Made by a program: the position numbers and the translations under genes. Below, piece by piece: positions 1 through 64,000 of a stretch of DNA of 64,000 nucleotides. Under the pieces are notes generated by a model. It was given only the letters and a program-made list of their open reading frames with translations. It did not search any database and was not told where the DNA came from. Source of the stretch: Collinsella sp. BG-O-102 (GTDB taxonomy: Bacteria; Actinomycetota; Coriobacteriia; Coriobacteriales; Coriobacteriaceae); contig NZ_JAMOKO010000008.1 of assembly GCF_023656745.1 (NCBI RefSeq), forward strand, positions 1 through 64,000, written 5' to 3'. How positions within the stretch are numbered: position 1 is the first letter of the stretch; each line of letters opens with the position of its first letter.

Positions 1-123
1 GCCGTGGCCTCGCTCGAAGAGCCCGATCGCCGCCTTCCTGGCCTCGATGTCGTGCTTCACCCTCAAGTCGACACGCATAAAAAGCCTCCCATTTCTCATG
101 TCCAAGAAATGGGAGGCAGTTCA
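1..123 (-). mobile_element. End of an IS3-family (IS150-like) insertion sequence, partial
   Basis: The minus strand opens a reading frame at ATG 78 that runs off the window edge. Its first residues (MRVDLRVKHDIEARKAAIGL) look like the N-terminal helix-turn-helix of an IS3-family OrfA transposase. The element end is placed near 123 because the minus strand there reads TGAACTGCCTCCCATTTC, which resembles the ends of IS150-type elements (TG start, CCCATTT tract). A 13-bp stem (84-96 with 105-117) sits just before the ATG and is followed on the minus strand by five T, so it could block read-through transcription into the transposase. Only about 26 codons are visible, so the subgroup is uncertain. 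Confidence 0.6.
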
Positions 124-157
124 AATCGCACGGGCTTTTCATTGGTTGCAGATGAGG

Positions 158-652
158 CTAAAAGCAGAAGGCGGGGAACACGCAGTAGATGTTCGTCGCG
201 CTGTAGTAGTCATAGCTGCCGTTGCTGTGGACACAGCGGAAGGACGCGAAGTTGCTCGGATGCACGGAGCGAGTCCAGTGATAGCTGCTCGACGAAGCAC
301 TGGAATAGTTCGACGTTGTCACGCCCTTGGATTTGTAGTACTCGTACTGGGCGCCGTCAGACTGGAGGTCACCGTAGACTTCAGTCATCGAGAGCAGGAA
401 GACCTTGTCAGTCGTGGCCGAGGGGGTGCCTGCCTTGCCGCCGCCCAGGTTGTCGGTCATCTTCGTGACGGACTTCACCTTGGACTGGAGTTCGCAAGGC
501 AAAAGCGACCAGAGGTCGCCGGTATTGAGGCGGCCGCGGAGTTCGGACTTCTCCCAGCCGCCGGCGTGCGTGTTCGTGGCGTTTATTCTCTGTAGGGCCA
601 GGGCATTGTTGGTCGCCTCGAACGTAAGCCCCGCCTTGCCTGAGCCATCAGC
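158..652 (-). pseudogene. C-terminal remnant of a DUF6273-type surface protein
   Basis: The readable product contains the conserved DUF6273 pattern: GKAGLTFEATN, NAGGWEKSELR-like (here HAGGWEKSELRGRLNTGD), LLPCELQSKVKSVTK, DKVFLLSMTEVYG, a WTRSV segment and a terminal VFPAFCF. Such domains normally end large secreted or surface proteins of Coriobacteriia. Here the similarity begins abruptly near base 652. No signal peptide, wall anchor or upstream repeat region is present, and the apparent start about 70 bases further out lies in unrelated sequence. The stop lies 35 bases from the insertion sequence end. I read it as a beheaded gene. The family is recognised from sequence pattern; its function is not established. 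Confidence 0.7.
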
Positions 653-661
653 AAAAATTAA

Positions 662-832
662 GATAAGACCGTGTATGACCAATATGAACTTGAGCATATT
701 CCGTCCGTATTCATACTGGATGATCAAGGAAACATCATCGGCTTATCCGAAGGAGAGGAAGAACCCCTTGCCTTATTAAAGAAATACGCCAAATACAACG
801 GATATAAAGCGGAAGGAGGCGACATCAAGTAA
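662..832 (+). pseudogene. C-terminal remnant of a thioredoxin-like protein
   Basis: An open frame after an in-frame TAA at 659-661 encodes about 56 residues including HIPSVFILDDQGNIIGLSEG and a final lysine-rich helix. This is the second half of a thioredoxin fold: the cis-proline strand (IPSVFIL), a DDQGNII turn and the last helix. The CxxC half is missing, and no plausible start or ribosome site precedes it. It points right, towards a secreted four-cysteine protein that starts 30 bases later. In some bacteriocin clusters a thioredoxin-like accessory protein accompanies a disulfide-bonded peptide, so this may be what is left of such a helper. Confidence 0.5.
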
Positions 833-861
833 CTATCAAAGGCCAGATTAAGGAGCCAGCC

Positions 862-1266
862 ATGAAGAAATGCCTGCCCTCCATCGTCTCAGCAGCTCTT
901 TGCCTCTCCTTTGTCATGACACCATTTGTGCCCGTTGCGGCAGCCTATGCCGACGAGGGGTCTCCCGCCGAGAGCAGCGAGATCTACGTCCGAGACAACT
1001 ACGACGAAAAATACGATATATCCCTTTTTGAGCGCGGACGCTGCACGGATTCATATTCCAAGGCGTGGTGCGATTCTCACGGATTTGCAAATAACCGCAC
1101 CGTCCCTCACAAGGTCAAGCTGAACGCAAAGGAGGAGGCTTGCCTGCGCGATCCCTACCTTGCTGGCACCGCTGAAGTTATCGCCGGTCTCGTGACAACC
1201 GGTCCTGGCGGCGACTTGTTTGCAACCGCAATGACATCGTACCGACTTTTCACTTGCATGTTCTAA
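862..1266 (+). CDS. Small secreted four-cysteine protein, bacteriocin-like
   Basis: The 134-residue product starts with a clear Sec signal peptide (MKKC, hydrophobic core, AYA at 28-30 before Asp31). The predicted mature part is about 104 residues with four cysteines (61, 70, 94, 132), enough for two disulfides, and a Gly/Ala/Thr-rich hydrophobic stretch at about 101-126. The start is supported by AAGGAG six bases upstream of the ATG. It lies between a thioredoxin-like remnant and a small membrane protein, the order expected for a secreted toxin with oxidising helper and immunity protein. I recognise no named family. The bacteriocin reading is inference from size, cysteines and neighbours. 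Confidence 0.55.
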   Translation: MKKCLPSIVSAALCLSFVMTPFVPVAAAYADEGSPAESSEIYVRDNYDEKYDISLFERGRCTDSYSKAWCDSHGFANNRTVPHKVKLNAKEEACLRDPYLAGTAEVIAGLVTTGPGGDLFATAMTSYRLFTCMF

Positions 1267-1278
1267 AAGGAAGTTGCC

Positions 1279-1518
1279 ATGCTGTCGCAAACTCAATCGA
1301 GATACTTGACCACAATCGGCTTTGCCCTGCTTGCATTACTCTTTGCTAGCGACCTTTTGCTGAAACCGCCCAAGGAACTCGTTTCGCTTGCCATAGCCTG
1401 CATTTCCGCCCTTTACTTTACGGCAACCCTATTCGTCGGACTAAAGGAGAGGAAAAAGGGCGCAGTCGTTGCATCTGCCGTAGGCGTGGTCACAGCCATT
1501 GCCTCATTCTTTATCTGA
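1279..1518 (+). CDS. Small three-helix membrane protein, possible immunity protein
   Basis: This 79-residue protein has three hydrophobic segments (about 10-27, 33-53 and 61-78) separated by short charged loops (KPPKE, KERKKG) and no other domain. It begins 12 bases after the stop of the secreted four-cysteine protein, with AAAAGGAAG as ribosome site, so the two are probably cotranscribed. Small multi-span proteins directly behind a bacteriocin gene are often immunity proteins; that role is inferred from position only. No family was recognised. Confidence 0.5.
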   Translation: MLSQTQSRYLTTIGFALLALLFASDLLLKPPKELVSLAIACISALYFTATLFVGLKERKKGAVVASAVGVVTAIASFFI

Positions 1519-1530
1519 CGCATTGGTGAT

Positions 1531-1857
1531 CTAGGGGCGATATCGTAGGAATGCGACCGGGAGAGCCGGGACCAGATTGCCCGGGTTGCCCGGTCGGCTC
1601 GCGCGACGGCGCGGCGGTTCCACAGAAAGCTCTCCGGACTTCACGCCGTTTCTGATCGCATTGTAGACAGCCATCTCGTCTTCGCAGTCGGCGAGCACGC
1701 GGTGTGCGTCGTCGTTTTGGATGTCCAGTTAATCTCGAAGGTCCTCCATGCACCAGCGTTCGAGATTTGGCCATGCGCGTTGCGCGAGCTGATAAGTGTC
1801 GATTGCGATGTTGTAGTTAAAGTCCAGGCCAAAGCCGTCCCAGGCAGAACGGCTTTG
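1531..1857 (-). pseudogene. Remnant of a DnaQ-like (DEDDh) 3'-5' exonuclease
   Basis: Reading the minus strand from about 1857 gives AWDGFGLDFNYNIAIDTYQL, then WPNLERWCMEDLRD, an in-frame TAA at 1729-1731, then LDIQNDDAHRVLADCEDEM, AVYNAIRNGVKSGE and a stop at 1531. The HRVLADCEDE segment fits motif III of DEDDh exonucleases (His and Asp five residues apart), preceded by the usual 'IDTxxLAR' helix. Motif I is absent, and two stops lie upstream in the same frame. The protein is therefore broken both by an internal stop and by loss of its N-terminus. Confidence 0.55.
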
Positions 1858-1889
1858 TTTCCTTGATTATCAACTTCATCCGGACACTT

Positions 1890-1923
1890 CCCGCATTCAT
1901 CCGTGTGTACGGATGAATGCGGG
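1890..1923. repeat. Perfect 15-bp inverted repeat with 4-base loop
   Basis: The arm CCCGCATTCATCCGT (1890-1904) pairs perfectly with 1909-1923 around the loop GTGT. It lies 43 bases beyond the stop of the minus-strand gene at 1967 and beside the exonuclease remnant. There is no T-run on either side, so it is not a classical rho-independent terminator, although it could still slow transcription or protect an mRNA end. Confidence 0.5.
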
Positions 1924-1966
1924 GTTCGATACCCCGGCGGCCTAATCGGCAGACCGACGGGAATTC

Positions 1967-2404
1967 TCACTCCTCGAAAAAAGCCGGCACTCGGTTAGTC
2001 CTACGCATCTTGAAATCGCCAGTCTCGTGGGAGACGTAGAGAATGCCGTCCATCCCGTCTCGCGATGCATATGAAAGGTGAACAGAACCGCAATCCGCTC
2101 CATCATTGTCGAGAAGATCGAACGAGTTCGGGTCGCTCGTTGCGGCCAAACGACCACTCAGACAAGAGCCATCGTCATTACAGATTTGCCATTCCATATC
2201 TTCACCTGCAAGAATCGCCATAGACGGCTTGGTCGCGCCATCGTTGACATACATCCCATCTATGCCAAAACCGTTTTCAGCGCCATCGATGAACGACTGC
2301 TCGGACCTAAACCTCGCAAATGATGCACATAGCACCATTGCAAGACAAAGTGCAAAGCCAACAATCGCTATCTTTGCATAGCTCTTGCCTATCATGTCAT
2401 TCAC
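1967..2404 (-). CDS. Membrane-anchored small protein of unknown function
   Basis: The 145-residue product has one hydrophobic N-terminal segment (about 9-30) acting as anchor or uncleaved signal. The outer domain is rich in Gly, Asp and Ser, with predicted short strands (GMYVNDG, MEWQICNDDGSCLSG, GILYVSHETGDFKMRR), which suggests a small beta-barrel or beta-sandwich. Its start overlaps the last 8 bases of the upstream ABC transporter gene, so translation is probably coupled and the two proteins likely act together. Cysteines 77, 83 and 107 could form disulfides outside the cell. I know no named family. Confidence 0.55.
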   Translation of the reverse strand: MNDMIGKSYAKIAIVGFALCLAMVLCASFARFRSEQSFIDGAENGFGIDGMYVNDGATKPSMAILAGEDMEWQICNDDGSCLSGRLAATSDPNSFDLLDNDGADCGSVHLSYASRDGMDGILYVSHETGDFKMRRTNRVPAFFEE

Positions 2405-4211
2405 CTCCTTCGTATGTATCGAGGTATTCCTGCTTGAGTGTTTGCGAGGACGACTTGATCTTTTCCACGAGCGTGCCGGCCTCGATGAAGTAGAACGAGT
2501 TGGTGAGGTCTGCCAGGTCGTCGAGCAGATGGCTTGAGATGAGCACGCTTCGTCCCCGCGCCACCTCGCTGCGCATCGCGTCGCAGGAGGTTTTCCGCTT
2601 TCCCGGATCGAGGCCGTTCAGCGGTTCATCGAGGATGAGGTACGGGCAACCGGTCGATATCGCCATGGCAAGCTTTACCTGCTGCTTCATTCCTGTCGAG
2701 AGTTTACGGGTCGGCTTGTCGAGATATGGGGAGATTCCGAGGGAGCTGCAGAGCGAGTCGATGTCGGTGGCCGATTTCCACGCCTCCCTAACGAAAGAGA
2801 GGTGCTCGAGGGCTGATAGCGTGGGATAGAGATCCGTGTCGCCTGAAGAGCTCAGGTAGACGAGTTCTGCGAATTCGGCTGATCGACGTTGGCAGATTCC
2901 GTCTGCCGCCAGGCTTCCCGAGCGGATGCGGGTGGGAAATTGGCCCGACAGCGCTTCAAGAAGGGTGGTTTTCCCCGAGCCGTTGGGAGCAACGAGGCCC
3001 GCCGCCGTTCCCGGGCTCAGGAAAAGCGACCCGATTGAAAGTATCGTCGTGCTTCCGTATCCCACGCTCGCGTCCAGAAGCTCGAGCCCATGGTGCTTTT
3101 TCGCGGGTCCAGGCTGTTTGGGCGAACGTGTCGCAACGGCGCCGACCGCAAAAAGGACCGCGACGTATATCAGGGCCACGGCAAGCATCGATGCGCTGCC
3201 TGAACCGGAGCCAATGAATTCTGTCGGGAAGCATCCTACGTAACCCGTTGCCTCGATAGGCGAGAATACGGCCAGCGGCAGGAGATTGAGCGCGGCGTTA
3301 TGCCCCAGTGCCGAATCGGACAGTAACGGGAATGCCGGGGCCGCGACAAGCAGCGCGGAGGTAAGGGGGCCTGCGAAGACGCGCCTCGTTGCGGTCGATA
3401 GGACGGCGGAGCAAACGGATATCAAGGTTCCGCCCGCAAGCAGCGCGATAAGCAGGGCTGTGAAGACGTTTCCCGCGGTCGTGGTGGTAAGCACGCCGTT
3501 ATGGAAGAAGGCGATCGGGTACCCAGTTTGCCCGAAGCCGTTTAGGGCCAAGGCGTAAATGCTCCCGGGTGCAAGGCCGGCGAGGAGCATCGCGGTCCCC
3601 GCGCCAATTATCGAAAACACGGTTTGGATAAGGCGCCGGAATTTGGGCACGGGCGCCTTTGCCGCCAGGGTCGCAGGCCTTGTGGCGCCGAGCACGAGTA
3701 TCGACGAGAGAAGGAAGGGGATGAAGGGAAGGAAAGACGGCGCCTGGGCAATGGCGTAAGGCAGGAAGGAAAGGAATGGCAGGTCGTTTGCGGAGGCTGG
3801 GATATCCGTGATGCCGGAGCTGCTCAGAGCGCGGCAATACGCGAGGTCTGCGTCATTGGTCTCTCGGTCTCCCACGATGGACCCGGATTGGAAGCCTTCG
3901 TCCATGAGCGCGTAGTAGCTCTCGGCAGAGTCGAGAAAGGCGGCGTCGGTTTGAGCGGCGAGGGCGGCGTTCGCGTATCTTGCAAGCTCAGCGTCATCTT
4001 GCTGCTCTGGCGATAGGTCTGTGCCGCTGGCCTGGGGCGCGCGCGTATTGAATGCGTCGACGAAGCCCTGCATGCCCTGCTTCATGAAGAAGGGTCCGTA
4101 GATGGGTGAATTGAACGCAATGGGGATGGAGAAGGCTGCAGCGAGAACGAGCGTACAAATCCATACGGCCTTGTCTCTTAGGATTAGTTTGAGAAGAAGT
4201 CGACAGTACAT
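2397..4211 (-). CDS. ABC transporter, permease fused to ATPase
   Basis: The 604-residue protein joins an ABC-2-like permease (a first helix at about 15-35, a large extracellular loop, then five or more helices between about 150 and 370) to a C-terminal ATPase domain (about 380-604). The ATPase shows APNGSGKTT as Walker A, LSTGMKQQVKLAM as signature, YLILDEPLNGLDP as Walker B and a switch histidine in LISSHLLDD. The first glycine of the usual Walker A is alanine, which is uncommon. Most ABC-2 exporters keep the two parts on separate genes. The next gene overlaps its end by 8 bases. Export of a peptide or antibiotic is plausible; the substrate is unknown. Confidence 0.75.
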   Translation of the reverse strand: MYCRLLLKLILRDKAVWICTLVLAAAFSIPIAFNSPIYGPFFMKQGMQGFVDAFNTRAPQASGTDLSPEQQDDAELARYANAALAAQTDAAFLDSAESYYALMDEGFQSGSIVGDRETNDADLAYCRALSSSGITDIPASANDLPFLSFLPYAIAQAPSFLPFIPFLLSSILVLGATRPATLAAKAPVPKFRRLIQTVFSIIGAGTAMLLAGLAPGSIYALALNGFGQTGYPIAFFHNGVLTTTTAGNVFTALLIALLAGGTLISVCSAVLSTATRRVFAGPLTSALLVAAPAFPLLSDSALGHNAALNLLPLAVFSPIEATGYVGCFPTEFIGSGSGSASMLAVALIYVAVLFAVGAVATRSPKQPGPAKKHHGLELLDASVGYGSTTILSIGSLFLSPGTAAGLVAPNGSGKTTLLEALSGQFPTRIRSGSLAADGICQRRSAEFAELVYLSSSGDTDLYPTLSALEHLSFVREAWKSATDIDSLCSSLGISPYLDKPTRKLSTGMKQQVKLAMAISTGCPYLILDEPLNGLDPGKRKTSCDAMRSEVARGRSVLISSHLLDDLADLTNSFYFIEAGTLVEKIKSSSQTLKQEYLDTYEGGE

Positions 4212-4351
4212 TTAGAAGCACCTACGTTCCTCAAAGAATTGTTAGATTAAAAGTAACAGACCGGATGAAGATACGTGCGACGGGGGCGAGGCGAATGGCT
4301 GAACGGTATCGATATGCGGGTTCAACGGTATTATATTGACTACATAGATTA

Positions 4352-4552
4352 TTAACTTGCTTGACTTGTAAACCTAGTCGTCCTGTCATCATATTCAACT
4401 TCGAAAAAAGGGGAATGAGGGCATCCCGATGCATCGAGTATTACTGGAACCCTGGCGATACGCTGAATGATTTGTGACGAATAGTCATGTCCATCAAGAA
4501 GGCTCGACGCTTCGGGCAGCTCGTCAATCGATATGTCAATTCTTGGAGACAT
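4352..4552 (-). CDS. Possible 66-residue protein, unknown
   Basis: This frame lies in an AT-rich stretch between the ABC fusion and the DUF1648 gene (4212-4657), which otherwise holds nothing I recognise. The ATG at 4552 is preceded by GTAGGA at 5 bases, a reasonable ribosome site. The product begins MSPRIDISIDELPEASSLLD and has an acidic, soluble composition. A 29-codon frame with one hydrophobic segment (4536-4625, minus) overlaps its start. With no recognisable domain and a short length, chance is a real alternative. Confidence 0.3.
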   Translation of the reverse strand: MSPRIDISIDELPEASSLLDGHDYSSQIIQRIARVPVILDASGCPHSPFFEVEYDDRTTRFTSQAS

Positions 4553-4684
4553 GTATTCCTACCATTTTTAAAGAAACAACGGCGGTAATCGCTATCGCGA
4601 TTGCGCCAATAATACCGAGCGCCATCTATTTATACTTGATTTAAGGCGGAGTGGAATGTGGGCGCGCAAGGAGATGCGGAATCG

Positions 4685-5311
4685 ATGAGAGCCTCAAAAA
4701 AAATTACTGCAGTGTTATCAACTTTCATCCTCTCTATTCTTCCATTTCTGATTCTATGGGCGGCTTGGTCAGTCCTCCCTGATACAATTCCCGCTCATTG
4801 GAGTGGGGGTGTGGTTGATCGATGGGGTAATAAGCTTGAATTGCTGGTTGTTCCGCTGTTTTCTCTGATTGGTTCTATTGCAATTTCTGTGTACCTTATT
4901 GTTTCCACGCGGCGAAGAGAGTTCGCGGATTTCTCTGTTCGAATGCGACGGGACTTTGTTGCGTGCTATATTTCAAGTCTTCTTTTATCGACAACCTGCT
5001 CAGTGATAATTGCCGTTTGGGTTCAGTTGATTCTTACGCAAAGCACTGCGTTTGATGGGGGGCTTGGACTATCGATCCTGTATTCCCTTCCCGGGCTATA
5101 TGTGATCTTGTGCGCTTTGCCGCCTTTTTATGCGAGCGGCGAGAGCAAAAAGGCAGAGCGCCTGATAACAGTTCTTATTGGCGGCGCGGAGATTGTTCTT
5201 TGCGGAATAGTGCTTGAAGGTTCGGCTGCCTCTTATGCGATGATTGGACTGATGATTCTGTTCTGTGCGTTTGAGATTGTGTCACAGGTAAGGGATAGCC
5301 GGTCCTTATGA
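4685..5311 (+). CDS. DUF1648 domain membrane protein
   Basis: The product (208 residues from the ATG at 4685) carries the DUF1648 signature in its first loop: LPDTIPAHWSGG followed by DRWGNKLE. Five to six hydrophobic helices fit the family of SdpI-related and DUF1648 membrane proteins. The chosen ATG has AAGGAG at 11 bases; a GTG at 4658 in the same frame is possible and would add nine residues. The gene is AT-richer than the island to its right, so it probably has a separate origin. Family members include toxin-immunity proteins and poorly characterised membrane proteins, so no exact role is claimed. Confidence 0.65.
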   Translation: MRASKKITAVLSTFILSILPFLILWAAWSVLPDTIPAHWSGGVVDRWGNKLELLVVPLFSLIGSIAISVYLIVSTRRREFADFSVRMRRDFVACYISSLLLSTTCSVIIAVWVQLILTQSTAFDGGLGLSILYSLPGLYVILCALPPFYASGESKKAERLITVLIGGAEIVLCGIVLEGSAASYAMIGLMILFCAFEIVSQVRDSRSL

Positions 5312-5452
5312 GTTGAATTACGCGCGTGCGGATATAAAGGGTGGCATGTTAAATTTGTTGAAAACTCTGACATGCGCTGCCGACTTCATTAAAGTCGATT
5401 GCCAATCAAGTCTTCCTATATATGCGAGCCCTGAGAAGCTGCGCTGTGAACC

Positions 5453-5522
5453 TGAGACCGCTATCGATCGGCCCGGTGCACCGGGCCGCTGTCCTCGAGC
5501 CGGCATCAGCTTGCCGGTCTCA
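5453..5522. other. G+C-rich stretch with nested stem-loops in a 550-base gene-free gap
   Basis: The gap 5312-5862 holds no gene I can support. Within it, TGAGACCG (5453-5460) pairs with CGGTCTCA (5515-5522) and encloses a perfect 20-base palindrome (5469-5488). It also overlaps a third stem, CCGGCA (5500-5505) with TGCCGG (5512-5517). The alternative pairings could be part of a structured RNA or a decayed mobile sequence. Frames through 5520-5710 look non-coding (Pro/Arg-rich, no domain). An operator for the downstream antitoxin gene closes the gap. Confidence 0.3.
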
Positions 5523-5826
5523 AAACGTATGCCGTCCGGTACGACCAACAGCCGAGTCTTGCGCCCAGTTCGAGCAGCGCCAGAACCCCGTGCCGGAACC
5601 CACGCAGCCGATGGCAGGGGAATTCAGCCGCGGCAATCGAGGAGCCGACCCAGGGACGGCGCCCCCAGTCCTCGAAAGATTTCCACCGCCCCCTACAGGC
5701 CTGGATTGATTTAACAGTTGATTTAATCCGGCTGAACAAGCCGAGCATGGGCCGGTTGACAAAATGTAAGGTAAAAAAGCAGATACGACCGTACGCCGGT
5801 GCGGGGTTCGGGTGATGTGATAGAAA

Positions 5827-5842
5827 GTAATACACGTATTAC
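5827..5842. promoter_or_regulatory. Inverted-repeat operator before the antitoxin gene
   Basis: GTAATAC (5827-5833) and GTATTAC (5836-5842) form a 7-bp inverted repeat with a two-base spacer, 20 bases before the start codon of a ribbon-helix-helix protein. Such antitoxins normally repress their own promoter through short palindromes in this position, so this is the likely autoregulatory site. Confidence 0.5.
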
Positions 5843-5862
5843 ATCTAACCGGGAGGTGCATC

Positions 5863-6057
5863 ATGGCAACCGCCACCGCAGCCCTGAGAACCCCCGAGGA
5901 CCTCGCGAACAGGTACGACCGCCTGGCGAAGTCGACGGGCCGCACTAAAACCTTCTACATGACGGAGGCGCTTGCCGCAGAGATAGGCAGGCTCGAACAC
6001 GAGTACGGCCTCATGAATTATCCGGGAAGCGTTTGGTTGCGAGGTATGCCAGTGTGA
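5863..6057 (+). pseudogene. Truncated RelB-like ribbon-helix-helix antitoxin, toxin missing
   Basis: The 64-residue product has a good ribbon-helix-helix core (LRTPEDLANRYDRLAKSTGR, then TKTFYMTEALAAEIGRLEHE), typical of RelB-type antitoxins, and a strong GGGAGG ribosome site. The C-terminal toxin-binding tail expected after about residue 49 is replaced by MNYPGSVWLRGMPV, which does not look related. No RelE-type toxin follows: the next gene is a convergent histidine kinase. DNA binding may be retained, but the toxin-antitoxin function is probably lost. Confidence 0.6.
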
Positions 6058-6077
6058 GGGCCTGATTCGTCAGGCCC
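6058..6077. terminator. Hairpin between antitoxin remnant and histidine kinase
   Basis: GGGCCTGA and TCAGGCCC form an 8-bp stem around a TTCG tetraloop, a very stable arrangement. It overlaps the stop codon of the minus-strand kinase gene and follows the plus-strand antitoxin stop directly. There is no clear T-run, so it may be a weak bidirectional terminator. Confidence 0.4.
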
Positions 6078-7506
6078 CGCACAGGGGGACCGCGATGGTG
6101 GCCACCGCGCCGCCCGAGGGGCTGTTGGCGAGCGAGACGGAGCCCCCGTGGGCGCTCGCGGCCTCGGAGGCGACGTGGAGGCCGAGCCCGTAATGGCGGC
6201 CTCCGTCGCGCGAGGAGCGAGAGGAGTCGTCTGTGAAGAGGCGCTCGCAGCCGCGTTCGAGGGCGGCGGGAGAAAAGCCCGGTCCGTCATCGGCGACCTC
6301 GATGACGAGGTATCCACCAGCGACGTCGCAGGAGACCACCACGCGCGAGCGCGCGTGCTCGGCGGCGTTGGCCACGAGGTTCGCGGCGGCTCGCGCCAGG
6401 GTGGTTCGGTCGAGTGGGGCCTCGGGCGCGCCCACGACAGCGGGGCCCGTGGCTGCGTCGAGCGTCACGCCTCGCGCCCGGGCGATCTGGGCGGCCTCGG
6501 CGAGGACCTGCTCGCAGAGCTCGGCCGGCCGCATGGGGGCCCTCTCCGCCCCGCCGGACCCGCGCGAGGCCTCGATGAGCAGGCGCACGTAGCCGTCGAG
6601 CCTTTCGACACTGCCGGCTATGTCGCGCGCGGCGGCCGCGAGGTCGGCGTCTTTCTCGTCTTCCAGCTCCTCCGCCACGAAGTCGGCGTTGGCGCGCAGC
6701 ACGGTGAGCGGCGTCTTGAGATCGTGGGCGAGCGACGCCACCTGCTCGCGCTGCCCCCGCTCCGCGGCCCAGCGGGCCTCGAGCGACTCGGCGAGGGAGG
6801 CCCGCATGGCGTCCATCGCGGCGAGGACGTCGTTCACCTCGCGCACGTTGGTGCTGCCGACCGCGAAGTCGAGCTCCCCCGCGCCGACGCGCCCCGCCGC
6901 CTCCGCGAGCGGCGCCATCTTGCGCGAGATCACGCGGCTCGCGCGGCGCGCCACGAGCGCGAGCGCGAGCGCGCTTCCCGCCGCGGCGCCGACGAGCATG
7001 AGGTTCTGCGGGTTGGGAAGCAGGCCGGCGAGATCGCGCGAGACCCACTGCGGCAGGTACTCGCTGACGAGCGCGCATGCCCCGCCGTCCTTGAGCGGGA
7101 ACGCGGCGTAGGTGAGGCCCGAGCCCCCGCCCTCGATCTCCACTGTGCCCGGATCAGCGGCGAGTGCCGTACGGGCCATTTCCGTCGCGTCCTCGAGCCG
7201 CGTGCCCTCGAGGTCTGTCATCAGCACGTATCCGTCCTTGTTCAGGATGAGGTAGCGGTACGCCGTCGGCACGTCCTGCTGCCCGCAGACGCCGTCGCGT
7301 GCCAGGCCCTCCGCGACCTCGCGCGCATTGGCCGGCCCCCAGCTTGCCTCGTAGACGAAGTCCACATTGATCGCCGCGGAGAGCGCCATGAACGAGGCGA
7401 GCCACGCCGTGGCGACCGCCGCGAACGCGTAGGCGAAGTAGCGCGCGATGACGAAGGAGAGCGGCATGCCCCCGCGACCTCGCGCCCCGGTCCTCAGAGC
7501 TGCCAC
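6070..7506 (-). CDS. Sensor histidine kinase of the lantibiotic-immunity module
   Basis: This membrane sensor kinase (up to 478 residues) detects an outside signal and phosphorylates the response regulator encoded just upstream. Two helices (about 17-45 and 170-190) flank an extracellular sensor loop. A HAMP-like linker leads to the H-box SLAHDLKTPLTVL, N-box NLVANAAEHA, G1 box DDGPGF and G2 box GLGLHVA. The GTG at 7506 overlaps the regulator stop by 13 bases; an ATG at 7467 is an alternative start. Placed with LanFEG-type transporter genes, it most likely senses a lantibiotic or related cell-wall peptide. The gene is extremely G+C-rich compared with the flanking DNA. Confidence 0.85.
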   Translation of the reverse strand: MAALRTGARGRGGMPLSFVIARYFAYAFAAVATAWLASFMALSAAINVDFVYEASWGPANAREVAEGLARDGVCGQQDVPTAYRYLILNKDGYVLMTDLEGTRLEDATEMARTALAADPGTVEIEGGGSGLTYAAFPLKDGGACALVSEYLPQWVSRDLAGLLPNPQNLMLVGAAAGSALALALVARRASRVISRKMAPLAEAAGRVGAGELDFAVGSTNVREVNDVLAAMDAMRASLAESLEARWAAERGQREQVASLAHDLKTPLTVLRANADFVAEELEDEKDADLAAAARDIAGSVERLDGYVRLLIEASRGSGGAERAPMRPAELCEQVLAEAAQIARARGVTLDAATGPAVVGAPEAPLDRTTLARAAANLVANAAEHARSRVVVSCDVAGGYLVIEVADDGPGFSPAALERGCERLFTDDSSRSSRDGGRHYGLGLHVASEAASAHGGSVSLANSPSGGAVATIAVPLCGA

Positions 7507-8156
7507 TTGTACCCCATCCCCCAGACGGTCGCGATCGGGTCGGCGCCGGCCTCGGAGAGTTTCCTCCGGGCGCGGCTGACCTGCATGGATATGGCCGCGT
7601 CGTCGGCGTCGCTCTCCCAGCCGAGCACCGCCTCGCGGATCTGCGCGCGGCTCATGACCTGCCCGGGGTGGCGGGCGAGGTACTCGCAGATGGCGTACTC
7701 GGTGGGCGTGAGCGGCACGACCTCGCCGCCCACGGCGAGGCCGCGCGCCCCGAGGTCGATCCGCACCTCCCCGAAGGAGAGAGCGTGCGAGCGCGGCCGG
7801 CGCTCACGGCGTAGATGGGCCGCGACCTTGGCGCGCAGCTCCGCGGCCCCGAAGGGCTTGCGGACGTAGTCGTCGGCGCCCAGGCCGTAGCCGGCCACGG
7901 CGTCCTCCTCGGCCACGCGCGCGGTCAGGAAGACGATGGGCCCGTCGAAGTCCGGGCGGATCTGCCGCACGAGCTCGAAGCCGTCGAGCCCCGGCATCAT
8001 GACGTCGCAGAGCACGAGGTCGAAGCGCGAGAGGTCCATCCCCGGGACCGCCGTCGGGTCCGTCGCCCTGACGACCTCATGGCCGTCGCGGCCGAGGACG
8101 CGCGCGAGCGCGTCGAGGATCGCCCGTTCATCATCCACTGCCAGTATCCTCGCCAT
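7494..8156 (-). CDS. OmpR-family response regulator
   Basis: The 220-residue protein has an N-terminal receiver domain (acidic pair DDE at 8-10, phospho-acceptor Asp in LVLCDVMMPG, lysine in VRKPFG) and a C-terminal winged helix (about 125-220, ending VWGMGYKWQL). It is the partner of the overlapping kinase gene and probably controls the ABC transporter operon just upstream, as in lantibiotic self-immunity and bacitracin-type detoxification modules. The ATG at 8156 follows a strong AGGAGG site, and 45 bases separate it from the YxeA-like gene, so it may be transcribed with the transporter genes. Confidence 0.88.
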   Translation of the reverse strand: MARILAVDDERAILDALARVLGRDGHEVVRATDPTAVPGMDLSRFDLVLCDVMMPGLDGFELVRQIRPDFDGPIVFLTARVAEEDAVAGYGLGADDYVRKPFGAAELRAKVAAHLRRERRPRSHALSFGEVRIDLGARGLAVGGEVVPLTPTEYAICEYLARHPGQVMSRAQIREAVLGWESDADDAAISMQVSRARRKLSEAGADPIATVWGMGYKWQL

Positions 8157-8201
8157 GTTCGACCTCCTGAAATTCTCGTCGGAATTGTACTAGCGCCGCG
8201 C

Positions 8202-8603
8202 TCAGCGGTCCAGAGCCCTGCGCGAAGCCGCGGGCGCCTCGGCCGCGTCGCACGCGCGGTAGCGCACACCCGAGCCGCCGCGCGCCTCGATCTCGAGCCA
8301 GCCCTCGCCGTCCGACTCCCGCCCGAAGAAGATGAGCTGGAGCTCTCGGACTTTGCCTCTGTCGTCCGCCGCGTCCACCAGGTAGACGTAGTTTGCCCCC
8401 GCCCCAGTGGCGTCGGCGTAGGCTCTCGCGTGGCTGCCGGGCTCGGGCGCGGGCGCCCACATGGCTATCTCAGGGTTGGGCAGCACGCGGTCGGTGATCG
8501 AGCGCAGCGCCGACCCCCAGCCGGCGTCGAGCAGGGCATTCCCGCCCAGGACGAGCGCTGCGGAGAGGAGGACGAGCATGGCGGCGAGCGGCCTCCTACG
8601 CAT
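8202..8603 (-). CDS. YxeA-like small secreted or anchored protein
   Basis: The 133-residue product has a hydrophobic N-terminal signal or anchor (about 7-25) followed by a domain with YVYLVDAADDRGKVRELQL, then WLEIEARGG near the end. This matches the pattern of YxeA/DUF1093-like proteins that accompany lantibiotic immunity transporters. Its start overlaps the end of the second permease gene by 8 bases, indicating translational coupling. The likely role is an extracytoplasmic helper of the transporter. Family assignment is by pattern and context and is less certain than for the neighbours. Confidence 0.55.
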   Translation of the reverse strand: MRRRPLAAMLVLLSAALVLGGNALLDAGWGSALRSITDRVLPNPEIAMWAPAPEPGSHARAYADATGAGANYVYLVDAADDRGKVRELQLIFFGRESDGEGWLEIEARGGSGVRYRACDAAEAPAASRRALDR

Positions 8604-9411
8604 CCGCCCTCCCGTCCTCGAAGCGGCAGAACCAGGCGAGAAGGACGGCGTCGGCTAACAGGGTGAGCACGAGGCCAGCGAGCGCAGTCGTGAGGAGAGG
8701 GCCCGCCGCGCGTGCTGCGTCGATGAAGGCCTCTACCCCGAGCGACCCCAGGCGCGCGGGCCAGGCGAGCGGCACCCAGCTCAGGGGCGTCGCCAGGGCA
8801 CCGGTGAGCTCGCCGGTCATGAGGCCGTGCGCAAGTCCGCCCACTGAGAAGAACGCGAGGAGCATACCCGCCGCGCCGGCGCCGATGGCGGCGTTGCGGC
8901 CGAGGCGCAGGGCCACGCCGAGCCCCAGCGCGTAGAGGGGCAGGCTGCCCAGCACGATGCCCGCCCAGGCGGCCGCAAGCGGAGCGGGCCCGAGCGGCAG
9001 GCGCCCGGCAACGGCGATCACGGCCCCGAACACGCCAAGCGCCACGGCCAGCGCGCCCGCGCCGAGCGCCGCAAGGGCGAGTAGCTTCGCCGCGACGGCG
9101 CGCCCGCGCGAGGGGACCGCCGTGAGGTTGGCGAGACGCCCGGCAGCGCGCTCGTCGTCCACGGCGAGCCCACAGACGATGGCGGACATGAGCGGCATGA
9201 GGGCGCCGAGGAACTGGGCGTAGGCGTCCGCGCCCAGCGCCGGGTCCCATCGGGTTACGGAGAAGTACTCGCCGCAGGCAAGACCGGCTGCCAGGCCGCA
9301 GACGAGGTGCACCACCGTGAGCGGGGAGCGCGCCAGGCGCAGGGCCTCGGAGAGCAGGGCCCGCGGGAGAGTCATACGCGGCGTCGGGTCGGAGAGTTGT
9401 GTCATGGCCAT
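8596..9411 (-). CDS. Lantibiotic-immunity-type ABC permease (MutG/LanG-like)
   Basis: From the ATG at 9411 the product is 271 residues with six hydrophobic helices and a short cytoplasmic N-terminus (MAMTQLSDP). It is the second of two consecutive ABC-2-type permeases. Stop and start overlap by one base with the first permease (TGATG), preceded by a strong GAGGAG site. The pair plus ATPase matches LanF-LanE-LanG transporters, which expel lantibiotics from the membrane. A longer open frame extends upstream to 10029 but would overlap the first permease almost completely, so I reject it as the start. Confidence 0.75.
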   Translation of the reverse strand: MAMTQLSDPTPRMTLPRALLSEALRLARSPLTVVHLVCGLAAGLACGEYFSVTRWDPALGADAYAQFLGALMPLMSAIVCGLAVDDERAAGRLANLTAVPSRGRAVAAKLLALAALGAGALAVALGVFGAVIAVAGRLPLGPAPLAAAWAGIVLGSLPLYALGLGVALRLGRNAAIGAGAAGMLLAFFSVGGLAHGLMTGELTGALATPLSWVPLAWPARLGSLGVEAFIDAARAAGPLLTTALAGLVLTLLADAVLLAWFCRFEDGRADA

Positions 9412-10181
9412 CACCTCTCCTCGGAGCGCGCGAACCAGGCCGCGCCCGCCGCCGTGAGCGCGGCGAACGCGAGCGCGCAGACCGCAAGGCCCGCCAGTGT
9501 GAGCATGCCGTCCGCCGTGAGCGCCCCGCCGAGCGCCATGTCCGCGGCGAGTGGCTCGCCGCTCGGCAGCACGGGGATAAAGCTCGTGGGGATGACCATG
9601 CTCGCCGACGGCGGAAAGAGCTGCGGAAGCGGCATCAGCGACCAGGCGAACCCACCCACGAGCTGCGCGGCGAGCGGGCAGAAGATGCCCGCGAGCATGC
9701 CGAGCCGCGCCGTGAGGAAGAGCCCTGCGGGGATCATCCACGCCGCGGTCACCGTGTTGGCGAGCGCGCAGAGGAGCATCGTGAGCGTGCCCGCGGCCGT
9801 GAGGCCCTGCGAGGAGAACGCCGAGCCCGCGAGGTAGATGCCGAAGACCACGAGGTTCGAGAGCGTGCAAAGCGCGAGGCACCAGAGCGCCTTGGCCCAC
9901 CAGGCGCGCCCGAGCGGGAAGCCCAGGCCCAGAAGCCCCCGCATCCGCGTGCGAGCGTCCGCCCGCGCGACGCACGCCACCACGAGTGAGAGAGACACGG
10001 GCAGGAAGAGCGCGTACCAGTAGTTCCACGCGCTGAAGATCTGCACGCCCCGGTAGGGCATCGCGCCGAGCAGCGGCATCGGCAGCGCCATGAGCACGGC
10101 CAGGCGAACCGGTGCCGCGTGGCGCGACTTCAGGGCCTCGGCGCGCAGGCCCGCGAGCAGGCTGCCTTTCTCGCTCGTCAT
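9411..10181 (-). CDS. Lantibiotic-immunity-type ABC permease (MutE/EpiE/LanE-like)
   Basis: The 256-residue membrane protein has six hydrophobic segments and a cytoplasmic N-terminus (LRAEALKSRHAAPVRLAVLM) typical of LanE-type permeases, where a short 'E-xLK-x(R/K)' stretch precedes helix 1. The conserved-looking segment FSAWNYWYALFLPVSLSLVV follows the first loop. Its start overlaps the ATPase stop by four bases (ATGA), so both subunits are made together. The substrate is probably a lantibiotic or similar peptide; the exact one cannot be read from sequence. Confidence 0.8.
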   Translation of the reverse strand: MTSEKGSLLAGLRAEALKSRHAAPVRLAVLMALPMPLLGAMPYRGVQIFSAWNYWYALFLPVSLSLVVACVARADARTRMRGLLGLGFPLGRAWWAKALWCLALCTLSNLVVFGIYLAGSAFSSQGLTAAGTLTMLLCALANTVTAAWMIPAGLFLTARLGMLAGIFCPLAAQLVGGFAWSLMPLPQLFPPSASMVIPTSFIPVLPSGEPLAADMALGGALTADGMLTLAGLAVCALAFAALTAAGAAWFARSEER

Positions 10182-10906
10182 GCCGCCACCTCCCCGCGCG
10201 CTCGACGCCCCTCCCGGCAGACGCTCATGAAGAGTTCCTCGAGGTCCTGCCCGGGTCGAAGCGCATCCTCGTAGGCGAGGCGCCCCCCGTAGATGATGCC
10301 GATGGTGTCCGCCATCTGCTGCACCTCGGAGAGGATGTGGCTCGAGACGATTACCGTCGTGCCCGCCGCCGCGAAGCCGCGGATCTGGTCGCGCAGCTCC
10401 TCGATGCCGATGGGGTCGAGGCCGTTGGTGGGCTCGTCGAGCACGAGCAGGCGTGGCCGGGCGATCAGCGCCAGCGCGAGCCCCAGGCGCTGCCGCATGC
10501 CCATCGAGAAGCGCCCGGCGCGCTTCTTCCCGGTGTCCGCGAGGTCCACGGCGGCGAGCACCTCATCTACGCGGCTCTCGGGAAGGCCCAGCAGCGTGGT
10601 GCGCACGCGCAGGTTCTCGCGCGCGGTGAGGTTGGGGTAGAGCGGCGCCTCCTCGATGAGGCTGCCGATTGCGTAGAGGTCCTCGCGGCGCCAGGCGTGC
10701 CCGGCAAAGAGGATCTCCCCGGCCGTCGGCCGCAGCATCCCGCAGATCATCTTGAGCGTTGTCGACTTGCCGGCGCCGTTGGGACCGAGCAGCCCGTACA
10801 CCTCGCCCTCGCGGATATGAAGGCTCACGTCGGCCACGGCATCCTGCGCTTGGTCGCCGCGGCCGAAGCGCTTGGTGAGCCCGCGCGTCTCGAGCATGTA
10901 ACCCAT
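10178..10906 (-). CDS. Lantibiotic-immunity-type ABC ATPase (LanF-like)
   Basis: The 242-residue ATP-binding subunit shows GLLGPNGAGKSTTLKMICGM as Walker A region, FSMGMRQRLGLALAL as signature, LLVLDEPTNGLDPIGIEELR as Walker B and D-loop and IVSSHILSEV as switch. The IEELR stretch after the D-loop is typical of bacitracin and lantibiotic exporters. It is the first gene of a tightly overlapping minus-strand operon with two permeases, a YxeA-like protein and a two-component system. AAAGGA precedes the ATG. The promoter must lie in the 385-base gap to its right. Confidence 0.88.
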   Translation of the reverse strand: MGYMLETRGLTKRFGRGDQAQDAVADVSLHIREGEVYGLLGPNGAGKSTTLKMICGMLRPTAGEILFAGHAWRREDLYAIGSLIEEAPLYPNLTARENLRVRTTLLGLPESRVDEVLAAVDLADTGKKRAGRFSMGMRQRLGLALALIARPRLLVLDEPTNGLDPIGIEELRDQIRGFAAAGTTVIVSSHILSEVQQMADTIGIIYGGRLAYEDALRPGQDLEELFMSVCREGRRARGEVAA

Positions 10907-11108
10907 GGGTTCGTCCTTTCTCTTCCGGGCGCGCGGGCCGAGTCGCCGTGCCTGCGCGCCTTACCTTTCGGGTTCACCATCCATGGTGGGGCGCGTTTCT
11001 AACGAAGCCGTAACGGCCGTTGGGCTCTTTTGGCGCCAGCCAATCTCGACCCGCACGCATTTGCATAAAGTAACAACTTTCCCGATCGATGTAATCACCG
11101 AATCAAAA

Positions 11109-11167
11109 CGTGTACACCAGCCACCGAAATCGACATTTTTCGACATGTTTGGAGGCAGATGTACACG
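11109..11167. repeat. 59-base imperfect palindrome between divergent genes
   Basis: CGTGTACACCAGCCACCGAA (from 11109) is repeated inverted as TTTGGAGGCAGATGTACACG (ending 11167), with four mismatches in the outer 20 bases and looser pairing inside. The outer tips contain TGTACAC on both sides. It occupies the centre of the 385-base gap (10907-11291) between the lantibiotic-immunity operon and the phosphatidyltransferase gene, and nothing else was recognised there. It could be an operator for a dimeric regulator, an RNA hairpin or a mobile repeat. Confidence 0.5.
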
Positions 11168-11291
11168 AATGCGAAATTCCCCGCCTAATAGCGCCCTCCA
11201 CATGTCTGGACTCTCTATGCTTACGCTGGATAGACATCGCCGGAACGGGTATAGTATCGAAAGTTTTGTCGTTAACCAGCGGGGGAGTCCT

Positions 11292-11996
11292 GTGGGCATC
11301 AAAAAGAAGATCAAAAAGGAGCTTATCGGCACTTCCGATTACCCGTCGAATAAGATCTTTACGATCTCCAATTTCATCACCTTTACGCGCCTGATCCTCA
11401 CCCTGGTATTTCTGTACCTGTTTGTGACGGATAACAACCGTGTCATCGCCATCGTTATCTACGCCGTTGCCGCCTCCACCGACTGGATGGACGGTCAGAT
11501 CGCCCGCATGACTAAGACGGTCTCGTGGCTCGGCAAGGTCATGGATCCCATTTGCGACCGTGCGCTGCTGTTCACCGGCGTACTTGGACTGGTGGTCCGC
11601 GGAGAGCTGCCCATCTGGGTCTGCGTGCTCATTATTGGCCGCGACATCTATCTGGGCATCGGCACGCTTATCGTTCGTCATTATCACCGTCGCCCCATCG
11701 ATGTCGTCTTCCCCGGAAAGATTGCCACAGCGCTGCTCATGACTGGTTTCTCGCTCATGCTGCTCGGTTTCCCCGTTGTTGACGGCCTGCATCTTCTACC
11801 TTCATCCCTTACGGCCTTCCCGGGCCTCAACGGAAGCTCGGTGCCCCTCGGTATCTTCTTTGTGTACGGCGGCGTGATCTTCTCCATGCTCACGGCTGTC
11901 ATCTACTCCATTAAGGGCGGAGTGGCCATTAAACAGGCTCTCGCGCATCCCGAGGACGAGGACATCGACTTTCTGAACCCCGAAATCGAAGACTGA
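11292..11996 (+). CDS. CDP-alcohol phosphatidyltransferase (PgsA-like)
   Basis: This 234-residue membrane enzyme transfers a phosphatidyl group from CDP-diacylglycerol to an alcohol acceptor. The family motif D-x2-D-G-x2-A-R-x8-G-x3-D-x3-D is complete in DWMDGQIARMTKT followed by SWLGKVMDPICDR, within a protein of five to six helices. The GTG start is chosen for GGGGGAG at suitable distance; longer frames start in untranslatable upstream sequence. Genes for GarA and FtsR follow, an order shared with actinobacteria where a second pgsA lies close to garA. Glycerol-phosphate is a likely acceptor, but cardiolipin or other products cannot be excluded. A second family member lies at 32220. Confidence 0.85.
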   Translation: MGIKKKIKKELIGTSDYPSNKIFTISNFITFTRLILTLVFLYLFVTDNNRVIAIVIYAVAASTDWMDGQIARMTKTVSWLGKVMDPICDRALLFTGVLGLVVRGELPIWVCVLIIGRDIYLGIGTLIVRHYHRRPIDVVFPGKIATALLMTGFSLMLLGFPVVDGLHLLPSSLTAFPGLNGSSVPLGIFFVYGGVIFSMLTAVIYSIKGGVAIKQALAHPEDEDIDFLNPEIED

Positions 11997-12062
11997 TTCG
12001 TTGGGGTATGATTACGTACGGTTCATTATTTGCGGCACGTCCGCGATAAGTTAGGGGTTGTC

Positions 12063-12497
12063 ATGGACAACATGGTTAACAATATGCCTCAGAATGATAA
12101 GACTGCTGACGCTACCTGCGTATTCCGCGTGCCTTCAAGCGACGTCACCGTTCCCGACCTCATGGCCAACGTGCGCATCACCGCCCCCGTTCTGTCCATC
12201 GTCAAGGGTCCGCAGACTGGTGCCGCCTTTGAGCTCGAGGAAGACGTGACCACCATCGGTCGCGATCCCGCGAACGGCATCTTCCTCAATGACATGACCG
12301 TTTCGCGCAGCCACGCGCGCATTATTCGCGAGGGCCTCGGCGCTCGCATCGAGGACTTGGGCTCGCTCAATGGCACCTGGGTCGACGGTGCCATCGTCAA
12401 TGCAGCCCCGCTGCACGACGGTTCTTCCGTCCAGATCGGTACGTTTACGCTCATCTACCACGAGAGCACGCCGGAGCGCATCGAAACCGGTGAGTAG
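12063..12497 (+). CDS. garA: FHA-domain metabolic regulator, GarA-like
   Basis: The 144-residue protein has a short N-terminal tail with TCVFR and a C-terminal FHA domain (about 55-140) with TTIGRDPANGIFLND, VSRSHARI and DLGSLNGTWVDG, the complete phosphothreonine-binding set. In actinobacteria GarA/OdhI binds and inhibits 2-oxoglutarate-using enzymes until Ser/Thr kinases phosphorylate its TTSVFR-type tail, which then binds its own FHA domain. Here the first threonines of that motif are partly replaced (ATCVFR), leaving one candidate phosphothreonine. The MerR-type ftsR gene starts 3 bases later, the same order as in mycobacteria. Confidence 0.75.
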   Translation: MDNMVNNMPQNDKTADATCVFRVPSSDVTVPDLMANVRITAPVLSIVKGPQTGAAFELEEDVTTIGRDPANGIFLNDMTVSRSHARIIREGLGARIEDLGSLNGTWVDGAIVNAAPLHDGSSVQIGTFTLIYHESTPERIETGE

Positions 12498-12500
12498 GGC

Positions 12501-13379
12501 ATGGCCGAACGCAACTATCTGAGTATCGGCCAAGTCGTCAACCTACTTCGAGGCGCATACCCCGATCTTTCGAACTCAAAAATTAGATTTCTAGAGGATG
12601 AGGGGCTCATTACCCCTCATCGTACGCCTAAGGGATACCGTCAGTACTCCAAGGAGGACGTTGATCGCCTGGAGGTCATCCTGCACTTGCAGAAGACCCG
12701 CTACATGCCGCTCAACGTGATTAAGCAGCGCTTGGAAAACGCCACGGACCTGTCAACGCTCGCTTACGAGGTGGGCTTGCTGTCCGATGTTCCGCTCAAG
12801 ACGGAGCCCAAGGAGACTAAGCAAAAGCTGCATCCCATCGAGACCATTCCCGATATGCTGGGCGTCGAGATTTCGTTTATCCGCTCCCTTGCCGAAAACG
12901 ACCTCATTCGCATCATCAAGAGCCCGCAGAATCGAGAGCTCGTCGATGGTCGCGATTTCCCGATCATCCGTTACTGCTCCGAGCTGTCACGCTTCCATAT
13001 CGAGCCGCGCAACCTGCGTCAGTACGTGTCTTCCGCCAACCGCGAGTCCTCGATGTTTGAGCAGGTGCTCGTGAGCATGCTCGGCATGGATACCTCCGAT
13101 GACGAGCGCGACGCCAAGCTCGAGCGCGCGTTTAAGAAGCTGCACGACCTGACGGAGGGCGTGCACACCGCGCTGCTCAAGAACCGCGTTTTTGAGTCGC
13201 TCAACGCCGTGGTCGAAGACGCCGACATCGATGCACTCGATGAGGAAATCACTCGCTCCGAGTCCACCAAGGCCAAAAACGAAGAGACAGCCGCGCCGGC
13301 TTCGCACGAGGATTCTCTCGTAAAGCCGCTCAAAGTCGTCGCCCCTTCGCAATCCGGCACCGTCACCGCAGGCAAATAA
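12501..13379 (+). CDS. ftsR: MerR-family regulator, FtsR-like
   Basis: The 292-residue protein begins with a MerR helix-turn-helix (LSIGQVVNLLRGAYPDLSNS, IRFLEDEGLITPHRTPKGYR, QYSKEDVDRL). A long second half contains another winged-helix-like segment (about 110-175) and an acidic, low-complexity tail. This matches the actinobacterial FtsR family (Rv1828 type), which in corynebacteria activates the cell-division gene ftsZ. Position directly after garA supports the assignment. No small-molecule-binding domain of classical MerR activators is seen. Confidence 0.72.
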   Translation: MAERNYLSIGQVVNLLRGAYPDLSNSKIRFLEDEGLITPHRTPKGYRQYSKEDVDRLEVILHLQKTRYMPLNVIKQRLENATDLSTLAYEVGLLSDVPLKTEPKETKQKLHPIETIPDMLGVEISFIRSLAENDLIRIIKSPQNRELVDGRDFPIIRYCSELSRFHIEPRNLRQYVSSANRESSMFEQVLVSMLGMDTSDDERDAKLERAFKKLHDLTEGVHTALLKNRVFESLNAVVEDADIDALDEEITRSESTKAKNEETAAPASHEDSLVKPLKVVAPSQSGTVTAGK

Positions 13380-13419
13380 CAGCTGCCGAAATTTCGACAA
13401 CCCATTGAAAGGTCATGCA

Positions 13420-13950
13420 ATGTACGACTTCGAATCTCAAATCGTCGACATCCCCGACTATCCCGAGCCCGGAGTCATCTTTAAAGACATCACGCCGCTC
13501 TTTGGCAATCCCGAGGCGCTCAAAGCCATGACCGATGCCCTCGCCGAGCACTTTGCCGGCATGGGAATCACCAAGGTCGTGGGTCCCGAGGCTCGCGGCT
13601 TTATGGTTGGCGTACCGGTGGCTGTAGCCCTTGGCGCCGGCTTTGTTCCCGCACGTAAACCGGGAAAGCTGCCGCGCGAGACCGTGAGCCAGAGCTACGA
13701 GCTCGAGTACGGCACCGATTCAATTGAGATCCACGCCGACGCTATCAGCTCTAAAGATACCGTGTTGATTCTGGACGACTTGGTCGCGACGGGCGGAACC
13801 GTCGAGGCAACAGGTAAACTGGTGCGAGATATGGGCGCAAAGCTTATCGGTTACGGTTGTATCCTTGAGCTTGCGTTTCTCAACCCGCGCGAGAAGCTCA
13901 CGCCGTCTGATGACGATGTGGAGCTCTTTAGCCTGGTGACGGTGGACTAG
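13420..13950 (+). CDS. apt: Adenine phosphoribosyltransferase
   Basis: This 176-residue cytoplasmic enzyme salvages adenine to AMP using PRPP. The PRPP-binding motif is VLILDDLVATGGT (about 112-124), and family features include DYPEPGVIFKDITPL near the N-terminus and GPEARGFMVG. The ATG at 13420 has AAAGG eight bases upstream; an in-frame TTG at 13405 would add five residues and is less likely. It lies 40 bases after ftsR and 32 bases before the NlpC/P60 gene on the same strand. Confidence 0.93.
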   Translation: MYDFESQIVDIPDYPEPGVIFKDITPLFGNPEALKAMTDALAEHFAGMGITKVVGPEARGFMVGVPVAVALGAGFVPARKPGKLPRETVSQSYELEYGTDSIEIHADAISSKDTVLILDDLVATGGTVEATGKLVRDMGAKLIGYGCILELAFLNPREKLTPSDDDVELFSLVTVD

Positions 13951-13982
13951 CCGTTACCCTTAGTTACTGGAAAGGAAGCTAC

Positions 13983-15110
13983 ATGCGCACAGCAAACACG
14001 CACAAAAACATGGCACGCTGCGCTGCTACGGCAACCCTCGCTTGTGTTTTGGGCCTGGGCCTCGCGGCTCCTACCTATGCCGATACCGCATCCGACCTTG
14101 CCGCTGCTCGTACCAAGCTCGAGCAGATTGGCACGCAAACCCAGCAGATCTACGACGAGCTCGCCACTCAGACGCAAGCACTCGACCAGACCGCCGGTGA
14201 GATCACGCAAAAGCAGCAGGAGATCGCCGATGGTCAGGTCAAGCTCTCTAACTACGTTGCCGGTGAGTACAAGACCGGCGGTCTGAGCCTGCTCCAGGTT
14301 CTGACGGGCGTCGACGATCTGGGCGACATGCTCAACCGCCTGTTCTACTACGGCAAGGTTTCCGACAAGCAGGCCCAGACCATCCAAGATGTCAAGGAGC
14401 TTAAGCAGGAGCTCACCGACAAGCAGGCCGAGCAGGAGAAGAACGTCGCCGCCACACAAAAGAAGGTTGACGAGCTCAATGCTCAGCAGGCCGAGGCTCA
14501 GAATGTTGTGAGCTCTCTGGACTCCCAATTGCAGGCCGAGCTTGCCGCCGAGGCCGAGGCCAACGCAGCACTGCAGGCCGGCATTAACGCCAGCACCGCC
14601 GAGAAGGCCACGGTGAGCACCGAGACCACTGGCACGACTGAGAACACTAACAAAGGTGGCGGTACGACCAATGACGGCGGCAACACGCCTGCCCCCACTC
14701 CCACGCCCGCTCCTGCCCCTACGCCGCAGCCCGCTCCGGCTCCGGCTCCGGCTCCAACCCCTTCGGCGCCGAGCCAGTCCGTTGACGGCGGCAGTGTTGT
14801 TTTGCGCGCCTACAGCAAGCTTGGTTGTGCTTATTCCTGGGGCGGCATTGGCCCGGACAGCTTTGACTGCTCCGGCTTTGTGAGCTACTGCCTCACCGGT
14901 CGCTACTGCCGTTTGGGCACCACCGGCACGTTTATGGGTTGGACGCGCGTTTCCGATCCTCAGCCGGGTGACGTTGTGGTCAACTCTTACCACACCGGCA
15001 TCTATATTGGTGGCGGCCAGATGATCCATGCTTCCGACTACAACACGGGCGTTATCATCAGCTCTGTCGCAGCCGGCATGAACAACAACTACATTTTCGT
15101 GCGCTACTAA
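13983..15110 (+). CDS. Secreted NlpC/P60 peptidoglycan hydrolase with coiled coil
   Basis: This 375-residue exported enzyme probably cleaves peptide stems of peptidoglycan, as RipA-like and PcsB-like cell-separation hydrolases do. A signal peptide ends near residue 34 (TYADTA). A long coiled coil follows (about 36-200, rich in Gln, Glu, Ala), then a Thr/Gly and Pro/Ala linker (about 210-262). The NlpC/P60 domain follows (about 265-375) with catalytic Cys in DSFDCSGFV and His in SYHTGIYIGGGQMIHA. The coiled coil may hold the enzyme inactive or tether it to division proteins. A hairpin terminator follows the stop. Confidence 0.88.
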   Translation: MRTANTHKNMARCAATATLACVLGLGLAAPTYADTASDLAAARTKLEQIGTQTQQIYDELATQTQALDQTAGEITQKQQEIADGQVKLSNYVAGEYKTGGLSLLQVLTGVDDLGDMLNRLFYYGKVSDKQAQTIQDVKELKQELTDKQAEQEKNVAATQKKVDELNAQQAEAQNVVSSLDSQLQAELAAEAEANAALQAGINASTAEKATVSTETTGTTENTNKGGGTTNDGGNTPAPTPTPAPAPTPQPAPAPAPAPTPSAPSQSVDGGSVVLRAYSKLGCAYSWGGIGPDSFDCSGFVSYCLTGRYCRLGTTGTFMGWTRVSDPQPGDVVVNSYHTGIYIGGGQMIHASDYNTGVIISSVAAGMNNNYIFVRY

Positions 15111-15134
15111 GTCACTCTGTATAGCAAACGAATG

Positions 15135-15166
15135 TGAACCTCGTGGTCTTTGGGCTGCGAGGTTCA
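15135..15166 (+). terminator. Rho-independent terminator after the NlpC/P60 gene
   Basis: TGAACCTCG (15135-15143) pairs with CGAGGTTCA (15158-15166), followed by TTTATTT. It sits 25 bases after the stop codon. Confidence 0.75.
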
Positions 15167-15228
15167 TTTATTTAGGACCGTGCTCCATACATGATCCCAA
15201 TGAGCTAGTTTTCAATACTAGATGCACG

Positions 15229-15256
15229 TTTCATAGGTAAGCAAGATGGCTATAAT
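15229..15256 (+). promoter_or_regulatory. Sigma-A-type promoter of the degV gene
   Basis: TATAAT at 15251-15256 is a consensus -10 box. A weaker -35 (TTTCAT, 15229-15234) lies 16 bases upstream. The DegV start codon follows 30 bases later with AGAAAGGA as ribosome site. Confidence 0.6.
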
Positions 15257-15285
15257 ATATGAGAAACATTTAGAAAGGACCCTCT

Positions 15286-16152
15286 ATGAGCTGGGCACTT
15301 ATCTCCGATTCAAGCTGCAACCTCCGCGATTGGCAACCGATCGCACCCCATACCACCTTTGCATTTGCTCCCCTCAAAATTCGAGTGGGGGAGCGTGAAT
15401 TCGTCGATGACCTTTCGCTCGATGTTCATGAGCTCAACTGCGCTGTTCAGGCGGAGACGAATGCCTCTTCGAGCGCTTGTCCCAGCGTGGGGGAGTGGGC
15501 CGAGCTCTTCAAATTGGCAGACAAGACCATCTGCATGCCGATCTCTGAGGGCGTGTCGGGCAGCTACAACGCGGCAGCCACGGCTCGCGATATGGTTCTT
15601 GCCGAGGAGCCCGACCGACAGATTCATCTAGTCAATTCACGCGCAGCTGGCGGCAAAATGGACCTCATTTTCTTGCTGTTCGACCGCTATCTTGCAAGCA
15701 ATCCGAATGTCTCATTCGAGGATGCTTGCGCATACTTCGATAGCCTTGAACAGAACAGCAAAATCCTCTTCAGTTTGTGCAATTACGAAAACCTCGCCAA
15801 AGCCGGACGTATCCCTAAGGCAGCCGGCGTCATTGCCAACAAGCTCAATATCCGCATTTTGGGCACGGCGAGTGAGGCCGGTAAAATCGAACTCGTCGGG
15901 CACACGCGTGGCGAAAAGAAGATGCTCAACAAGATCATCGACACTATGGAAGCCGAGGGCTTTACGGGCGGTGAGGTCATCATCGATCACGTTGAGAACG
16001 AAGCTGGAGCCCAGGCGCTTACTGATCGCATAGTCGAACATTGGCCCTGCTCCAAGACCATCATCATGCCCTGCAACGGCCTGGATTCCTATTACGCCGA
16101 GATGCACGGCCTGATCATCGGCTACGGCATGGGCGTAGCTTCGGGCAAATAA
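15286..16152 (+). CDS. DegV-family fatty-acid-binding protein
   Basis: The 288-residue protein has the DegV two-domain layout: LISDSSCNL at the N-terminus (strand plus phosphate or lipid contact), a TxP/SxG pocket region (KTICMPISEGVSGSYNAA) and the mid-protein SLCNYENLAKAGRIPKAA helix, where relatives have 'L..L.KGGRI'. DegV and FakB proteins hold a fatty acid and, with kinase FakA, feed acyl-phosphate into phospholipid synthesis. No FakA gene is visible here. It has its own promoter and a strong terminator, so it is a single-gene unit. Confidence 0.85.
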   Translation: MSWALISDSSCNLRDWQPIAPHTTFAFAPLKIRVGEREFVDDLSLDVHELNCAVQAETNASSSACPSVGEWAELFKLADKTICMPISEGVSGSYNAAATARDMVLAEEPDRQIHLVNSRAAGGKMDLIFLLFDRYLASNPNVSFEDACAYFDSLEQNSKILFSLCNYENLAKAGRIPKAAGVIANKLNIRILGTASEAGKIELVGHTRGEKKMLNKIIDTMEAEGFTGGEVIIDHVENEAGAQALTDRIVEHWPCSKTIIMPCNGLDSYYAEMHGLIIGYGMGVASGK

Positions 16153-16170
16153 AGTCCAAGCCGCAAAAAA

Positions 16171-16212
16171 ACGGGCGGGACAAAGCGACAGATGGCTCTT
16201 TGTCCCGCCCGT
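16171..16212. terminator. Bidirectional terminator between degV and DUF1836 genes
   Basis: ACGGGCGGGACAAAG (16171-16185) pairs perfectly with 16198-16212 around a 12-base loop. It has an A-run on one side and TTTT on the other, suiting both converging genes. Its inner part (GACAAAG...GACAG...CTTTGTC) recurs in the hairpin at 19541. Confidence 0.8.
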
Positions 16213-16224
16213 TTTATACGTCGG

Positions 16225-16836
16225 CTAGCTATTAAACCCGTTGAACTTGAGATAGCTCATCAAGTAAGCCTTCGAAACAAAGGATGAAACCGCGCTGCGC
16301 ACAAGCAGCGACTCACGCGTTACCTGATGCGCCGTATCGGGAACCGGCGTCTGCTCGACGGAAAACGCCGAACGAATCGATGCCTCGAGCTGATCGACCA
16401 CATAATCAAAGGCCGTCGGGGCATCGTAGCTCAAACGCTGAATGTTAAAGAGTGCCTGCACCGCAGCAATAGGTAGCACCTGCTTAAAGATGCAGATAGC
16501 GATCAGGCGGGCAATCTGCTCGCGGCCATATTGCTTTTTGACCGGAGCAGGCACCAGGCCGACCTTCACGTAGTTATTGATCATCGATGGCGTAATGACA
16601 GGCTGCTCAACGCAAATGGACAGCGGCTCCATCCACAGCGCAACATACTCAATAACCTGGTCGCGGTAGAGCGTCACATTGGGCAACTGGTTATAGCGCA
16701 GCAGACTCAACGTATTAAGTTTGCGCACGATATCGGACTGAATAAATGCATCGGGCAGCACAGTGGGCTGAATATCCTCAGGCTTAATGCTGACCGATGT
16801 ATCGGACATCGGGATAACGCGTTTGGCGTGGTTCAT
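16225..16836 (-). CDS. DUF1836 protein with MerR-like helix-turn-helix
   Basis: The 203-residue product contains a MerR-like DNA-recognition segment (VITPSMINNYVKVGLVPAPV, KKQYGREQIARLIAICIFKQ) followed by helices of the DUF1836 type. The ATG at 16836 is preceded by GGAGGA at five bases; an earlier frame start lacks a ribosome site. An AT-rich region with TACAAT lies just upstream as probable -10. DUF1836 proteins are uncharacterised, probably transcription factors. Target unknown. Confidence 0.7.
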   Translation of the reverse strand: MNHAKRVIPMSDTSVSIKPEDIQPTVLPDAFIQSDIVRKLNTLSLLRYNQLPNVTLYRDQVIEYVALWMEPLSICVEQPVITPSMINNYVKVGLVPAPVKKQYGREQIARLIAICIFKQVLPIAAVQALFNIQRLSYDAPTAFDYVVDQLEASIRSAFSVEQTPVPDTAHQVTRESLLVRSAVSSFVSKAYLMSYLKFNGFNS

Positions 16837-16908
16837 AAGGATCCTCCGTTCATTAGCTATATTGTATTCTAGGTTATCTAGTTTTGCATACCATATAGCC
16901 GGCAAGTA

Positions 16909-16950
16909 AAAGTGGTTGGACAGCACATTGATGCACCGTCCAACCACTTT
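16909..16950 (-). terminator. Terminator of trxB
   Basis: AAAGTGGTTGGAC (16909-16921) pairs perfectly with 16938-16950 around a 16-base loop. On the minus strand the hairpin follows the trxB stop at 16992 and ends in TTTTACTT. Confidence 0.65.
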
Positions 16951-16991
16951 GTTTTAAAGATAGCAACCTTACATAAGATATATTATCGTAC

Positions 16992-17930
16992 TTATCCACG
17001 GAGAAACGCGTATACGCTCGTTGCCGCTATGGCTCCATCAGAAACGGCAGTCACAACCTGGCGTAAACGCTTGGAACGGATGTCGCCAGCGGCAAATAGA
17101 CCTGGCGTGCGGGTCGCCATGGAATCATCAGTAACAATACCGCCGTCCGGCGCCAGATCGACTAGATGCTCAACGAGCTCGGAATGGGGCTGCGTTCCGG
17201 TAAAGACAAAGATACCAAACGAGCCAGGGACAAATGACTCGGTGTGAGTTTCCCCGGATGCATTGTCCTTAAAGGTAATCGTCGTTGGCATGGCTTCGCC
17301 CGAGAGCTCGACAATACTAGTTTGGTACCTAACTGAAATATTATCTTTTGCAAGAACTTTTTGAACCACACCATCGGGGGCACGGAACTGATCGCGGCGC
17401 AAAACGATGGTCACGCTGCTGGCGATTTCTGACAAGAACAGAGCTTCCTCGCAGGCAGCATTGCCGCCGCCGATGACAAAAACCTGCTTGCCGCGAAAGA
17501 ACATGCCGTCGCACGTCGCGCAATACGAAACGCCGCGACCGCGATACGCATCCTCGCCAACAAAACCAGCAGATCGCGGCGTGGCACCCATGCAAGCGAT
17601 AACGCTCGAGGCCGACGTATCGCCCAAATCGTGATGCACCGTAAACAGCGCTGCATCGGCATCGTAATCGATACCCGTAACCATGCTCCATGTAACCTGT
17701 GCTCCCAGGCCCTCTGCATGCTGCTGAAAACGCTCACCGAGTTCGGCGCCACTCAAGAGCGGAATGCCCGGATAGTTCTCGACTTCATTGGTCGTGGCGA
17801 TCTGCCCTCCCGACATGCCCTGTTCAATCACGGTCGTCGTTAGGTTGGAGCGCGCCGCATAAATGGCCGCAGCATAGCCCGCAGGGCCGCCACCGATAAT
17901 CGCAACATCGATCGGCTGATGGGTAGTCAT
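16992..17930 (-). CDS. trxB: Thioredoxin reductase
   Basis: This 312-residue FAD enzyme passes electrons from NADPH to thioredoxin. The FAD motif is IIGGGPAGYAAAIYAARSN, the redox pair is Cys-Ala-Thr-Cys in GVSYCATCDGMFF, the NADPH motif is FVIGGGNAACEEA and the C-terminal FAD contact is GLFAAGDIRSKRLRQV. The ATG at 17930 has AGGAGGT at ideal distance; the frame is open further upstream without a site. It is divergent from the glycosyltransferase gene. No thioredoxin gene is adjacent. Confidence 0.93.
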   Translation of the reverse strand: MTTHQPIDVAIIGGGPAGYAAAIYAARSNLTTTVIEQGMSGGQIATTNEVENYPGIPLLSGAELGERFQQHAEGLGAQVTWSMVTGIDYDADAALFTVHHDLGDTSASSVIACMGATPRSAGFVGEDAYRGRGVSYCATCDGMFFRGKQVFVIGGGNAACEEALFLSEIASSVTIVLRRDQFRAPDGVVQKVLAKDNISVRYQTSIVELSGEAMPTTITFKDNASGETHTESFVPGSFGIFVFTGTQPHSELVEHLVDLAPDGGIVTDDSMATRTPGLFAAGDIRSKRLRQVVTAVSDGAIAATSVYAFLRG

Positions 17931-18047
17931 GAAGAGACCTCCTGTCGAAAGATTGGCGTTCTTTGCGCTCATACCCAAATTTACGTGAACATGACACTCA
18001 TGCACTACAATGATAAATCGCGTAACAAAGCTGAAGGGGAGTTATCG

Positions 18048-19349
18048 ATGGATCAAACGCAGATGAGCAATAGCGCTCCCCTGCCCATGCAAGCCACTCC
18101 CCAACCGGAGCAAATGACCGTTTCACCTGCACAAAAACCCCTAGTAACCATTGTGCACGCATCGGTTGGATCGGGCCACAAAGCCGCCGCCAACGCGATT
18201 GCACAAGCATTTGAACTTATCCGCGGCACCAAGGGAATCCCTGAGGATATTGAAATTGAAGTGCTCGATATCCTTGATTTTGGACGTATTAAATTCGACG
18301 GCAATAAGACCGCGGCTTCTTTTACGGGAGCCACACGCCCCATTTACGACCTGACCTGGCGATATACGCTTACGGGACATCTTCTCTGGGGTGGCGGCAC
18401 GGCATGGTCGCGTATTATGTTCCCCGCCTTCAACGAATATATTCGTCGCCGCAGGCCTATAGCCGTGGTCGCAACGCACATCACAGCAGCCAATGTTGCC
18501 GTGGGCGCCCGCGTAATTACGGGTATCGATTACCCGGTCATCTGTGTGCCGACCGATTACGAAGTCGAAGGCTTTTGGCCCCACAAGGACACCGACCTAT
18601 TCTGTGTAGCCAACGAGTTTATGGCCGAAACGCTGCGCCCGCGCAAGGTTCCCGAGTCAAAGATCCGCATAACGGGCATCCCCATCCGAGCCGGTTTCGA
18701 TTCAGATTACAAACGCGAAGATGAGCTCAGCAAGTTCAATCTCCCCATAGACAAAACCGTCGTATTGGTGATGGCCGGTGCCAGTTTACCCCAACCATAC
18801 GTGCGTTTCCGCGCCGCGATGGACCACACGCTCCCCTTCTTACGCAGCTTTGAGGACATGCACTTTGTCTTTTTACCGGGCAAGGATAAAGAATACGCCA
18901 CCCGACTCAAGACGCTCTTCGACGCCATGAAGCTCGAAAACGTCACGGTTCTAGACTACGTGGACGACATGGCGGCCCTCATGCACGGCTGCGACCTGGC
19001 AATTCTCAAATCGGGCGGACTCACCGTCACCGAGTGCCTGTGCGCGCATCTGCCGATGATCCTGCTGGGCAAGTCCTATGGCCAGGAAAAGGCAAACACC
19101 ACGATGCTCACCGGCATGGGTGCCAGCATGCATGTCACCACCGCACGAGAACTCATCGTGACGTTGCGCCATCTCCACGATCATCCGGAGTCGCTCAAGG
19201 CACTGCTCATCAATGGCGAAGTCCTGCGCCGTCCACACGCAGCCGAGGACATCGCCATCGCCACCATGGAGCTTGCAGGTAAGCCCCAAAAACGTAAACG
19301 AGCCTTCTGCCGCTTCTACTGGGGAGGAAAGCCCGCGCATATCCGCTAG
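18048..19349 (+). CDS. Diacylglycerol glycosyltransferase (UgtP/MGDG-synthase-like)
   Basis: The 433-residue GT28-type enzyme shows an N-terminal MGDG-synthase domain (IVHASVGSGHKAAANAIAQA near residue 35) and a C-terminal nucleotide-sugar domain with KSGGLTVTECLCAHLPMILL, where the acidic residue and Gly-Gly contact the sugar nucleotide. Such enzymes make glycosyl-diacylglycerol membrane lipids and lipoteichoic-acid anchors. The ATG at 18048 follows AAGGGGAG; a longer frame to 17919 overlaps trxB upstream DNA. The first 30 residues are low-complexity Gln/Pro-rich. Sugar and product length cannot be told from sequence. Confidence 0.82.
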   Translation: MDQTQMSNSAPLPMQATPQPEQMTVSPAQKPLVTIVHASVGSGHKAAANAIAQAFELIRGTKGIPEDIEIEVLDILDFGRIKFDGNKTAASFTGATRPIYDLTWRYTLTGHLLWGGGTAWSRIMFPAFNEYIRRRRPIAVVATHITAANVAVGARVITGIDYPVICVPTDYEVEGFWPHKDTDLFCVANEFMAETLRPRKVPESKIRITGIPIRAGFDSDYKREDELSKFNLPIDKTVVLVMAGASLPQPYVRFRAAMDHTLPFLRSFEDMHFVFLPGKDKEYATRLKTLFDAMKLENVTVLDYVDDMAALMHGCDLAILKSGGLTVTECLCAHLPMILLGKSYGQEKANTTMLTGMGASMHVTTARELIVTLRHLHDHPESLKALLINGEVLRRPHAAEDIAIATMELAGKPQKRKRAFCRFYWGGKPAHIR

Positions 19350-19360
19350 TCGAATGTCCG

Positions 19361-19462
19361 CCGCTCTGCCGGAGCCGCCCTTATATCATTCCATGCTCAA
19401 ACATTCTCGCTTCGCTGCGAAACTGCGCGTGGAACGATATAAGGGCGGCTCCGGCAGAGCGG
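19361..19462. repeat. Foldback element, family 1, copy 1
   Basis: A perfect 27-bp inverted repeat (19361-19387 with 19436-19462) encloses a 48-base core that starts ATTCCATGCTCAAACATTCT. The same core, inverted and 9 bases longer, occurs at 19646-19702 inside different arms. Only the innermost TATATC/GATATA of the arms is shared. It lies in the 392-base gap between the convergent glycosyltransferase and dut genes, which otherwise holds one further hairpin. Confidence 0.8.
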
Positions 19463-19540
19463 CTGCGTTTACTTACTAGCAGCTACTTCGGTATCCCCTC
19501 CATTAGAACCTGCAAAGGTAAAACAGGTAAATATAAATAC

Positions 19541-19589
19541 AGTAAGCCGATGCGACAAAGGGACAGCCCCTTTGTCGCATCGGCTTACT
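19541..19589. terminator. 22-bp hairpin between two foldback elements
   Basis: Bases 19541-19562 pair perfectly with 19568-19589 around the loop ACAGC. The inner part GACAAAGGGACAGCCCCTTT resembles the core of the terminator at 16171. It lies midway between convergent genes and probably ends transcription in both directions, although neither side has a long T-run. Confidence 0.55.
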
Positions 19590-19622
19590 AGAAAAGTAAA
19601 TATTGTTTCAAGCGAGTAGCCG

Positions 19623-19725
19623 CCCGCCCGGGGCTTACCTATATCGTTCCACGCGCAGTTTCGCAGCGAGCGAAGCGACGCGAGAATGTTTGAGCATGGA
19701 ATGATATAGGTAAGCCCCGGGCGGG
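19623..19725. repeat. Foldback element, family 1, copy 2 (inverted)
   Basis: A perfect 23-bp inverted repeat (19623-19645 with 19703-19725) encloses a 57-base core. Its reverse complement equals the core of the element at 19361 except for 9 extra bases in the central GCGTCGCTTCG stretch. The arms (CCCGCCCGGGGCTTACCTAT...) are unrelated to those of the other copy apart from the inner TATATC. Confidence 0.8.
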
Positions 19726-19741
19726 AGGGATACGAGCGCCC

Positions 19742-20185
19742 CTAGGCGACGCCGCTGGAGCCGAAGCCTCCGTTGCCTCGGTCGGTTTCGTCTAGTTCTT
19801 CTACTTCTATGAGGTTGACCGTGGGGACTTCTTGGATGACGAGTTGGGCTATGCGGTCGCCTTTGTTGATTTGGATGTTGTTGGAGGGATCCAGGTTGAT
19901 GAGGATAACCTTGAGTTCTCCTCGGTAGTGGGCGTCGATGAGGCCCGGCGTATTGACTATAGACAGGCCCTGCTTGATGGCCAAACCGCTTCGGGGCTGG
20001 ACGAAGCCGGCGTAGCCATCGGGCAGGGCGATGGCCAGCCCAGTAGAGACCAGACGGCGTTCGAAGGGCTTCAGAATGCAGTCCTCGTTGGAGCGCAAAT
20101 CCAAGCCGGCATCGGTGGGATGGGCGTATTTGGGAAGCTCGACGGTGGGGTCGAGACGCTTTATGTTGACGGTAATGTTGGACAT
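19742..20185 (-). CDS. dut: dUTP diphosphatase
   Basis: The 147-residue trimeric enzyme hydrolyses dUTP to dUMP, keeping uracil out of DNA and supplying thymidylate synthesis. All five family motifs are visible: [37 protein letters not shown] and the C-terminal [10 protein letters not shown]. It starts four bases after the nrdR stop, so the two form an operon. A convergent gene to the left is separated by foldback repeats. Confidence 0.95.
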
Positions 20186-20189
20186 GGAA

Positions 20190-20633
20190 TCACCTTAGCT
20201 TGTCGAGCTCTTGCAGAAACTCATCGACGTCTTTGAAATCGCGGTAGACCGAGGCAAAGCGGATGTACGCCACCTTGTCGATCTTGGCCAAGCGCTTGAG
20301 TACCATGTCACCCAACTCATGGGACGTAACGGCCGTCAGCGTGCGAGAGCGCAGCTCGACCTCGATGTCATCGATAATCTCATTGAGCTTCTTAGTGTCG
20401 ATATCGCGCTTGATAGTGGCGCGCATCAAGCCGACGAGCAGCTTATTGCGATCGAACCGCTGCTTGGTTCCGTCCGACTTAATGACCTCGATTGGGTCTT
20501 CGCATCGTTCGAACGTTGTAAAGCGATAGTTACACGAGCAACATTCGCGGCGACGCTTAATGGTGTTATTTGACTCCTGCATACGGGAATCAACGACGCG
20601 GGTATGTGCCTTGCCGCATTTGGGACAGCGCAT
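20190..20633 (-). CDS. nrdR: Transcriptional repressor NrdR
   Basis: The 147-residue repressor of ribonucleotide reductase genes has an N-terminal zinc ribbon ([17 protein letters not shown] and [15 protein letters not shown]) followed by an ATP-cone domain (about 47-137) that senses ATP and dATP. No reductase gene is in the window. Pairing with dut links it to nucleotide-pool control, and the LysM/LexA region beside it suggests a DNA-damage context. Confidence 0.95.
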
Positions 20634-20684
20634 GGTACCTCCTCTTAAACGATAACAAGGGTACCATGCGCAGCGCGATAATGA

Positions 20685-21137
20685 TTACGAACGAGCAGGA
20701 ACCTTAAGATGCGCACCGGCGGCGAGCGAACCATGCTCCAGATGATTGACGTTACGGATCATGTCGGAAGTCTCTTGCGTGGAAAGGCCTTCGATTGGAT
20801 ATTCCTCGGCAAGCGACCAAAGAGAATCACCAGACTGAACGCGAATGGTCTCATAGGTAACGTTGGAAACGGACTCGGCATACGCGGCGTGACGAGCGCT
20901 AAAGACCGACGTAGCGAGGACAAAGAAGAGCGTAAGCGCAACGGCAACGGCGACAATCGTCGGAACCTTCAGGGCAACGCGGCCCGGCGCGGCTACAGCC
21001 TGCTGATTGCGAGCAGGCTTTACGGTCAAAGGCTGAAAGCCGGAGCAGCCACCCTGAACAACCGTAAAAGTGTATTCTGCAGACGTCTCGAGCTTAAGGG
21101 CGAGGTTTCCCTGGACCATATTCGTTGCGTTCATCAT
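20685..21137 (-). CDS. Membrane-anchored LysM protein, YneA-like SOS division inhibitor candidate
   Basis: The 150-residue product has one transmembrane helix (about 59-79, VPTIVAVAVALTLFFVLATS) and a C-terminal LysM domain (about 95-147, TIRVQSGDSLWSLAEEYPIE). This is the layout of YneA-type cell-division suppressors. The gene is divergent from lexA and shares a promoter region with three LexA boxes, so induction by DNA damage is expected. The function as a division inhibitor is inferred from architecture and location; the N-terminal 58 residues look unlike YneA. Strong GAGGAG site before the ATG. Confidence 0.75.
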   Translation of the reverse strand: MMNATNMVQGNLALKLETSAEYTFTVVQGGCSGFQPLTVKPARNQQAVAAPGRVALKVPTIVAVAVALTLFFVLATSVFSARHAAYAESVSNVTYETIRVQSGDSLWSLAEEYPIEGLSTQETSDMIRNVNHLEHGSLAAGAHLKVPARS

Positions 21138-21204
21138 GTTCTCCTCTCGCGTGTTTTGCTGAGAACAGTTTTATCAAGCCGCGCGGACAAAAATGTCTAG
21201 CGCG

Positions 21205-21274
21205 AGAACGAATGTTCGGTTATTATTATCTTCGAACAGTTGTTCCTGTCAAGCAAAATTCGAACATTTGTTTG
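21205..21274. promoter_or_regulatory. Three LexA (SOS) boxes between lexA and the LysM gene
   Basis: AGAACGAATGTTCG (21205-21218), CGAACAGTTGTTCC (21233-21246) and CGAACATTTGTTTG (21261-21274) each match the CGAAC-N4-GTTCG box of Gram-positive LexA with no more than one or two outer mismatches. Their starts are exactly 28 bases apart. They cover the divergent promoters, so LexA should repress both itself and the LysM protein. Confidence 0.85.
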
Positions 21275-21297
21275 ACATGGGTAGAGAGGATGCCCTG

Positions 21298-21942
21298 ATG
21301 GCTCGCAAAATTACCAAGCGTCAGCAGCAAATTTACGACTTCATCAAGGAATATCAGCAGGAGAAGGGTTATCCGCCCAGCGTGCGCGAGATGGCTTCTG
21401 CCGTGGGCCTTTCCTCCCCCAGCACCGTGCACGCCCATCTATCTGCCCTGGAGGCGCGCGGGCTACTCAAGCGCGATGCCACCAAACCGCGCGCTCTGGA
21501 ACTCTTTAACGAGGACGGTTCCTCTGTCTCAATTTCTAAATCTGACGAGACCACCGCACCTCGCGGAACGGTCTCACTACCGCTCGTTGGTCGCGTCGCG
21601 GCTGGGATTCCCATTCTGGCCGAGCAGAATATCGAAGACACATTTACTATCCCGACCGAAATCGCCACTGATCAGGGTTCCTTTATCCTTGAGGTGCATG
21701 GGAGCTCAATGATCAATGTCGGTATCTTCAATGGCGATTACATCATCGTCCGTGAACAAAAGAGTGCCATGAACGGCGAAATTGTCGTGGCTATGATTGA
21801 TGGTTCAGCGACCGTCAAGACGTTCTACAAGGAGCAGGGACGCGTACGCCTGCAGCCTGAGAATGACACCATGGAGCCTATCTATGCAACGAATCCCGTT
21901 ATCTTGGGCAAAGTCGTCGGCTTGATGCGCCGGTTCTCGTAA
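21298..21942 (+). CDS. lexA: LexA repressor
   Basis: The 214-residue SOS repressor has an N-terminal winged helix (QQIYDFIKEYQQEKGYPPSV, REMASAVGLSSPSTVHAHL) and a C-terminal S24 peptidase domain. The self-cleavage Ala-Gly lies in GRVAAGIPI, the catalytic Ser in VHGSSMIN and Lys in SATVKTFY. The ATG at 21298 is chosen for AGAGAGGA eight bases upstream; an ATG at 21277 lies inside or next to the third LexA box and is less likely. The next gene overlaps by one base (TAATG). Confidence 0.95.
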   Translation: MARKITKRQQQIYDFIKEYQQEKGYPPSVREMASAVGLSSPSTVHAHLSALEARGLLKRDATKPRALELFNEDGSSVSISKSDETTAPRGTVSLPLVGRVAAGIPILAEQNIEDTFTIPTEIATDQGSFILEVHGSSMINVGIFNGDYIIVREQKSAMNGEIVVAMIDGSATVKTFYKEQGRVRLQPENDTMEPIYATNPVILGKVVGLMRRFS

Positions 21943-22646
21943 TGCAAAAACGCATCACCATCTTTGATACCGTCCGCGGGCTTACGATGATTTCAATGGC
22001 AGGTTTTCACGCTTGCTACGATCTTGCCTACCTGTACGACTGGGATATGCCCTGGTTTACCCAGACTGTCTTTCAAGACATCTGGCGCGCCAGCATCAGC
22101 TGGGTATTTTTGTTTATCGCGGGTTGGATGTGCACCCTTTCGCGCAACAATATCAAACGTGCCGCCAAATACGCCTTAGCAGCACTCGTCGTCTGGTTGG
22201 CAACAACACTTGTCTCAGTTGACGATTCTGTTAATTTTGGCATCATCTACTGCATGGCCGCATGTACCGGCATCGTGGCGTTGACCGATCCCGTCCTTAA
22301 GAAGATATCGGCGAGATGGGGCATGTCCCTATGCCTTTTGTTGTTTGCCCTCACCTGGAGCATCCCCAAAACGATCTACCCTGTCCCCTACCTGGCGTGG
22401 CTGGGATTTCCGAGCCCTGGGTTTGTCTCAGGTGATTACTACCCCATCATCCCGTTTTTCTTTATGTATCTTGCAGGATACTTCGCCGCACACATAGCGA
22501 AGGGAATCGATAAGACCGTCCCTAGCTGGGCCTACGCCAATCCCATCCCGGAGCTCGCCAGCCTTGGACGTCACGCACTCCCCTTTTATCTACTGCATCA
22601 GCCCATTATTCTGGGCTTTTTGGAGCTCGTCTACTCGGTGCGATAA
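21942..22646 (+). CDS. DUF1624 / heparan-alpha-glucosaminide N-acetyltransferase-like membrane protein
   Basis: The 234-residue protein has six to seven helices and begins with the family signature RITIFDTVRGLTMISMAGFH, with a conserved His after the first helix, ending with FYLLHQPIILGFLELVY. The family contains acyltransferase-like membrane proteins related to lysosomal HGSNAT; in bacteria the substrate is mostly unknown. It starts on the lexA stop (TAATG), so it is translated with lexA. Its last 16 bases overlap the end of convergent hflX. Confidence 0.72.
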   Translation: MQKRITIFDTVRGLTMISMAGFHACYDLAYLYDWDMPWFTQTVFQDIWRASISWVFLFIAGWMCTLSRNNIKRAAKYALAALVVWLATTLVSVDDSVNFGIIYCMAACTGIVALTDPVLKKISARWGMSLCLLLFALTWSIPKTIYPVPYLAWLGFPSPGFVSGDYYPIIPFFFMYLAGYFAAHIAKGIDKTVPSWAYANPIPELASLGRHALPFYLLHQPIILGFLELVYSVR

Positions 22647-23920
22647 CGCTTGAGCCGCGGCGCGATACGAGCCGGCAGCTTCGCAACAATACGAACGCCG
22701 CCCTCAAGATATTCCTCGTGCAAAAGGGTTCCCTGTTCATGCACCAGCGTGATGAGGGCGCCCTCGCGATACGGGATTTCAGCGGAGAGCAACACATCGG
22801 TGGCAGCCGCCTCGCGAGCAATACGGTCGACGAGATCGTCGAGTCCCTCGCCCGTCTGGGCCGAGAACAGCACGGCCTCGGGATAGCGACGACGGAAACT
22901 CAATCGATCAACGCTATCGAGAAGATCGATTTTATTGAACACCGTAAGCGTCAAACGCTCGCCGGCACCGATCTCGTCAAGAACGCGATCGACTGCCTCG
23001 AGCTGGCGCTCGTAGTCCTCGTCAGAGGCATCCACAACTTTAAGGATCAGATCGGCACCAAGAACCTCAGACAGCGTGGACTTAAAGGCATCAACGAGAC
23101 CATGCGGTAGCTTTTGAATAAAGCCAACAGTATCGGTAATCGTCATGCCACGACCGCCGGGCAGGCGATACGAACGCGTCGTCGGGTCGAGCGTAGCAAA
23201 CAGCTTGTCCTGCGAAAGCACCGTAGATCCGGTCAGACGATTGAGCAACGACGATTTACCCGCATTGGTATAACCGGCTAACGCGACGCGAAACGCCGGT
23301 GACTCAATGCGGCTCTTGGATTGAACATCGCGACGCTGTTCAACCTGCTTGAGCTCACGACGAAGCGCAGCGATCTTATTACGAATGAGGCGACGGTCGA
23401 CCTCGAGCTGACTTTCGCCCTGACCAAAGCGTGAGCCGATGCCGCCGCGCGTCTGTTCCTTGGCGAGATGGCTCCACATGCCACGCAGACGAGGCAACAG
23501 ATATTGAAGCTGTGCCAGCTGTACCTGTAGGCGTCCCTCACGCGTCTGAGCATGCAGGCCAAAAATATCCAAGATCAGTGCCGTACGATCGATAATCTTT
23601 ACCGGCTCGCCCACGGCTTTCTCCAAATAGGATTGCTGCGAGGGCGTCAGGTCGTCGTCAAAAATAACGACATCGGCATCCATGCGATGCACCAGGCCGC
23701 ACAGCTCTTCAACCTTACCGGAACCGATAAACGATTTAGGATACGGCTTTACCAAACGCTGTGACAAGCGTGCCACGCACTGGGCACCAGCCGTGTGGGT
23801 AAGACGCTCCAGCTCATCAAGCGAGCGATCGAGCGGCCATGCATTGTCGCGCCACTCAACACCAACTAATATGGCACGCTCGGGCTCGGGTGCCGTGGGA
23901 ACAAGGGGGAAACGGGCCAT
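22631..23920 (-). CDS. hflX: GTPase HflX
   Basis: The 429-residue ribosome-associated GTPase helps split stalled ribosomes. Its N-terminal HflX domain includes VKPYPKSFIGSGKVEEL and a Gly-rich segment (TRGGIGSRFGQGESQLE). The GTPase domain has GYTNAGKSSLLNRL, DTVGFIQKLPHGLV and NKIDLLD. It is the last gene of the rny operon, starting on the miaA stop (TAATG), next to the tRNA modification genes as in many bacteria where miaA and hflX are neighbours. Confidence 0.94.
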   Translation of the reverse strand: MARFPLVPTAPEPERAILVGVEWRDNAWPLDRSLDELERLTHTAGAQCVARLSQRLVKPYPKSFIGSGKVEELCGLVHRMDADVVIFDDDLTPSQQSYLEKAVGEPVKIIDRTALILDIFGLHAQTREGRLQVQLAQLQYLLPRLRGMWSHLAKEQTRGGIGSRFGQGESQLEVDRRLIRNKIAALRRELKQVEQRRDVQSKSRIESPAFRVALAGYTNAGKSSLLNRLTGSTVLSQDKLFATLDPTTRSYRLPGGRGMTITDTVGFIQKLPHGLVDAFKSTLSEVLGADLILKVVDASDEDYERQLEAVDRVLDEIGAGERLTLTVFNKIDLLDSVDRLSFRRRYPEAVLFSAQTGEGLDDLVDRIAREAAATDVLLSAEIPYREGALITLVHEQGTLLHEEYLEGGVRIVAKLPARIAPRLKRYRTE

Positions 23921-24858
23921 TAGGCAGCCTCAATACGATGCAGGATGTCCTCAACGACCTCATCGATCGTAAACTCGTCCATATCAAACCACACGATACG
24001 GTCATCGCGCTTAAACCACGAAAGCTGACGTTTGGCATAGCGACGCGAACGCATCTTGATGAGTTCGCGAGCCTCATCCATAGAAATCACGCCATTGAAA
24101 GCATCAATGATCTCTTTATAGCCAATTGCCTGCATCGAAGTCAGGGCATCTCCCAGCCCCTGGTCCATAAGACCGCGAACCTCATCGACAAGACCCTGCT
24201 CAAACATCAGATCGACGCGCAGGTTAATGCGCTCGTAGAGCACCTCGCGATTACGCGTCAGACCAAACCATAGAGCATGATAATGCTCGCGCGGAACACT
24301 AAACTGACTTTTTTGCTGTGCATAGGAAATACCATCATCATGCATCTCGAGCGCACGAATCACACGGCGCACATTATGGGGATGAATAACAGCAGCCGAT
24401 TCTGGGTCGCGCTCGGCAAGCAGGGCATGCAGCTCTTCCTCGCCAATACGCTCGGCAAGCTCCTGATAGCCCATACGACGATCGTCCTCAAGTTCACCCG
24501 AGGGAAAGTCCATCTCATCGAGGGCGGCCTTGAGATACAGCCCCGTACCTCCGCAAAAAACCGGCAGGCAACCCGAACCAAGGAGACGTTCAACATGCGC
24601 GCGAGCGTCAGCCTGATAAAGCGCAGCAGAATATGCCACACCCGGCTCTACAATGTCGACGAGACGCAGCGGCACCGTACACTCATCGGGCGCCATCTTT
24701 GCGGTACCGATGTCCATGCCGTGATAGATTTGCATCGCATCGCACGACAGCACTTCGGACGAAAGACGAGCTGCCAAACGGTCGGCAACATCACTCTTAC
24801 CAACCGCCGTCGGACCGACGATCGCAACGGCGGAAAGTCCTGCCCTGGGAGAAACCAT
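23920..24858 (-). CDS. miaA: tRNA dimethylallyltransferase
   Basis: The 312-residue enzyme adds a dimethylallyl group to A37 of tRNAs reading UNN codons, the first step before MiaB. P-loop GPTAVGKSDVADRLAARL, the SCDAMQIYHGMDIGTAK segment, GGTGLYLKA and a C-terminal SYAQQKSQF/RRYAKRQLSWFKR region mark the family. Start and stop codons overlap by one base with both neighbours (miaB upstream, hflX downstream), so the three are translationally linked. Confidence 0.95.
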   Translation of the reverse strand: MVSPRAGLSAVAIVGPTAVGKSDVADRLAARLSSEVLSCDAMQIYHGMDIGTAKMAPDECTVPLRLVDIVEPGVAYSAALYQADARAHVERLLGSGCLPVFCGGTGLYLKAALDEMDFPSGELEDDRRMGYQELAERIGEEELHALLAERDPESAAVIHPHNVRRVIRALEMHDDGISYAQQKSQFSVPREHYHALWFGLTRNREVLYERINLRVDLMFEQGLVDEVRGLMDQGLGDALTSMQAIGYKEIIDAFNGVISMDEARELIKMRSRRYAKRQLSWFKRDDRIVWFDMDEFTIDEVVEDILHRIEAA

Positions 24859-26228
24859 TAGCGCGGCTCGCCCACAACGGAGCCGGACAAATACCAGGTC
24901 TTGGCAACGTCAACGTCAACATCAACGATCTTGCCAACAAGCTGATCGATGCTGTAACCCTCGGGGATAGGCGCATGCACGGTCTGATTCTTGGGACTCT
25001 TGCCCAGCAGGACCGCGTCGTTCTTTTTACTCGTTCCCTCAATGAGCGCCGGCACCACAGTATGAAGCTCACCCTGGTTATACTCGTGTGCCGTAGTCTC
25101 GATAACCTTAACCAGGCGGTTGAAACGCTCGAGAATAACCTCATGCGGCGTAGGATCGTCAATCTCTGCGGCCGGGGTACCGGCGCGCTTGGAATAGATG
25201 AAGGTATAGGCCTGAGCATAGCGGACCGTCTCGGCAAGTGAGAGCGTCTGCTCAAAGTCCTCTTCAGTCTCGCCCGGGAAGCCAACGATAATATCGGTCG
25301 AGAGCGCGATATCGGGCATGCGGTTGCGAATGCGATCGACCAGGCCCAGATAGTCCTCGCGTGTATAACGGCGATTCATCTCTTTGAGGATACGCGTGGA
25401 GCCCGACTGAACGGCCAAGTGAAGCTGCGGCATGACGGCGGGCGTCTCGGCCATGGCGTCGATGGTCTCGGGCAGCAGATCCTTAGGATGAGAAGAGGTA
25501 AAGAAGATGCGCTCCACACCCGTATCACCCACGGCACGCAGCAGATCGGCAAAACGCGGCTTGCCAAACAGATCGCGACCATATGAGTTAACGTTTTGGC
25601 CCAGCAGCGTAATCTCGCGCACGCCCTGGCGCACCAAACCGGTCACCTCGTCGACAATTTCCTCGAAGGGGCGGCTCTTTTCGCGACCGCGCACGTACGG
25701 CACGATGCAATAGGTACAGAAATTATTGCAGCCCGTCATAATGGGCACCCAGGCGTGATACTGGGTCTCGCGATGCCACGGCATGCTCATGGCATCCGTA
25801 TCCTCATGCTCATTGGTGCGGATATGACGCTTGCCATCAAGGAACGCCTCGGCAATGAGCTCTGCCACATGTGCGATGGAATGCGTACCAAAGATGACAT
25901 TGACGTTATCGACGTTGGTGAGCAGGCCCTCGCCATCGCGCTGCGCGATGCAACCACCAACGGCAACCACACGCTTGCCCGAAGGCGAAGGCGGCAGGCT
26001 TTTACAGGAATTGCACTGGCCGTACAGGCGAGTATCGGCGGCCTCGCGCACGCAGCATGTCATGAAGACAACAATATCGGCATGCTCGGGATCGAGCGCC
26101 ATGAGGCAACCATACGAATCGAGCAGACCGCTCACGCGCTCGGAGTCGTGCTGATTCATCTGGCAGCCAAAGGTGCGGATAAAGTAGGTTTTACCGGCAA
26201 GAATATCGCGTACGGAACGCTGGTCCAT
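24858..26228 (-). CDS. miaB: tRNA-2-methylthio-N6-dimethylallyladenosine synthase
   Basis: This radical-SAM enzyme of about 456 residues adds the methylthio group to MiaA-modified A37. Three cysteines of the N-terminal UPF0004 domain (RTFGCQMNQHDSE, TCCVRE, VGGCIAQ), the SAM cluster CNNFCTYCIVPYVRGREKSR and a C-terminal TRAM domain are present. The second ATG (26228) has AGGA at nine bases; the first (26234) would put it too close. Two other methylthiotransferases (rimO, mtaB) are in this window. Confidence 0.95.
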   Translation of the reverse strand: MDQRSVRDILAGKTYFIRTFGCQMNQHDSERVSGLLDSYGCLMALDPEHADIVVFMTCCVREAADTRLYGQCNSCKSLPPSPSGKRVVAVGGCIAQRDGEGLLTNVDNVNVIFGTHSIAHVAELIAEAFLDGKRHIRTNEHEDTDAMSMPWHRETQYHAWVPIMTGCNNFCTYCIVPYVRGREKSRPFEEIVDEVTGLVRQGVREITLLGQNVNSYGRDLFGKPRFADLLRAVGDTGVERIFFTSSHPKDLLPETIDAMAETPAVMPQLHLAVQSGSTRILKEMNRRYTREDYLGLVDRIRNRMPDIALSTDIIVGFPGETEEDFEQTLSLAETVRYAQAYTFIYSKRAGTPAAEIDDPTPHEVILERFNRLVKVIETTAHEYNQGELHTVVPALIEGTSKKNDAVLLGKSPKNQTVHAPIPEGYSIDQLVGKIVDVDVDVAKTWYLSGSVVGEPR

Positions 26229-26279
26229 GTGCATAAGTCCTAACGATGGAGAGGGGGGGCGAATCGAGGCAAGCAGAAG

Positions 26280-26597
26280 CTATGCCACAGGCTTAACATC
26301 ATCCATGACGACGTTATCCATAGCAGCTCGATTGATCTGGTGAACGTAGATAGAAAGGCGAATGGCCGTGCGCGACTCCCCGTTAATGAGGATGTCGGAG
26401 AACACGGGCGCGCAGGAAATATCAAAACCGGTTGGAATCAAAAAACCGCGCGCGATAGCCACGGCCTTAATGGCCTGGTTGACAGCACCAGCGCCGACAC
26501 ACTGGATGTTGACGGGTACACCATCCTTGACCATGCCGGCGATGGCGCCGGCAACGGACGCGGGCGATGATTTGCTTGATACCTTCAGGCAATCCAT
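26280..26597 (-). CDS. spoVS: SpoVS-family protein
   Basis: The 105-residue protein reads MDCLKVSSKSSPASVAGAIA, then a VNIQCVGAGAVNQAIKAVAI core and RTAIRLSIYVH, the whole Alba-like SpoVS domain. In Bacillus SpoVS affects septation and sporulation; here no sporulation gene is seen, so it likely has a general nucleic-acid-binding role. The ATG at 26597 has GCAGGAG upstream; earlier in-frame starts lack one. It lies between the rny-ATPase pair and miaB. Confidence 0.85.
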   Translation of the reverse strand: MDCLKVSSKSSPASVAGAIAGMVKDGVPVNIQCVGAGAVNQAIKAVAIARGFLIPTGFDISCAPVFSDILINGESRTAIRLSIYVHQINRAAMDNVVMDDVKPVA

Positions 26598-26671
26598 GAA
26601 GAAACTCCTGCGTTTAAAAGTACGTTTTAACTGCAATAACTGTATCGTACCGAGTGGACTCGGTAAAGGCA

Positions 26672-27757
26672 CTATTCCTCTTTGGCAAGATCGAAGGTCA
26701 CAGTGATTCGATCACGCGAAACACGAATCTTTGGGTCGCCACAAAGGTTGAGATAGTACCGGGCGGCAAGGTCATTAAAGTCACGCTCCACAGCACGCGA
26801 AAACTGTGCCATGTCATCCTTGGCAATACGTAGCCCGCGACGATCCTTCGCAAGATCGACAGGAGCCGGCGCATGCGAGGACGAATCACGCTCGCGCAGC
26901 AGACGCGCGGTCACACCGCGAACGGGCTTAATCTGCCCTGCCAAAATGCGATGAGCAGTGCGCTCGGACATCTCAAGACCCAAACCCGAACAGATACGGA
27001 TAAAGTCCTCGGCATCAGAGGCAAGGCCTAAACGATCGACAACCGGAAGCTCACTCTCGTCATCAATGAACAGGAGACGCGACGTATCGAGCCGACTTGA
27101 CGCCTGAGCATAAAGGGTCGCGGCAATCTCAGACGGAGAACCAAGATAGACATCGCAACCACACAACTCCTCGAGCGCAAACTCACAAGCAGCGCGAATA
27201 ATATTATGCGGGCCGCGAGCACAGACATAACGTCCGTCCTCATCCCTGACGGCCTGGGGCCAGCTGGACTGATCGGCACGCTCACTGAGGCGGTCGGCCG
27301 CAACGCTCACCTTAAAGGCCGAGCCAAGGTCGACACCAGACGTGACCACACGGGCCTCGTCAGTGTTCTGCTTGATCGAAAACAATGCCATGCCACGACC
27401 GTGAACGCCCCAACGGTCCATCTTCATGCTCTCGAGCTTGGAGGTAACGCGGGCATCGAAGATTCGCTCTTGCATATCCTGTGGAACGCCCGAACCGTTA
27501 TCCAGAAAGACAAGCGTGCGGACGCCATCTTCCTTGGTCGTGGCGAGATAGACCTTGTCGGCACCAGCATCGCGAGCATTACGGAGCATTTCGATGACGA
27601 TATCCTCGACATGCTGAATGTCGTGCTTTGCCTGGCGCCGCTCGGCCTCCGAAACGCGGAGGCGGACATACCCCTCGCCAAGGTTCTCCTCGACGCGAAG
27701 GTTGCCCTCCCCCGACATCGACGCGATAAATGAGATGAGCTCGTTCGCGTCGCTCAT
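26672..27757 (-). CDS. GHKL-type ATP-binding protein of unknown function
   Basis: The 361-residue protein has an N-terminal ATPase fold of the gyrase/Hsp90/histidine-kinase/MutL type: N-box IEMLRNARDAGADKV, G1 box FLDNGSGVP and lid GVHGRGMALFSIKQ. There is no H-box, receiver or membrane segment, so it is not a sensor kinase. The C-terminal half (about 190-361) is unfamiliar. It starts one base after the rny stop and precedes spoVS, suggesting work on RNA or chromosome maintenance. Function is not known. Confidence 0.7.
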   Translation of the reverse strand: MSDANELISFIASMSGEGNLRVEENLGEGYVRLRVSEAERRQAKHDIQHVEDIVIEMLRNARDAGADKVYLATTKEDGVRTLVFLDNGSGVPQDMQERIFDARVTSKLESMKMDRWGVHGRGMALFSIKQNTDEARVVTSGVDLGSAFKVSVAADRLSERADQSSWPQAVRDEDGRYVCARGPHNIIRAACEFALEELCGCDVYLGSPSEIAATLYAQASSRLDTSRLLFIDDESELPVVDRLGLASDAEDFIRICSGLGLEMSERTAHRILAGQIKPVRGVTARLLRERDSSSHAPAPVDLAKDRRGLRIAKDDMAQFSRAVERDFNDLAARYYLNLCGDPKIRVSRDRITVTFDLAKEE

Positions 27758-27758
27758 G

Positions 27759-29315
27759 TTATTTAGCGATATCGACAGCGCGGCTCTCGCGAATCACGAC
27801 GACGCGCACCTGACCGGGATACTCCATCTCTTCCTCGATCTGATGGGCGATATCGTGAGCCAGGACCGTGGACTGGGCATCGGAGATCTTGTCCGGCTGA
27901 ACCATGACGTGTACCTCGCGACCAGCCTGCATGGCATAGGTACGCTCGACGCCTTCATGGGAGTTGGCGATCTCCTCGAGCTTCTCGAGACGCTTGATGT
28001 AGTTCTCGGCAGACTCGCGACGGGCACCGGGGCGAGAAGCAGAGACAGCATCAGCGGCCTGTACCAGGACATCGAGCACCGTGTTAGGGTCGACATCGGC
28101 ATGGTGAGCCTCGATAGCATGAACGATAACGGGCTTCTCGCCATAACGGCGGGCAAGCTCGGCGCCGATGACGGCATGCGGACCCTCGACGTCGTGGTCA
28201 ATTGCCTTGCCCAGGTCGTGCAGCAGGCCGGCGCGCTTGGCGGTCACAACGTCCAGGCCAAGCTCGGAAGCCATCACGCCGCACAGGTCAGAGACTTCGA
28301 GGGAGTGCTGAAGCACGTTCTGACCAAACGAGGTACGGTAGCGCAGGGCACCAAGGGTCTTGACGATCTCGGGGTGCAGGTCGTGAATGCCGGTATCGAA
28401 GGCAGCCTGCTCGCCAGCCTCGCGCACGCGCTGCTGAACCAGGTCGGCAGCCTTGTGATACATCTCCTCGATGCGGGCGGGGTGAATGCGGCCGTCGGCG
28501 ATGAGGTTCTCGAGGGCAACACGGGCGGTCTCACGACGGACCGGGTCGAAGCTCGAAAGAACGACGGTCTCGGGCGTGTCGTCAATCACGAGGTTGACGC
28601 CGGAAACCTGCTCGAAGGTCCGGATGTTGCGACCCTCGCGACCGATGATACGGCCCTTGAGGTCATCAGAGGGAATGTGCACGGAGGTAACGGTGACCTC
28701 GGCTGTGTGGTCGGCAGCGCAGCGCTGAATCGCCAGGGACAGAATCTCCTGGGCGGTCTTGTGGCACTCGGCGCGAACCTGCTGCTCGGACTCGCGAATG
28801 ATCGTGGCGGCCTCGTGGGTGACCTCGCCGCGAACCTTATCGAGGAGCTCCTTGTGGGCATCCTCGCGGGTCAGGTCGGCGATACGCTCGAGCTCGGAGG
28901 TCTGCTTGGCGCAGAGCTCCTCAAGCTCGCGGGAGCGTTTCTCGACCTGACCGGCCTGGCTGGACAGCTGGTGCTCACGCTTGTCGAGAGCGTCGTTTCG
29001 GCGATCGAGGGACTCCTCGCGCTGCATCACACGGTTCTCGAGCGTACGAATCTCGCTCTTACGCTGCTTGTCCTCGGCCTCGGCGGCCTGCTTGTTCTTG
29101 ATGATCTCCTCTTTAGCCTCGAGCAGAGCCTCTTTTTTGAGGGTCTCGGCCTGACGCTTAGCATCACCGATCAGGGACTCAGCCTGCGCGTGTGCCGACT
29201 GAATCTTTTCGTCGGCCTCGTGAAGACTACCCTGCTTGGCGGTGCGCATGTAGGCAATGGCGGCGATGGCACCCAAAACGATGCCGACGAGCGCTGCGAT
29301 GATAGGCATGCTCAC
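27759..29315 (-). CDS. rny: Ribonuclease Y
   Basis: The 518-residue membrane-anchored endoribonuclease starts bulk mRNA decay. An N-terminal helix (about 4-22) is followed by a long Lys/Glu-rich coiled coil to about 195, a KH domain ([20 protein letters not shown]) and an HD domain with [20 protein letters not shown]. RNase Y is typical of Firmicutes and Coriobacteriia. It is the first gene of the minus-strand operon down to hflX, with AAAGGAG before the ATG. Confidence 0.95.
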
Positions 29316-29566
29316 TCCTTTTTATGGATTCGTTACACAACAAAGCGAACCGTCCTTACGAACGGCTCGCGACATTTGAGTAATATGGGCGCAGCTTATG
29401 CGGGTCGGATACAGATAAACATATAAACAAACTCATCACAGATGAGCACATATCACAAAGCAAATGACAGTGTTTATCGTACGTTGAACCACAACAACTG
29501 TCAAATAAATGGCCCCGGCACGGCGGCTAAAACGCGGTGAACGGCAGGGCCACAAAGCGCATACGC

Positions 29567-30259
29567 CTAAACCGCACATTTCTCGCGTTCGGCATCGAGA
29601 CGTGCCTTAACGGCATCGGCGGCGATGTGATACGAGAAGCCCTTGCCCATCAAAAACCGAACCAGTTTTTCGAATCCGCGCGTCTCTGGAACACGCCGCT
29701 TGGCGAGCAGGGCTGACGCACGCGCCAAATCGTCTTCGACGGCAAAATAATCCTCGGGATAACCGGGAATGTCATCGAGCACGACATGACGGCGCTTGAG
29801 CTCGGTCTCGATTTTGCGCTGTCCCCAACCGCGCCGCTTGCGCTCCTCGATAAAGTACGAGCAAAAGCGGTTCTCGTCTAAAAAGTGATACTCTGTGGCG
29901 CGCTCGACGGCGAAATCGATCGCGGGCTGGTGAAAGCCGTAGCGAGCCAGCTTGTCACGGACCTCACCCGTCGCATGGTCGCGGCGCGATAGCATCTCGG
30001 TCACCATGGTAAGTGCACATTTACCCTCGATGAGCTGCACCGCCTCACGAAAGTTGTCCCAATCACAGGGAAGATCGGGGCGGTTTTTGACATACAGCCG
30101 CGCGACCCGCACGGGAATCCAAATGGACCGCTCAAAACCGCCCTCAAGCTCACAATCGATATGTGCGCAAGGCTTTTTGGACGCATACCCGCTCGAGAAC
30201 GAGGAAGCCGCCTTCTTATCGGGAAAGAAGGCCGTGGCCTCGGTCACCGTATACGACAT
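29567..30259 (-). CDS. recX: Regulatory protein RecX
   Basis: The 230-residue protein limits RecA filament growth. RecX-type three-helix repeats are visible: LTMVTEMLSRRDHATGEVRD, FLDENRFCSYFIEERKRRGW and a final FEKLVRFLMGKGFSYHIA. The first 80 residues are an extra N-terminal region. It begins 11 bases after recA, the usual partner. A G+C-rich hairpin-like stretch (about 29508-29551) with a T-rich tail follows on the minus strand and may end the operon; the rest of the 250-base gap holds nothing recognised. Confidence 0.85.
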   Translation of the reverse strand: MSYTVTEATAFFPDKKAASSFSSGYASKKPCAHIDCELEGGFERSIWIPVRVARLYVKNRPDLPCDWDNFREAVQLIEGKCALTMVTEMLSRRDHATGEVRDKLARYGFHQPAIDFAVERATEYHFLDENRFCSYFIEERKRRGWGQRKIETELKRRHVVLDDIPGYPEDYFAVEDDLARASALLAKRRVPETRGFEKLVRFLMGKGFSYHIAADAVKARLDAEREKCAV

Positions 30260-30270
30260 GAGCGTAACCG

Positions 30271-31419
30271 CTACTCGTCGTCATCATCGAGCATGGCGGA
30301 ACCATCGATGGCGTAAAGCTCGTCAAACTCCTCAGGCGCAGGCTGATCGGTCAGCTCGACCTCGGACGGAGCATCGTCATCAAACTCAAGTCCGCAGGCA
30401 AGGCGGACCTTATGCTCAATCTCGTCGGCGCAATCGGGGTGTTCGCGCAGGAAAGCCTTGGCGGCCTCTCGACCGTTGCCAAGCTTGTCCTCGCCATAGG
30501 CAAACCAGGAGCCCATCTTCTTGCAGATGCCGCACTCGACAGCCATGTCCAGAATTGAGCCCTCCTTAGAGATGCCCGTACCGTACATGATGTCGAACTC
30601 AGCAGAACGGAACGGAGCTGCCACCTTGTTCTTAACGACCTTGGCGCGCACGCGGTTACCGATAACCTCGTCCTTAAGCTTAATGCTGTCGATACGGCGA
30701 ATGTCGATACGCACCGAAGAGAAGAACTTAAGGGCGCGGCCGCCCGTCGTAGTCTCGGGGTTGCCGAACATGACGCCGATCTTCTCACGCAGCTGGTTAA
30801 TGAAGATGCACGTCGTGTTGGACTTGGACAGCGAGCCGGCGAGCTTGCGGAGCGCCTGACTCATTAGGCGAGCCTGAAGACCGACCGTAGTATCGCCGAT
30901 TTCTCCCTCGATCTCGGCACGCGGGGTCAGCGCGGCGACGGAGTCGACGACGATGGCATCGATGGCGCCGGAACGCACGAGCATGTCAACAATCTCAAGC
31001 GCCTGCTCGCCCGTATCGGGCTGGGAAATGAGCACCTCGTCGATATCCACGCCGATGCGCGCGGCATACGTGGGATCAAGCGCGTGCTCGGCATCGATAA
31101 ATGCCACAACGCCACCCATTGCCTGGGCCTCGGCCAGGATCTCGAGCGAAAGCGTCGTCTTACCGGAGGACTCAGGACCGTAAATCTCGACGATACGGCC
31201 GCGCGGCACGCCGCCGATACCCAGCGCGGCATCGAGGGCCAGGGCGCCCGTGGGAATGGCCTCGACCTCGAGCTCGGGACCACCGTCGCCGTACCTCATG
31301 ATGGAACCCTGGCCGAATTTCTTCTCGATCTCGGCCTTGGTGGTGGCGATCATCTCATCGCGCTCTTTACCCGTCGTGCGAGCATGAACGGTACGTACGG
31401 GACCTGAATTCTTGGCCAT
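30271..31419 (-). CDS. recA: Recombinase RecA
   Basis: The 382-residue strand-exchange ATPase shows [20 protein letters not shown] (Walker A), [18 protein letters not shown] (Walker B), [20 protein letters not shown] (loop L2 region) and a strongly acidic tail. The ATG at 31419 follows GAGGAGG. The promoter has a LexA box inside it (31450-31478), and a helical-phase array of ACCAAA repeats lies upstream. recX follows; cinA lies upstream, the order found in naturally competent Gram-positives. Confidence 0.97.
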
Positions 31420-31449
31420 GAATAGCCCTCCTCTTAACAACCTGCATCG

Positions 31450-31478
31450 ATAATAAACGAACGGCTGTTCGTGGTCAA
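31450..31478 (-). promoter_or_regulatory. recA promoter with embedded LexA box
   Basis: On the minus strand TTGACC (31473-31478) and TATTAT (31450-31455) are separated by exactly 17 bases. The spacer contains the perfect SOS box CGAACGGCTGTTCG (31458-31471). LexA bound here would block polymerase directly. The start codon is 30 bases further on. Confidence 0.9.
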
Positions 31479-31509
31479 CCGTTCAGGCCAATCATATGCA
31501 GGCGGTCTT

Positions 31510-31570
31510 TCCAAAACCCAACCAAACGCCGACCAAACACTGACCAAATGCTTGACCACAAAGGACCAAA
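31510..31570 (-). promoter_or_regulatory. Phased ACCAAA direct-repeat array upstream of recA
   Basis: The hexamer ACCAAA (TTTGGT on the coding strand) occurs at 31521, 31532, 31543 and 31565, with a TCCAAA variant at 31510 and ACCACA at 31555. Spacing is 11, 11, 11, 12 and 10 bases, about one helical turn. The array starts some 32 bases upstream of the recA -35 box. Eleven-base direct repeats are typical of OmpR/PhoB-type response-regulator sites, so an activator array is likely. Confidence 0.55.
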
Positions 31571-31645
31571 TATGAACAAGGCAGGCAAAAATACATCTAC
31601 AACCAGCACAAACGCCAAATGAGCCTAAGGTCCCTATCTCCACAA

Positions 31646-31669
31646 TTAAGGGGCTCGGAGGCCCCTTAA
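31646..31669 (-). terminator. Hairpin after cinA
   Basis: TTAAGGGGC (31646-31654) pairs with GCCCCTTAA (31661-31669) with a six-base loop, 8 bases after the cinA stop. Only short T stretches follow on the minus strand, so termination may be partial, with read-through into recA. Confidence 0.5.
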
Positions 31670-31676
31670 AACACGT

Positions 31677-32213
31677 CTATTCCATAGAGTTGAGCACAAG
31701 GGCAATGCGACCCAATGCCTCCGTGACCGCATGGGCACGAACACACGAACGGTCGCCCTCATAGTGGCAGCGCACAGAGTCCACGACCGGCACGCCCCCA
31801 TCGGCGGAACGATGCGCCCAGCCAATATAGAAAGTGCCCGCCGGATCGTCCTCAGTGCCACCGCCGGGGCCGGCATAACCCGTTGCGCTCACTGCAATAT
31901 CGCTCTGGTACAGCTCCAGCGAACCCACCGCCATCTCGCGCGCGGTCTGATGCGACACCGCGGTATAGCGGTCGAGCGTCTCCTGCTCAACACCAAGAAC
32001 ACGATGCTTAATCTCATCGCAATAGGTCACCGCACCGCCACGCAGCACCGCCGAGGCGCCCGGGATATCGGCAATCGTCGAGGCGATCATACCCGCCGTC
32101 AGCGACTCAGCCGTCGAAACCGTCACGCCCCGAGCGCTCGCGCGCTCGACAATATCACGCGCCAGCTCCTCGTTATGTGCGGAAATCTGCTCAAAAGAGT
32201 CCGTCATACCCAC
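31677..32213 (-). CDS. pncC: CinA C-terminal (PncC) nicotinamide-nucleotide amidase
   Basis: The 178-residue protein consists only of the CinA C-terminal domain, which deamidates nicotinamide mononucleotide in NAD recycling. Motifs are VSTAESLTAGMIASTIADIP, GGAVTYCDEIKHRVLGV and SATGYAGPGGGTEDDPAGTF. The molybdopterin-like N-terminal CinA domain is absent. It starts 6 bases after pgsA and lies directly upstream of recA; in streptococci cinA-recA are induced in competence. Confidence 0.9.
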   Translation of the reverse strand: MGMTDSFEQISAHNEELARDIVERASARGVTVSTAESLTAGMIASTIADIPGASAVLRGGAVTYCDEIKHRVLGVEQETLDRYTAVSHQTAREMAVGSLELYQSDIAVSATGYAGPGGGTEDDPAGTFYIGWAHRSADGGVPVVDSVRCHYEGDRSCVRAHAVTEALGRIALVLNSME

Positions 32214-32219
32214 TAGGAC

Positions 32220-32858
32220 CTAGACCGAAAAGACGATCTTGCGGCAGTTCCAGAAGTACTGGGCGCCCGAGATAACGGTCAGGACAACGGCAACGGCGTA
32301 CAGGAAGCGCGACACCGAGTAGATGCCGAGCGTCAGCGCCACCGGGCCAAGGTGCAAGCCGGCCATAGCAAAAACGCACAGGTAACCGCAAATGGAGACC
32401 ATCGTGGTTGCCGTCTTGTACTTGCCGAGCTTATCGGCCGCAACGACCACACCGGCCGCACTCGCGACCATGCGAAGGGCGCTCACCAGCAGCTCGCGGA
32501 ACAGGATAATGAACACGGACCACACGGTCACCATACCAAAATCCAAGAACAGCAGCAGGGCCGAGAACACGAGCAGCTTATCGGCGATGGGGTCCAAGAA
32601 TTTACCGAAGTCGGTGATCTCGTTGCGCGAACGCGCCAGATAACCGTCGACCTTATCGGTGCACGACAGGATCACATACAGAATGAAGGCAGCGGCGGCG
32701 AGCGGGCCGTCGAAGGTGCTCCAATCCGTACCGGCAACACTCGTGTGAGAAAGCGCCGACACGATCATGAACACCGGGATAAAGACGATGCGAACGCACG
32801 TCACGATGTTGGCGGGCGTCCAGACACTCGTCAGTTCCTTATTGCTCTCGTTAGCCAC
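32220..32858 (-). CDS. pgsA: CDP-diacylglycerol-glycerol-3-phosphate 3-phosphatidyltransferase
   Basis: The 212-residue membrane enzyme makes phosphatidylglycerol phosphate. The CDP-alcohol transferase motif is intact in DKVDGYLARSRNEITDFGKF followed by LDPIADK. The N-terminal WTPANIVTCVRIVFIPVFM is typical of PgsA. It sits 9 bases behind rimO and 6 before pncC, the common rimO-pgsA-cinA-recA order. It is the better candidate for the housekeeping enzyme than the relative at 11292. Confidence 0.93.
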   Translation of the reverse strand: MANESNKELTSVWTPANIVTCVRIVFIPVFMIVSALSHTSVAGTDWSTFDGPLAAAAFILYVILSCTDKVDGYLARSRNEITDFGKFLDPIADKLLVFSALLLFLDFGMVTVWSVFIILFRELLVSALRMVASAAGVVVAADKLGKYKTATTMVSICGYLCVFAMAGLHLGPVALTLGIYSVSRFLYAVAVVLTVISGAQYFWNCRKIVFSV

Positions 32859-32867
32859 GACGCTCTC

Positions 32868-34217
32868 CTACTCCACAACATGACCGATAAGCTCATAGCA
32901 GAAGCTATCGGTAAACTCGACGGTCAGAATATCGCCCACGGACGCCTCGCTGGCGTCCAGATGCACCGCGCCATCGGAATCGGGCGCCTGGAACCAGGCA
33001 TGGCCGATCAGCTCGGCGCCATCCTCGGTCTCTTCGATACCGTCGACGATCACCTGGGCGCGCTCGCCCACATGTGCGGCGGTGGCGGCAAAACCGAGCG
33101 ACTCGGCCAGGTCCATGGCCTCCTGGGCGCGCTCGAGCTTGACCTCTTCGTCGACCTGGCCCTCCATCTTAGCGGCCAGGCTGCCCTCCTCCTGCGAGTA
33201 GGCAAAGACGCTCGTGTAGTCAAAGCCGACGGTGTCCATAAAGTCGATAAGGTCGCGGAACTCGTCGTCGGTCTCGGTCGGGAAGCCGACCATGGCCGTG
33301 GAACGGATCACGATGCCGGGGATACGCTCACGCAGATCGCGGAACAGGTCCTCGAGCTCCTGGCGCGAACCAGAACGGCGCATAGCCTTAAGGATGCGCG
33401 CGTCGCAGTGCTGCACGGGGATATCGATATAGGGCAGCACCTCGGGCGTATCGCGAATCGTCTCGATGAGTTCGTCAGTCATGCCCTCGGGCTGCAGATA
33501 GAGCACGCGGACCCAGACGTTGTGCGGGCGCACGGCCTCGGCGACGGCACGCAGCAGCTGCGCCAGATTGCGCGGCGAGCCATCGGCGACGTCCTCGTCG
33601 GCAAAGTCGGTACCCCAGATGCCCGTGTCCTGGCCGATCAGCACGATCTCGCGCACACCGCCGGAAACCAGGTCGCGCACCTCGGAGATAATGCTCTCGG
33701 CATTGCGCGAATGATAGCGGCCGCGGATGTAGGGAATCATGCAGAAGCTGCAGAAGCGGTTGCAGCCATCGGAAATCTTGACGTAAGCGACAGCACCCTC
33801 GACGGTACGTTTGACCTGCGGGATATAGGCTGCAATCTCACGCTCGACACCCAGCACGCCATCGATGACCGCCACGATGCCGTCCTCCTCGTCGGCCTTC
33901 ACAAAGGCAGCGACCTCGGGCAGCTCGTCAGGCAGGTCATCGCCATAGCGCGACGGCACGCAGCCGCACATGACGATGGGACAAGAACGAACGCCGTCCT
34001 GAACCTCGTTGGCGAGCTCGAGCGTGGTCTCGATGCTCTCGGACGTTGCGGAGGCGAGGAACGAGCAAGTATTGACGATGGCGATATCGGCATCCTGCGG
34101 GTCGAATGCCTCCTCGTAGCCCGCGGCGGTCAAAAGAGAACGCATGCGGTCGGTGTCAACCTCGTTCTTAGCGCACCCGAGGGTGATGTAGAGCACGGAG
34201 CCCAACGGTGTATCCAT
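32868..34217 (-). CDS. rimO: Ribosomal protein uS12 methylthiotransferase
   Basis: The 449-residue radical-SAM enzyme methylthiolates an aspartate of ribosomal protein S12. It shows LYITLGCAKNEVDTDRMRSL, IVNTCSFLASATSESIETTL, MCGCVPSRY, the SAM cluster CNRFCSFCMIPYIRGRYHSR and a C-terminal TRAM domain. The LGCAKNxVD start distinguishes RimO from MiaB and MtaB. Confidence 0.95.
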   Translation of the reverse strand: MDTPLGSVLYITLGCAKNEVDTDRMRSLLTAAGYEEAFDPQDADIAIVNTCSFLASATSESIETTLELANEVQDGVRSCPIVMCGCVPSRYGDDLPDELPEVAAFVKADEEDGIVAVIDGVLGVEREIAAYIPQVKRTVEGAVAYVKISDGCNRFCSFCMIPYIRGRYHSRNAESIISEVRDLVSGGVREIVLIGQDTGIWGTDFADEDVADGSPRNLAQLLRAVAEAVRPHNVWVRVLYLQPEGMTDELIETIRDTPEVLPYIDIPVQHCDARILKAMRRSGSRQELEDLFRDLRERIPGIVIRSTAMVGFPTETDDEFRDLIDFMDTVGFDYTSVFAYSQEEGSLAAKMEGQVDEEVKLERAQEAMDLAESLGFAATAAHVGERAQVIVDGIEETEDGAELIGHAWFQAPDSDGAVHLDASEASVGDILTVEFTDSFCYELIGHVVE

Positions 34218-34244
34218 GTTGGAGAGCGGTCCTTTCGATTGATA

Positions 34245-34742
34245 TTAGCGGTAGTTGGTGAACTGCAGCGGCTGGCCGTAGTCCTGGTCGCGCAGGAACT
34301 GAATCACGGTCTGCAACGCGTCCTTCGAAGCAGAGGAAACACGCAGTTTGTCGGCCTCGATGGTCACCTTGACCTTGAGCTTTTGATCCTTGATGTCCTT
34401 GTTGATCTTCTTGGCGGTCGCCTGGTCGATACCCTCGACGATATGGCCGAGCACGCGCACGGTGCCACCCGATGCCGCCTGCGGAGCATCCCACGAGACA
34501 GCCTTGAGGTCGATGCCGCGCTTGATGAGCTTGGAGCTCAGCACGTCAACAATCTGTTTGGAGACAAAGTCGGCCGGGGCGTTGATCGTAAAGAGCTTGT
34601 CGCCCTTCGAAAGCTCGATCGTGGCGCCGGAATCCTTAAGGTCATAGCGCTGGGAAATCTCGCGCGTGGTCTGCTGGAAGGCGTTGTCGACCTCTTGCAT
34701 GTTGACCTCGGACACGACGTCGAAGCTGGAATCTTTAGCCAT
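34245..34742 (-). CDS. YajQ-family nucleotide-binding protein
   Basis: The 165-residue protein matches UPF0234/YajQ: MAKDSSFDVVSEVNMQEVDN at the start, RYDLKDSGATIELSKGDKLF and the end FLRDQDYGQPLQFTNYR. Relatives bind RNA or cyclic di-GMP; the role here is unknown. It lies 27 bases upstream of rimO and 26 bases downstream of the RodZ-like gene in the long minus-strand cluster. Confidence 0.9.
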   Translation of the reverse strand: MAKDSSFDVVSEVNMQEVDNAFQQTTREISQRYDLKDSGATIELSKGDKLFTINAPADFVSKQIVDVLSSKLIKRGIDLKAVSWDAPQAASGGTVRVLGHIVEGIDQATAKKINKDIKDQKLKVKVTIEADKLRVSSASKDALQTVIQFLRDQDYGQPLQFTNYR

Positions 34743-34768
34743 GATGTTTCCTTTCGCGTACGAGCGGC

Positions 34769-36280
34769 CTAGTAGCTATCGTACGAATTGTCGGTAGAAT
34801 CGGTGGGTGTCTGACCGTCAGTTGCGGTATCGGCGCCATCCGTGGACTGGGCATCGGTACCGTCGGTGGCATCGGTACCATCGGTGGTGTCGGTACCATC
34901 AGAACTTTCACCATTCTCGGAATCAGACGTCTCCTTCTTGGGAACGGTGATCGTCACACGCGCCACGCCCGAGGTCTTGGTATCGTAACGAACCTTTTCA
35001 CCGTTCTTGGTAACGGTGACATCGGAAGGCTTGGACGTGGTGATCTCGATCGAAGACTCGGGCGTGTACTCCTGCTCAAAGGGGCCAGTCGCCTGGGCGC
35101 CATAGACCGACTTGCCGTCAACCTTGACCTCAATCCACGCGGTCTTTCCCTTGGCAACGGAGACTTTGACCTTCGTGACCTCGTTCTCTTCCTTCTTGGC
35201 CGTCGTCTTGGTAGCGTCCGAATCAGTCGACTCATCCGTCGCCTCATCGGTGTCATCGTCCTCGTCGACCGTTTCGGTCTTCTTAGAAGACTTCTTGGTC
35301 GTCATCTTGGTAGCAGTGGGCGTCTCGGGCGTGTTCTCGGGCGCCGAAGATGCGCAGCCACGTAGAAGCACCACGATGAGCACAATCAACAGCAGCACAA
35401 CGGCACCGATGCCGGCGTAGACGATACGCGGATCGAGCCCGTTGTTTTGAGGAGTACGTGATCCGCCGCGTCCACGACCGGAACTGCTGCGGCCGCTTCC
35501 CTGAGGCATACGACCGCGATTGCTATCGGAACGGCCGCGATAGCCGCCCTGGCCCTGAAGGCTGTGCTGACCCGAGCGGGGCGCAAGTTCACCGCGGCCT
35601 TGATAGCCACGCTGGACCGAACGCGGAGCCGAAGAGCGCTGGCCATACGGCTGTGATTGAGAGCGAAGACGCGGCGTCACCTGCGTGGTATCGGCATCCG
35701 AATAGCCACCGCGAGAGCGTCCCATAGAGGCACCACGGTAACCGCGATCGGAATAGCCGCCGTCGCCGTAGCCGGCACGAGGGTCACGCGCCACGCCGCG
35801 GGCAGCGGGAAGTGCACGGTCCTCGGGCATCGGCGTACTGCGGAACCGGTCACGCTGTGAGCGAATCTCCTCGCCCGAACCCGTCTCAGTAATATAACCG
35901 GCCTGCTGAGGACGCTGTCCATAGCGGGTTGAACGACCGCCCTGAACCATCAGGAAGCGCCCGTTATCGACCGAGGAACGCGAATTGACGTAGCCGGCGG
36001 CGTCCTGAAAACGACCGCCCTGCTGCGACGTCTCGCGTTCGTATGCCATCAGGTCGTCAAAGTAGGCATTGACGACCTCGCGCGGATTGAGGCCCAAAAA
36101 GCGAGCATAGCTCGAAATCATGCCCTGCGCATAGCCGCGCGGCGGCATCGAAGCAAAGTTACCGGTCTCGAAAAACTCGATGATCTGCGGCCTGATTTTG
36201 ATGGTGTTGGCGACCTGCTGAATGGAAAGGCCCATCCGGCGACGCTGCTCGAGCAGCATGTCACCAAAGCGTGCAGCCAT
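34769..36280 (-). CDS. RodZ-like cell-shape protein with N-terminal helix-turn-helix
   Basis: The 503-residue protein has a RodZ-type cytoplasmic helix-turn-helix (about 1-80, LEQRRRMGLSIQQVANTIKI, PRGYAQGMISSYARFLGL) and a long Arg/Gly/Ser-rich linker with many RGYR and GYSD units. One transmembrane helix follows (about 290-310, VVLLLIVLIVVLLRGCA), then a DUF4115-like outer domain and a C-terminal Thr/Asp/Gly repeat tail (TDGTDATDGTDAQSTDG). RodZ links MreB to the membrane. Its start overlaps the ftsK end. No mreB is in the window. Confidence 0.8.
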   Translation of the reverse strand: MAARFGDMLLEQRRRMGLSIQQVANTIKIRPQIIEFFETGNFASMPPRGYAQGMISSYARFLGLNPREVVNAYFDDLMAYERETSQQGGRFQDAAGYVNSRSSVDNGRFLMVQGGRSTRYGQRPQQAGYITETGSGEEIRSQRDRFRSTPMPEDRALPAARGVARDPRAGYGDGGYSDRGYRGASMGRSRGGYSDADTTQVTPRLRSQSQPYGQRSSAPRSVQRGYQGRGELAPRSGQHSLQGQGGYRGRSDSNRGRMPQGSGRSSSGRGRGGSRTPQNNGLDPRIVYAGIGAVVLLLIVLIVVLLRGCASSAPENTPETPTATKMTTKKSSKKTETVDEDDDTDEATDESTDSDATKTTAKKEENEVTKVKVSVAKGKTAWIEVKVDGKSVYGAQATGPFEQEYTPESSIEITTSKPSDVTVTKNGEKVRYDTKTSGVARVTITVPKKETSDSENGESSDGTDTTDGTDATDGTDAQSTDGADTATDGQTPTDSTDNSYDSY

Positions 36281-39060
36281 CAGAATCCTCCAAACTCACG
36301 ATCTTCACGTGCCATCTCGGCGTCGACAGATTCCAGCGCGGCAAGCCCCTCCTCGTCCAACAGGACCTCACGCGGCTTGGAACCGTCGGGCGGGCCGACG
36401 ACACCCTTTTCTTCCAGCATGTCCATAATACGCCCGGCACGCGCATAGCCAACCTTCAGACGACGTTGCAGGCCAGATGTGGAGCCAAGCTGCGATTCCA
36501 CCACAATATGGGCGGCTTCCCAAATGAGCGGATCATCGTCTTGCGGCTCGGCTACTCCGGTGCGGACAATACCGCCGCCACCCGCCATGGACATGGAAGC
36601 GGGCGCCACGGCAGACAGAATCTCCTCGTGGTAGTCGGGCTCGCTCTGCGACTTGACGAACTCGACAATCTCGTTGATTTCGTCATCCGAGACAAAGCAG
36701 CCCTGGATACGGCGAGGCTTGCCCCAGTCGACCTTGGAGAACAGCATGTCGCCCAAACCGGTGAGCTTTTCGGCACCCATCTGGTCAATAATGACGCGCG
36801 AGTCGATGCCCGTGGCGACGTTAAAGGCGATGCGGTTGGTGATGTTGGCCTTGATGAGGCCCGTCACCACGTTGGAGCTGGGGCGCTGCGTAGCCACGAT
36901 AAGGTGTATACCGGCGGCACGGCCCAGCTGGGCGATACGAACGATCGAGGCCTCGACATCCTTGCCGGCGACCATCATCAGGTCCGAAAGCTCGTCGATG
37001 ATAATGACCAGATAGGGCATCTTTTGGGGCGGGTTGTCGTAATGCTCAAACTCGCCGGCGGCCTGCTTTTCGTTGTAGGTCGAGATCTTACGCACGTTAA
37101 GACGCTCGAAGACCTTCAGGCGACGCTCCATCTCGGACACGGCCCATTGCAGGGCGCTCGCGGCCTGCTTGGGCTCGGTCACCACGGGCACATAGAGATG
37201 CGGCAGGCCGTTATAGCCCGCGAGCTCGACGCGCTTGGGGTCGACCATGATCAGGCGAACATCCTCGGGAAGCGCGCGCATGAGCAGAGTCGTGATGATG
37301 GAGTTGATCATGACCGACTTACCGGAACCCGTGGTACCGGCGATCAGCAGGTGGGGCATCTTGGCGAGGTCAGCGACGACCGGCGTGCCCTCGGCATCTC
37401 GACCGATGGCCAGCTCGAGCGGACCGCCCTTCACATAGGGAAGCACGTCGCCCAGGTTGACGTTCTGGCGCTTGCGATTGGGAATCTCGATACCCACAAG
37501 CGAGGTACCGGGGATCGGGGCAAAGATGCGCACCGACTGAGCAGCGAGCGAAAGCGCGATATCGTCCTCGAGGCTCGAAATCTTGCTCACGCGCTCGCCC
37601 TCGCCAGGTTGCAGCTTAAAGGTCGTCACCGTGGGGCCGGCGATCCAGCCGACCACGCGGGCACTGCGGCCAAACTCAAGCAAGGTGGATTGCAGTGACT
37701 CGGCAGTCTGTTCCAGCTCCTTGTCAGATGACGCGGAGGACGCCGACTGCGGGTTGGCGTGCAGGATCTCGAGCGGCGGAAGCTTGAGGCCGTCCTCTTC
37801 TTCGCCCTCGTTATCCGCGGGGGCATTGACCGCTCCCCCATCGCTAGGAGTAGGCGCCTCGGCAGCGCCCGCGACAGCCGTATCGGCAACCTTGGGATGC
37901 TTCAAGAAGTCGGGAATCTGAGGTGTTGCCGAGACAGGACTCACGGCAAACGGCGGCTCGGACTCGTCGATCTTATCGGGGTCGTCTTCCATCGAAAGCT
38001 GGCCGGTTACCTGTTCGCGCTTAGCATGGCGACGCGGCAGCAAAGTTGTCTTTGCGGTCTCAATCGGAGCCTCGTCGTCCTCGTCATCGCCCTCGGTAAG
38101 CTCAATCTCGCTATCGGACCAAGACGGGTCGGGCTCGCTTGTATTCAACTTGGGCGTGGCCTTGCCCTTCTTGACATGACGGCGCGGCAGCAGCGTCGTC
38201 TTAGCGCGCTCGGCCTCCACGGCATCGGATACGTCGACAAACGGATCCTCGTCCTCGTCGTCATCGTCCAAAACCGGGTCCACATCGTTGCCCATGACCG
38301 TGGTCACGGCAGCATCGGAGCCCTTTTGACGAAGAATGCTCAGGTGCGGACGGGCAACGCCGGGCACCGACAGGGCTTCGTCGTCACCCCACGGGCTCGC
38401 GTTAACATCGGCACGACGGCGCTCGGCAAAATCGGCCGCGCGGTCGCGAGCAGAGCGCAGCACGCCACCCACCGAAAAGCCGATGATGACAAAACCAACG
38501 ACGGCCAGACCCAACAGGACCACCATCGCGATAGGCTTACCCAGGGCATTCTGCAGCGCACTCGCAATAAACGCACCGATGTAGCCACCCGAGGCGGACA
38601 GATTTTGCGGCGTGAACATAAGGTCACACGAGTCGCTCGTACCCGGCACCATCAGCGAAAGAATGGAGACAACGGTGATAAAGACCACGGCTCCGCCCGC
38701 GACCGAGCGCACGTTGAGCGGCGAGTCCTCGCCTAAAAAGAGCGTGGCGGCAAACAGCAAAATGACGATCGGCAGCACGTAGGCGCCCAGACCAAAGCCC
38801 AAGTGGTAGAAACCGGCAACCGCAGCCGTAACGGGCGCAGTCGCCGGCGAAATCACGGCAATAAAGGACGCAATCGCCAAAACGGCAATGACCACGCCGG
38901 CGATATCGCGGTTGGCCGAGGGCTCGACCAAGGGCTCGAAATCATCGAACTCGGACTCGTGGCCCTTATTGGCACGCAGATGGGAACCGGCACCCTTAGC
39001 AGATGCCGGTTGGTTATTGGCCTTATTGCCTTTGGCGTTTTGTGCAGATCCGCGCGCCAA
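36280..39060 (-). CDS. ftsK: FtsK/SpoIIIE-type DNA translocase
   Basis: The 926-residue protein pumps DNA at the division septum. Four N-terminal helices (about 50-215) are followed by a charged linker (about 215-450). The motor has AGTTGSGKSVMINSIITTLL (Walker A), YLVIIIDELSDLMMVAGKDV (Walker B) and HLIVATQRPSSNVVTGLIKA, and the C-terminal gamma winged helix (STSGLQRRLKVGYARAGRIM) reads KOPS-like sites. The linker contains a repeated KTTLLPRRH unit. It starts one base after the rnj stop. Confidence 0.95.
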   Translation of the reverse strand: MARGSAQNAKGNKANNQPASAKGAGSHLRANKGHESEFDDFEPLVEPSANRDIAGVVIAVLAIASFIAVISPATAPVTAAVAGFYHLGFGLGAYVLPIVILLFAATLFLGEDSPLNVRSVAGGAVVFITVVSILSLMVPGTSDSCDLMFTPQNLSASGGYIGAFIASALQNALGKPIAMVVLLGLAVVGFVIIGFSVGGVLRSARDRAADFAERRRADVNASPWGDDEALSVPGVARPHLSILRQKGSDAAVTTVMGNDVDPVLDDDDEDEDPFVDVSDAVEAERAKTTLLPRRHVKKGKATPKLNTSEPDPSWSDSEIELTEGDDEDDEAPIETAKTTLLPRRHAKREQVTGQLSMEDDPDKIDESEPPFAVSPVSATPQIPDFLKHPKVADTAVAGAAEAPTPSDGGAVNAPADNEGEEEDGLKLPPLEILHANPQSASSASSDKELEQTAESLQSTLLEFGRSARVVGWIAGPTVTTFKLQPGEGERVSKISSLEDDIALSLAAQSVRIFAPIPGTSLVGIEIPNRKRQNVNLGDVLPYVKGGPLELAIGRDAEGTPVVADLAKMPHLLIAGTTGSGKSVMINSIITTLLMRALPEDVRLIMVDPKRVELAGYNGLPHLYVPVVTEPKQAASALQWAVSEMERRLKVFERLNVRKISTYNEKQAAGEFEHYDNPPQKMPYLVIIIDELSDLMMVAGKDVEASIVRIAQLGRAAGIHLIVATQRPSSNVVTGLIKANITNRIAFNVATGIDSRVIIDQMGAEKLTGLGDMLFSKVDWGKPRRIQGCFVSDDEINEIVEFVKSQSEPDYHEEILSAVAPASMSMAGGGGIVRTGVAEPQDDDPLIWEAAHIVVESQLGSTSGLQRRLKVGYARAGRIMDMLEEKGVVGPPDGSKPREVLLDEEGLAALESVDAEMAREDREFGGF

Positions 39061-39061
39061 A

Positions 39062-40732
39062 CTAAACCTCCATGACGACCGGGATGATCATCGGACGGGT
39101 GCGAGTACGGCTCCAGATAAAGTTAGAGAGCGAATCGCGCACGGCCTTGCGAATGGCATCGGAACCGCTGCTCGTAAAGCTGAACTTGCCCTTCTCGATC
39201 GTCTTCATAATGGACGCGGAGGCATCCTCGGAGAACTGGTCGTCGATGGCAAACGAGACGCCGCGGCCCGAGAACTCGATGGCCTCGATCTTCTTGTGCT
39301 TGAGCGAGACGATGGCAACAGCGGTAACCATACCGTCGTTGGCGAGCTTCTGACGATCACGCAGGACGATGGGGTCGGTATCGCCGATGCGCAGGCCGTC
39401 GACGTAAACGACGCCGGACTCGACGGGCGTACCGCGCTTAACGATACCGCCGCGCATCTCGAGCGTGTCGCCGTTGTCGAGGATAAAGATATGATCGTCC
39501 TTGAGACCCATCTTGCGGGCCAGCTGGGCATGGGCGCGCAGATGCACGGCTTCACCGTGAACCGGCATAAAGTACGTGGGCTTGGCCATGGCCATCAGGA
39601 GCTTGAGCTCCTCCTGGCTACCGTGACCGGAAACGTGAACGAGGGCGCGGTTCTTATCCCACACGTCGCAGCCGAGCTTGGCCAGGCTGTTGACGACCTG
39701 CTGGACGGCTTTCTCATTGCCGGGAACAGGAGTTGCCGAGAGGATAACGGTATCGCCCTCGTGGATGGAGAGCGTCTTGTGCTCGCCATTGGCCATGCGG
39801 GACAGGGCCGACAGCGGCTCGCCCTGCGAACCGGTGCACATGACAACAATCTTGTCGTCAGGCAGGTTATCAATGTCAAAGGCATCGATGATATCGGCGT
39901 CGTCGATGTTGAGGTAGCCAAGCTCGCGCGCCACGCGGGTGTTAGTGAGCATGGAGCGACCGGTCACAACGACCTTACGGCCGCACTTGCGGGCGGCATC
40001 GCAGATCTGCTGCAAACGATGGATGTGGCTCGAGAACGACGCAACGAACACGCGACCCGGCGCGTTCTTGATGGCGTGCAGCAGGTTGGGACCAACCTCG
40101 GCCTCGGACTTGGTAAAGCCGGGAACCGTGGCGTTGGTGGAGTCAGAAAGCAGCAGGTCGATACCCTGCTTGGCAAAGCGGCTGATAGCGGCATAGTCGG
40201 GCGTGACGCCGTCGATGGGCGTCTGGTCGAGCTTAAAGTCGCCGGTGTGCATAACGGTACCCTGGTTGGTGCGGATGAACACGCCCAGAGCGCCGGGAAT
40301 GGAGTGCGTCATCGAGAAGAAGTCGAGCGAGATGCCGCCGAGGTTGACATGGCTGCCGCCCTTGACCTCGCGGAACTTGGGTGCGCGGATGCGGAACTCA
40401 GAAAGCTTGCCCTCGATAAAGCCAAGCGTCAGCTTGCTCGAAAAGATGGGCACCTTATTGTTGAGGTCCTGCAGCAGGTACGGAAGCGAACCGGTGTGGT
40501 CCTCGTGGCCGTGGGTGACGACGATACCGCGGAGCTTTTCCTCGTTCTCCAAAACATAGGTGTAGTCGGGAAGCACCAGGTCGATACCGGGCTGGGAGTC
40601 ATCCGGGAACATGAGGCCGGCGTCGACGAGCACCATGTCGTCGCCGCACTCGAAGACCGTCATGTTCTTGCCGATGCCGTCAAGGCCGCCGAGCGGGATG
40701 ATCTTCAAGGGAGATGATTTTTTAGCTGCCAT
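39062..40732 (-). CDS. rnj: Ribonuclease J
   Basis: The 556-residue metallo-beta-lactamase/beta-CASP nuclease acts in rRNA maturation and 5'-3' mRNA decay. The zinc motif is VVTHGHEDHTGSLPYLL, with DAGLMFP upstream and beta-CASP motifs CTGSQGEPLSALSRMA and SGHGSQEELKLLMAMAKPTY. With rny and pnp it completes an RNA-decay set in this window. First gene of the cluster running down to pncC; its promoter should lie in 40733-40920, where I see no clear boxes. Confidence 0.95.
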   Translation of the reverse strand: MAAKKSSPLKIIPLGGLDGIGKNMTVFECGDDMVLVDAGLMFPDDSQPGIDLVLPDYTYVLENEEKLRGIVVTHGHEDHTGSLPYLLQDLNNKVPIFSSKLTLGFIEGKLSEFRIRAPKFREVKGGSHVNLGGISLDFFSMTHSIPGALGVFIRTNQGTVMHTGDFKLDQTPIDGVTPDYAAISRFAKQGIDLLLSDSTNATVPGFTKSEAEVGPNLLHAIKNAPGRVFVASFSSHIHRLQQICDAARKCGRKVVVTGRSMLTNTRVARELGYLNIDDADIIDAFDIDNLPDDKIVVMCTGSQGEPLSALSRMANGEHKTLSIHEGDTVILSATPVPGNEKAVQQVVNSLAKLGCDVWDKNRALVHVSGHGSQEELKLLMAMAKPTYFMPVHGEAVHLRAHAQLARKMGLKDDHIFILDNGDTLEMRGGIVKRGTPVESGVVYVDGLRIGDTDPIVLRDRQKLANDGMVTAVAIVSLKHKKIEAIEFSGRGVSFAIDDQFSEDASASIMKTIEKGKFSFTSSGSDAIRKAVRDSLSNFIWSRTRTRPMIIPVVMEV

Positions 40733-40920
40733 AGGTTAGTGTTGTTTCCTTTCTTCGAAACGGGTCTGAAACAACCGACGGGGCGCTTCTGGCAAACCGA
40801 CCGTCGGGAACGTACAAACATGCATCATAGAGTCGACGCAGTAACCACAGTATGATACCCATTTGCCCACCAACAGACCACCCATGCATCAAAGCCCCAT
40901 CTGAACTGGTCCATCCCGCC

Positions 40921-41063
40921 GGTCTGGGGCCATCGGGGGCCGGGGCGGGTTAAGTTTGCTGCTCTACAGTCCTGCGCAAGACGAAAAGCACATTAAGTGC
41001 TTTCCTTTGCGTGCGGAACTCGCGACAAACTTAACCCGCCCCGGCCCCCGATGGCCCCAGACC
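40921..41063. repeat. Foldback element, family 2, copy 1
   Basis: A perfect 38-bp inverted repeat (40921-40958 with 41026-41063) surrounds a 67-base core beginning CTGCTCTACAGTCCTG. The core contains its own perfect stem, AAAGCAC-ATTAA-GTGCTTT (40985-41003). An inverted relative lies at 41191-41339 with different arms. Both are in the 653-base gap 40733-41385 between rnj and pnp, which carries no gene. Confidence 0.85.
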
Positions 41064-41190
41064 TGACAAATAGGGACAGGTTTATTTTGGTCGGTTGTAT
41101 CTGGGGTAATGCCGCACATGCGTTTATCTAAAGATCTGAATTCATATAACTGAATAGACTGTCTGACAAAATCGAAACCCGCATCAACCA

Positions 41191-41339
41191 GCCCTTTTGC
41201 TATTCCCGGCGGGGTCCGCGGATAAAGTTTATCGCGAGTTCCGCACGAACAGGAGACCACTTAATGTGGCCTCCGTCGTGAGCAGGACTGTAGAGCAGGA
41301 AACTTTATCCGCGGACCCCGCCGGGAATAGCAAAAGGGC
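41191..41339. repeat. Foldback element, family 2, copy 2 (inverted)
   Basis: A perfect 40-bp inverted repeat (41191-41230 with 41300-41339) surrounds a 69-base core that is the inverted, diverged copy of the core at 40959. The shared parts include CTGCTCTACAGTCCTGC, CACATTAAGTG and GTGCGGAACTCGCGA. The arms share only the innermost AAAGTTT-like bases with the other copy. The outermost four bases of the right arm coincide with the stem of the pnp terminator. Confidence 0.85.
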
Positions 41340-41360
41340 GACCCCAGTCCGGAGTCGCCC
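41336..41360 (-). terminator. Terminator of pnp
   Basis: GGGCGAC (41336-41342) pairs with GTCGCCC (41354-41360), and on the minus strand the hairpin is followed by TTTT. It lies 25 bases after the pnp stop. The T-run is part of the neighbouring foldback arm. Confidence 0.8.
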
Positions 41361-41385
41361 TTGTTGAGCTGCTTATGTGTAGCTG

Positions 41386-43632
41386 TTACTCGGCGTCGTG
41401 GTGACGGCGGGGCTTGCGGCCTCCGTTGTCGCCGGGACGGCGCGGACGGTCGCTGCGCTCGGAGCGCTCGCGACGCGGACGCTCACGGCGCTGGAAGTGC
41501 TCGCCGTCGCCCTCTGAGGCACCCTCGGCGCGAGCCGGGGCCTCGGGCTTATCCAGACGATCGAGCGAAATCTTGCCGCGGTCATCGACTTCGATGACGA
41601 CGACCTTGACCTCGTCGCCCACATTGAGGACGTCCTCGACCTTCTCCACGCGGCCCTTGGCGACGCGGGAGATGTGCAGCAGGCCGTCCTTACCGGGCAG
41701 CAGGTTGACGAAGGCGCCGAAGGGCTGGATGGAGACCACGCGACCGGTGTACTCCTCGCCCGGCTCGGGAACCTTGATGATGAGCTTGATACGCTCGACG
41801 GCCTGGTCGACGGACTCGCCGGTGCCGCCGACAAAGACGGTGCCGTCCTCCTGGATGTCGACCGAGGCGCCGGTCTCGTCCTGGATACCGCGGATGACCT
41901 TACCGCCGGAACCGATGACGTCGCGGATCTTGTCGGTCGGAACCTGGATGGAAACGATGCGCGGAGCGGTGCTGCGCGTGGTGTGGCGCGGCTCGGGGAT
42001 CACATCGAGCATCTTCTGCAGGATGAAGGCGCGACCCTCCTTGGCCTGCTGCAGAGCGCGGGCCAGGATGTCGAAGGTGAGGCCGGTGGCCTTGTTGTCC
42101 ATCTGCAGGGCGGTGATGCCCTCGGTGGTGCCGGTGACCTTAAAGTCCATGTCGCCCAGGAAGTCCTCGAGACCCTGGATGTCGGACAGCACCACGGTCT
42201 TGCCCTCCTCCTGGATCAGGCCCATGGCGATACCGGAGACCGGGCGCTTAATGGGCACGCCGCCGTCCATAAGGGCGAGCGTGGAGCCGCAGGTCGAAGC
42301 CATCGAAGAGGAGCCGTTGGACTCCATGACCTCGGAGACGACGCGGATGGCGTAGGGGAACTCGTTCTCGTCGGGAAGCACCGGAAGCAGAGCGCGCTCG
42401 GCCAGATTGCCATGGCCGATCTCGCGGCGCTTGGGGCTGCCCATGCGGCCGGTCTCGCCGGTGCAGAAAGGCGGGAAGTTGTAGTGGTGCATGTAGCGCT
42501 TGCCCTCGGTGGGCTCGATGGTATCCAGACGCTGGCCCTCGTTGAGCATGCCGAGCGAAAGAACCGAGAGCACCTGGGTCTGGCCACGCTGGAACAAACC
42601 GGAGCCGTGAACGAGCGGCAGGTAGTTGTCCTTCACCATGATGGGACGGATCTCGTCGGCGGCACGACCGTCGACGCGCTCACCGGTCTCGACGACCATG
42701 GTGCGCATGGCCTTCTTCTCGAGCTTCTTGAGCGCCACGGGGATCTCGCGCTCCCAAGCGGCCTGCTCCTCCTCGGTGAACTCGGCACGGATGGACTCCT
42801 TCAGAGCCTCAACCTTGCCGATACGGGAGAGCTTGTCGGCGTCACGAAGGGCGGCTGCCATCTCGTCGTAGTGGGCGAAGATGCGCTCCTGGACCTCCTC
42901 GACGGGCTGGTCGAGCGGGTACTCCTTCTTGACGATGGGGCCGTTGACCTGCTCCCACTCGGCGACGAACTCGTCCTGAGCCTGGCAGAAAGCGGCAAGG
43001 GCCTCCTGGCCAAACTTCATGGCGGCGAGCATGTCGTCCTCGGAGATCTCCTCGGCGCCGGCCTCGACCATCGAGATGAAGTCGGCGGATCCGCCCAGCT
43101 CCAGGTCCAGATCGGAGTTCTCGCGCTCCTCGTAGGTGGGGTTGACGATAAACTCGCCGGTCTCCACGTTGCGGCCGATGCGCACGCAGGCAAGCGGGCC
43201 CTCGAAGGGCACGCCGCCGAGCGTCATGGCCAGGGAAGCACCCATGACGTTGATGACGTCAAAGGGGTTGACTTGGTCGGCAACAAGCGAGGTGGCGACG
43301 ATGTGCACCTCGTTGCGGAAACCGTCCGGGAAGCTCGGGCGAATCGGACGGTCGATCATGCGCGCGGTGAGCGTGGCCTTCTCGCTGGGACGGCCCTCAC
43401 GCTTGAGGTAGCCACCCGGGATGCGCCCTGCGGCGTACATCTTCTCGTTGAAGTCGACGGTCAGCGGGAAGAAGTCGTAGTTCTTGCGCTCCTTGGAGAC
43501 GACCACGGTGTCGAGCATCGTGGTGTCGCCCTGCTTGACCAGGCAGGCGCCGGTGGCCTGCTTGGCAAGCTCGCCCGACTCGAAGGTGTAGGTCTTGCCG
43601 TACAGCTCAAAGGTCTTGGATACGAGTGTCAT
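41386..43632 (-). CDS. pnp: Polyribonucleotide nucleotidyltransferase
   Basis: The 748-residue 3'-5' phosphorolytic exoribonuclease has two RNase PH domains (MIDRPIRPSFPDGFRNEVHI in the first; MGSPKRREIGHGNLAERALL and SNGSSSMASTCGSTLALMDG in the second). An all-helical linker, a KH domain (VIGSGGKVIRGIQDETGASV) and an S1 domain (EYTGRVVSIQPFGAFVNLLP) follow, then an Arg-rich tail of about 45 residues. It lies downstream of rpsO, the classical order. Confidence 0.96.
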   Translation of the reverse strand: MTLVSKTFELYGKTYTFESGELAKQATGACLVKQGDTTMLDTVVVSKERKNYDFFPLTVDFNEKMYAAGRIPGGYLKREGRPSEKATLTARMIDRPIRPSFPDGFRNEVHIVATSLVADQVNPFDVINVMGASLAMTLGGVPFEGPLACVRIGRNVETGEFIVNPTYEERENSDLDLELGGSADFISMVEAGAEEISEDDMLAAMKFGQEALAAFCQAQDEFVAEWEQVNGPIVKKEYPLDQPVEEVQERIFAHYDEMAAALRDADKLSRIGKVEALKESIRAEFTEEEQAAWEREIPVALKKLEKKAMRTMVVETGERVDGRAADEIRPIMVKDNYLPLVHGSGLFQRGQTQVLSVLSLGMLNEGQRLDTIEPTEGKRYMHHYNFPPFCTGETGRMGSPKRREIGHGNLAERALLPVLPDENEFPYAIRVVSEVMESNGSSSMASTCGSTLALMDGGVPIKRPVSGIAMGLIQEEGKTVVLSDIQGLEDFLGDMDFKVTGTTEGITALQMDNKATGLTFDILARALQQAKEGRAFILQKMLDVIPEPRHTTRSTAPRIVSIQVPTDKIRDVIGSGGKVIRGIQDETGASVDIQEDGTVFVGGTGESVDQAVERIKLIIKVPEPGEEYTGRVVSIQPFGAFVNLLPGKDGLLHISRVAKGRVEKVEDVLNVGDEVKVVVIEVDDRGKISLDRLDKPEAPARAEGASEGDGEHFQRRERPRRERSERSDRPRRPGDNGGRKPRRHHDAE

Positions 43633-43738
43633 TGTTCTCCTTTACCCCACAGGCCCCTTGCCTGCGGGCTTCTCATGTGACGCGGGCCCCCTGCCCCCGC
43701 CACGCTTCAGAGCGTGATTGTTCGCGCCCTTACACAAA

Positions 43739-43767
43739 AAGAGCGCCCCGCTGCGCAGGACGCTCTT
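43739..43767 (-). terminator. Terminator between rpsO and pnp
   Basis: AAGAGCG (43739-43745) pairs with CGCTCTT (43761-43767), extended by GG/CC pairs, and on the minus strand five T follow. It should end most rpsO transcripts; read-through or a separate promoter must serve pnp. Confidence 0.75.
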
Positions 43768-43781
43768 AGCATGTACAAATC

Positions 43782-44060
43782 CTACTGGATGTTGTCGCGG
43801 ATGCCCAGAGCCTTGATGAGCTCACGGTACTCGACGATGTCGTTCTTCTTGATGTAGGAAAGAAGACGACGACGACGACCGACGAGCATGAGCAGGCCAC
43901 GACGGGTGTGGAAGTCCTTCTGGTGGGACTTCATGTGCTCGGTCAGCTCCTTGATGCGCTCGGACAGGATGGCGACCTGAACCTTGGGGTTGCCGGTGTC
44001 GACCGGGGTGTTACCGAACTGGGCAGTCAGCTCCGCCTTGCGCTCTTTGGAAACAGTCAT
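43782..44060 (-). CDS. rpsO: Ribosomal protein uS15
   Basis: The 92-residue protein reads MTVSKERKAELTAQFGNTPV, then QVAILSERIKELTEHMKSHQ and GRRRRLLSYIKKNDIVEYRE, with full S15 length. It binds 16S rRNA early in 30S assembly. The ATG at 44060 is preceded by AAAGGTGA; upstream frame extension has no start signal. A hairpin terminator follows. Confidence 0.97.
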   Translation of the reverse strand: MTVSKERKAELTAQFGNTPVDTGNPKVQVAILSERIKELTEHMKSHQKDFHTRRGLLMLVGRRRRLLSYIKKNDIVEYRELIKALGIRDNIQ

Positions 44061-44198
44061 TGTTTCACCTTTCGTTTTGCGTCGCCCACGGGCGACTCGA
44101 TTCGCCTCGGACTGGGAAGCCGCCGGTGGAGCGAACAACCAAGGTCGAGGTACCAACAGGTCGGTATGTTACCACAAGCAGCCCGCGCCTGCGCATCA

Positions 44199-44948
44199 TC
44201 ACCGACCCAACATGAATTCCATCGCGCGGAGGCGCTGATCGGTGTGCGTCGCAGCCCAAACATGCGAAAGCCCGAGCAGGAATGCCGCCGTATGCGGGTC
44301 GATTCGCTCGGCCATGAGCGCATCGAAGGTCATGGACATGAGGGCGCGCAGCCATGCGGTCTCACCGGTCGACACCAGTTCGGCACCTGGAACGCTCGAC
44401 GCGCACGACCCGCACATGAGACCGCCCGCCTGGGCTGAAAAATACGACAGCATGGGGTCTCCGCACAGCACACAGGCCGAAAAATCGGGTCGATAGCCAA
44501 CGTGCGACAGCAGCTTAAAGACATATGCCGCCACAAGTAGGTCCATATGCGCCGTGTCAAGCCCGCTGCCCACCAGGGCAAGCGCTCGCTGCGTGATGGC
44601 AAAGGTAAACGGGTCCTCGGCGTCCTCGAACGAGCACACGCGCGCAACCTCGGCGATCGCGCTTGCGGCGCAGGTCGTCTCGTAATCGGGCGCAGCGCCG
44701 AGCGGCGCCTCCATAAGCTCGGCCTGGGAAACCACGTCGAGTGACCGTCCATGTGCGAGCAGCATATCGACCGTACAGAACAGCTCGCAGCGCGCAGCCA
44801 GGCGTCCGCCGGGTTTGCGGGCGCCCTTTGCCACGGCACGAACCTGCCGCCCCCGCTCGTCAAGCATCGTCAAGATCAGGTCGGTCTCTTTGAGCTTAGT
44901 CTTATCGAGCACGACCACTTTCGTGCGATATGTCCGGGAGCCTGCCAT
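44199..44948 (-). CDS. recO: DNA repair protein RecO
   Basis: The 249-residue protein loads RecA at gaps together with RecR. An N-terminal OB fold (VVLDKTKLKETDLILTMLDE, VRAVAKGARKPGGRLAARCE) is followed by a helical domain and a four-cysteine zinc site (CVLCGDP and GGLMCGSC). It begins 15 bases after era, a common pairing. Confidence 0.93.
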   Translation of the reverse strand: MAGSRTYRTKVVVLDKTKLKETDLILTMLDERGRQVRAVAKGARKPGGRLAARCELFCTVDMLLAHGRSLDVVSQAELMEAPLGAAPDYETTCAASAIAEVARVCSFEDAEDPFTFAITQRALALVGSGLDTAHMDLLVAAYVFKLLSHVGYRPDFSACVLCGDPMLSYFSAQAGGLMCGSCASSVPGAELVSTGETAWLRALMSMTFDALMAERIDPHTAAFLLGLSHVWAATHTDQRLRAMEFMLGR

Positions 44949-44963
44949 GCGCGCCGCGCGTCC

Positions 44964-46040
44964 TTAGTCCTCGGCGTTATAGCCAAAGCGGCGAATCTGG
45001 GCCTCGTCGTCACGCCAGCCGGCCTTGACCTTCACGTCCAGCTCCAAAAAGACCTGCGTGCCAAAGATGCGCTCAAGATCGCGACGGGCGTCGATACCGA
45101 TATGCTTGATCATCTCGCCGCCCTTGCCGATGATGATGCCCTTTTGGCCCTCGCGCTCGACGTAAATGGTGGCGTGCACGCGCAGCACCTTCTTGGTCTG
45201 CTCAAGCGCATCGCAGATCACGCCAACGGAGTGCGGAATCTCATCACGGGTGCGGCGCAAGACCTTCTCGCGCACAAACTCGGCAACGAGCGTCTCATCG
45301 GAAGCGTCGGTACCCATGTCCTCGGGGAACCAACGCGGACCCTCGGGCAAAAAGTGCGCAACGGTCTCGATAAAGGCATCGACGTTGAAGTTCTTGACCG
45401 ACGACGTCACGATCTCATCGTCATATTCCATGAGCTCGTGGGCAGCCTTAAGCTGCTCCATGACCTGTGCGGGGTCGGCCTCATCGGCCTTAGTGAGCAC
45501 CAGAACCTTCTTGGAACGGGCGCATCTGACGCGCTCGGCAACCCAAGCGTCTCCCCTGCCGATAGGTTTGGTGGCATCAATCAAAAACGCGACGACGTCA
45601 ACATCGTTCAGCTCGAACAACGCACTCTTGTTGAGCTCGGAACCCAGACCGTCCTTGGGCTTGTGGATACCCGGGGTATCGACAAAGACCAGCTGGTAGC
45701 CGGGACGGTTAACGACGGCGCGCATGCGGCGGCGGGTCGTCTGGGCCACCGGCGAGGTGATGGCGACCTTTTTGCCATAGCAGGCATTAAGCAGCGTGGA
45801 CTTGCCAGCGTTGGGACGACCGACCAGGGCCACAAAGCCGCTGCGGAAACCGGGCTCCACGTCGCCAAAACCCGCGAGGTTGTCGTCCTCGTCGCACAGG
45901 GCGTCGAGTTCCTCGTCGCTCATACCCTCAAACGGGTCGAACTCCTCGATCTCCTCGTATGCCTCGGCCGCTTCGGTATCCACCGCATCCAGGGACTCGT
46001 CATCCAGAGTTTCATCGATAGGCTGCATAGTGTCGGACAT
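44964..46040 (-). CDS. era: GTPase Era with acidic N-terminal extension
   Basis: This 30S-assembly GTPase has GRPNAGKSTLLNACYGKKVA (G1), FVDTPGIHKPKDGLG (G3), VLTKADEAD (G4, Thr instead of the usual Asn) and a C-terminal KH domain with GIIIGKGGEMIKHIGIDAR. At 358 residues it is about 60 longer than typical Era. The extra part is a strongly acidic N-terminus (about 1-60, runs of Asp and Glu) of unknown use. Confidence 0.94.
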   Translation of the reverse strand: MSDTMQPIDETLDDESLDAVDTEAAEAYEEIEEFDPFEGMSDEELDALCDEDDNLAGFGDVEPGFRSGFVALVGRPNAGKSTLLNACYGKKVAITSPVAQTTRRRMRAVVNRPGYQLVFVDTPGIHKPKDGLGSELNKSALFELNDVDVVAFLIDATKPIGRGDAWVAERVRCARSKKVLVLTKADEADPAQVMEQLKAAHELMEYDDEIVTSSVKNFNVDAFIETVAHFLPEGPRWFPEDMGTDASDETLVAEFVREKVLRRTRDEIPHSVGVICDALEQTKKVLRVHATIYVEREGQKGIIIGKGGEMIKHIGIDARRDLERIFGTQVFLELDVKVKAGWRDDEAQIRRFGYNAED

Positions 46041-46052
46041 GGAAATCCCTTT

Positions 46053-46430
46053 CTAAATAAAGTCGAGTGCGTGGGCAAATACCAGCAATCCCACAATCGC
46101 GGCGGTGATGGAAAGTACGTATACGGAGGCGGCGGCGATATCTTTCGCACGCTTTGCCAGAGGATGGAGCTCCTGGGTCGCCAGGTCGACGATCGCCTCC
46201 ATGGCGGTGTTGCACAGCTCGCCGTGAATCACCAGGCCACAGCAGATGATAACCGTGGCCCATTCGGCAATATCGAGCCCCACGATGCAGCCGGCAATGA
46301 CGGTGCACACGCCTGCCGCGAGCATAACCTTGATGTTGCGCTCGGTCTTGACGGCGGTGACGAAGCCCTCCATGGCATAGGAGAACGACTTTAAGAAGGA
46401 CGGATGGTCCTTGTTCGATCCGGGAATCAT
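46053..46430 (-). CDS. dgkA: Diacylglycerol/undecaprenol kinase
   Basis: The 125-residue membrane kinase has three helices and the family signature NTAMEAIVDLATQELHPLAK, RAKDIAAASV. Gram-positive members phosphorylate undecaprenol for cell-wall lipid carrier recycling. It lies between ybeY and era, the usual ybeY-dgkA-era order. Confidence 0.93.
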   Translation of the reverse strand: MIPGSNKDHPSFLKSFSYAMEGFVTAVKTERNIKVMLAAGVCTVIAGCIVGLDIAEWATVIICCGLVIHGELCNTAMEAIVDLATQELHPLAKRAKDIAAASVYVLSITAAIVGLLVFAHALDFI

Positions 46431-46439
46431 AAACGGCTC

Positions 46440-46949
46440 CTAGTCGTGGGCGTGGTTGGTGATGGGGCCGACGTGGACCAGCTTGGGGTCCTCGCCGCGC
46501 TCGAGCGCCAGATCGCGCAGGATGGCGTCCTCGCGGGCCTCCATGACCTCGGCCTCGTCATCCTCGATATGGTCATACCCCAGCAAGTGCAGCATGCCAT
46601 GAACGAGCATCAGGCGACACTCGTCGGCAGGGCTATTGCCAAAGCCGGAGGCCTGACGGGCAATGACCTGCGGGGCCAAGATGATATCGCCGAGCTCGAG
46701 CGTCTCGTCGGCGGGAATATCCTCGTCAAAGGCCGAGTCGCATTCAAACGAGAGGACATCGGTGGTGCGGTCGATACCGCGCCACTCGTGGTTGAGCTCG
46801 TGCATCTCGTCCTCGTCGACATACGAAAGGGAAATCTCGACTTCACGCTCAACGCCCTCGGCGGCAAGCACAACCTCGCAGATGTGCTCTACCTCCCGCG
46901 CGTCGAGCAGCGTATCGAGCTCGGCATCGTTGCTGATCAATACACTCAA
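46440..46949 (-). CDS. ybeY: Endoribonuclease YbeY
   Basis: The 169-residue enzyme acts in 16S rRNA 3' maturation and ribosome quality control. The zinc motif H-x3-H-x5-H is MLVHGMLHLLGYDHIEDD, and NHEWRGIDRTTDVLSFE is the other family block. Its start overlaps the phoH end by 4 bases. Confidence 0.95.
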   Translation of the reverse strand: MSVLISNDAELDTLLDAREVEHICEVVLAAEGVEREVEISLSYVDEDEMHELNHEWRGIDRTTDVLSFECDSAFDEDIPADETLELGDIILAPQVIARQASGFGNSPADECRLMLVHGMLHLLGYDHIEDDEAEVMEAREDAILRDLALERGEDPKLVHVGPITNHAHD

Positions 46950-47932
46950 CGGGACTCCTTTCGGTCGCGCACGCGCTTCTCGCGTACATCATCATAAGCA
47001 TCGTATGCCTCGACGATACGCCCCACCAAGGCATGGCGTACCACGTCGGCACGCTCGAGGTGAGAAAATGCGACATCGTCGACACGGCCCAAAATCTGCT
47101 CAACGTCGGCAAGACCGCCACGACGGCCCACCAGGTCGCGCTGACTCAGGTCGCCGGTAATCACAAACTTGGAGTTAAAACCCAGGCGCGTCAGGAACAT
47201 CTTCATCTGCTCGGGCGTGGTATTTTGCGCCTCGTCGAGCACCACAAAGGCATCGCTCAGCGTGCGGCCGCGCATGTAGGCAAGCGGGGCGATCTCGATC
47301 ACGCCACGCTCCATAAGCTCATCGGTGCGCTCGCGATCCATCATGTCAAAAAGGGCGTCGTAGAGCGGACGCATGTAAGGATCGATCTTTTCCTCGAGGG
47401 TACCGGGCAAAAAGCCCAGGTTCTCCCCCGCCTCGACAACCGGACGCGTCAAGATCAGACGGCCCATCTCGTGACGCTTGAGCGCGGCAACGGCGAGCGC
47501 CATGGCCAGATAGGTCTTACCGGTACCGGCAGGACCCAGGCCAAACGTGATGGTATGCGAGCGGATGGCATCCACATAGCGCTTTTGACCGAGCGTCTTG
47601 GGGCGAATGACACGGCCGCGATACGAAAGCAGCACGTCATCGCGAAGCGACGTAGCCTCGTGCTCACCGTCGCGCAAGACGGCCAGGCAGCGAGAGACAT
47701 CGTCGGCAGACAGCGTGCGTCCGGCGGCCGCCTCACGAAAAGTATGCTCGAAAAAGCGCGCCACGAGCTCGACCTCGTCCGGGTCACCGCTCACGGCGAT
47801 GCTGTCGCCACGGGCGACCACGTGGGCGCGAACCAAGCTCTCGAGCGCACGAAGGACGCCATCGCCGGCGCCCAAAACACGCGAGGGGTCAATACCCTCG
47901 GGAACGGTAAGTCTAATCTTCGAGGCTTCCAT
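46946..47932 (-). CDS. phoH: PhoH-family ATPase
   Basis: The 328-residue protein has a KH-like N-terminal domain and a PhoH ATPase domain with TFGLGPAGTGKTYLAMALAV (Walker A), DAFVVLDEAQNTTPEQMKMF (Walker B) and FVITGDLSQRDLVGRRGGLA. It is probably an RNA-linked helicase or nuclease partner of YbeY. The ATG at 47932 follows GGGAGG and overlaps the end of mtaB by 20 bases. Confidence 0.92.
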   Translation of the reverse strand: MEASKIRLTVPEGIDPSRVLGAGDGVLRALESLVRAHVVARGDSIAVSGDPDEVELVARFFEHTFREAAAGRTLSADDVSRCLAVLRDGEHEATSLRDDVLLSYRGRVIRPKTLGQKRYVDAIRSHTITFGLGPAGTGKTYLAMALAVAALKRHEMGRLILTRPVVEAGENLGFLPGTLEEKIDPYMRPLYDALFDMMDRERTDELMERGVIEIAPLAYMRGRTLSDAFVVLDEAQNTTPEQMKMFLTRLGFNSKFVITGDLSQRDLVGRRGGLADVEQILGRVDDVAFSHLERADVVRHALVGRIVEAYDAYDDVREKRVRDRKESR

Positions 47933-49205
47933 GGACCTCCCTGCGTGCATGGACCAAGCCGGAATCATCGACTCCGATGATAGCAACATCGAGCAGGCAC
48001 GGGGCTGTAAGTCCACAGGTATCGTCAAGACGGGCATGATGGAACGAACCAAGCGTCAGGTTGTCACCATACTCGAGCACGGCACGCTCGACCGTGCCCA
48101 CGCGACGACGAGCGTCGGCAATAGCGAGCTCCTGCGCGGCGGCCCGCATACGGCGGCTGCGCTCGGCCATAACCTCGGGTGGCACCTGGTCGGGCATGTC
48201 GGCAGCAAGGGTACCGGGACGCTTGCTGTAGCGGAACACGTGCATACGCGAGAAACCCACACGGCGGCACAGCGCCAGCGACTCCTCGAACTCCTCGTCC
48301 GTCTCACCAGGAAAACCGACGATGACATCGCACGAAAGGGACGCCAGGGGCAAGTTGGCGCGAATCATACGCACCGTGTCCTCAAAGGCCTCGGCGCTAT
48401 AGGGACGGCCCATGCGATGCAGGGTCGCCGTGCAGCCGGACTGCACGGGCAGGTGCAAAAACGGGGCGATACGCTGCGGGTAGCGCGCCATAACCTTAAG
48501 CAGGCGCTCGGAGATATCCATGGGCTCGACCGAGGAAATGCGCACATGCGGAATAGACGTGCGCTCCATGATGGCCTCGAGCAGCTCATCGATTTCGACG
48601 TGCTCGTCGGTCGCGCTCTTGCCATCGTAGGCACCCAGGTTCACACCGGTCAGCACCACCTCGGGCACGCCGGCCTCCTGGGCCTCGCGAACTTGCTCGA
48701 GCACGGACTCGACGGGCACGGAGCGCTCGGGGCCGCGCGCCTTCCACACAATGCAATAGGTGCAGCGATGGTTGCAGCCATCCTGAATCTTCACGCCCAG
48801 GCGAGAGCGACCGAGCGCATCGACCACCTCGCCATCGCTGCAGGCGGGAACGCTATCGGACTCAACACCCAGCACCTCGCAAACACGTTCGGCGACATCT
48901 ATCTTGGACGGCTCGGCAATCACGCGATCCGAAAGCTCCGACAGCTCCTCGGGATGCAAATTGACCACGCATCCGGTCACGACCACATAGGGCTCGTTTG
49001 GATGGGCCAGCGCATGACGGACGGCCTTACGGGTCTTAGCCTCGGCCTCGCCCGTAACGGCACAAGTGTTAATGACGATCAGATCGGCATCCTGGGGCTC
49101 CACAATAGCAAAGCCCAAGCGCATAAGATCGGCAGTGATACGGTCAGACTCAACCCGGTTGACACGGCAGCCGAGGTTGACGACGGAAATATGGGGTGCG
49201 AGCAC
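47913..49205 (-). CDS. mtaB: tRNA (t6A37) methylthiotransferase MtaB
   Basis: The 430-residue radical-SAM enzyme adds methylthio to t6A37. It begins ISVVNLGCRVNRVESDRITA, has VINTCAVTGEAEAKTRKAVR, VTGCVVNLHPEE and the SAM cluster QDGCNHRCTYCIVWKARGPE, then a C-terminal TRAM-like region. LGCRVNxxES marks the MtaB subfamily. Together with miaB and rimO all three bacterial methylthiotransferase classes are in the window. Confidence 0.92.
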   Translation of the reverse strand: MLAPHISVVNLGCRVNRVESDRITADLMRLGFAIVEPQDADLIVINTCAVTGEAEAKTRKAVRHALAHPNEPYVVVTGCVVNLHPEELSELSDRVIAEPSKIDVAERVCEVLGVESDSVPACSDGEVVDALGRSRLGVKIQDGCNHRCTYCIVWKARGPERSVPVESVLEQVREAQEAGVPEVVLTGVNLGAYDGKSATDEHVEIDELLEAIMERTSIPHVRISSVEPMDISERLLKVMARYPQRIAPFLHLPVQSGCTATLHRMGRPYSAEAFEDTVRMIRANLPLASLSCDVIVGFPGETDEEFEESLALCRRVGFSRMHVFRYSKRPGTLAADMPDQVPPEVMAERSRRMRAAAQELAIADARRRVGTVERAVLEYGDNLTLGSFHHARLDDTCGLTAPCLLDVAIIGVDDSGLVHARREVHGSLED

Positions 49206-49214
49206 GCGGGCTCC

Positions 49215-50363
49215 TTAATCGAGGATATCGTCGAGGGCACTCTTGATACGGTCGGTCACCGACTTCTTACCAGAAGCGACGTCATCGCCCATCTCATCGG
49301 CAAAAGCACGGAGCAGCTCGCGCTGCTTATTGGAAAGATTGGTGGGAACGACCACGCGCAGTTGCACGATCAGGCGGCCACGCGAACCGCCACCGCCAAT
49401 GCGCGGCATGCCGTAATTATTGACGCTCACGGTGTCGCCGTACTGGGCGCCGGCGGGAACCGTCACCTTAACGACCTCGTCGGGCATAATGCCCTCGACC
49501 TCAATCTCGCAGCCGAGCGCAGCCTGCGCAATCGAGATATCGCTCACCAGGTACAGGTCATCACCGTTGCGCTTAAAGCGCTCATGGTCGGCGACGCGCA
49601 CGTTGACAATCAGGTCGCCCGAAGGCTCGCCGCGAAGGCCGGCCTCGCCAAAGCCGCTCACACGAAGCTGGCGACCGGTCGAAACGCCGGCGGGAATATC
49701 GATGTCGATCTTTTCGTGCGAAGGCGTGCGGCCTTGACCGTCGCAGGTCTCGCAGGGATGATCGATAACCGTGCCCTCGCCATGGCAGTCGGGGCAAGGC
49801 GAGGAAGACTGAACCTGGCCCAAAAACGATCGCTGAACCGTCGTGACGTAGCCCGTACCGTGGCAGCGGCCGCACTGCTTTTCCTGTGCGCCCTCTGCCC
49901 TACCGGTGCCATTGCAGTCCTCGCAAGGAGCAAGGCGGTCATAGCTGATTGTCTTTTTGCAGCCGAGCGCCGCCTCCTCGAGCGTCACCGAAAGCGAGAT
50001 GGCCATATCACGTCCGCGACGACGCTCACGACGGCTGCGGGCGCCACCGCCGGCACCGCCGCCAAAGAACGACGAGAACAAGTCGTCCATGCCCATGCCA
50101 CCAAAGATATCGTTGATATCGACGTAGCCGGAGCCACCGGGGCCGTCGGCAGTGCCGTAACGGTCGTAGTTAGCACGCTTCTGCTCATCGGAAAGAACGG
50201 AATATGCCTCGTTGAGCTCTTTGAACTTAGCCTCGGCCTCGGGGTCGTCCGAAACGTCCGGGTGTACGGTACGGGCCTTCTTTAGAAACGCGCGCTTAAT
50301 CGTCCGCGCGTCGGCATCCTTGTCGACGCCAAGCACCTCGTAGTAATCCCTATTTTCCGACAC
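49215..50363 (-). CDS. dnaJ: Chaperone DnaJ
   Basis: The 382-residue Hsp40 has a J domain with HPD (KKARTVHPDVSDDPEAEAKF), a Gly/Phe-rich region (GMGMDDLFSSFFGGGAGGGA), four CxxCxGxG zinc motifs (CEDCNGTG, CGRCHGTG, CPDCHGEG, CETCDGQG) and both C-terminal substrate domains. The start is GTG at 50363 with AAGGA at seven bases; no ATG fits. A second, unusual DnaJ is encoded just upstream. Confidence 0.95.
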   Translation of the reverse strand: MSENRDYYEVLGVDKDADARTIKRAFLKKARTVHPDVSDDPEAEAKFKELNEAYSVLSDEQKRANYDRYGTADGPGGSGYVDINDIFGGMGMDDLFSSFFGGGAGGGARSRRERRRGRDMAISLSVTLEEAALGCKKTISYDRLAPCEDCNGTGRAEGAQEKQCGRCHGTGYVTTVQRSFLGQVQSSSPCPDCHGEGTVIDHPCETCDGQGRTPSHEKIDIDIPAGVSTGRQLRVSGFGEAGLRGEPSGDLIVNVRVADHERFKRNGDDLYLVSDISIAQAALGCEIEVEGIMPDEVVKVTVPAGAQYGDTVSVNNYGMPRIGGGGSRGRLIVQLRVVVPTNLSNKQRELLRAFADEMGDDVASGKKSVTDRIKSALDDILD

Positions 50364-50444
50364 GACCGAATCCTTCCGACTTTCATTATTGTCACAGTGC
50401 GTCCTATACCCAAGCTGGGCCGGCCGCAAACAGAGGGTTTGATG

Positions 50445-51548
50445 TTATTGCATTGCGTAGGGCGAAAGCATGGCACGTTGCGAGCAGCTCGCAAACCAAA
50501 CCGACACGAGCGCAAACATAAATCCGTTGGCAAAACCGTTGGCAAACTGCATCGCGCCGCGCTTCCACCACAGCAGGCTGCGGTGCAGCACGCCGTCCGA
50601 GAGCACCATGAACAGGCCCATGGCAAACGGAATAAAGCACATCACGGCAAAGGCCGAGAACACGCCCGAGATGGCCGATAGCACCAAAAACGGCGCCACG
50701 ATGCCCATCAGGTAAAAACCGGTACGGGCCTTGCCTTCCAGGCGCTCGGCCTCAACATGGGCCCGACCGACCAGATCACCGCCAGAGGCGCCGTTGGTGC
50801 CGGCGTGACCCATGCCGCCGATACGGACCTCGTCGCCATCGTGCGTGCCGGCGGGAAACTCAATCGTCTGCTCGGAGGTCACACGGGTTCGCCCGCTGCC
50901 GCCGCAATCGGGACAGGGGTCGGCGACGACCTTACCGGAGCCACCGCACTCAGGGCAGACAGACTGGAACGTGCCGGCACCAAACAGAAAGGACAGGTCG
51001 ACATCGATGTGGCCGCGACCGCCGCAGCTCGGACAGGTATGTGCATGCTCGGACGAAACAGAGCCCGAACCGCCGCAGTGACCACAGGTATCGAAGCGCG
51101 TATAGCGGACGGTCTTGCGGGCACCGCCCTTGGCCTCCTTGGCGTCGAGTTTGATATCGACGACCACGTTGGCGCCGTTCTCGGGATTATAGGCAGCCTG
51201 CCCGCGACGCGGCTGACCCCAGGCGCCACCAAAGGGAAAGCCGCCCTCAAAGGGATTGCCGTAGCCCGCGCTGCCGGCGTAACCGCCGCCATAGGGCGAA
51301 GCCGTGGGAGCGCCGGCAAAGGGATTGCCCGAGCGCATGGCGTCGTAGCGCGCACGCTTCTGCTCGTCCGAAAGCACAGCATAGGCCTCGGAAACCTCTT
51401 TGAACTTTTCCTCGGCATCCGGTTCTTTGTTGACGTCCGGATGGAGCTTGCGGGCCTTTTGCTGGAAGGCTTTCTGTATATCACGCGAGGTGGCGTCCTT
51501 GGAGACACCCAAAATCTCGTAGTAATCTTTTTCGTTCATCGTCGCCAT
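50445..51548 (-). CDS. DnaJ-like protein with C-terminal membrane segments
   Basis: The 367-residue protein has a J domain with HPD ([20 protein letters not shown]), a Gly/Pro/Phe-rich region, four zinc motifs ([32 protein letters not shown]) and the start of the C-terminal substrate domain. After about residue 275 the second substrate domain is replaced by three hydrophobic helices ([55 protein letters not shown]). It would be a membrane-bound co-chaperone. The ATG at 51548 follows GGAGG. It lies 81 bases upstream of dnaJ and downstream of hemW. Confidence 0.82.
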
Positions 51549-51606
51549 GCGCGGCAACCTCCTGCTCACAGCAGCGTATATATAGCGGTAATTCTACCCG
51601 AGCGGC

Positions 51607-52839
51607 CTAGGCTAGACCCCAAAACAGCTCGAACAGCACATTTCCATCGAGCCAGCCCAAGTGAGTGGGCGCTAAACGAGCACGGACGCGACCTGCGATA
51701 ACGTCTTTCGAGGTGACGCGCCCCGCATGTCCTTCAATATGATCGGGCACCCAGGTGGCAAGGCCCAACTCGACCGCACGGTCGCAGGCCGCCGCCAACT
51801 CATCTGCAGCGATCACGCTTGCCGAGCGAACCAACAGATCGGGCCCAATGCCACGCGTCATGCGACAGGCAAGCATCAAATCCTCGGCCGCCGCCTCGCG
51901 CTGCGACAGATACTCGGCATCAAACGTCGTCGCGGCATCGTCGCGTTGCACCAAGCGCACGCGATACGCATCGCCGCGAGCAAGCACGTCGGGAAACAGC
52001 CCGGCCAAGCGATCGAAATCCTCGGCGTCGAGCATACCGGCGGCAGAGCGGCCCAAACCCAGATAGCCCTGTCCGGTCCAATAGGCAATGTTGTGGGCGC
52101 ACTCATGGCCGTCGAGCGCGTAGCTTGCCACCTCATACGGGTGATAGCCGGCCGCACTCAGGCGCTCACGCGCCGCATCCATGCATGCAGCCTGAAAATC
52201 CTCGTCGGGCTCGAGCGACTCGTCGCGACACGCCATGCGATAGAGCGGCGTGCCCTCCTCGAGCGTGAGCGGGTACACCGACACATGATGCGGCGCCGCC
52301 GCCAACACGCCATCGAGTGTGCGCTGCCAGCTTAGGTCGGTCTGCCCGGGAAGGCCGCACATCAGGTCGCACGACACGACAAGCCCAGCGTCCTTGACCG
52401 TCGTGATGGCAGCGAGCGCCCGATCGGCATCGTGAATGCGGCCGATGGCGGTAAGTTCGGCGTTATCGAGCGTTTGCACGCCCAGAGAGACGCGCGTGAC
52501 ACCAACCTTGGCAAGCGCAGTGGCAAGCTCTGCGGTCAGCGATTCGGGATTGGCCTCGCAGGTAAACTCAACAGGCTTGCACCACGCAGAGATACGCCGG
52601 GCAAATTCTACCAAACGCTCCCCCGCCAGCGACGGCGTACCGCCGCCAACATAGACGGTGCGGGTCTGGTCAAGGGCACCAGCCTTGCCAAAAGCATCGA
52701 GGCGCGCGAACAACTGCTCAAAATAGGCATCGAGCGCAGCGCTCAGGTCGCACGGAGCAAAACTGCGCGAGTCGAAGTCGCAGTAGCGGCACTTTTGGGC
52801 ACAGAACGGCACGTGCACGTACAGCGCGGTAACGGCCAC
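51607..52839 (-). CDS. hemW: Radical SAM heme chaperone HemW
   Basis: The 410-residue protein starts with LYVHVPFCAQKCRYCDFDSR, containing the CxxxCxxC iron-sulfur motif, followed by VYVGGGTPSL and the HemW-type LGVQTLDNAELTAIGRIHD. HemW delivers heme to haem proteins; older annotations call it coproporphyrinogen oxidase-like. It starts two bases after dus and precedes the two DnaJ genes. Confidence 0.9.
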   Translation of the reverse strand: MAVTALYVHVPFCAQKCRYCDFDSRSFAPCDLSAALDAYFEQLFARLDAFGKAGALDQTRTVYVGGGTPSLAGERLVEFARRISAWCKPVEFTCEANPESLTAELATALAKVGVTRVSLGVQTLDNAELTAIGRIHDADRALAAITTVKDAGLVVSCDLMCGLPGQTDLSWQRTLDGVLAAAPHHVSVYPLTLEEGTPLYRMACRDESLEPDEDFQAACMDAARERLSAAGYHPYEVASYALDGHECAHNIAYWTGQGYLGLGRSAAGMLDAEDFDRLAGLFPDVLARGDAYRVRLVQRDDAATTFDAEYLSQREAAAEDLMLACRMTRGIGPDLLVRSASVIAADELAAACDRAVELGLATWVPDHIEGHAGRVTSKDVIAGRVRARLAPTHLGWLDGNVLFELFWGLA

Positions 52840-52841
52840 CC

Positions 52842-53885
52842 TTAAGCCTCCAGCGGATGAGCAGGCACCGACTTGCCAGCGGCAAGGGCGGCCTCGCAGG
52901 CCACCGCATCATGCTCGATCTCATCGACCAGCACCATAAACTCCTCATACGTGGAGCAGCGCACCACATGGGCACGCCAAGCGGCGGCATGGGGCATGCC
53001 TTTTAAGTACCAGCTTGCGTACGTACGGGCACGCGACATAAGCGGCAGGAGCTCATGTGTCAGCGTTAGGTGCTCACGCAGGGCGTCCAGGCGCTCGACG
53101 GAGCTGCGAACCGGCACCGGTATGCCATCGAGCGCAAGGGCGCGAGCATCGCCAAACACCCACGGGTTCCCGTAGATACCGCGCGCGATAAACACCGCGC
53201 TGGCGCCCGAGTTGCGCAGATGCTCCGCGGCATCCTCGGCGGTAAACACGTCGCCCGAACCGATCACGGGAATCTCAACGGCGTCGGCAACCTCATCGAC
53301 GACTGACCAATCGGCCTGGCCCGTATAGAGCTGCGTGGCGCAGCGGCCATGCACCGCCACCGCGGCGGCACCGGCGCCTTCGAGCATCTGGGCAAACGTC
53401 GCGGCATTACGGTCCTCGGCATAAAAGCCTTTGCGAATCTTGACGGTCACGGGTACATGCGCCGCGCCCACCGCCGCCTCGACGATCTTCTCGGCCAAAA
53501 CGGGCGTGCGCATGAGCGCCGAGCCCTCGCCCTTGGTAACGACCTTGCGGGCGGGGCATGCCATATTGATATCGATGAGCGACAGGCGATCGCCAACGCG
53601 CTCCTCGACGGCGGCGACGGCACTCGCAAACTGATCGGGCTTGGAGCCAAAGAGCTGCACACAAATCTGCTGCTCCTCGTCGGCCGGCAGCACCAGGCGC
53701 CACGTTTTGTTGCTGGCATAGGCAAGGCCTGCCACGCTCACCATCTCGCTGTAGGCAAGGTTGGCACCGCGGCGGCGGCACATGATGCGGTAGGCAGGGT
53801 CGGTCACGCCCGCCATGGGAGCCATAAGGAACGGTTGCTCGGCATAGGCGCCCAGCAACCGCTCGCTGTATTCGGAAAGCGCCAT
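52842..53885 (-). CDS. dus: tRNA-dihydrouridine synthase
   Basis: The 347-residue FMN enzyme reduces uridines in tRNA. It shows FLMAPMAGVTDPAYRIMCRR, LIDINMACPARKVVTKGEGS (catalytic Cys in CPARK), VTVKIRKGF, AVHGRCATQLYTGQADWS and VIGSGDVFTAEDA. It begins four bases after lepA and is followed by hemW. Confidence 0.94.
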   Translation of the reverse strand: MALSEYSERLLGAYAEQPFLMAPMAGVTDPAYRIMCRRRGANLAYSEMVSVAGLAYASNKTWRLVLPADEEQQICVQLFGSKPDQFASAVAAVEERVGDRLSLIDINMACPARKVVTKGEGSALMRTPVLAEKIVEAAVGAAHVPVTVKIRKGFYAEDRNAATFAQMLEGAGAAAVAVHGRCATQLYTGQADWSVVDEVADAVEIPVIGSGDVFTAEDAAEHLRNSGASAVFIARGIYGNPWVFGDARALALDGIPVPVRSSVERLDALREHLTLTHELLPLMSRARTYASWYLKGMPHAAAWRAHVVRCSTYEEFMVLVDEIEHDAVACEAALAAGKSVPAHPLEA

Positions 53886-53889
53886 AGGC

Positions 53890-55701
53890 CTACTCGTCCA
53901 CCTTGAGAATCGCCATAAAGGCCTCCTGCGGGACCTCGACCGAGCCGATGGCTTTCATGCGCTTCTTGCCCTCTTTCTGCTTCTCGAGCAGTTTGCGCTT
54001 ACGCGAAATATCGCCGCCGTAGCACTTGGCAAGCACGTCCTTGCGACGCGCCTTGACGGTGGAGCGGGCAATGATCTTGTTGCCGATAGCACCCTGGATG
54101 GGCACCTCAAACAGCTGACGCGGGATGATCTCCTTGAGCTTGTCGCACAGACCGCGGGCCAGGCCATAGGCCTTGTCCTTGTGCACGATAAACGACAGCG
54201 CGTCCACCTCATCGCCCGAAAGCAAGATATCGAGCTTCACAAGCTCGGAAGGACGATACTCGTTGAACTCGTAGTCGAGCGAGGCATAGCCCTTAGTGCG
54301 GCTCTTGAGCTGGTCAAAGAAGTCCAAGATGAGCTCGGCAAGCGGCATATCAAAGCGCATCTCGACCGATTTGCTCGTCAGGTGGATCATGTCGGTCGTA
54401 ACGCCGCGGTGCTCGATGGCGAGCTGCATGACGGCGCCCGTGTACTCAGGCGGGCAGATGATCTTTGCCTTGAGGTAGGGTTCCTCGATACGCTCGATGC
54501 GCGTGGCCTCGGGAAGGTCCTGCGGGCTGCGGACATCGATCATCTCGCCGTCGGTCTTGTAGACGTGATAGTCGACCGAGGGACTCGTGGCAATGAGGTC
54601 CAAGTTGAACTCGCGCTCCAGGCGTTCCTTAACGACTTCCATGTGCAGCAGGCCCAGGAAGCCCACGCGGAAGCCAAAGCCGAGCGCCACCGAGGTCTCG
54701 GGCTCCCATACCAACGACGGGTCGTTGACGTGCAGCTTATCGAGCGCGTCACGCAGGTTCTCGTAGTCCTTGTTATCGATCGGGAACAGGCCCGTATAGA
54801 CCATGGGCTTGGCCTCGCGGTAGCCGGGAAGCGGCTCGGGGCAGGGATTCGACGCCCACGTGAGGGTATCGCCCACGCGCACGGCCTCGGGGTCCTTCAG
54901 GCCCGTGACCACGTAGCCCACCTCGCCGACCGTCAGCGCATCGACCGGAGTCTCGGCGGGACGCTTGACGCCCACGCCATCGACCAAAAAGTCACCCTTT
55001 GCCTGCATCATGCGCAGGGTATCGCCCTTTTTGATGGAACCGTCAAAGATGCGCACCGTGGCGACGACACCACGATACTCGTCGAAGTACGAATCCAGGA
55101 TGAGTGCCTTGAGCGGCGCGTTCGCATCGCCCTTGGGCGGAGAGATCAAAAAGACAATGGACTCCAGCAGATCGTGGATGCCCTCTCCGGTCTTGCCCGA
55201 GACACACACGGCATCATCGGCAGGGATCGCCAAGTCATCCTCGATCTCGGTCTTGACCTCATCGGGATGGGCCGAGGGCAGGTCGATCTTGTTGATGGCC
55301 GGCACAATGTCCAGATTGGCGTTCATGGCGAGCGTCGCATTGGAGACGGTCTGCGCCTCGACACCCTGGGTGGCATCGACGACGAGCACCGCGCCCTCGC
55401 AGGCGGCCAGCGAACGCGAGACCTCATAGGTAAAGTCCACGTGGCCCGGCGTATCGATGAGGTTGAACTGATACGTCTCGCCGTCGTCGGCGTCATAGGA
55501 CACGCGGACGGCGTTGGACTTGATCGTGATGCCGCGCTCGCGCTCGATATCCATGGTGTCGAGCAGCTGCGACTCCATGTCGCGCTCGTCGACGGTATGG
55601 GTGAGCTCGAGGATACGGTCACTGATCGTGGACTTGCCATGGTCGATGTGCGCAACAATTGAGAAGTTGCGGATGTGGGAAATGTCAATTGAAGTATTCA
55701 T
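53890..55701 (-). CDS. lepA: Elongation factor 4 (LepA)
   Basis: The 603-residue translational GTPase has [20 protein letters not shown] (G1), [20 protein letters not shown] (G3), [13 protein letters not shown] (G4) and the LepA-specific C-terminal domain ending [16 protein letters not shown]. The ATG at 55701 gives the usual family length; a longer frame runs through the rpsT terminator and is rejected. The ribosome site is weak. Confidence 0.96.
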
Positions 55702-55729
55702 GCGGACTATCTTACCCGAGCGATACAAA

Positions 55730-55763
55730 AAATGGAGCCTGTTCCATAAAACAGGCTCCATTT
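55730..55763 (-). terminator. Terminator of rpsT
   Basis: AAATGGAGCCTGTT (55730-55743) pairs perfectly with 55750-55763 around a six-base loop, with TTTTTGT after it on the minus strand. It lies between rpsT and lepA, so lepA needs its own promoter or read-through; the 29-base gap leaves little room. Confidence 0.85.
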
Positions 55764-55797
55764 ATGCGCGTAATCTGTGTGGTGTGAAATTTACAAC

Positions 55798-56064
55798 TTA
55801 GGCGTTGATGCTGTTCACGAGCTTGGCAAGACCGGACTTGCGGTTGGAAGCCTGGTTCTTGTGGATAACATGCTTGGCGGCAGCCATGTCGAGACGCTTG
55901 GTGACGGTCTTGAGGGCAGCCTGGGCCTTCTCGGCGTCGCCCTCGGCGACGGCGGACTGGACGTGCTTGGTCAGCGTCTTGAGCTCGGACTTGACAGCCT
56001 TGTTACGCATGCGAGCTGCCTCATTGGTGCGGATACGCTTCTTCTGAGACTTGATGTTTGCCAC
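55798..56064 (-). CDS. rpsT: Ribosomal protein bS20
   Basis: The 88-residue protein reads [20 protein letters not shown] and has the basic helical S20 pattern through [19 protein letters not shown]. The start is a GTG at 56064 with AAAGGA nine bases upstream. It is a single-gene unit with a strong terminator. Confidence 0.95.
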
Positions 56065-56197
56065 TTCTGGAGTTCCTTTCGAGTTCCTTGCAAAAAATGT
56101 ATGACACCTCTGAGACACGGTGAGGTCATGCAAGCGCCTACTATAGCACGCTCCCCCTCAAAGGGATAGAACGAATTTGTCAAATAGGCAGGTATCA

Positions 56198-57160
56198 TCA
56201 CGATTTTCTCAAGATGTTCGTAATCCAGAGCAAAAGCGCGGTCTGAGAATCGGCCGAACCCTTCAGTGCGAGCTCCACATCGACCGCGCCCTCGAGCGCG
56301 GCAACGAGCTCTGCCATCGAAAAGCGACGTGCCCAGGTCAGGTGATTCTTGACCTGCCAGGACTGGAGCTTAAGTGTTGCGGCCAGCTCACGACCCTGTC
56401 CGCGCGCATCGAGCGCCTTGGCAACGATAAGCTCGCGGATGCGGCCGCACAGCAATGTGTAAGTCCACACGTAGCTCTTGGCGGGCAGTAGATTGAAGAG
56501 CTCGAGCGAGCGTCGCATGTCACGGGCCGAGACCGCATTGAGAAAGTCCCAGGGTTGAACCTCGGCCGTACGTACAATCCAGCGCTCAACGTCGGCAAGC
56601 TCAATCTGGGGCACCTCGACCATCTGGGCAAGCTTAGCCAAGTCGTTATCGAGCATGCGAGTGTTTTCACCCGAACGCGAGACGAGTTCCTCGGCGGCCG
56701 CCGTCGTGATCGACTTGCCGTGCTGCGTCGCCATCTGCTGCACGCGGCGCGGTAGCTCCCAGCGCTTGGTGCCGGAGCAATCGATCACAGCCTTCTTGTC
56801 GATCTTGGCGATCGCCTTATACAGGCGCGTGTTCTTGGCAAGCGAGTCGGCGATGATGAGGCAGACCGTTGTGGGACTGGGACTCGCCAGATACTCGACG
56901 AGCGGCTCCGAGACCGACTTGGCGAGCTTTGAGCAGCCATCAAGGATTACCAGGCGAAACTCGCTGCCCATGGGAAAGGTGTTGAGCGATCCGATAATCG
57001 ACTCGATATCGGGGTCTTTGGTCATATCGCGCTCGTCGAGGTTGAACTCGACCATGCCCGTCTTTTCCAGACGCGCTTTCATACGCGAGACGGCGTGATC
57101 GCGCTTGACGCCGTCGGTACCGACGATCAGATATGCCGGCAGCAGACCGATTTCGGACAT
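56198..57160 (-). CDS. holA: DNA polymerase III delta subunit
   Basis: The 320-residue clamp-loader subunit shows AYLIVGTDGVKRDHAVSRMK, FRLVILDGCSKLAKSVSEPL and a C-terminal LLLWITNILRKS typical of HolA ends. The ATG at 57160 follows GGAGGGG. It lies 78 bases after comEC, a frequent comEC-holA-rpsT order. Confidence 0.88.
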   Translation of the reverse strand: MSEIGLLPAYLIVGTDGVKRDHAVSRMKARLEKTGMVEFNLDERDMTKDPDIESIIGSLNTFPMGSEFRLVILDGCSKLAKSVSEPLVEYLASPSPTTVCLIIADSLAKNTRLYKAIAKIDKKAVIDCSGTKRWELPRRVQQMATQHGKSITTAAAEELVSRSGENTRMLDNDLAKLAQMVEVPQIELADVERWIVRTAEVQPWDFLNAVSARDMRRSLELFNLLPAKSYVWTYTLLCGRIRELIVAKALDARGQGRELAATLKLQSWQVKNHLTWARRFSMAELVAALEGAVDVELALKGSADSQTALLLWITNILRKS

Positions 57161-57238
57161 TGCGCTCCCCTCCCGCAGGCCTTCGTATTCGTTCCGTGCC
57201 ATTCTAGCCCAGGGGCCCACCACACGCCAACGACGTCG

Positions 57239-59542
57239 TCACGGTCGCTGGCATCGCATCGTAAAGCCCTTCGCGGTCGGCGTGATGGTGATATCGCCGT
57301 GTTCGATAGTGCACGCGAACACACCGCCCGCTTCCTTAACGGCATCGATGCAAGCATCGGACGGATGGCCGTATCGATTCCCCTCGCCCGCGCTCGCGAG
57401 GGAAAGCTCAGGCTTCAGGACGTCCAGCGACTCACCATCGACTGAAACCTTAGAGCCGTGATGCCCAAGTTTAAGGACATCGATATCCCCCACCTCCTGC
57501 ACGAATTCCCGTTCTTGGTCGAGCTCGGCATCACCGGTGAGGAGCATACGCAGGCCCTTGCCTTCCTGAATATAAGAGAGCAGCAGGACAAGCGAGTCCT
57601 CATTTCCCTCGCCATCCACGGACTCGAATGGCCACATCACGCGAGCGCAAAATGAGCCGATGTCGACCGTATCCCCACGGCGCACCTGCCGATACTCCAC
57701 GCCAGGTCGGTTCAATACTTCGGCAGGAGCATCCTCCAGCGCATCCGCCGCCACGGCAATCGTTCCGACCGAAAACTGTTCGAGCACGGCAGGCAGACCA
57801 CCCCAGTGGTCCTCATCCCAATGCGTCACAAAGACGGCATCGATATGGTGCACGTTATTGCGAACCAACGCCGCCACCACGCGCTCGTCGAGCCCGCAGT
57901 CGACGAGCGCTACTGCACCGCCCTCGCGGATAAGAATCGCATCGGCCTGGCCCACATCGAGTACCGTCACCGAAGGCGGAGCGAATCGATCCCAGTAGAC
58001 GTACGGAATCGCAGCCAAGAGCACCAGGCATGCAAGCCCCACCGCCATAAGACGTGCACGGGGACGCGGCCACCAGACCAGCAGAACCGCCAGCAAACAC
58101 GGCACTAGGTAAATCCACATGCTATCGGGCGGCACGCTCACGGATGCACCCGGCACGGCGGCAAACAGCTGCTCGAAGAACAGCGCGCAACGGGCGGCAA
58201 TCATGGGCACAACGAGCGCCCAAGTCCGCAACGGCGCCACGAGCGAAAAGGGAACCAGCACGATCGACACAGCAAGCAGTACGCTCACCACCGGACCGAT
58301 GACCGCATTTGCCAACGGAGCAATGAGCGAGAACGTACCAAAGGCAGGAATGGTGATGGGGAGCGTCGCCAACTGCGAGCACAGTGTGACGGAGAGCATG
58401 CTGGCAATGCCCGACGGCACGCTCAGCTCACCCAAAGCGTAGGTAGCATACGGGCAAAAGCACAGGATGGCAAAGACGCTGGCACATGAAAGCTGAAAGC
58501 CCATCTCGAACAGCACCGTCGGCCTCAGTAGCACAAAGATGGACATGGTTACGAAGAGTGCCGATGCGCCGTGCCGACGACGACCCGCTCCGTTTACGAC
58601 AAGCGTCGCGAACACCATGCAGCACGCGCGCACGGCCGAGGGAGACGCGCCCGTAAAGGCAGCGTAGCCCACAAGCGTTATCGCCAATATCACCCGCTGA
58701 AAACCACGTGAGCACCGAGTCTTTTGCAATACGCCCTCGATCACAAACCCCACGATAGCCAGATGGCTGCCCGAGACGGCGATAAGATGCGCCGTTCCCG
58801 TCACCGAAAACCAGTCGCCCGCCGGCTGGGCGCGCAGCTCGGCCGAACGACCACAGACGACACCAGCTATGAGCGCACGTGCCGGGTCGGTCGCAGGCGC
58901 GATGGACGCAAGCAGCCAATTTCGCAGCCGAAGCAGCGGCCCCGGAGAGCCCTCATCGACCGACACAATCCGAACGGCTTTAACCTTGCGCACCTCGCCT
59001 CGGAGCACGCGCAATCGTCCATACGCATCGTTCTCAAAACGTGAAACGCGACCGATAACACGCACGTGCGCCCCGACCTTGAGCTCGCGGTCGCACGATA
59101 GGCGAACCGTTGCCAAGTTCTTACCGTCCGCGCGTACCTCGCAGGTATAGGAATACACGTCGTCGTTTATGGATGGATCACCCTGCACGACAAACTCGAG
59201 GCTGCTTGCCGCTCGACCGTCGAGCGCCTTCGAGGCGTTGAGCGCGCCCGCAGCCCACCACGCCGAGACGACCGCTCCCGCCACGAGACCGACGGACGCG
59301 GCATACAGCCACCGCTTCCAAGGGGCAAGCCGCGCACAAGATTGAGCCAGCACAACGAATACCGTCGCCGCAACGGGAATGGCCCATAGCAGCCCGACCG
59401 CCGGCGCCTGCTCCCTCAGCAGCGCATCAGCGGCCACGTTGAGCACCAAGGCGCAGCTCATGCACATGCCGGCACACAGGGCCATCGTCCACGGCATCAG
59501 GGGCCGCGGAGGCATCACATGTTCGCGCTCGGTCGCACTCAT
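57239..59542 (-). CDS. comEC: DNA uptake channel protein ComEC/Rec2
   Basis: This membrane protein of about 767 residues should form the pore for single-stranded DNA entry. N-terminal helices and an OB-like domain (VRADGKNLATVRLSCDRELK) precede the Competence domain (GTAHLIAVSGSHLAIVGFVI, then many helices). A metallo-beta-lactamase domain follows with VTHWDEDHWGGLPAVL and LKLGHHGSKVS. The ATG at 59542 overlaps the comEA stop (ATGA); one at 59554 is an alternative. Confidence 0.9.
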   Translation of the reverse strand: MSATEREHVMPPRPLMPWTMALCAGMCMSCALVLNVAADALLREQAPAVGLLWAIPVAATVFVVLAQSCARLAPWKRWLYAASVGLVAGAVVSAWWAAGALNASKALDGRAASSLEFVVQGDPSINDDVYSYTCEVRADGKNLATVRLSCDRELKVGAHVRVIGRVSRFENDAYGRLRVLRGEVRKVKAVRIVSVDEGSPGPLLRLRNWLLASIAPATDPARALIAGVVCGRSAELRAQPAGDWFSVTGTAHLIAVSGSHLAIVGFVIEGVLQKTRCSRGFQRVILAITLVGYAAFTGASPSAVRACCMVFATLVVNGAGRRRHGASALFVTMSIFVLLRPTVLFEMGFQLSCASVFAILCFCPYATYALGELSVPSGIASMLSVTLCSQLATLPITIPAFGTFSLIAPLANAVIGPVVSVLLAVSIVLVPFSLVAPLRTWALVVPMIAARCALFFEQLFAAVPGASVSVPPDSMWIYLVPCLLAVLLVWWPRPRARLMAVGLACLVLLAAIPYVYWDRFAPPSVTVLDVGQADAILIREGGAVALVDCGLDERVVAALVRNNVHHIDAVFVTHWDEDHWGGLPAVLEQFSVGTIAVAADALEDAPAEVLNRPGVEYRQVRRGDTVDIGSFCARVMWPFESVDGEGNEDSLVLLLSYIQEGKGLRMLLTGDAELDQEREFVQEVGDIDVLKLGHHGSKVSVDGESLDVLKPELSLASAGEGNRYGHPSDACIDAVKEAGGVFACTIEHGDITITPTAKGFTMRCQRP

Positions 59543-60252
59543 ACGCAGATGCAATCTTTGATTTTGGCAAGCTTCTTCTCGCCGATTCCCGACACACGCA
59601 TCAGATCGTCAACCGAGGCAAAAGCACCGTTCTTTGTACGCTCATCGATAATCGACTGTGCCACGGAGGGACCGATGCCCGAGAGCGTCTGCAGCTCTGC
59701 CGCGCTTGCCGTATTGATGTTGACTAGGCCCGTTGCGCCACTCACGCCCAATGATGCGGAAGCCCCACCATCAACACCGGCTTCCGCAATGGACGCCTGC
59801 TGCTCCCCCACCGTTGGAACGTGAATCTTCTGCCCATCGACGACCTTGGATGCCCGATTGAGCCCCGTAACGTCTGCCTCGGGCGCCAGCCCGCCGGCGG
59901 CATCTATCGCCTGAGCCACCCGCGCGCCGTCCTTGACGCGATATACACCGGGCGACACAACGGCACCATCAACATCGACATAAACCTCTGCCGCGGCAGA
60001 CGCCTTAGACGAAGAGCCTTCGGATGTCTTTCCGCTCGAGGCATCGCCGGATCCCGGCTCCACTAACGAGCCCGAACCATCAGTGCGCTCAAACGACACG
60101 CCGCCAGTACCGCCGCCAAGATTCGCCATCGCCAAGCCGCTCGCCATCGCAATGACGACCAGTATCGCCATCACCACTGCCTTGTGACCGAGCAGCTTGT
60201 CCGCCCAGCGGTCCATCTTTTTGACCCGTTCGTGTTGTTCGCGCTGCGCCAT
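59539..60252 (-). CDS. comEA: DNA receptor ComEA
   Basis: The 237-residue protein binds incoming DNA outside the membrane. One N-terminal helix (about 26-46, AVVMAILVVIAMASGLAMAN), a Ser/Gly-rich linker, an SLBB domain (VYVDVDGAVVSPGVYRVKDG) and a C-terminal helix-hairpin-helix pair (VNINTASAAELQTLSGIGPS, LMRVSGIGEKKLAKIKD) are seen. The ATG at 60252 follows GGGAGG. With comEC it shows that the DNA-uptake core is kept; pilus genes are not in this window. Confidence 0.9.
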   Translation of the reverse strand: MAQREQHERVKKMDRWADKLLGHKAVVMAILVVIAMASGLAMANLGGGTGGVSFERTDGSGSLVEPGSGDASSGKTSEGSSSKASAAAEVYVDVDGAVVSPGVYRVKDGARVAQAIDAAGGLAPEADVTGLNRASKVVDGQKIHVPTVGEQQASIAEAGVDGGASASLGVSGATGLVNINTASAAELQTLSGIGPSVAQSIIDERTKNGAFASVDDLMRVSGIGEKKLAKIKDCICV

Positions 60253-60307
60253 AGCAAAACCTCCCAACACCATCGTGTCAGGAAGGGAGCTCCGCAACAG
60301 CCACGCT

Positions 60308-60359
60308 CCAAAACCGGTTTTAGCGGTCAAACCAAAAACCGACCAAAACCTTGCACAAA
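60308..60359 (-). promoter_or_regulatory. ACCAAA repeats upstream of comEA
   Basis: ACCAAA occurs at 60331 and 60342 (11 bases apart). Looser matches are TCCAAA at 60307 and CACAAA at 60354. This resembles the longer array before recA in unit and spacing. It lies 55-105 bases upstream of the comEA start; no clear -10/-35 pair was recognised. Confidence 0.4.
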
Positions 60360-60425
60360 TCTGTCCATTTATTCAGCCACACGTCAGCAAATGGACACTT
60401 AGCCGCAAAATGCCCAGATAGAAAA

Positions 60426-60455
60426 AGACCGACGATGCAGGCGCATCGTCGGTCT
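60426..60455 (-). terminator. Terminator of thiI
   Basis: AGACCGACGATGC (60426-60438) pairs perfectly with 60443-60455 around a four-base loop, and five T follow on the minus strand. It lies 11 bases after the thiI stop. Confidence 0.9.
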
Positions 60456-60465
60456 ATGCACAAAA

Positions 60466-61710
60466 TTACTCGTGATCTTGGTAAATCTCACGCGGAGCAA
60501 GCTCCGAATGTTTGCGTTTTAAGGTCTTAGGGGCCTTATACGTGTTGCTCTCGAAGTCGATGTACTCGGTCTGCTTGAGCAGGCGCTCGATCATCTCCTC
60601 ATGATCGAACAACTCCCAGGCCTCATGCACGGCATCGAGTTTAGCGTGCGTCTCGGGACGGCGCGGCATAAACAGCGTGCAGCAGTCGGGAGCGGCCTCA
60701 GTCGAGATATCGAACGTACCGATCTCCTCGGCACGCGCAATGATCTCCTGCTTGTCCGAACCGATGAGAGGACGGAACACGGGGATCTTCACGGCCTCGT
60801 TGACGGCCATGATATTCTCAAGCGTTTGGGAGGCAACCTGTCCAAGCGATTCGCCCGTCACGATGGCATTGGCGCCCTCGATGTGTGCAATGCGCTCGGC
60901 AACCGAATACATAATGCGGCGATACATGATCACGCGCAGGTTGCTGGGACAGGTGACCGAAATCTCACGCTGGCAGTCGCCAAACGGCACCACGTACAGG
61001 CGGCCGATCTGGACACCCGGCTCAAGCGCACGGATGATGTCCTGCACCAGATACTCACTCGTATCGGGCGTCTGCGGACGACCAGAGAAATGTACCGGCA
61101 CGCACACCGCGCCGCGACGCGCGAGCATCCAGGTCGCCACCGGAGAATCGATACCCGACGACAGCAGCGTCACGACCTTGCCGGCAGAACCCACCGGCAG
61201 ACCGCCCACGCCGCGCTCGGAGCGCGCGTACACATAAACGCTACCCTGGACCACCAGTACGTGCACCATCGCATCGGGGTCGTGCATTTGAACCTTTTTA
61301 TCGGGGAAGGCCTCACACAGCACCTCACCCACCTGACGATTGATGTCAATCGAGGTAAGCTCATAGTCAGTATTGGAGCGCTTGGCGTGCACCTTAAAAG
61401 AATCGAAGGAACCAAACTCGCGCAGCGCCTTCACGGCGGCGGCGCAGTACTCCTGCGAGTCGCGGTTGGTGTGATACGCCAAAGACACACGTGCAACGCC
61501 GGGAACGGTGCGAATGACACGCGCCGCCTCATCGGCCTGATGCTCGTTAAAGGTCACGAGGATATAACCGGAAATTCGAGACACGGCATTCACGGAAAAG
61601 GCGGCCAAGGCCGCCTTGATGTTATCCATGAGGATATGCTCAAAATGTGCGCGGTTCTTACCCTTCAGTCCAACCTCGTGATAGTGGACCAGGCAGACGC
61701 GAGCCGCCAT
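60466..61710 (-). CDS. thiI: tRNA 4-thiouridine synthase ThiI
   Basis: The 414-residue enzyme makes 4-thiouridine at tRNA position 8 and may supply sulfur for thiazole. An N-terminal ferredoxin-like/THUMP region (about 60-165) is followed by the PP-loop VVTLLSSGIDSPVATWMLAR and the CCTLFMPRRPETHA segment. The C-terminal rhodanese domain of the E. coli enzyme is absent, as in most Gram-positives. It starts right after the rpoZ stop. Confidence 0.93.
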   Translation of the reverse strand: MAARVCLVHYHEVGLKGKNRAHFEHILMDNIKAALAAFSVNAVSRISGYILVTFNEHQADEAARVIRTVPGVARVSLAYHTNRDSQEYCAAAVKALREFGSFDSFKVHAKRSNTDYELTSIDINRQVGEVLCEAFPDKKVQMHDPDAMVHVLVVQGSVYVYARSERGVGGLPVGSAGKVVTLLSSGIDSPVATWMLARRGAVCVPVHFSGRPQTPDTSEYLVQDIIRALEPGVQIGRLYVVPFGDCQREISVTCPSNLRVIMYRRIMYSVAERIAHIEGANAIVTGESLGQVASQTLENIMAVNEAVKIPVFRPLIGSDKQEIIARAEEIGTFDISTEAAPDCCTLFMPRRPETHAKLDAVHEAWELFDHEEMIERLLKQTEYIDFESNTYKAPKTLKRKHSELAPREIYQDHE

Positions 61711-61992
61711 TTAGGCTTCAGCAACCTTGTGGCCGAGCGCCTTCTCGTAACGGGCCTCGTCGTAAGAGATGTCGCCGTCGACAATCTCGTCCATAGCCAT
61801 CGAAATGGTATCGGCACCGGAAAGCCCGATGGTGATGTCATCGACATCCTGGACGGCAAGCACGCGGTTGTGCTGGCCACGCAGCATGCTGTTAATGTCG
61901 CAGGCGCGCTTGGAGGCAAGCGAAGCGAGCAGGAAGCGGTTGTGATCGGTCTTCTCCAGAAGATCGTCAATGCAAGGCTTTACAACGGACAC
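61711..61992 (-). CDS. rpoZ: RNA polymerase omega subunit
   Basis: The 93-residue protein has the omega pattern CIDDLLEKTDHNRFLLASLA and SKRACDINSMLRGQ, which wraps the beta-prime C-terminus. It lies 5 bases after gmk in the mihF-gmk-rpoZ order usual for actinobacteria. thiI follows with no gap. Confidence 0.88.
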   Translation of the reverse strand: MSVVKPCIDDLLEKTDHNRFLLASLASKRACDINSMLRGQHNRVLAVQDVDDITIGLSGADTISMAMDEIVDGDISYDEARYEKALGHKVAEA

Positions 61993-61997
61993 GGACC

Positions 61998-62567
61998 TCA
62001 GATCCTTTCATGCATATCGAGAACGCGAACGAGCTCATCGGTCGCGCGGTCGAGATCGTCATTAACCACGACGTCGTCGTAGCGGTCGGCAAGGGCAAGC
62101 TCATCGGCGGCGTTTGCCATACGCAGCTCAATCGTCTCGGGCGTCTCGGTACCGCGACCGACCAGGCGCTCGCGGAGTACCTCAAGCGAAGGCGGCTTGA
62201 TAAAGATCAACACGGCCTCGGGGAAACGCTCCTTCACCTGCAGGGCGCCCTGGACATCGATCTCCAAAATCAGAGATGCGCCAGAGGCGAGCTTGGATGT
62301 GACCTCGCTCACCAACGTGCCGTAGCAGTTACCGTGGACCTCGGCCCACTCAACAAACTCACCGTTTGCCACGCGGCGGTCGAACTCCTCGCGCGTCAGA
62401 AAAAAGTAGTTGACGCCGTCGACCTCACCTTTGCGTGGTGCTCGCGTGGTAGCCGAAACCGTCAGGCCCAGGTTCGAGCGGCGCTCGCGCACACGAGTGA
62501 CGAGCGTACCCTTCCCTGCGCCTGACGGTCCAGAAATCACAAAGAGCTTGGAATCCTGAGCGCTCAC
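61998..62567 (-). CDS. gmk: Guanylate kinase
   Basis: The 189-residue enzyme converts GMP to GDP. FVISGPSGAGKGTLVTRVRE is the P-loop, with TTRAPRKGEVDGVNYFFLTR and FVEWAEVHGNCYGT in the GMP-binding region. It abuts the mihF stop (no gap). Confidence 0.96.
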   Translation of the reverse strand: MSAQDSKLFVISGPSGAGKGTLVTRVRERRSNLGLTVSATTRAPRKGEVDGVNYFFLTREEFDRRVANGEFVEWAEVHGNCYGTLVSEVTSKLASGASLILEIDVQGALQVKERFPEAVLIFIKPPSLEVLRERLVGRGTETPETIELRMANAADELALADRYDDVVVNDDLDRATDELVRVLDMHERI

Positions 62568-62876
62568 TTATTTGGTCAGCTGCTCGAGGAGCTGCTCGCG
62601 CTGACGGACGCCGAGGCCCTGGACGCGACGGGTAGCGGAGATACCAAGCTCCTCCATGATCTTGGCGGCCTTGGCCTTGCCATAACCAGGAAGAGACTCG
62701 ATGAGGGTGGAAACCTTCATGCGGGAAGCGATGGGGTCATCGGAGTTGAGCACGGACTCGAGGGACTTCTCGCCCTTCTTGATCTGCTCGCGAAGCTCAG
62801 CGCGGGCGTGACGTGCGGCAGCAGCCTTCTCAAGAGCCTGCTTGCGCTGCTCATCGGTAAGCTGAGGGAGTGCCAT
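62568..62876 (-). CDS. mihF: Actinobacterial integration host factor
   Basis: The 102-residue DNA-binding protein starts MALPQLTDEQRKQALEKAAA and contains KVSTLIESLPGYGKAKAAKI and the RRVQGLGVRQREQLLE end, the typical mIHF helix-two-turn-helix. The ATG at 62876 follows GGAGG; an upstream start would add four residues. It compacts the nucleoid and is a marker of actinobacteria. Confidence 0.93.
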   Translation of the reverse strand: MALPQLTDEQRKQALEKAAAARHARAELREQIKKGEKSLESVLNSDDPIASRMKVSTLIESLPGYGKAKAAKIMEELGISATRRVQGLGVRQREQLLEQLTK

Positions 62877-62916
62877 TCGTACCTCCAAATAGTTGGGTTA
62901 TATCTGATTCAATAAT

Positions 62917-62950
62917 TGGCATTTTAGCACGTAGAACGTACAAAATGCCC
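62917..62950. repeat. Inverted repeat in the mihF leader
   Basis: GGCATTTT (62918-62925) pairs with AAAATGCC (62942-62949), and an inner ACGT/ACGT pair extends the stem. It lies 40-75 bases before the mihF start, so it could form a leader hairpin or an operator. A possible promoter (TTGCAC, 17 bases, TAACCT on the minus strand) lies just upstream of it. Confidence 0.4.
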
Positions 62951-63012
62951 AATCGCGGCTCCATAGGTTAGACGATACCCGCAAAAAGTGCAATATACTG
63001 CGCCCAAAGTTA

Positions 63013-63070
63013 AGCCCCTGACCTGCGATTCCACACAAAGGATGGGAAAGTTTACGCAGGCACAGGGGCT
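63013..63070 (-). terminator. Hairpin after pyrF
   Basis: AGCCCCTG and CCTGCG (63013-63027, one bulged base) pair with CGCAGG and CAGGGGCT (63055-63070, two bulged bases) around a 27-base loop. It lies 45 bases after the pyrF stop; the T-tail is weak. The large loop recalls the foldback elements elsewhere in the window, with a different core. Confidence 0.5.
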
Positions 63071-63115
63071 ATTTTGTGCTAATGAGACCCAAAAGTGGTG
63101 ACTTAGGGGAATCTT

Positions 63116-63832
63116 TTAGGCGACGTTTTCGACCAGCTCGGCGACGATGGCGTCAAAGGCGGCAACCGGATCGTCGGCGCCGGTGATGGGACGGCCCACC
63201 ACAATGTGGCTTGCGCCACGCTCGATAGCCTGGGAAGGCGTCGCCACGCGGGACTGGTCACCAAGGGCGGCACCCACCGGACGCACACCCGGAGTCACGA
63301 TCAGGGCATCAGGGCCCAGCAGCTCACGCATGTCGTGAGCCTCCATCGGCGAGCACACGATGCCATCGATGCCGTTGGCCTGAGCGAGCTTTGCCAGGCG
63401 GGCGGCCTCCTCAGCCACGGGCGACTCGACACCGATCTCGCTCAAGGCATCCTGATTCATGCTCGTGAGCACGGTGATGGCGACGAGCTTGGCGCGGTCC
63501 TCGCGCGCCTCCTCGGCACCCTCGCGGCAGGCAGCGAGCATGGCGCCCGAACCCAAGCCGTGAACCGAGAGCAGGTCGGCACCGGCAAGCGAGGCCGAAC
63601 GGGCGGCACCGCGAACCTGATGCGGAATATCATGGAACTTAAGGTCAAGGAAGACCTTAAAGCCCAGGTCCTTAAAGGTCTTGACGATCTCGGGGCCCTC
63701 AGCGTAATAGAGCGTCATACCAACCTTAAGCCAGGCGGCATGGCCCGAAAGCTCGTGGGCGAGCTCGAGCGCACGCTCACGATCGCAGTCGAGGGCGACG
63801 ATTACGCGGTCGCGGGCATCGGTCTCTAGCAT
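63116..63832 (-). CDS. pyrF: Orotidine 5'-phosphate decarboxylase
   Basis: The 238-residue enzyme makes UMP, the last step of the pathway. VIVALDCDRERALELAHELS, WLKVGMTLYYAEGPEIVK, the active-site FLDLKFHDIPHQV (DxKxxDI) and TPGVRPVGAALGDQSRVATP are typical. Its start overlaps the pyrD end by 7 bases. Confidence 0.96.
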   Translation of the reverse strand: MLETDARDRVIVALDCDRERALELAHELSGHAAWLKVGMTLYYAEGPEIVKTFKDLGFKVFLDLKFHDIPHQVRGAARSASLAGADLLSVHGLGSGAMLAACREGAEEAREDRAKLVAITVLTSMNQDALSEIGVESPVAEEAARLAKLAQANGIDGIVCSPMEAHDMRELLGPDALIVTPGVRPVGAALGDQSRVATPSQAIERGASHIVVGRPITGADDPVAAFDAIVAELVENVA

Positions 63833-64000
63833 TCGAAAGCACCTACCAGCTCGTTGATGTCCTTTACGCCCTGGGACTCGGCCCAGGCCTCGAGCTCATG
63901 CGCGATCTTGAGCGAAGCGCACGGATCGACGAAGTTGGCCATGCCGACCGACACGCAGGTGGCGCCGGCCAGGATAAACTCAGCCGCATCCTCGCCGGTC
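63826..64000 (-). CDS. pyrD: Dihydroorotate dehydrogenase, C-terminal part
   Basis: Only the last 57 codons are in the window. They read TGEDAAEFILAGATCVSVGM, ANFVDPCASLKIAHELEAW and end VKDINELVGAFEC, matching the FMN-phosphate-binding end of class 1B PyrD ('FIxAGAxxVxVGTANFxDP'). It is the first visible gene of a pyrD-pyrF operon; the rest lies beyond the right edge. Confidence 0.85.
   Translation of the reverse strand, partial: TGEDAAEFILAGATCVSVGMANFVDPCASLKIAHELEAWAESQGVKDINELVGAFEC

Follow-up and report, generated by a model that had tools for sequence, protein, structure and literature searches.

A probable decayed bacteriocin operon of Coriobacteriales with a four-cysteine secreted protein and a membrane gene that outlives it

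Class IIa bacteriocins carry a YGNGV-type box followed by cysteines, and their mature size is below about 50 residues. The lactococcin 972 family (PF09683) comprises Sec-dependent bacteriocins and is also found in Actinobacteria, and the SdpC/SdpI cannibalism system of Bacillus combines a Sec-exported disulfide toxin with a multi-helix membrane immunity protein. Pediocin PA-1, encoded by pedABCD, is a four-cysteine bacteriocin with two disulfides, whose potency is raised by the thioredoxin-like CXXC protein PedC and whose cluster includes an immunity gene, according to PMC4919988. That paper also cites thermophilin, whose partner is BlpG(St), and sublancin 168, which has Bdb proteins, as further bacteriocins matured by a thiol-disulfide oxidoreductase. 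Here, we describe a cassette from Coriobacteriales that resembles pediocin PA-1 in that its four intact sets combine four cysteines with a gene for a thioredoxin-like helper and a small gene of immunity type. On balance, we consider it probable that a decayed copy of this cassette in Collinsella derives from a three-gene bacteriocin operon of the order, Sec-dependent and disulfide-bonded, with a dedicated oxidase and with an immunity gene that outlives it.

The window, a stretch of 64,000 nucleotides, belongs to a 2.27-Mb Collinsella genome whose nearest named relatives in one scan were C. aerofaciens and uncultured Collinsella, and the cassette lies near the start of the window (Table 1). An earlier note on this DNA described a thioredoxin remnant, a four-cysteine secreted protein and a small membrane protein, and all three frames are indeed present as it stated. 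Against a profile built from the intact helpers, the remnant aligns with positions 118-168 of 169 at E 2.8e-15, a value that counts one TAA, and an in-frame TAA at 659-661 lies immediately 5' of its frame. A deletion with its end near 657 removed the rest of the helper gene, including the CxxC site, and joined the last third to a DUF6273 fragment. The helper is broken, as the note had it, and its stop codon predates the deletion.

The four-cysteine protein has 134 residues (862-1266, plus strand), 104 of which follow the predicted signal peptide. This signal was called by eye and from hydropathy, not by a predictor. Cysteines 61, 70, 94 and 132 lie after the signal, and two further cysteines lie within the signal part. 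In the six full-length copies the acidic linker has 22-33 residues and a net charge of -1 to -8, and it is possibly a pro-region; the C-terminal half of the core is Gly-rich and fairly hydrophobic. Fold prediction of the window's mature protein alone gave a mean pLDDT of 44.5 and a pTM of 0.36, too low for a usable model. Purine-rich ribosome-binding stretches are found 5' of the ATG of both the 134-aa and the 79-aa frame, and the latter, announced as a three-helix protein, does have three hydrophobic segments. Outside the cassette, the window carries a 604-aa protein (2397-4211, minus strand) in which membrane segments precede an ABC ATPase domain, followed by a small secreted-type protein (1967-2404). 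Past an ABC transporter, 3 kb from the cassette, lies a 217-aa DUF1648 protein (4658-5311, plus strand); DUF1648 is the domain found in SdpI-type immunity proteins.

Table 1 Parts of the window cassette and the adjoining gene fragment.
Feature	Position	Strand	Details
Thioredoxin-like helper remnant (C-terminal third)	657-832	+	frame opens 662, 53-aa frame from usable GTG 671, stop ending 832
Probable Sec-type signal peptide, residues 1-30 of the four-Cys protein	862-951	+	hydrophobic segment 7-23; cleavage A-Y-A/D by eye
Linker of 26 residues, acidic (net charge -6), poorly conserved	952-1029	+	possible pro-region
Conserved 78-residue core and stop codon	1030-1266	+	Cys codons 1042-1044, 1069-1071, 1141-1143, 1255-1257
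79-aa membrane protein, three hydrophobic segments, basic between second and third	1279-1518	+	hydropathy; putative immunity protein
DUF6273 gene fragment, outside the cassette	about 155-650, at widest 155-727	-	placed beside the cassette by deletion

Relatives of the 134-aa protein are few. At genus level it was matched in 15 of 43 genomes: the window's, six with near-identical broken copies (G001, G004, G024, G030, G031 and G033; DNA identity is 95-97%, beginning at base 657 of the window), G037 with an intact copy, and seven that hold the last 29 codons only. A search of the order (E 0.01) matched 21 of 395 Coriobacteriales genomes, 14 of them by broken, ruined or tail-only copies. One of the 21, G268, matched over 31 residues at E 0.003-0.006 within the frame of an ABC transporter, and we rejected this match as chance. 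In the phylum sample, three of 396 genomes matched, all from the window's own family. The four-cysteine relatives are restricted to Coriobacteriales in the samples searched, and searches of phage records, viral contigs and plasmids (G058 query) added no new members.

Full-length open frames were recovered from six genomes (the window's, G037, G058, G182, G343 and G217), and the five relatives are 33-58% identical to the window's protein. All six share the spacing C-x8-C-x23/25-C-x33-37-C (the gap excludes a fifth Cys of G343) and a core of 76-78 residues. Because full-length relatives with the same four cysteines occur in five other genomes, the frame is more than a chance reading frame. The first two cysteines precede an HG-F/Y-x-NNR stretch, which reads HGYGNNRPV in G343 and G217. 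A hydrophobic, signal-like N-terminus is present in five of the six members, that of G217 being fused to helper remains. Pfam, NCBIfam, PHROGs and PDB sequences held no convincing match for any member, in keeping with the earlier remark that the toxin family was not recognised, and no housekeeping family was matched. Among the bacteriocin models of Pfam and NCBIfam, none was matched by the six members at E up to 5; what matches there were, were weak and to unrelated families.

The order helper, four-Cys gene, membrane protein gene is intact in G037, G058, G182 and G343, which represent four genera and three families of Coriobacteriales; the earlier note had expected intact copies elsewhere. 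Of the five other genomes with a full-length frame, four have an intact thioredoxin-like gene in front of it. The fifth, G217, keeps the four-Cys and membrane genes and only the start of the helper, fused to the four-Cys signal. In all five, the four-Cys gene is followed by one for a small hydrophobic membrane protein; in the intact sets this gene encodes 77-93 aa and begins about 2-11 bases downstream. This gene order supports the proposed resemblance to a disulfide-bonded bacteriocin cassette; killing and immunity we infer.

The same gene order and conserved cysteines would be equally expected if the four-Cys protein served the envelope of its own cell, as a secreted structural or sensory partner that the helper folds and that the membrane protein either anchors or senses, with no antagonism. 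Such a role would also suit the finding of the family solely in Coriobacteriales in the samples searched, since restriction to a single order is compatible with a physiological role. We nevertheless consider this explanation unlikely, since the family is patchy within the order (the 21 matches in 395 genomes include one by chance and 14 broken, ruined or tail-only copies) and the neighbourhoods of the sets are unrelated to one another. G058 has secA, prfB (by eye) and a radical-SAM/SPASM gene in its surroundings, G037 has yceG and a LuxR-type gene, G217 has a chaperonin gene and a response-regulator gene, and no gene was recognised around the G343 set. The surroundings in G182 (L067 22-7364) hold TraG-like ATPase, CHAP and SpaA-type genes, and because of the nearby TraG-like ATPase this set probably lies within a conjugative element. 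The radical-SAM/SPASM gene (L048 6560-7813) is divergent from the intact G058 cassette, and none was seen beside the other sets. An ABC exporter was not found among the 20 neighbouring frames scanned, some of which are perhaps on the wrong strand; this is a point against the bacteriocin reading.

Both the LuxR-type gene (L049 6566-9154) and the response-regulator gene (L069 4773-5480) adjoin their cassettes divergently, and they are possible regulators of these sets, though not common to the sets. Their position, and the pairing of a Cys-rich secreted protein with a membrane protein, would be in keeping with a secreted signal, with the four-Cys protein as a disulfide-stabilised pheromone or adhesin and the small membrane protein as its receptor. 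We judge this very unlikely: the regulators differ between sets, a receptor of 77-93 aa without a signalling domain is hard to envisage, and such receptors would be orphaned from any open signal gene in 13 genomes (see below).

The four intact helpers (165-181 aa) all carry CPHC, and their N-termini are hydrophobic or show a lipobox (by eye). The oxidising enzyme DsbA of E. coli has CPHC as its active site; ResA proteins usually reduce. The ResA model was matched by all four helpers, below its curated cut-off, and AhpC-TSA by the G037 helper only (30.6 bits against a cut-off of 26); a PedC-type model was absent from the 22 families that the four matched (E up to 1). When 297 genomes were searched with a helper profile, 17 matched, and the matches above 100 bits came from cassettes or what is left of them, apart from those in G242 and in G032, where the contig ends. 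Weaker matches in G313, G243, G229 and G396 (48-55 bits) were set aside as ordinary TlpA/ResA proteins, with neighbours that are CcdA-like or ferredoxin-type by eye. In G242 (L089 1127-2079), a CSYC helper with a lipobox directly precedes a 106-aa membrane protein, and the four-Cys gene is absent at this pair. This is odd for a helper that serves a toxin only, and it favours the own-cell envelope role; a different cargo or loss of the four-Cys gene is possible.

Disulfide formation in the host was assessed by a search of the window genome for three families. No match to VKOR, Thioredoxin_4 or DSBA was found in the window genome, and among 14 genomes used as positive controls these families were matched in 3, 9 and 8, respectively. 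The window genome may lack a general disulfide-forming enzyme. In a host of this kind, a cassette that has to form disulfides would need an oxidase of its own.

Decay of the cassette can be followed within the window's clade, which consists of the window and six sisters. The in-frame TAA of the helper is common to all seven copies, and several sisters carry other helper truncations, distinct from the window's deletion. In each of the six sisters a short T tract is the site at which the four-Cys frame is interrupted, four of these sisters have a further TAG, and the window has the sole open four-Cys frame of the clade. In the HGF stretch, the window keeps Phe, as do three intact relatives, and the sisters have Ser. 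By parsimony, the helper appears to have died before the clade split and the four-Cys frame later, because every copy has the TAA whereas the window still has an open four-Cys frame. Since the helper is gone, the open window frame probably gives no correctly folded toxin, and the window copy is unlikely to work as a weapon. We also considered whether the T tract, which has 5, 6 or 7 Ts, acts as a switch, and rejected this since four of the six broken copies have the further stop. Separate deletions from the DUF6273 side into the helper gene seem to have occurred in the window, L004 and L010. In L003, the counterpart of the window's DUF6273 stretch (8275-9257) has a pilin-like N-terminus (by eye) and a DUF6273 part.

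None of the six full-length four-Cys frames is without a membrane gene, so that the counterexample named in the earlier note, a full-length relative lacking the small membrane protein, was not found. Conversely, 13 genomes have an open membrane gene but no open four-Cys frame (G001, G024, G030, G031, G033, G006, G007, G008, G010, G011, G019, G042 and G253). It is open in five of the six broken sister cassettes (the L002 copy has a stop), in all seven readable tail-only copies (an eighth, in G012, is cut by the contig end) and in G253, which retains the helper and the four-Cys gene only as ruins. The orphan of G042 is 61% identical to the window's gene and stands beside an rpmE-like gene (by eye), with no toxin or helper found in the 900 bases before it. 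Together, the lack of toxin frames without a membrane gene and the orphan membrane genes form a toxin/immunity pattern, and because the membrane protein is kept alone after decay of helper and toxin, it is read as the immunity protein.

The eight tail-only copies (L013-L019 and L026) all start at window base 1177 behind the same upstream stretch; one is on a plasmid of G001 and the other seven are in seven genomes. Because of this shared first base and shared upstream stretch, the tail-only junction is a single one that has spread among plasmids and other contigs. Tail-only copies with the membrane gene, annotated as hypothetical, lie on the plasmids NZ_CP048434.1 and NZ_OY725718.1. On both plasmids ParA/CopG-type genes are near the membrane gene, as might be expected of a toxin-antitoxin or plasmid addiction pair in which the toxin and the membrane protein that neutralises it would act within one cell. 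That explanation is highly improbable in our view, given that both plasmids carry only the four-Cys tail, that five of six members have a signal-like N-terminus, that the helper is an anchored CxxC protein and that PADLOC found nothing.

The occurrence of the membrane gene alone, on plasmids and beside the rpmE-like gene, also argues against the own-cell envelope role, as does the faster divergence of the membrane protein relative to its four-Cys partner. Membrane proteins of other cassettes are 13-18% identical to the window's (a smaller alignment gave 16-25%), compared with the 33-58% of the four-Cys proteins. Against the bacteriocin reading, the membrane proteins have no residue that is invariant across cassettes, so that they are linked by position, size and hydropathy. 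Three segments exceed the hydropathy threshold in six of seven proteins, and in the seventh, of G037, the middle segment scores 1.46 against 1.5. Neither the window's membrane protein nor the 7-member set matched a DUF1648/SdpI domain. Within the window's clade, pN/pS of the membrane gene is 0.65 (7 copies), 1.02 (7 orphans) and 0.82 (all 14); constraint is only weak there, and strong selection inside the clade is not demonstrable by pN/pS, which counts against the toxin/immunity pattern. The comparison of the G042 orphan with the window's gene gave dN 0.27 and dS 2.0, a ratio of 0.135 with dS near saturation, and this constraint may date from a time when the toxin was present.

These observations are consistent with a bacteriocin operon, which we suppose to work as follows. 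The four-Cys protein would leave the cell by the Sec route, and the membrane- or lipid-anchored, ResA-type thioredoxin-fold helper, whose CPHC motif and place in the order are observed, would form its two disulfides. The acidic linker is possibly removed, to leave a core of 76-78 residues that would harm the membrane or envelope of close relatives, and the small membrane protein would protect the producer. In the window's lineage, the helper would have been lost first and the toxin frame then broken in the sisters, with the membrane gene kept or passed on, plasmids included, as an orphan immunity gene. More tentatively, and with a little less than even confidence, we propose that anaerobic gut Actinomycetota have a family of secreted two-disulfide bacteriocins which, where the host is without DsbA or VKOR, come with a DsbA-like CPHC oxidase on a ResA-type fold, and that these bacteriocins drove the spread of an orphan, partly plasmid-borne immunity gene among C. 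aerofaciens relatives. If true, the proteins would be narrow-spectrum candidates against common gut Actinomycetota. The cassette would also show how an anaerobe without the usual enzymes forms disulfides in one secreted protein, and it would provide a natural case of an immunity gene outliving its toxin, for which strains with and without the gene exist. Among the literature matches listed, mostly non-subscription papers, no bacteriocin of such make is described.

When the cassette is set against known systems, the HGYGNNRPV of G343 and G217 faintly recalls the YGNGV box of pediocin PA-1, but the cysteines are placed otherwise relative to this motif and the core has 76-78 residues, compared with 44 in pediocin. 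The cassette protein has a Sec-type signal and an acidic linker, with no ABC exporter seen, and its immunity candidate is predicted to span the membrane, whereas the immunity protein of pediocin is cytoplasmic. By size, motif and profile match, the protein falls outside class IIa. The four helpers differ from PedC and BrcD in matching ResA-type models and no PedC-type model, TIGR01295 being the profile of the PedC/BrcD accessory proteins. Thermophilin and sublancin 168, the latter a modified peptide, differ from the cassette in their peptides, export and helpers. Unlike lactococcin 972, the six members match no Pfam bacteriocin model (E up to 5), and unlike SdpI, the membrane proteins have no DUF1648 match. 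The sequence family would be new, and its arrangement, in which a four-cysteine bacteriocin is joined by a CXXC helper and an immunity gene, is already known from pediocin PA-1 with PedC.

Follow-up and report, generated by a model that had tools for sequence, protein, structure and literature searches.

The window (the whole stretch of 64,000 nucleotides that was analyzed) contains two opposed foldback elements, A (positions 40921–41063, plus strand) and B (41191–41339, minus strand), separated by a spacer at 41064–41190. Element A has a G-rich left arm of 38 nt (40921–40958), a core of 67 nt (40959–41025) that reads CTGCTCTACAGTCC..CACATTAAGTG..GCGGAACTCGCGA, and a right arm (41026–41063) that is 100% complementary to the left one, all on the plus strand. 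In B, read on the minus strand in the orientation of its core, a left arm of 40 nt (41300–41339) and an equally perfect complement, the right arm (41191–41230), enclose a core of 69 nt (41231–41299). The outer end of the B left arm, GCCCTTTTGC, belongs to the pnp terminator, supplying its 3' half and its T-run; this end is overlapped by a terminator-like hairpin downstream of pnp (41334–41362, inverted repeat I5). The two cores are 83% identical over 95 nt in opposite orientation and resemble those of the other copies in this genome, with key positions shared across the order. The small stem within the core, read outward from an ATTAA loop, is CACGAAAAG/GTGCTTTCC in A and CACCGGAGG/GTGGTCTCC in B; both sides are altered at pairs 4 and 6, and pair 5 of B is G.T. 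The initial annotation had described this arrangement, namely an opposed pair with a shared core, separate perfect arms, and a covarying stem with compensatory pairs 4 and 6 and a wobble at pair 5, and both the geometry and the stem agree with our reading, which adds an A.C mismatch at pair 8 of A. The spacer contains GGGACAGGTTTATTTTGGTC (41073–41092), which occurs once in the window and again to the right of another copy in this genome (locus L019), and may be part of a separate dispersed repeat.

A BLAST search with element A against its own genome (2.27 Mb) gave 27 matches, three of them in the window, and 27 own-genome copies were extracted as the basis of a covariance model, R1. In the window, this model matches only A (40942–41042, E = 4e-30) and B (41215–41315 on the minus strand, E = 1.4e-28), apart from weak matches to the reverse strands of both, and it finds 47–53 matches in the whole genome; thus, a chance origin is excluded. 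About two dozen close genomes contain 38–57 model matches each, genomes of the C. aerofaciens group have about 47–57, and other Collinsella contain 0–36. Further afield, matches were found in five of the six genera sampled from the family and in 33 of the 89 Coriobacteriales genera sampled, so the search of Collinsella and other Coriobacteriia that the initial annotation had proposed did turn up further copies. A pattern scan of named genomes detected the element in Collinsella (mostly C. aerofaciens) and in Tractidigestivibacter montrealensis. The sites at thrB, leuS, and a DUF711-like gene (names taken from inspected translated starts) are occupied in distant Collinsella too. The Rfam scan of the window gave no match at the gathering score, a scan of three copies of the element up to E = 5 gave nothing meaningful, and no phage matched the elements. 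Among plasmids, the sole match was a 900-kb C. aerofaciens record with housekeeping genes, and no ordinary plasmid was matched. This record, NZ_OY725717.1, is labeled a plasmid, carries pnp, recA, rpsO, era, and other housekeeping genes, and is probably a piece of chromosome. The initial annotation knew of no named element of this design, and the literature that we searched describes none. We regard the elements as an apparently undescribed family of palindromic repeats that are dispersed between the genes of Coriobacteriales.

The part of the core that is constant across the order consists of TGC-TCRRAC-AGTCC, then a hairpin, then GGAACT-S-GC. When paired by inspection, it holds an asymmetric internal loop with approximately six bases (TCRRAC) opposite one. 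The same loop is present in two other elements of the window, which are probably the two copies of a group termed 'family 1' (A and B being 'family 2'). The first, at 19360–19463 on the plus strand, combines the loop, TGCTCAAACA..AACTGCGCG, with a different and shorter inner hairpin, and the second, at 19620–19728 on the minus strand, has the opposite orientation. In a related genome, G002, a copy at 632938 has the loop of family 1 together with the inner hairpin of family 2. This bridging copy and the common loop indicate that families 1 and 2 are branches of one family. Another G002 copy of the family-1 type (1618985) also carries arms that are private to it. In the window, a palindrome, GCCGATGCGACAAAGGGACAGCCCCTTTGTCGCATCGGC (19555–19590), lies between the pair of family-1 elements; it resembles the GACAAAGGGACAG..TTTGTC palindrome beside a further copy in the same genome (L022). 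A candidate conserved motif to the right of the right arm, GTTGACT, was dropped, as it was present in only 4–7 of 71 cases.

The sites of these elements are old, whereas their arms are not fixed. Defining the same site by shared flanking k-mers, and with 86% of the G002 genome covered, we found that each of the 25 own-genome copies open to comparison sits at a site that holds an element in G002 as well. The site of element A carries unrelated arms in other species. At the 25 sites, the arms of the two genomes range from identical to unrelated while retaining their pairing, and some sites keep the outer 8–9 bases and have the inner arm swapped on both sides. Left arms from different sites have a median identity of 0.50 (99th percentile, 0.69), which supports the earlier claim that arms are private to each locus; for pairs from the same site, identity spans 0.29 to 0.97 (10th to 90th percentile). 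In a per-site comparison, conservation of the arms (0.78) falls below that of the left flanks (0.875) in 22 of 26 cases. The variability of the arms is about that of the right flanks (0.80). Core identity within a site (0.885) is slightly above that between sites (0.852), which suggests exchange. Arms are broken or do not match in 11 of 172 elements, and several of these clearly join two alleles that are found whole in other genomes, an indication of recombination within the core. At one site (L021), G000 and G002 have the core in opposite orientations, a single case that wholesale replacement may also explain.

An in silico search for joined flanks revealed no insertion polymorphism; it yielded three candidate empty sites, none of them clean. 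One has a partial left arm, one has one arm, and the third has both arms without a core, on a contig of a low-completeness genome. Because remnants of arms remain, these empty-looking alleles look like losses, and the pnp-rnj region of another genome (G001, L081) is also deletion-like. In G002, near 1550220–1550454 and 1470358–1470604, the left half has been lost or the left arm replaced, and each site adjoins approximately 100 nt of other, foldback-like sequence, perhaps another repeat inserted alongside.

The elements could be non-autonomous mobile hairpins of the REP/MITE type that depend on a transposase, for example a Y1 REP-associated tyrosine transposase, and whose new copies insert into or replace existing hairpins; this would explain the new arms and the reversed core at fixed sites, and it suits a dispersed multicopy family with opposed pairs as in BIMEs. 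Y1_Tnp is present in 39 of 45 Collinsella, and the copy number of the element correlates with it (Spearman 0.46); however, this correlation is confounded by ancestry and is gone within the high-copy clade. No Y1_Tnp match was found in G019 and G017, which carry 23 and 13 copies, respectively, and Y1_Tnp was therefore rejected as a requirement. Since a mobile element would be expected to have constant arms, and neither insertion polymorphism nor an empty-looking allele free of arm remnants was seen, we consider this explanation improbable. Past mobility is likely, because the copies are dispersed.

The origin of the arms can be approached through their composition. The G+C content of the arms is approximately 77%, as opposed to 50–54% in the flanks, so most of the arm sequence is not newly copied from the surrounding DNA. 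Left arms contain more G than C (0.46 versus 0.32) and more T than A (0.14 versus 0.09), and at distant loci G also exceeds C (0.48 versus 0.25). Outside the arms, the left and right flanks share inverted matches of 10 nt or more at 6 of 35 sites, compared with 1% in swapped flanks; these matches are often equidistant, or nearly so, on the two sides. At distant loci, where orthologous loci inflate the swapped-flank null, early coding sequence of thrB has outer inverted copies of 29 nt (L055) and 18 nt (L091), which lie across the hairpin, outside the arms and upstream of the thrB start, and L090 has a 17-nt inverted copy of the 3' end of another gene. The initial annotation had suggested that the core either enters inverted duplications or generates them. 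If the core duplicated its target in inverted form at each insertion, private arms would follow, and both the inverted flanking copies at some loci, certain of them of coding DNA, and the terminator sequence at the outer end of B would be accounted for; that part of the suggestion has some counterpart in the data. However, arm composition is unlike that of the flanks, the sites are stable across species, and a single site can have different arms in different species although no new site has arisen; turnover of arms without loss of the core is largely seen already. The comparisons between copies and with empty sites, also proposed in the initial annotation, uncovered these differing arms and no clean empty site. 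On this evidence, insertion with inverted target duplication is very improbable.

The covariation of the arms might also be taken as the mark of a structured RNA, and the initial annotation had seen in the covarying stem an implication of selection on folded RNA or single-stranded DNA. Selection for pairing in an RNA would be expected to tolerate G.U more than A.C. We counted mismatches in 149 unique elements with 4,682 arm pairs, using arms found by a score that weighs all mismatches alike and hence leaves the comparison of G.T with A.C unbiased, although copies from the same site are related and not independent. The 103 mismatches in the arms comprise 24 G.T or T.G, 33 A.C or C.A, and 46 others, and in the core stem there are 4 G.T and 4 A.C mismatches. 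Among same-site alleles that could be aligned, 71 changes are mirrored in the opposite arm, 89 are one-sided, and 21 are two-sided but unpaired. For 33 of the 71 mirrored changes there is no possible wobble intermediate (14 from C-G to G-C, 9 from G-C to T-A, 5 from A-T to C-G, and 5 from A-T to T-A). At the B site, a single position occurs in the states C-G, A.G, and A-T (in L064, L061, and L067, respectively). With no excess of wobble pairs and with mirrored changes that lack a wobble intermediate, the arm covariation does not indicate selection on RNA, and the earlier implication is not supported.

An RNA with selected base pairing, acting as a 3'-UTR stabilizer, a processing site, or a small RNA, nevertheless has points in its favor: the internal loop is conserved across the order, both sides change in 18 of 26 consensus pairs, and many elements lie 2–45 nt after a co-oriented stop codon. 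The stop-codon counts are based on crude gene calls, and some copies are antisense and upstream of a start codon (thrB, cysS, and leuS), so a 3'-UTR function is only possible. Frequent mirrored transversions, elements with non-matching arms, and the lack of an Rfam family add to the mismatch counts in making a structured RNA unlikely, if still worth bearing in mind.

The reading that we favor, with a probability of roughly 0.6, is that the arms have been rewritten by template switching from arm to arm while selection has kept the mismatches of the loop, in what would now be a REP-like repeat family. This reading is drawn from extant alleles. A hairpin, formed in single-stranded DNA or as a cruciform during replication, would provoke the DNA polymerase to switch templates between the arms, and mutations as well as mismatches made by recombination would be copied from one arm onto the other. 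Such copying could keep the arms of an element perfect while they diverge from those of its relatives beyond recognition. At times, switching may also copy flanking DNA across the hairpin, and core exchange between alleles would yield new combinations of arms. The element would by now be mostly immobile. Known outcomes of template switching between inverted repeats are arm homogenization and spacer inversion (PMC8604942), and both the homogenized arms and the reversed core at L021 are what it predicts. Template switching has also been put forward as a process that generates and preserves hairpins and that gives rise to an asymmetry of G-C and U-A in stems (PMC8794818), and the excess of G over C and of T over A on the 5' arm is the asymmetry ascribed there to directional template switching. 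Homogenization must be far from instant, given the 89 one-sided changes. Plain copying does not explain the high G+C content and the G-rich left arm, which could reflect selection for stability. A bias in replication direction, predicted by some template-switch models, was not evident by eye from the G002 positions and dnaA.

The mismatches of the loop persist despite the homogenization of the arms. Because it survives this process and is shared with family 1, the asymmetric loop is probably a functional recognition site, and it looks as if the mismatched internal loop, and not the stem, is what has been selected, probably for binding by a host protein or by a protein that formerly mobilized the element. 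More speculatively, and we would not expect it, a dedicated protein, either a nuclease or one resembling single-stranded DNA transposases, could bind the loop, open the hairpins, and drive both the rewriting of arms and the exchange of cores. If so, Coriobacteriales would possess an order-wide DNA-hairpin system in which the identity of an element resides in its loop and the arms are rewritten site by site.

It is routine to read covariation as proving that an RNA structure is under selection. In this family, strong covariation without a wobble signature, together with mirrored transversions and one reversed core, suggests that the same pattern can come from copying at the DNA level, which calls for caution in automated RNA discovery. 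The family offers many replicate loci per genome for measuring natural template switching. It also represents an apparently undescribed dispersed element that extends across an order of common gut bacteria, and its conserved loop motif makes a search for a binding partner feasible.

Several known systems share features with this family. The Collinsella-1 RNA (listed in PMC2864571) is likewise a candidate structure, reported from Collinsella and from the human gut, but our Rfam searches, at the gathering score in the window and up to E = 5 with three copies, did not link the two. ERIC, BOX, RUP, and other MITE-like repeats of bacteria are also small, noncoding, dispersed foldback units; their terminal repeats, however, are conserved between copies, whereas the arms described here are private. 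REP/BIME sequences and their tyrosine transposases (RAYT; PMC2817692) come closer: they too are short intergenic palindromes with tens of copies, frequently near gene ends and often in opposed pairs. On the other hand, REP stems are conserved between copies, while here the core loop alone is shared, and REP has a RAYT partner, whereas two genomes that carry 13 and 23 copies of our element lack Y1_Tnp. Quasipalindrome correction and template-switch mutation, described in E. coli, yeast, and rRNA (PMC7202029, PMC8604942, PMC8794818), share with this family the homogenization of arms, mirrored multi-base changes, and the G-C and T-A asymmetry; their inversion of spacers may have a counterpart in the reversed core at L021. 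Those events occur at scattered loci, whereas here they would involve a whole dispersed family built around a conserved core.
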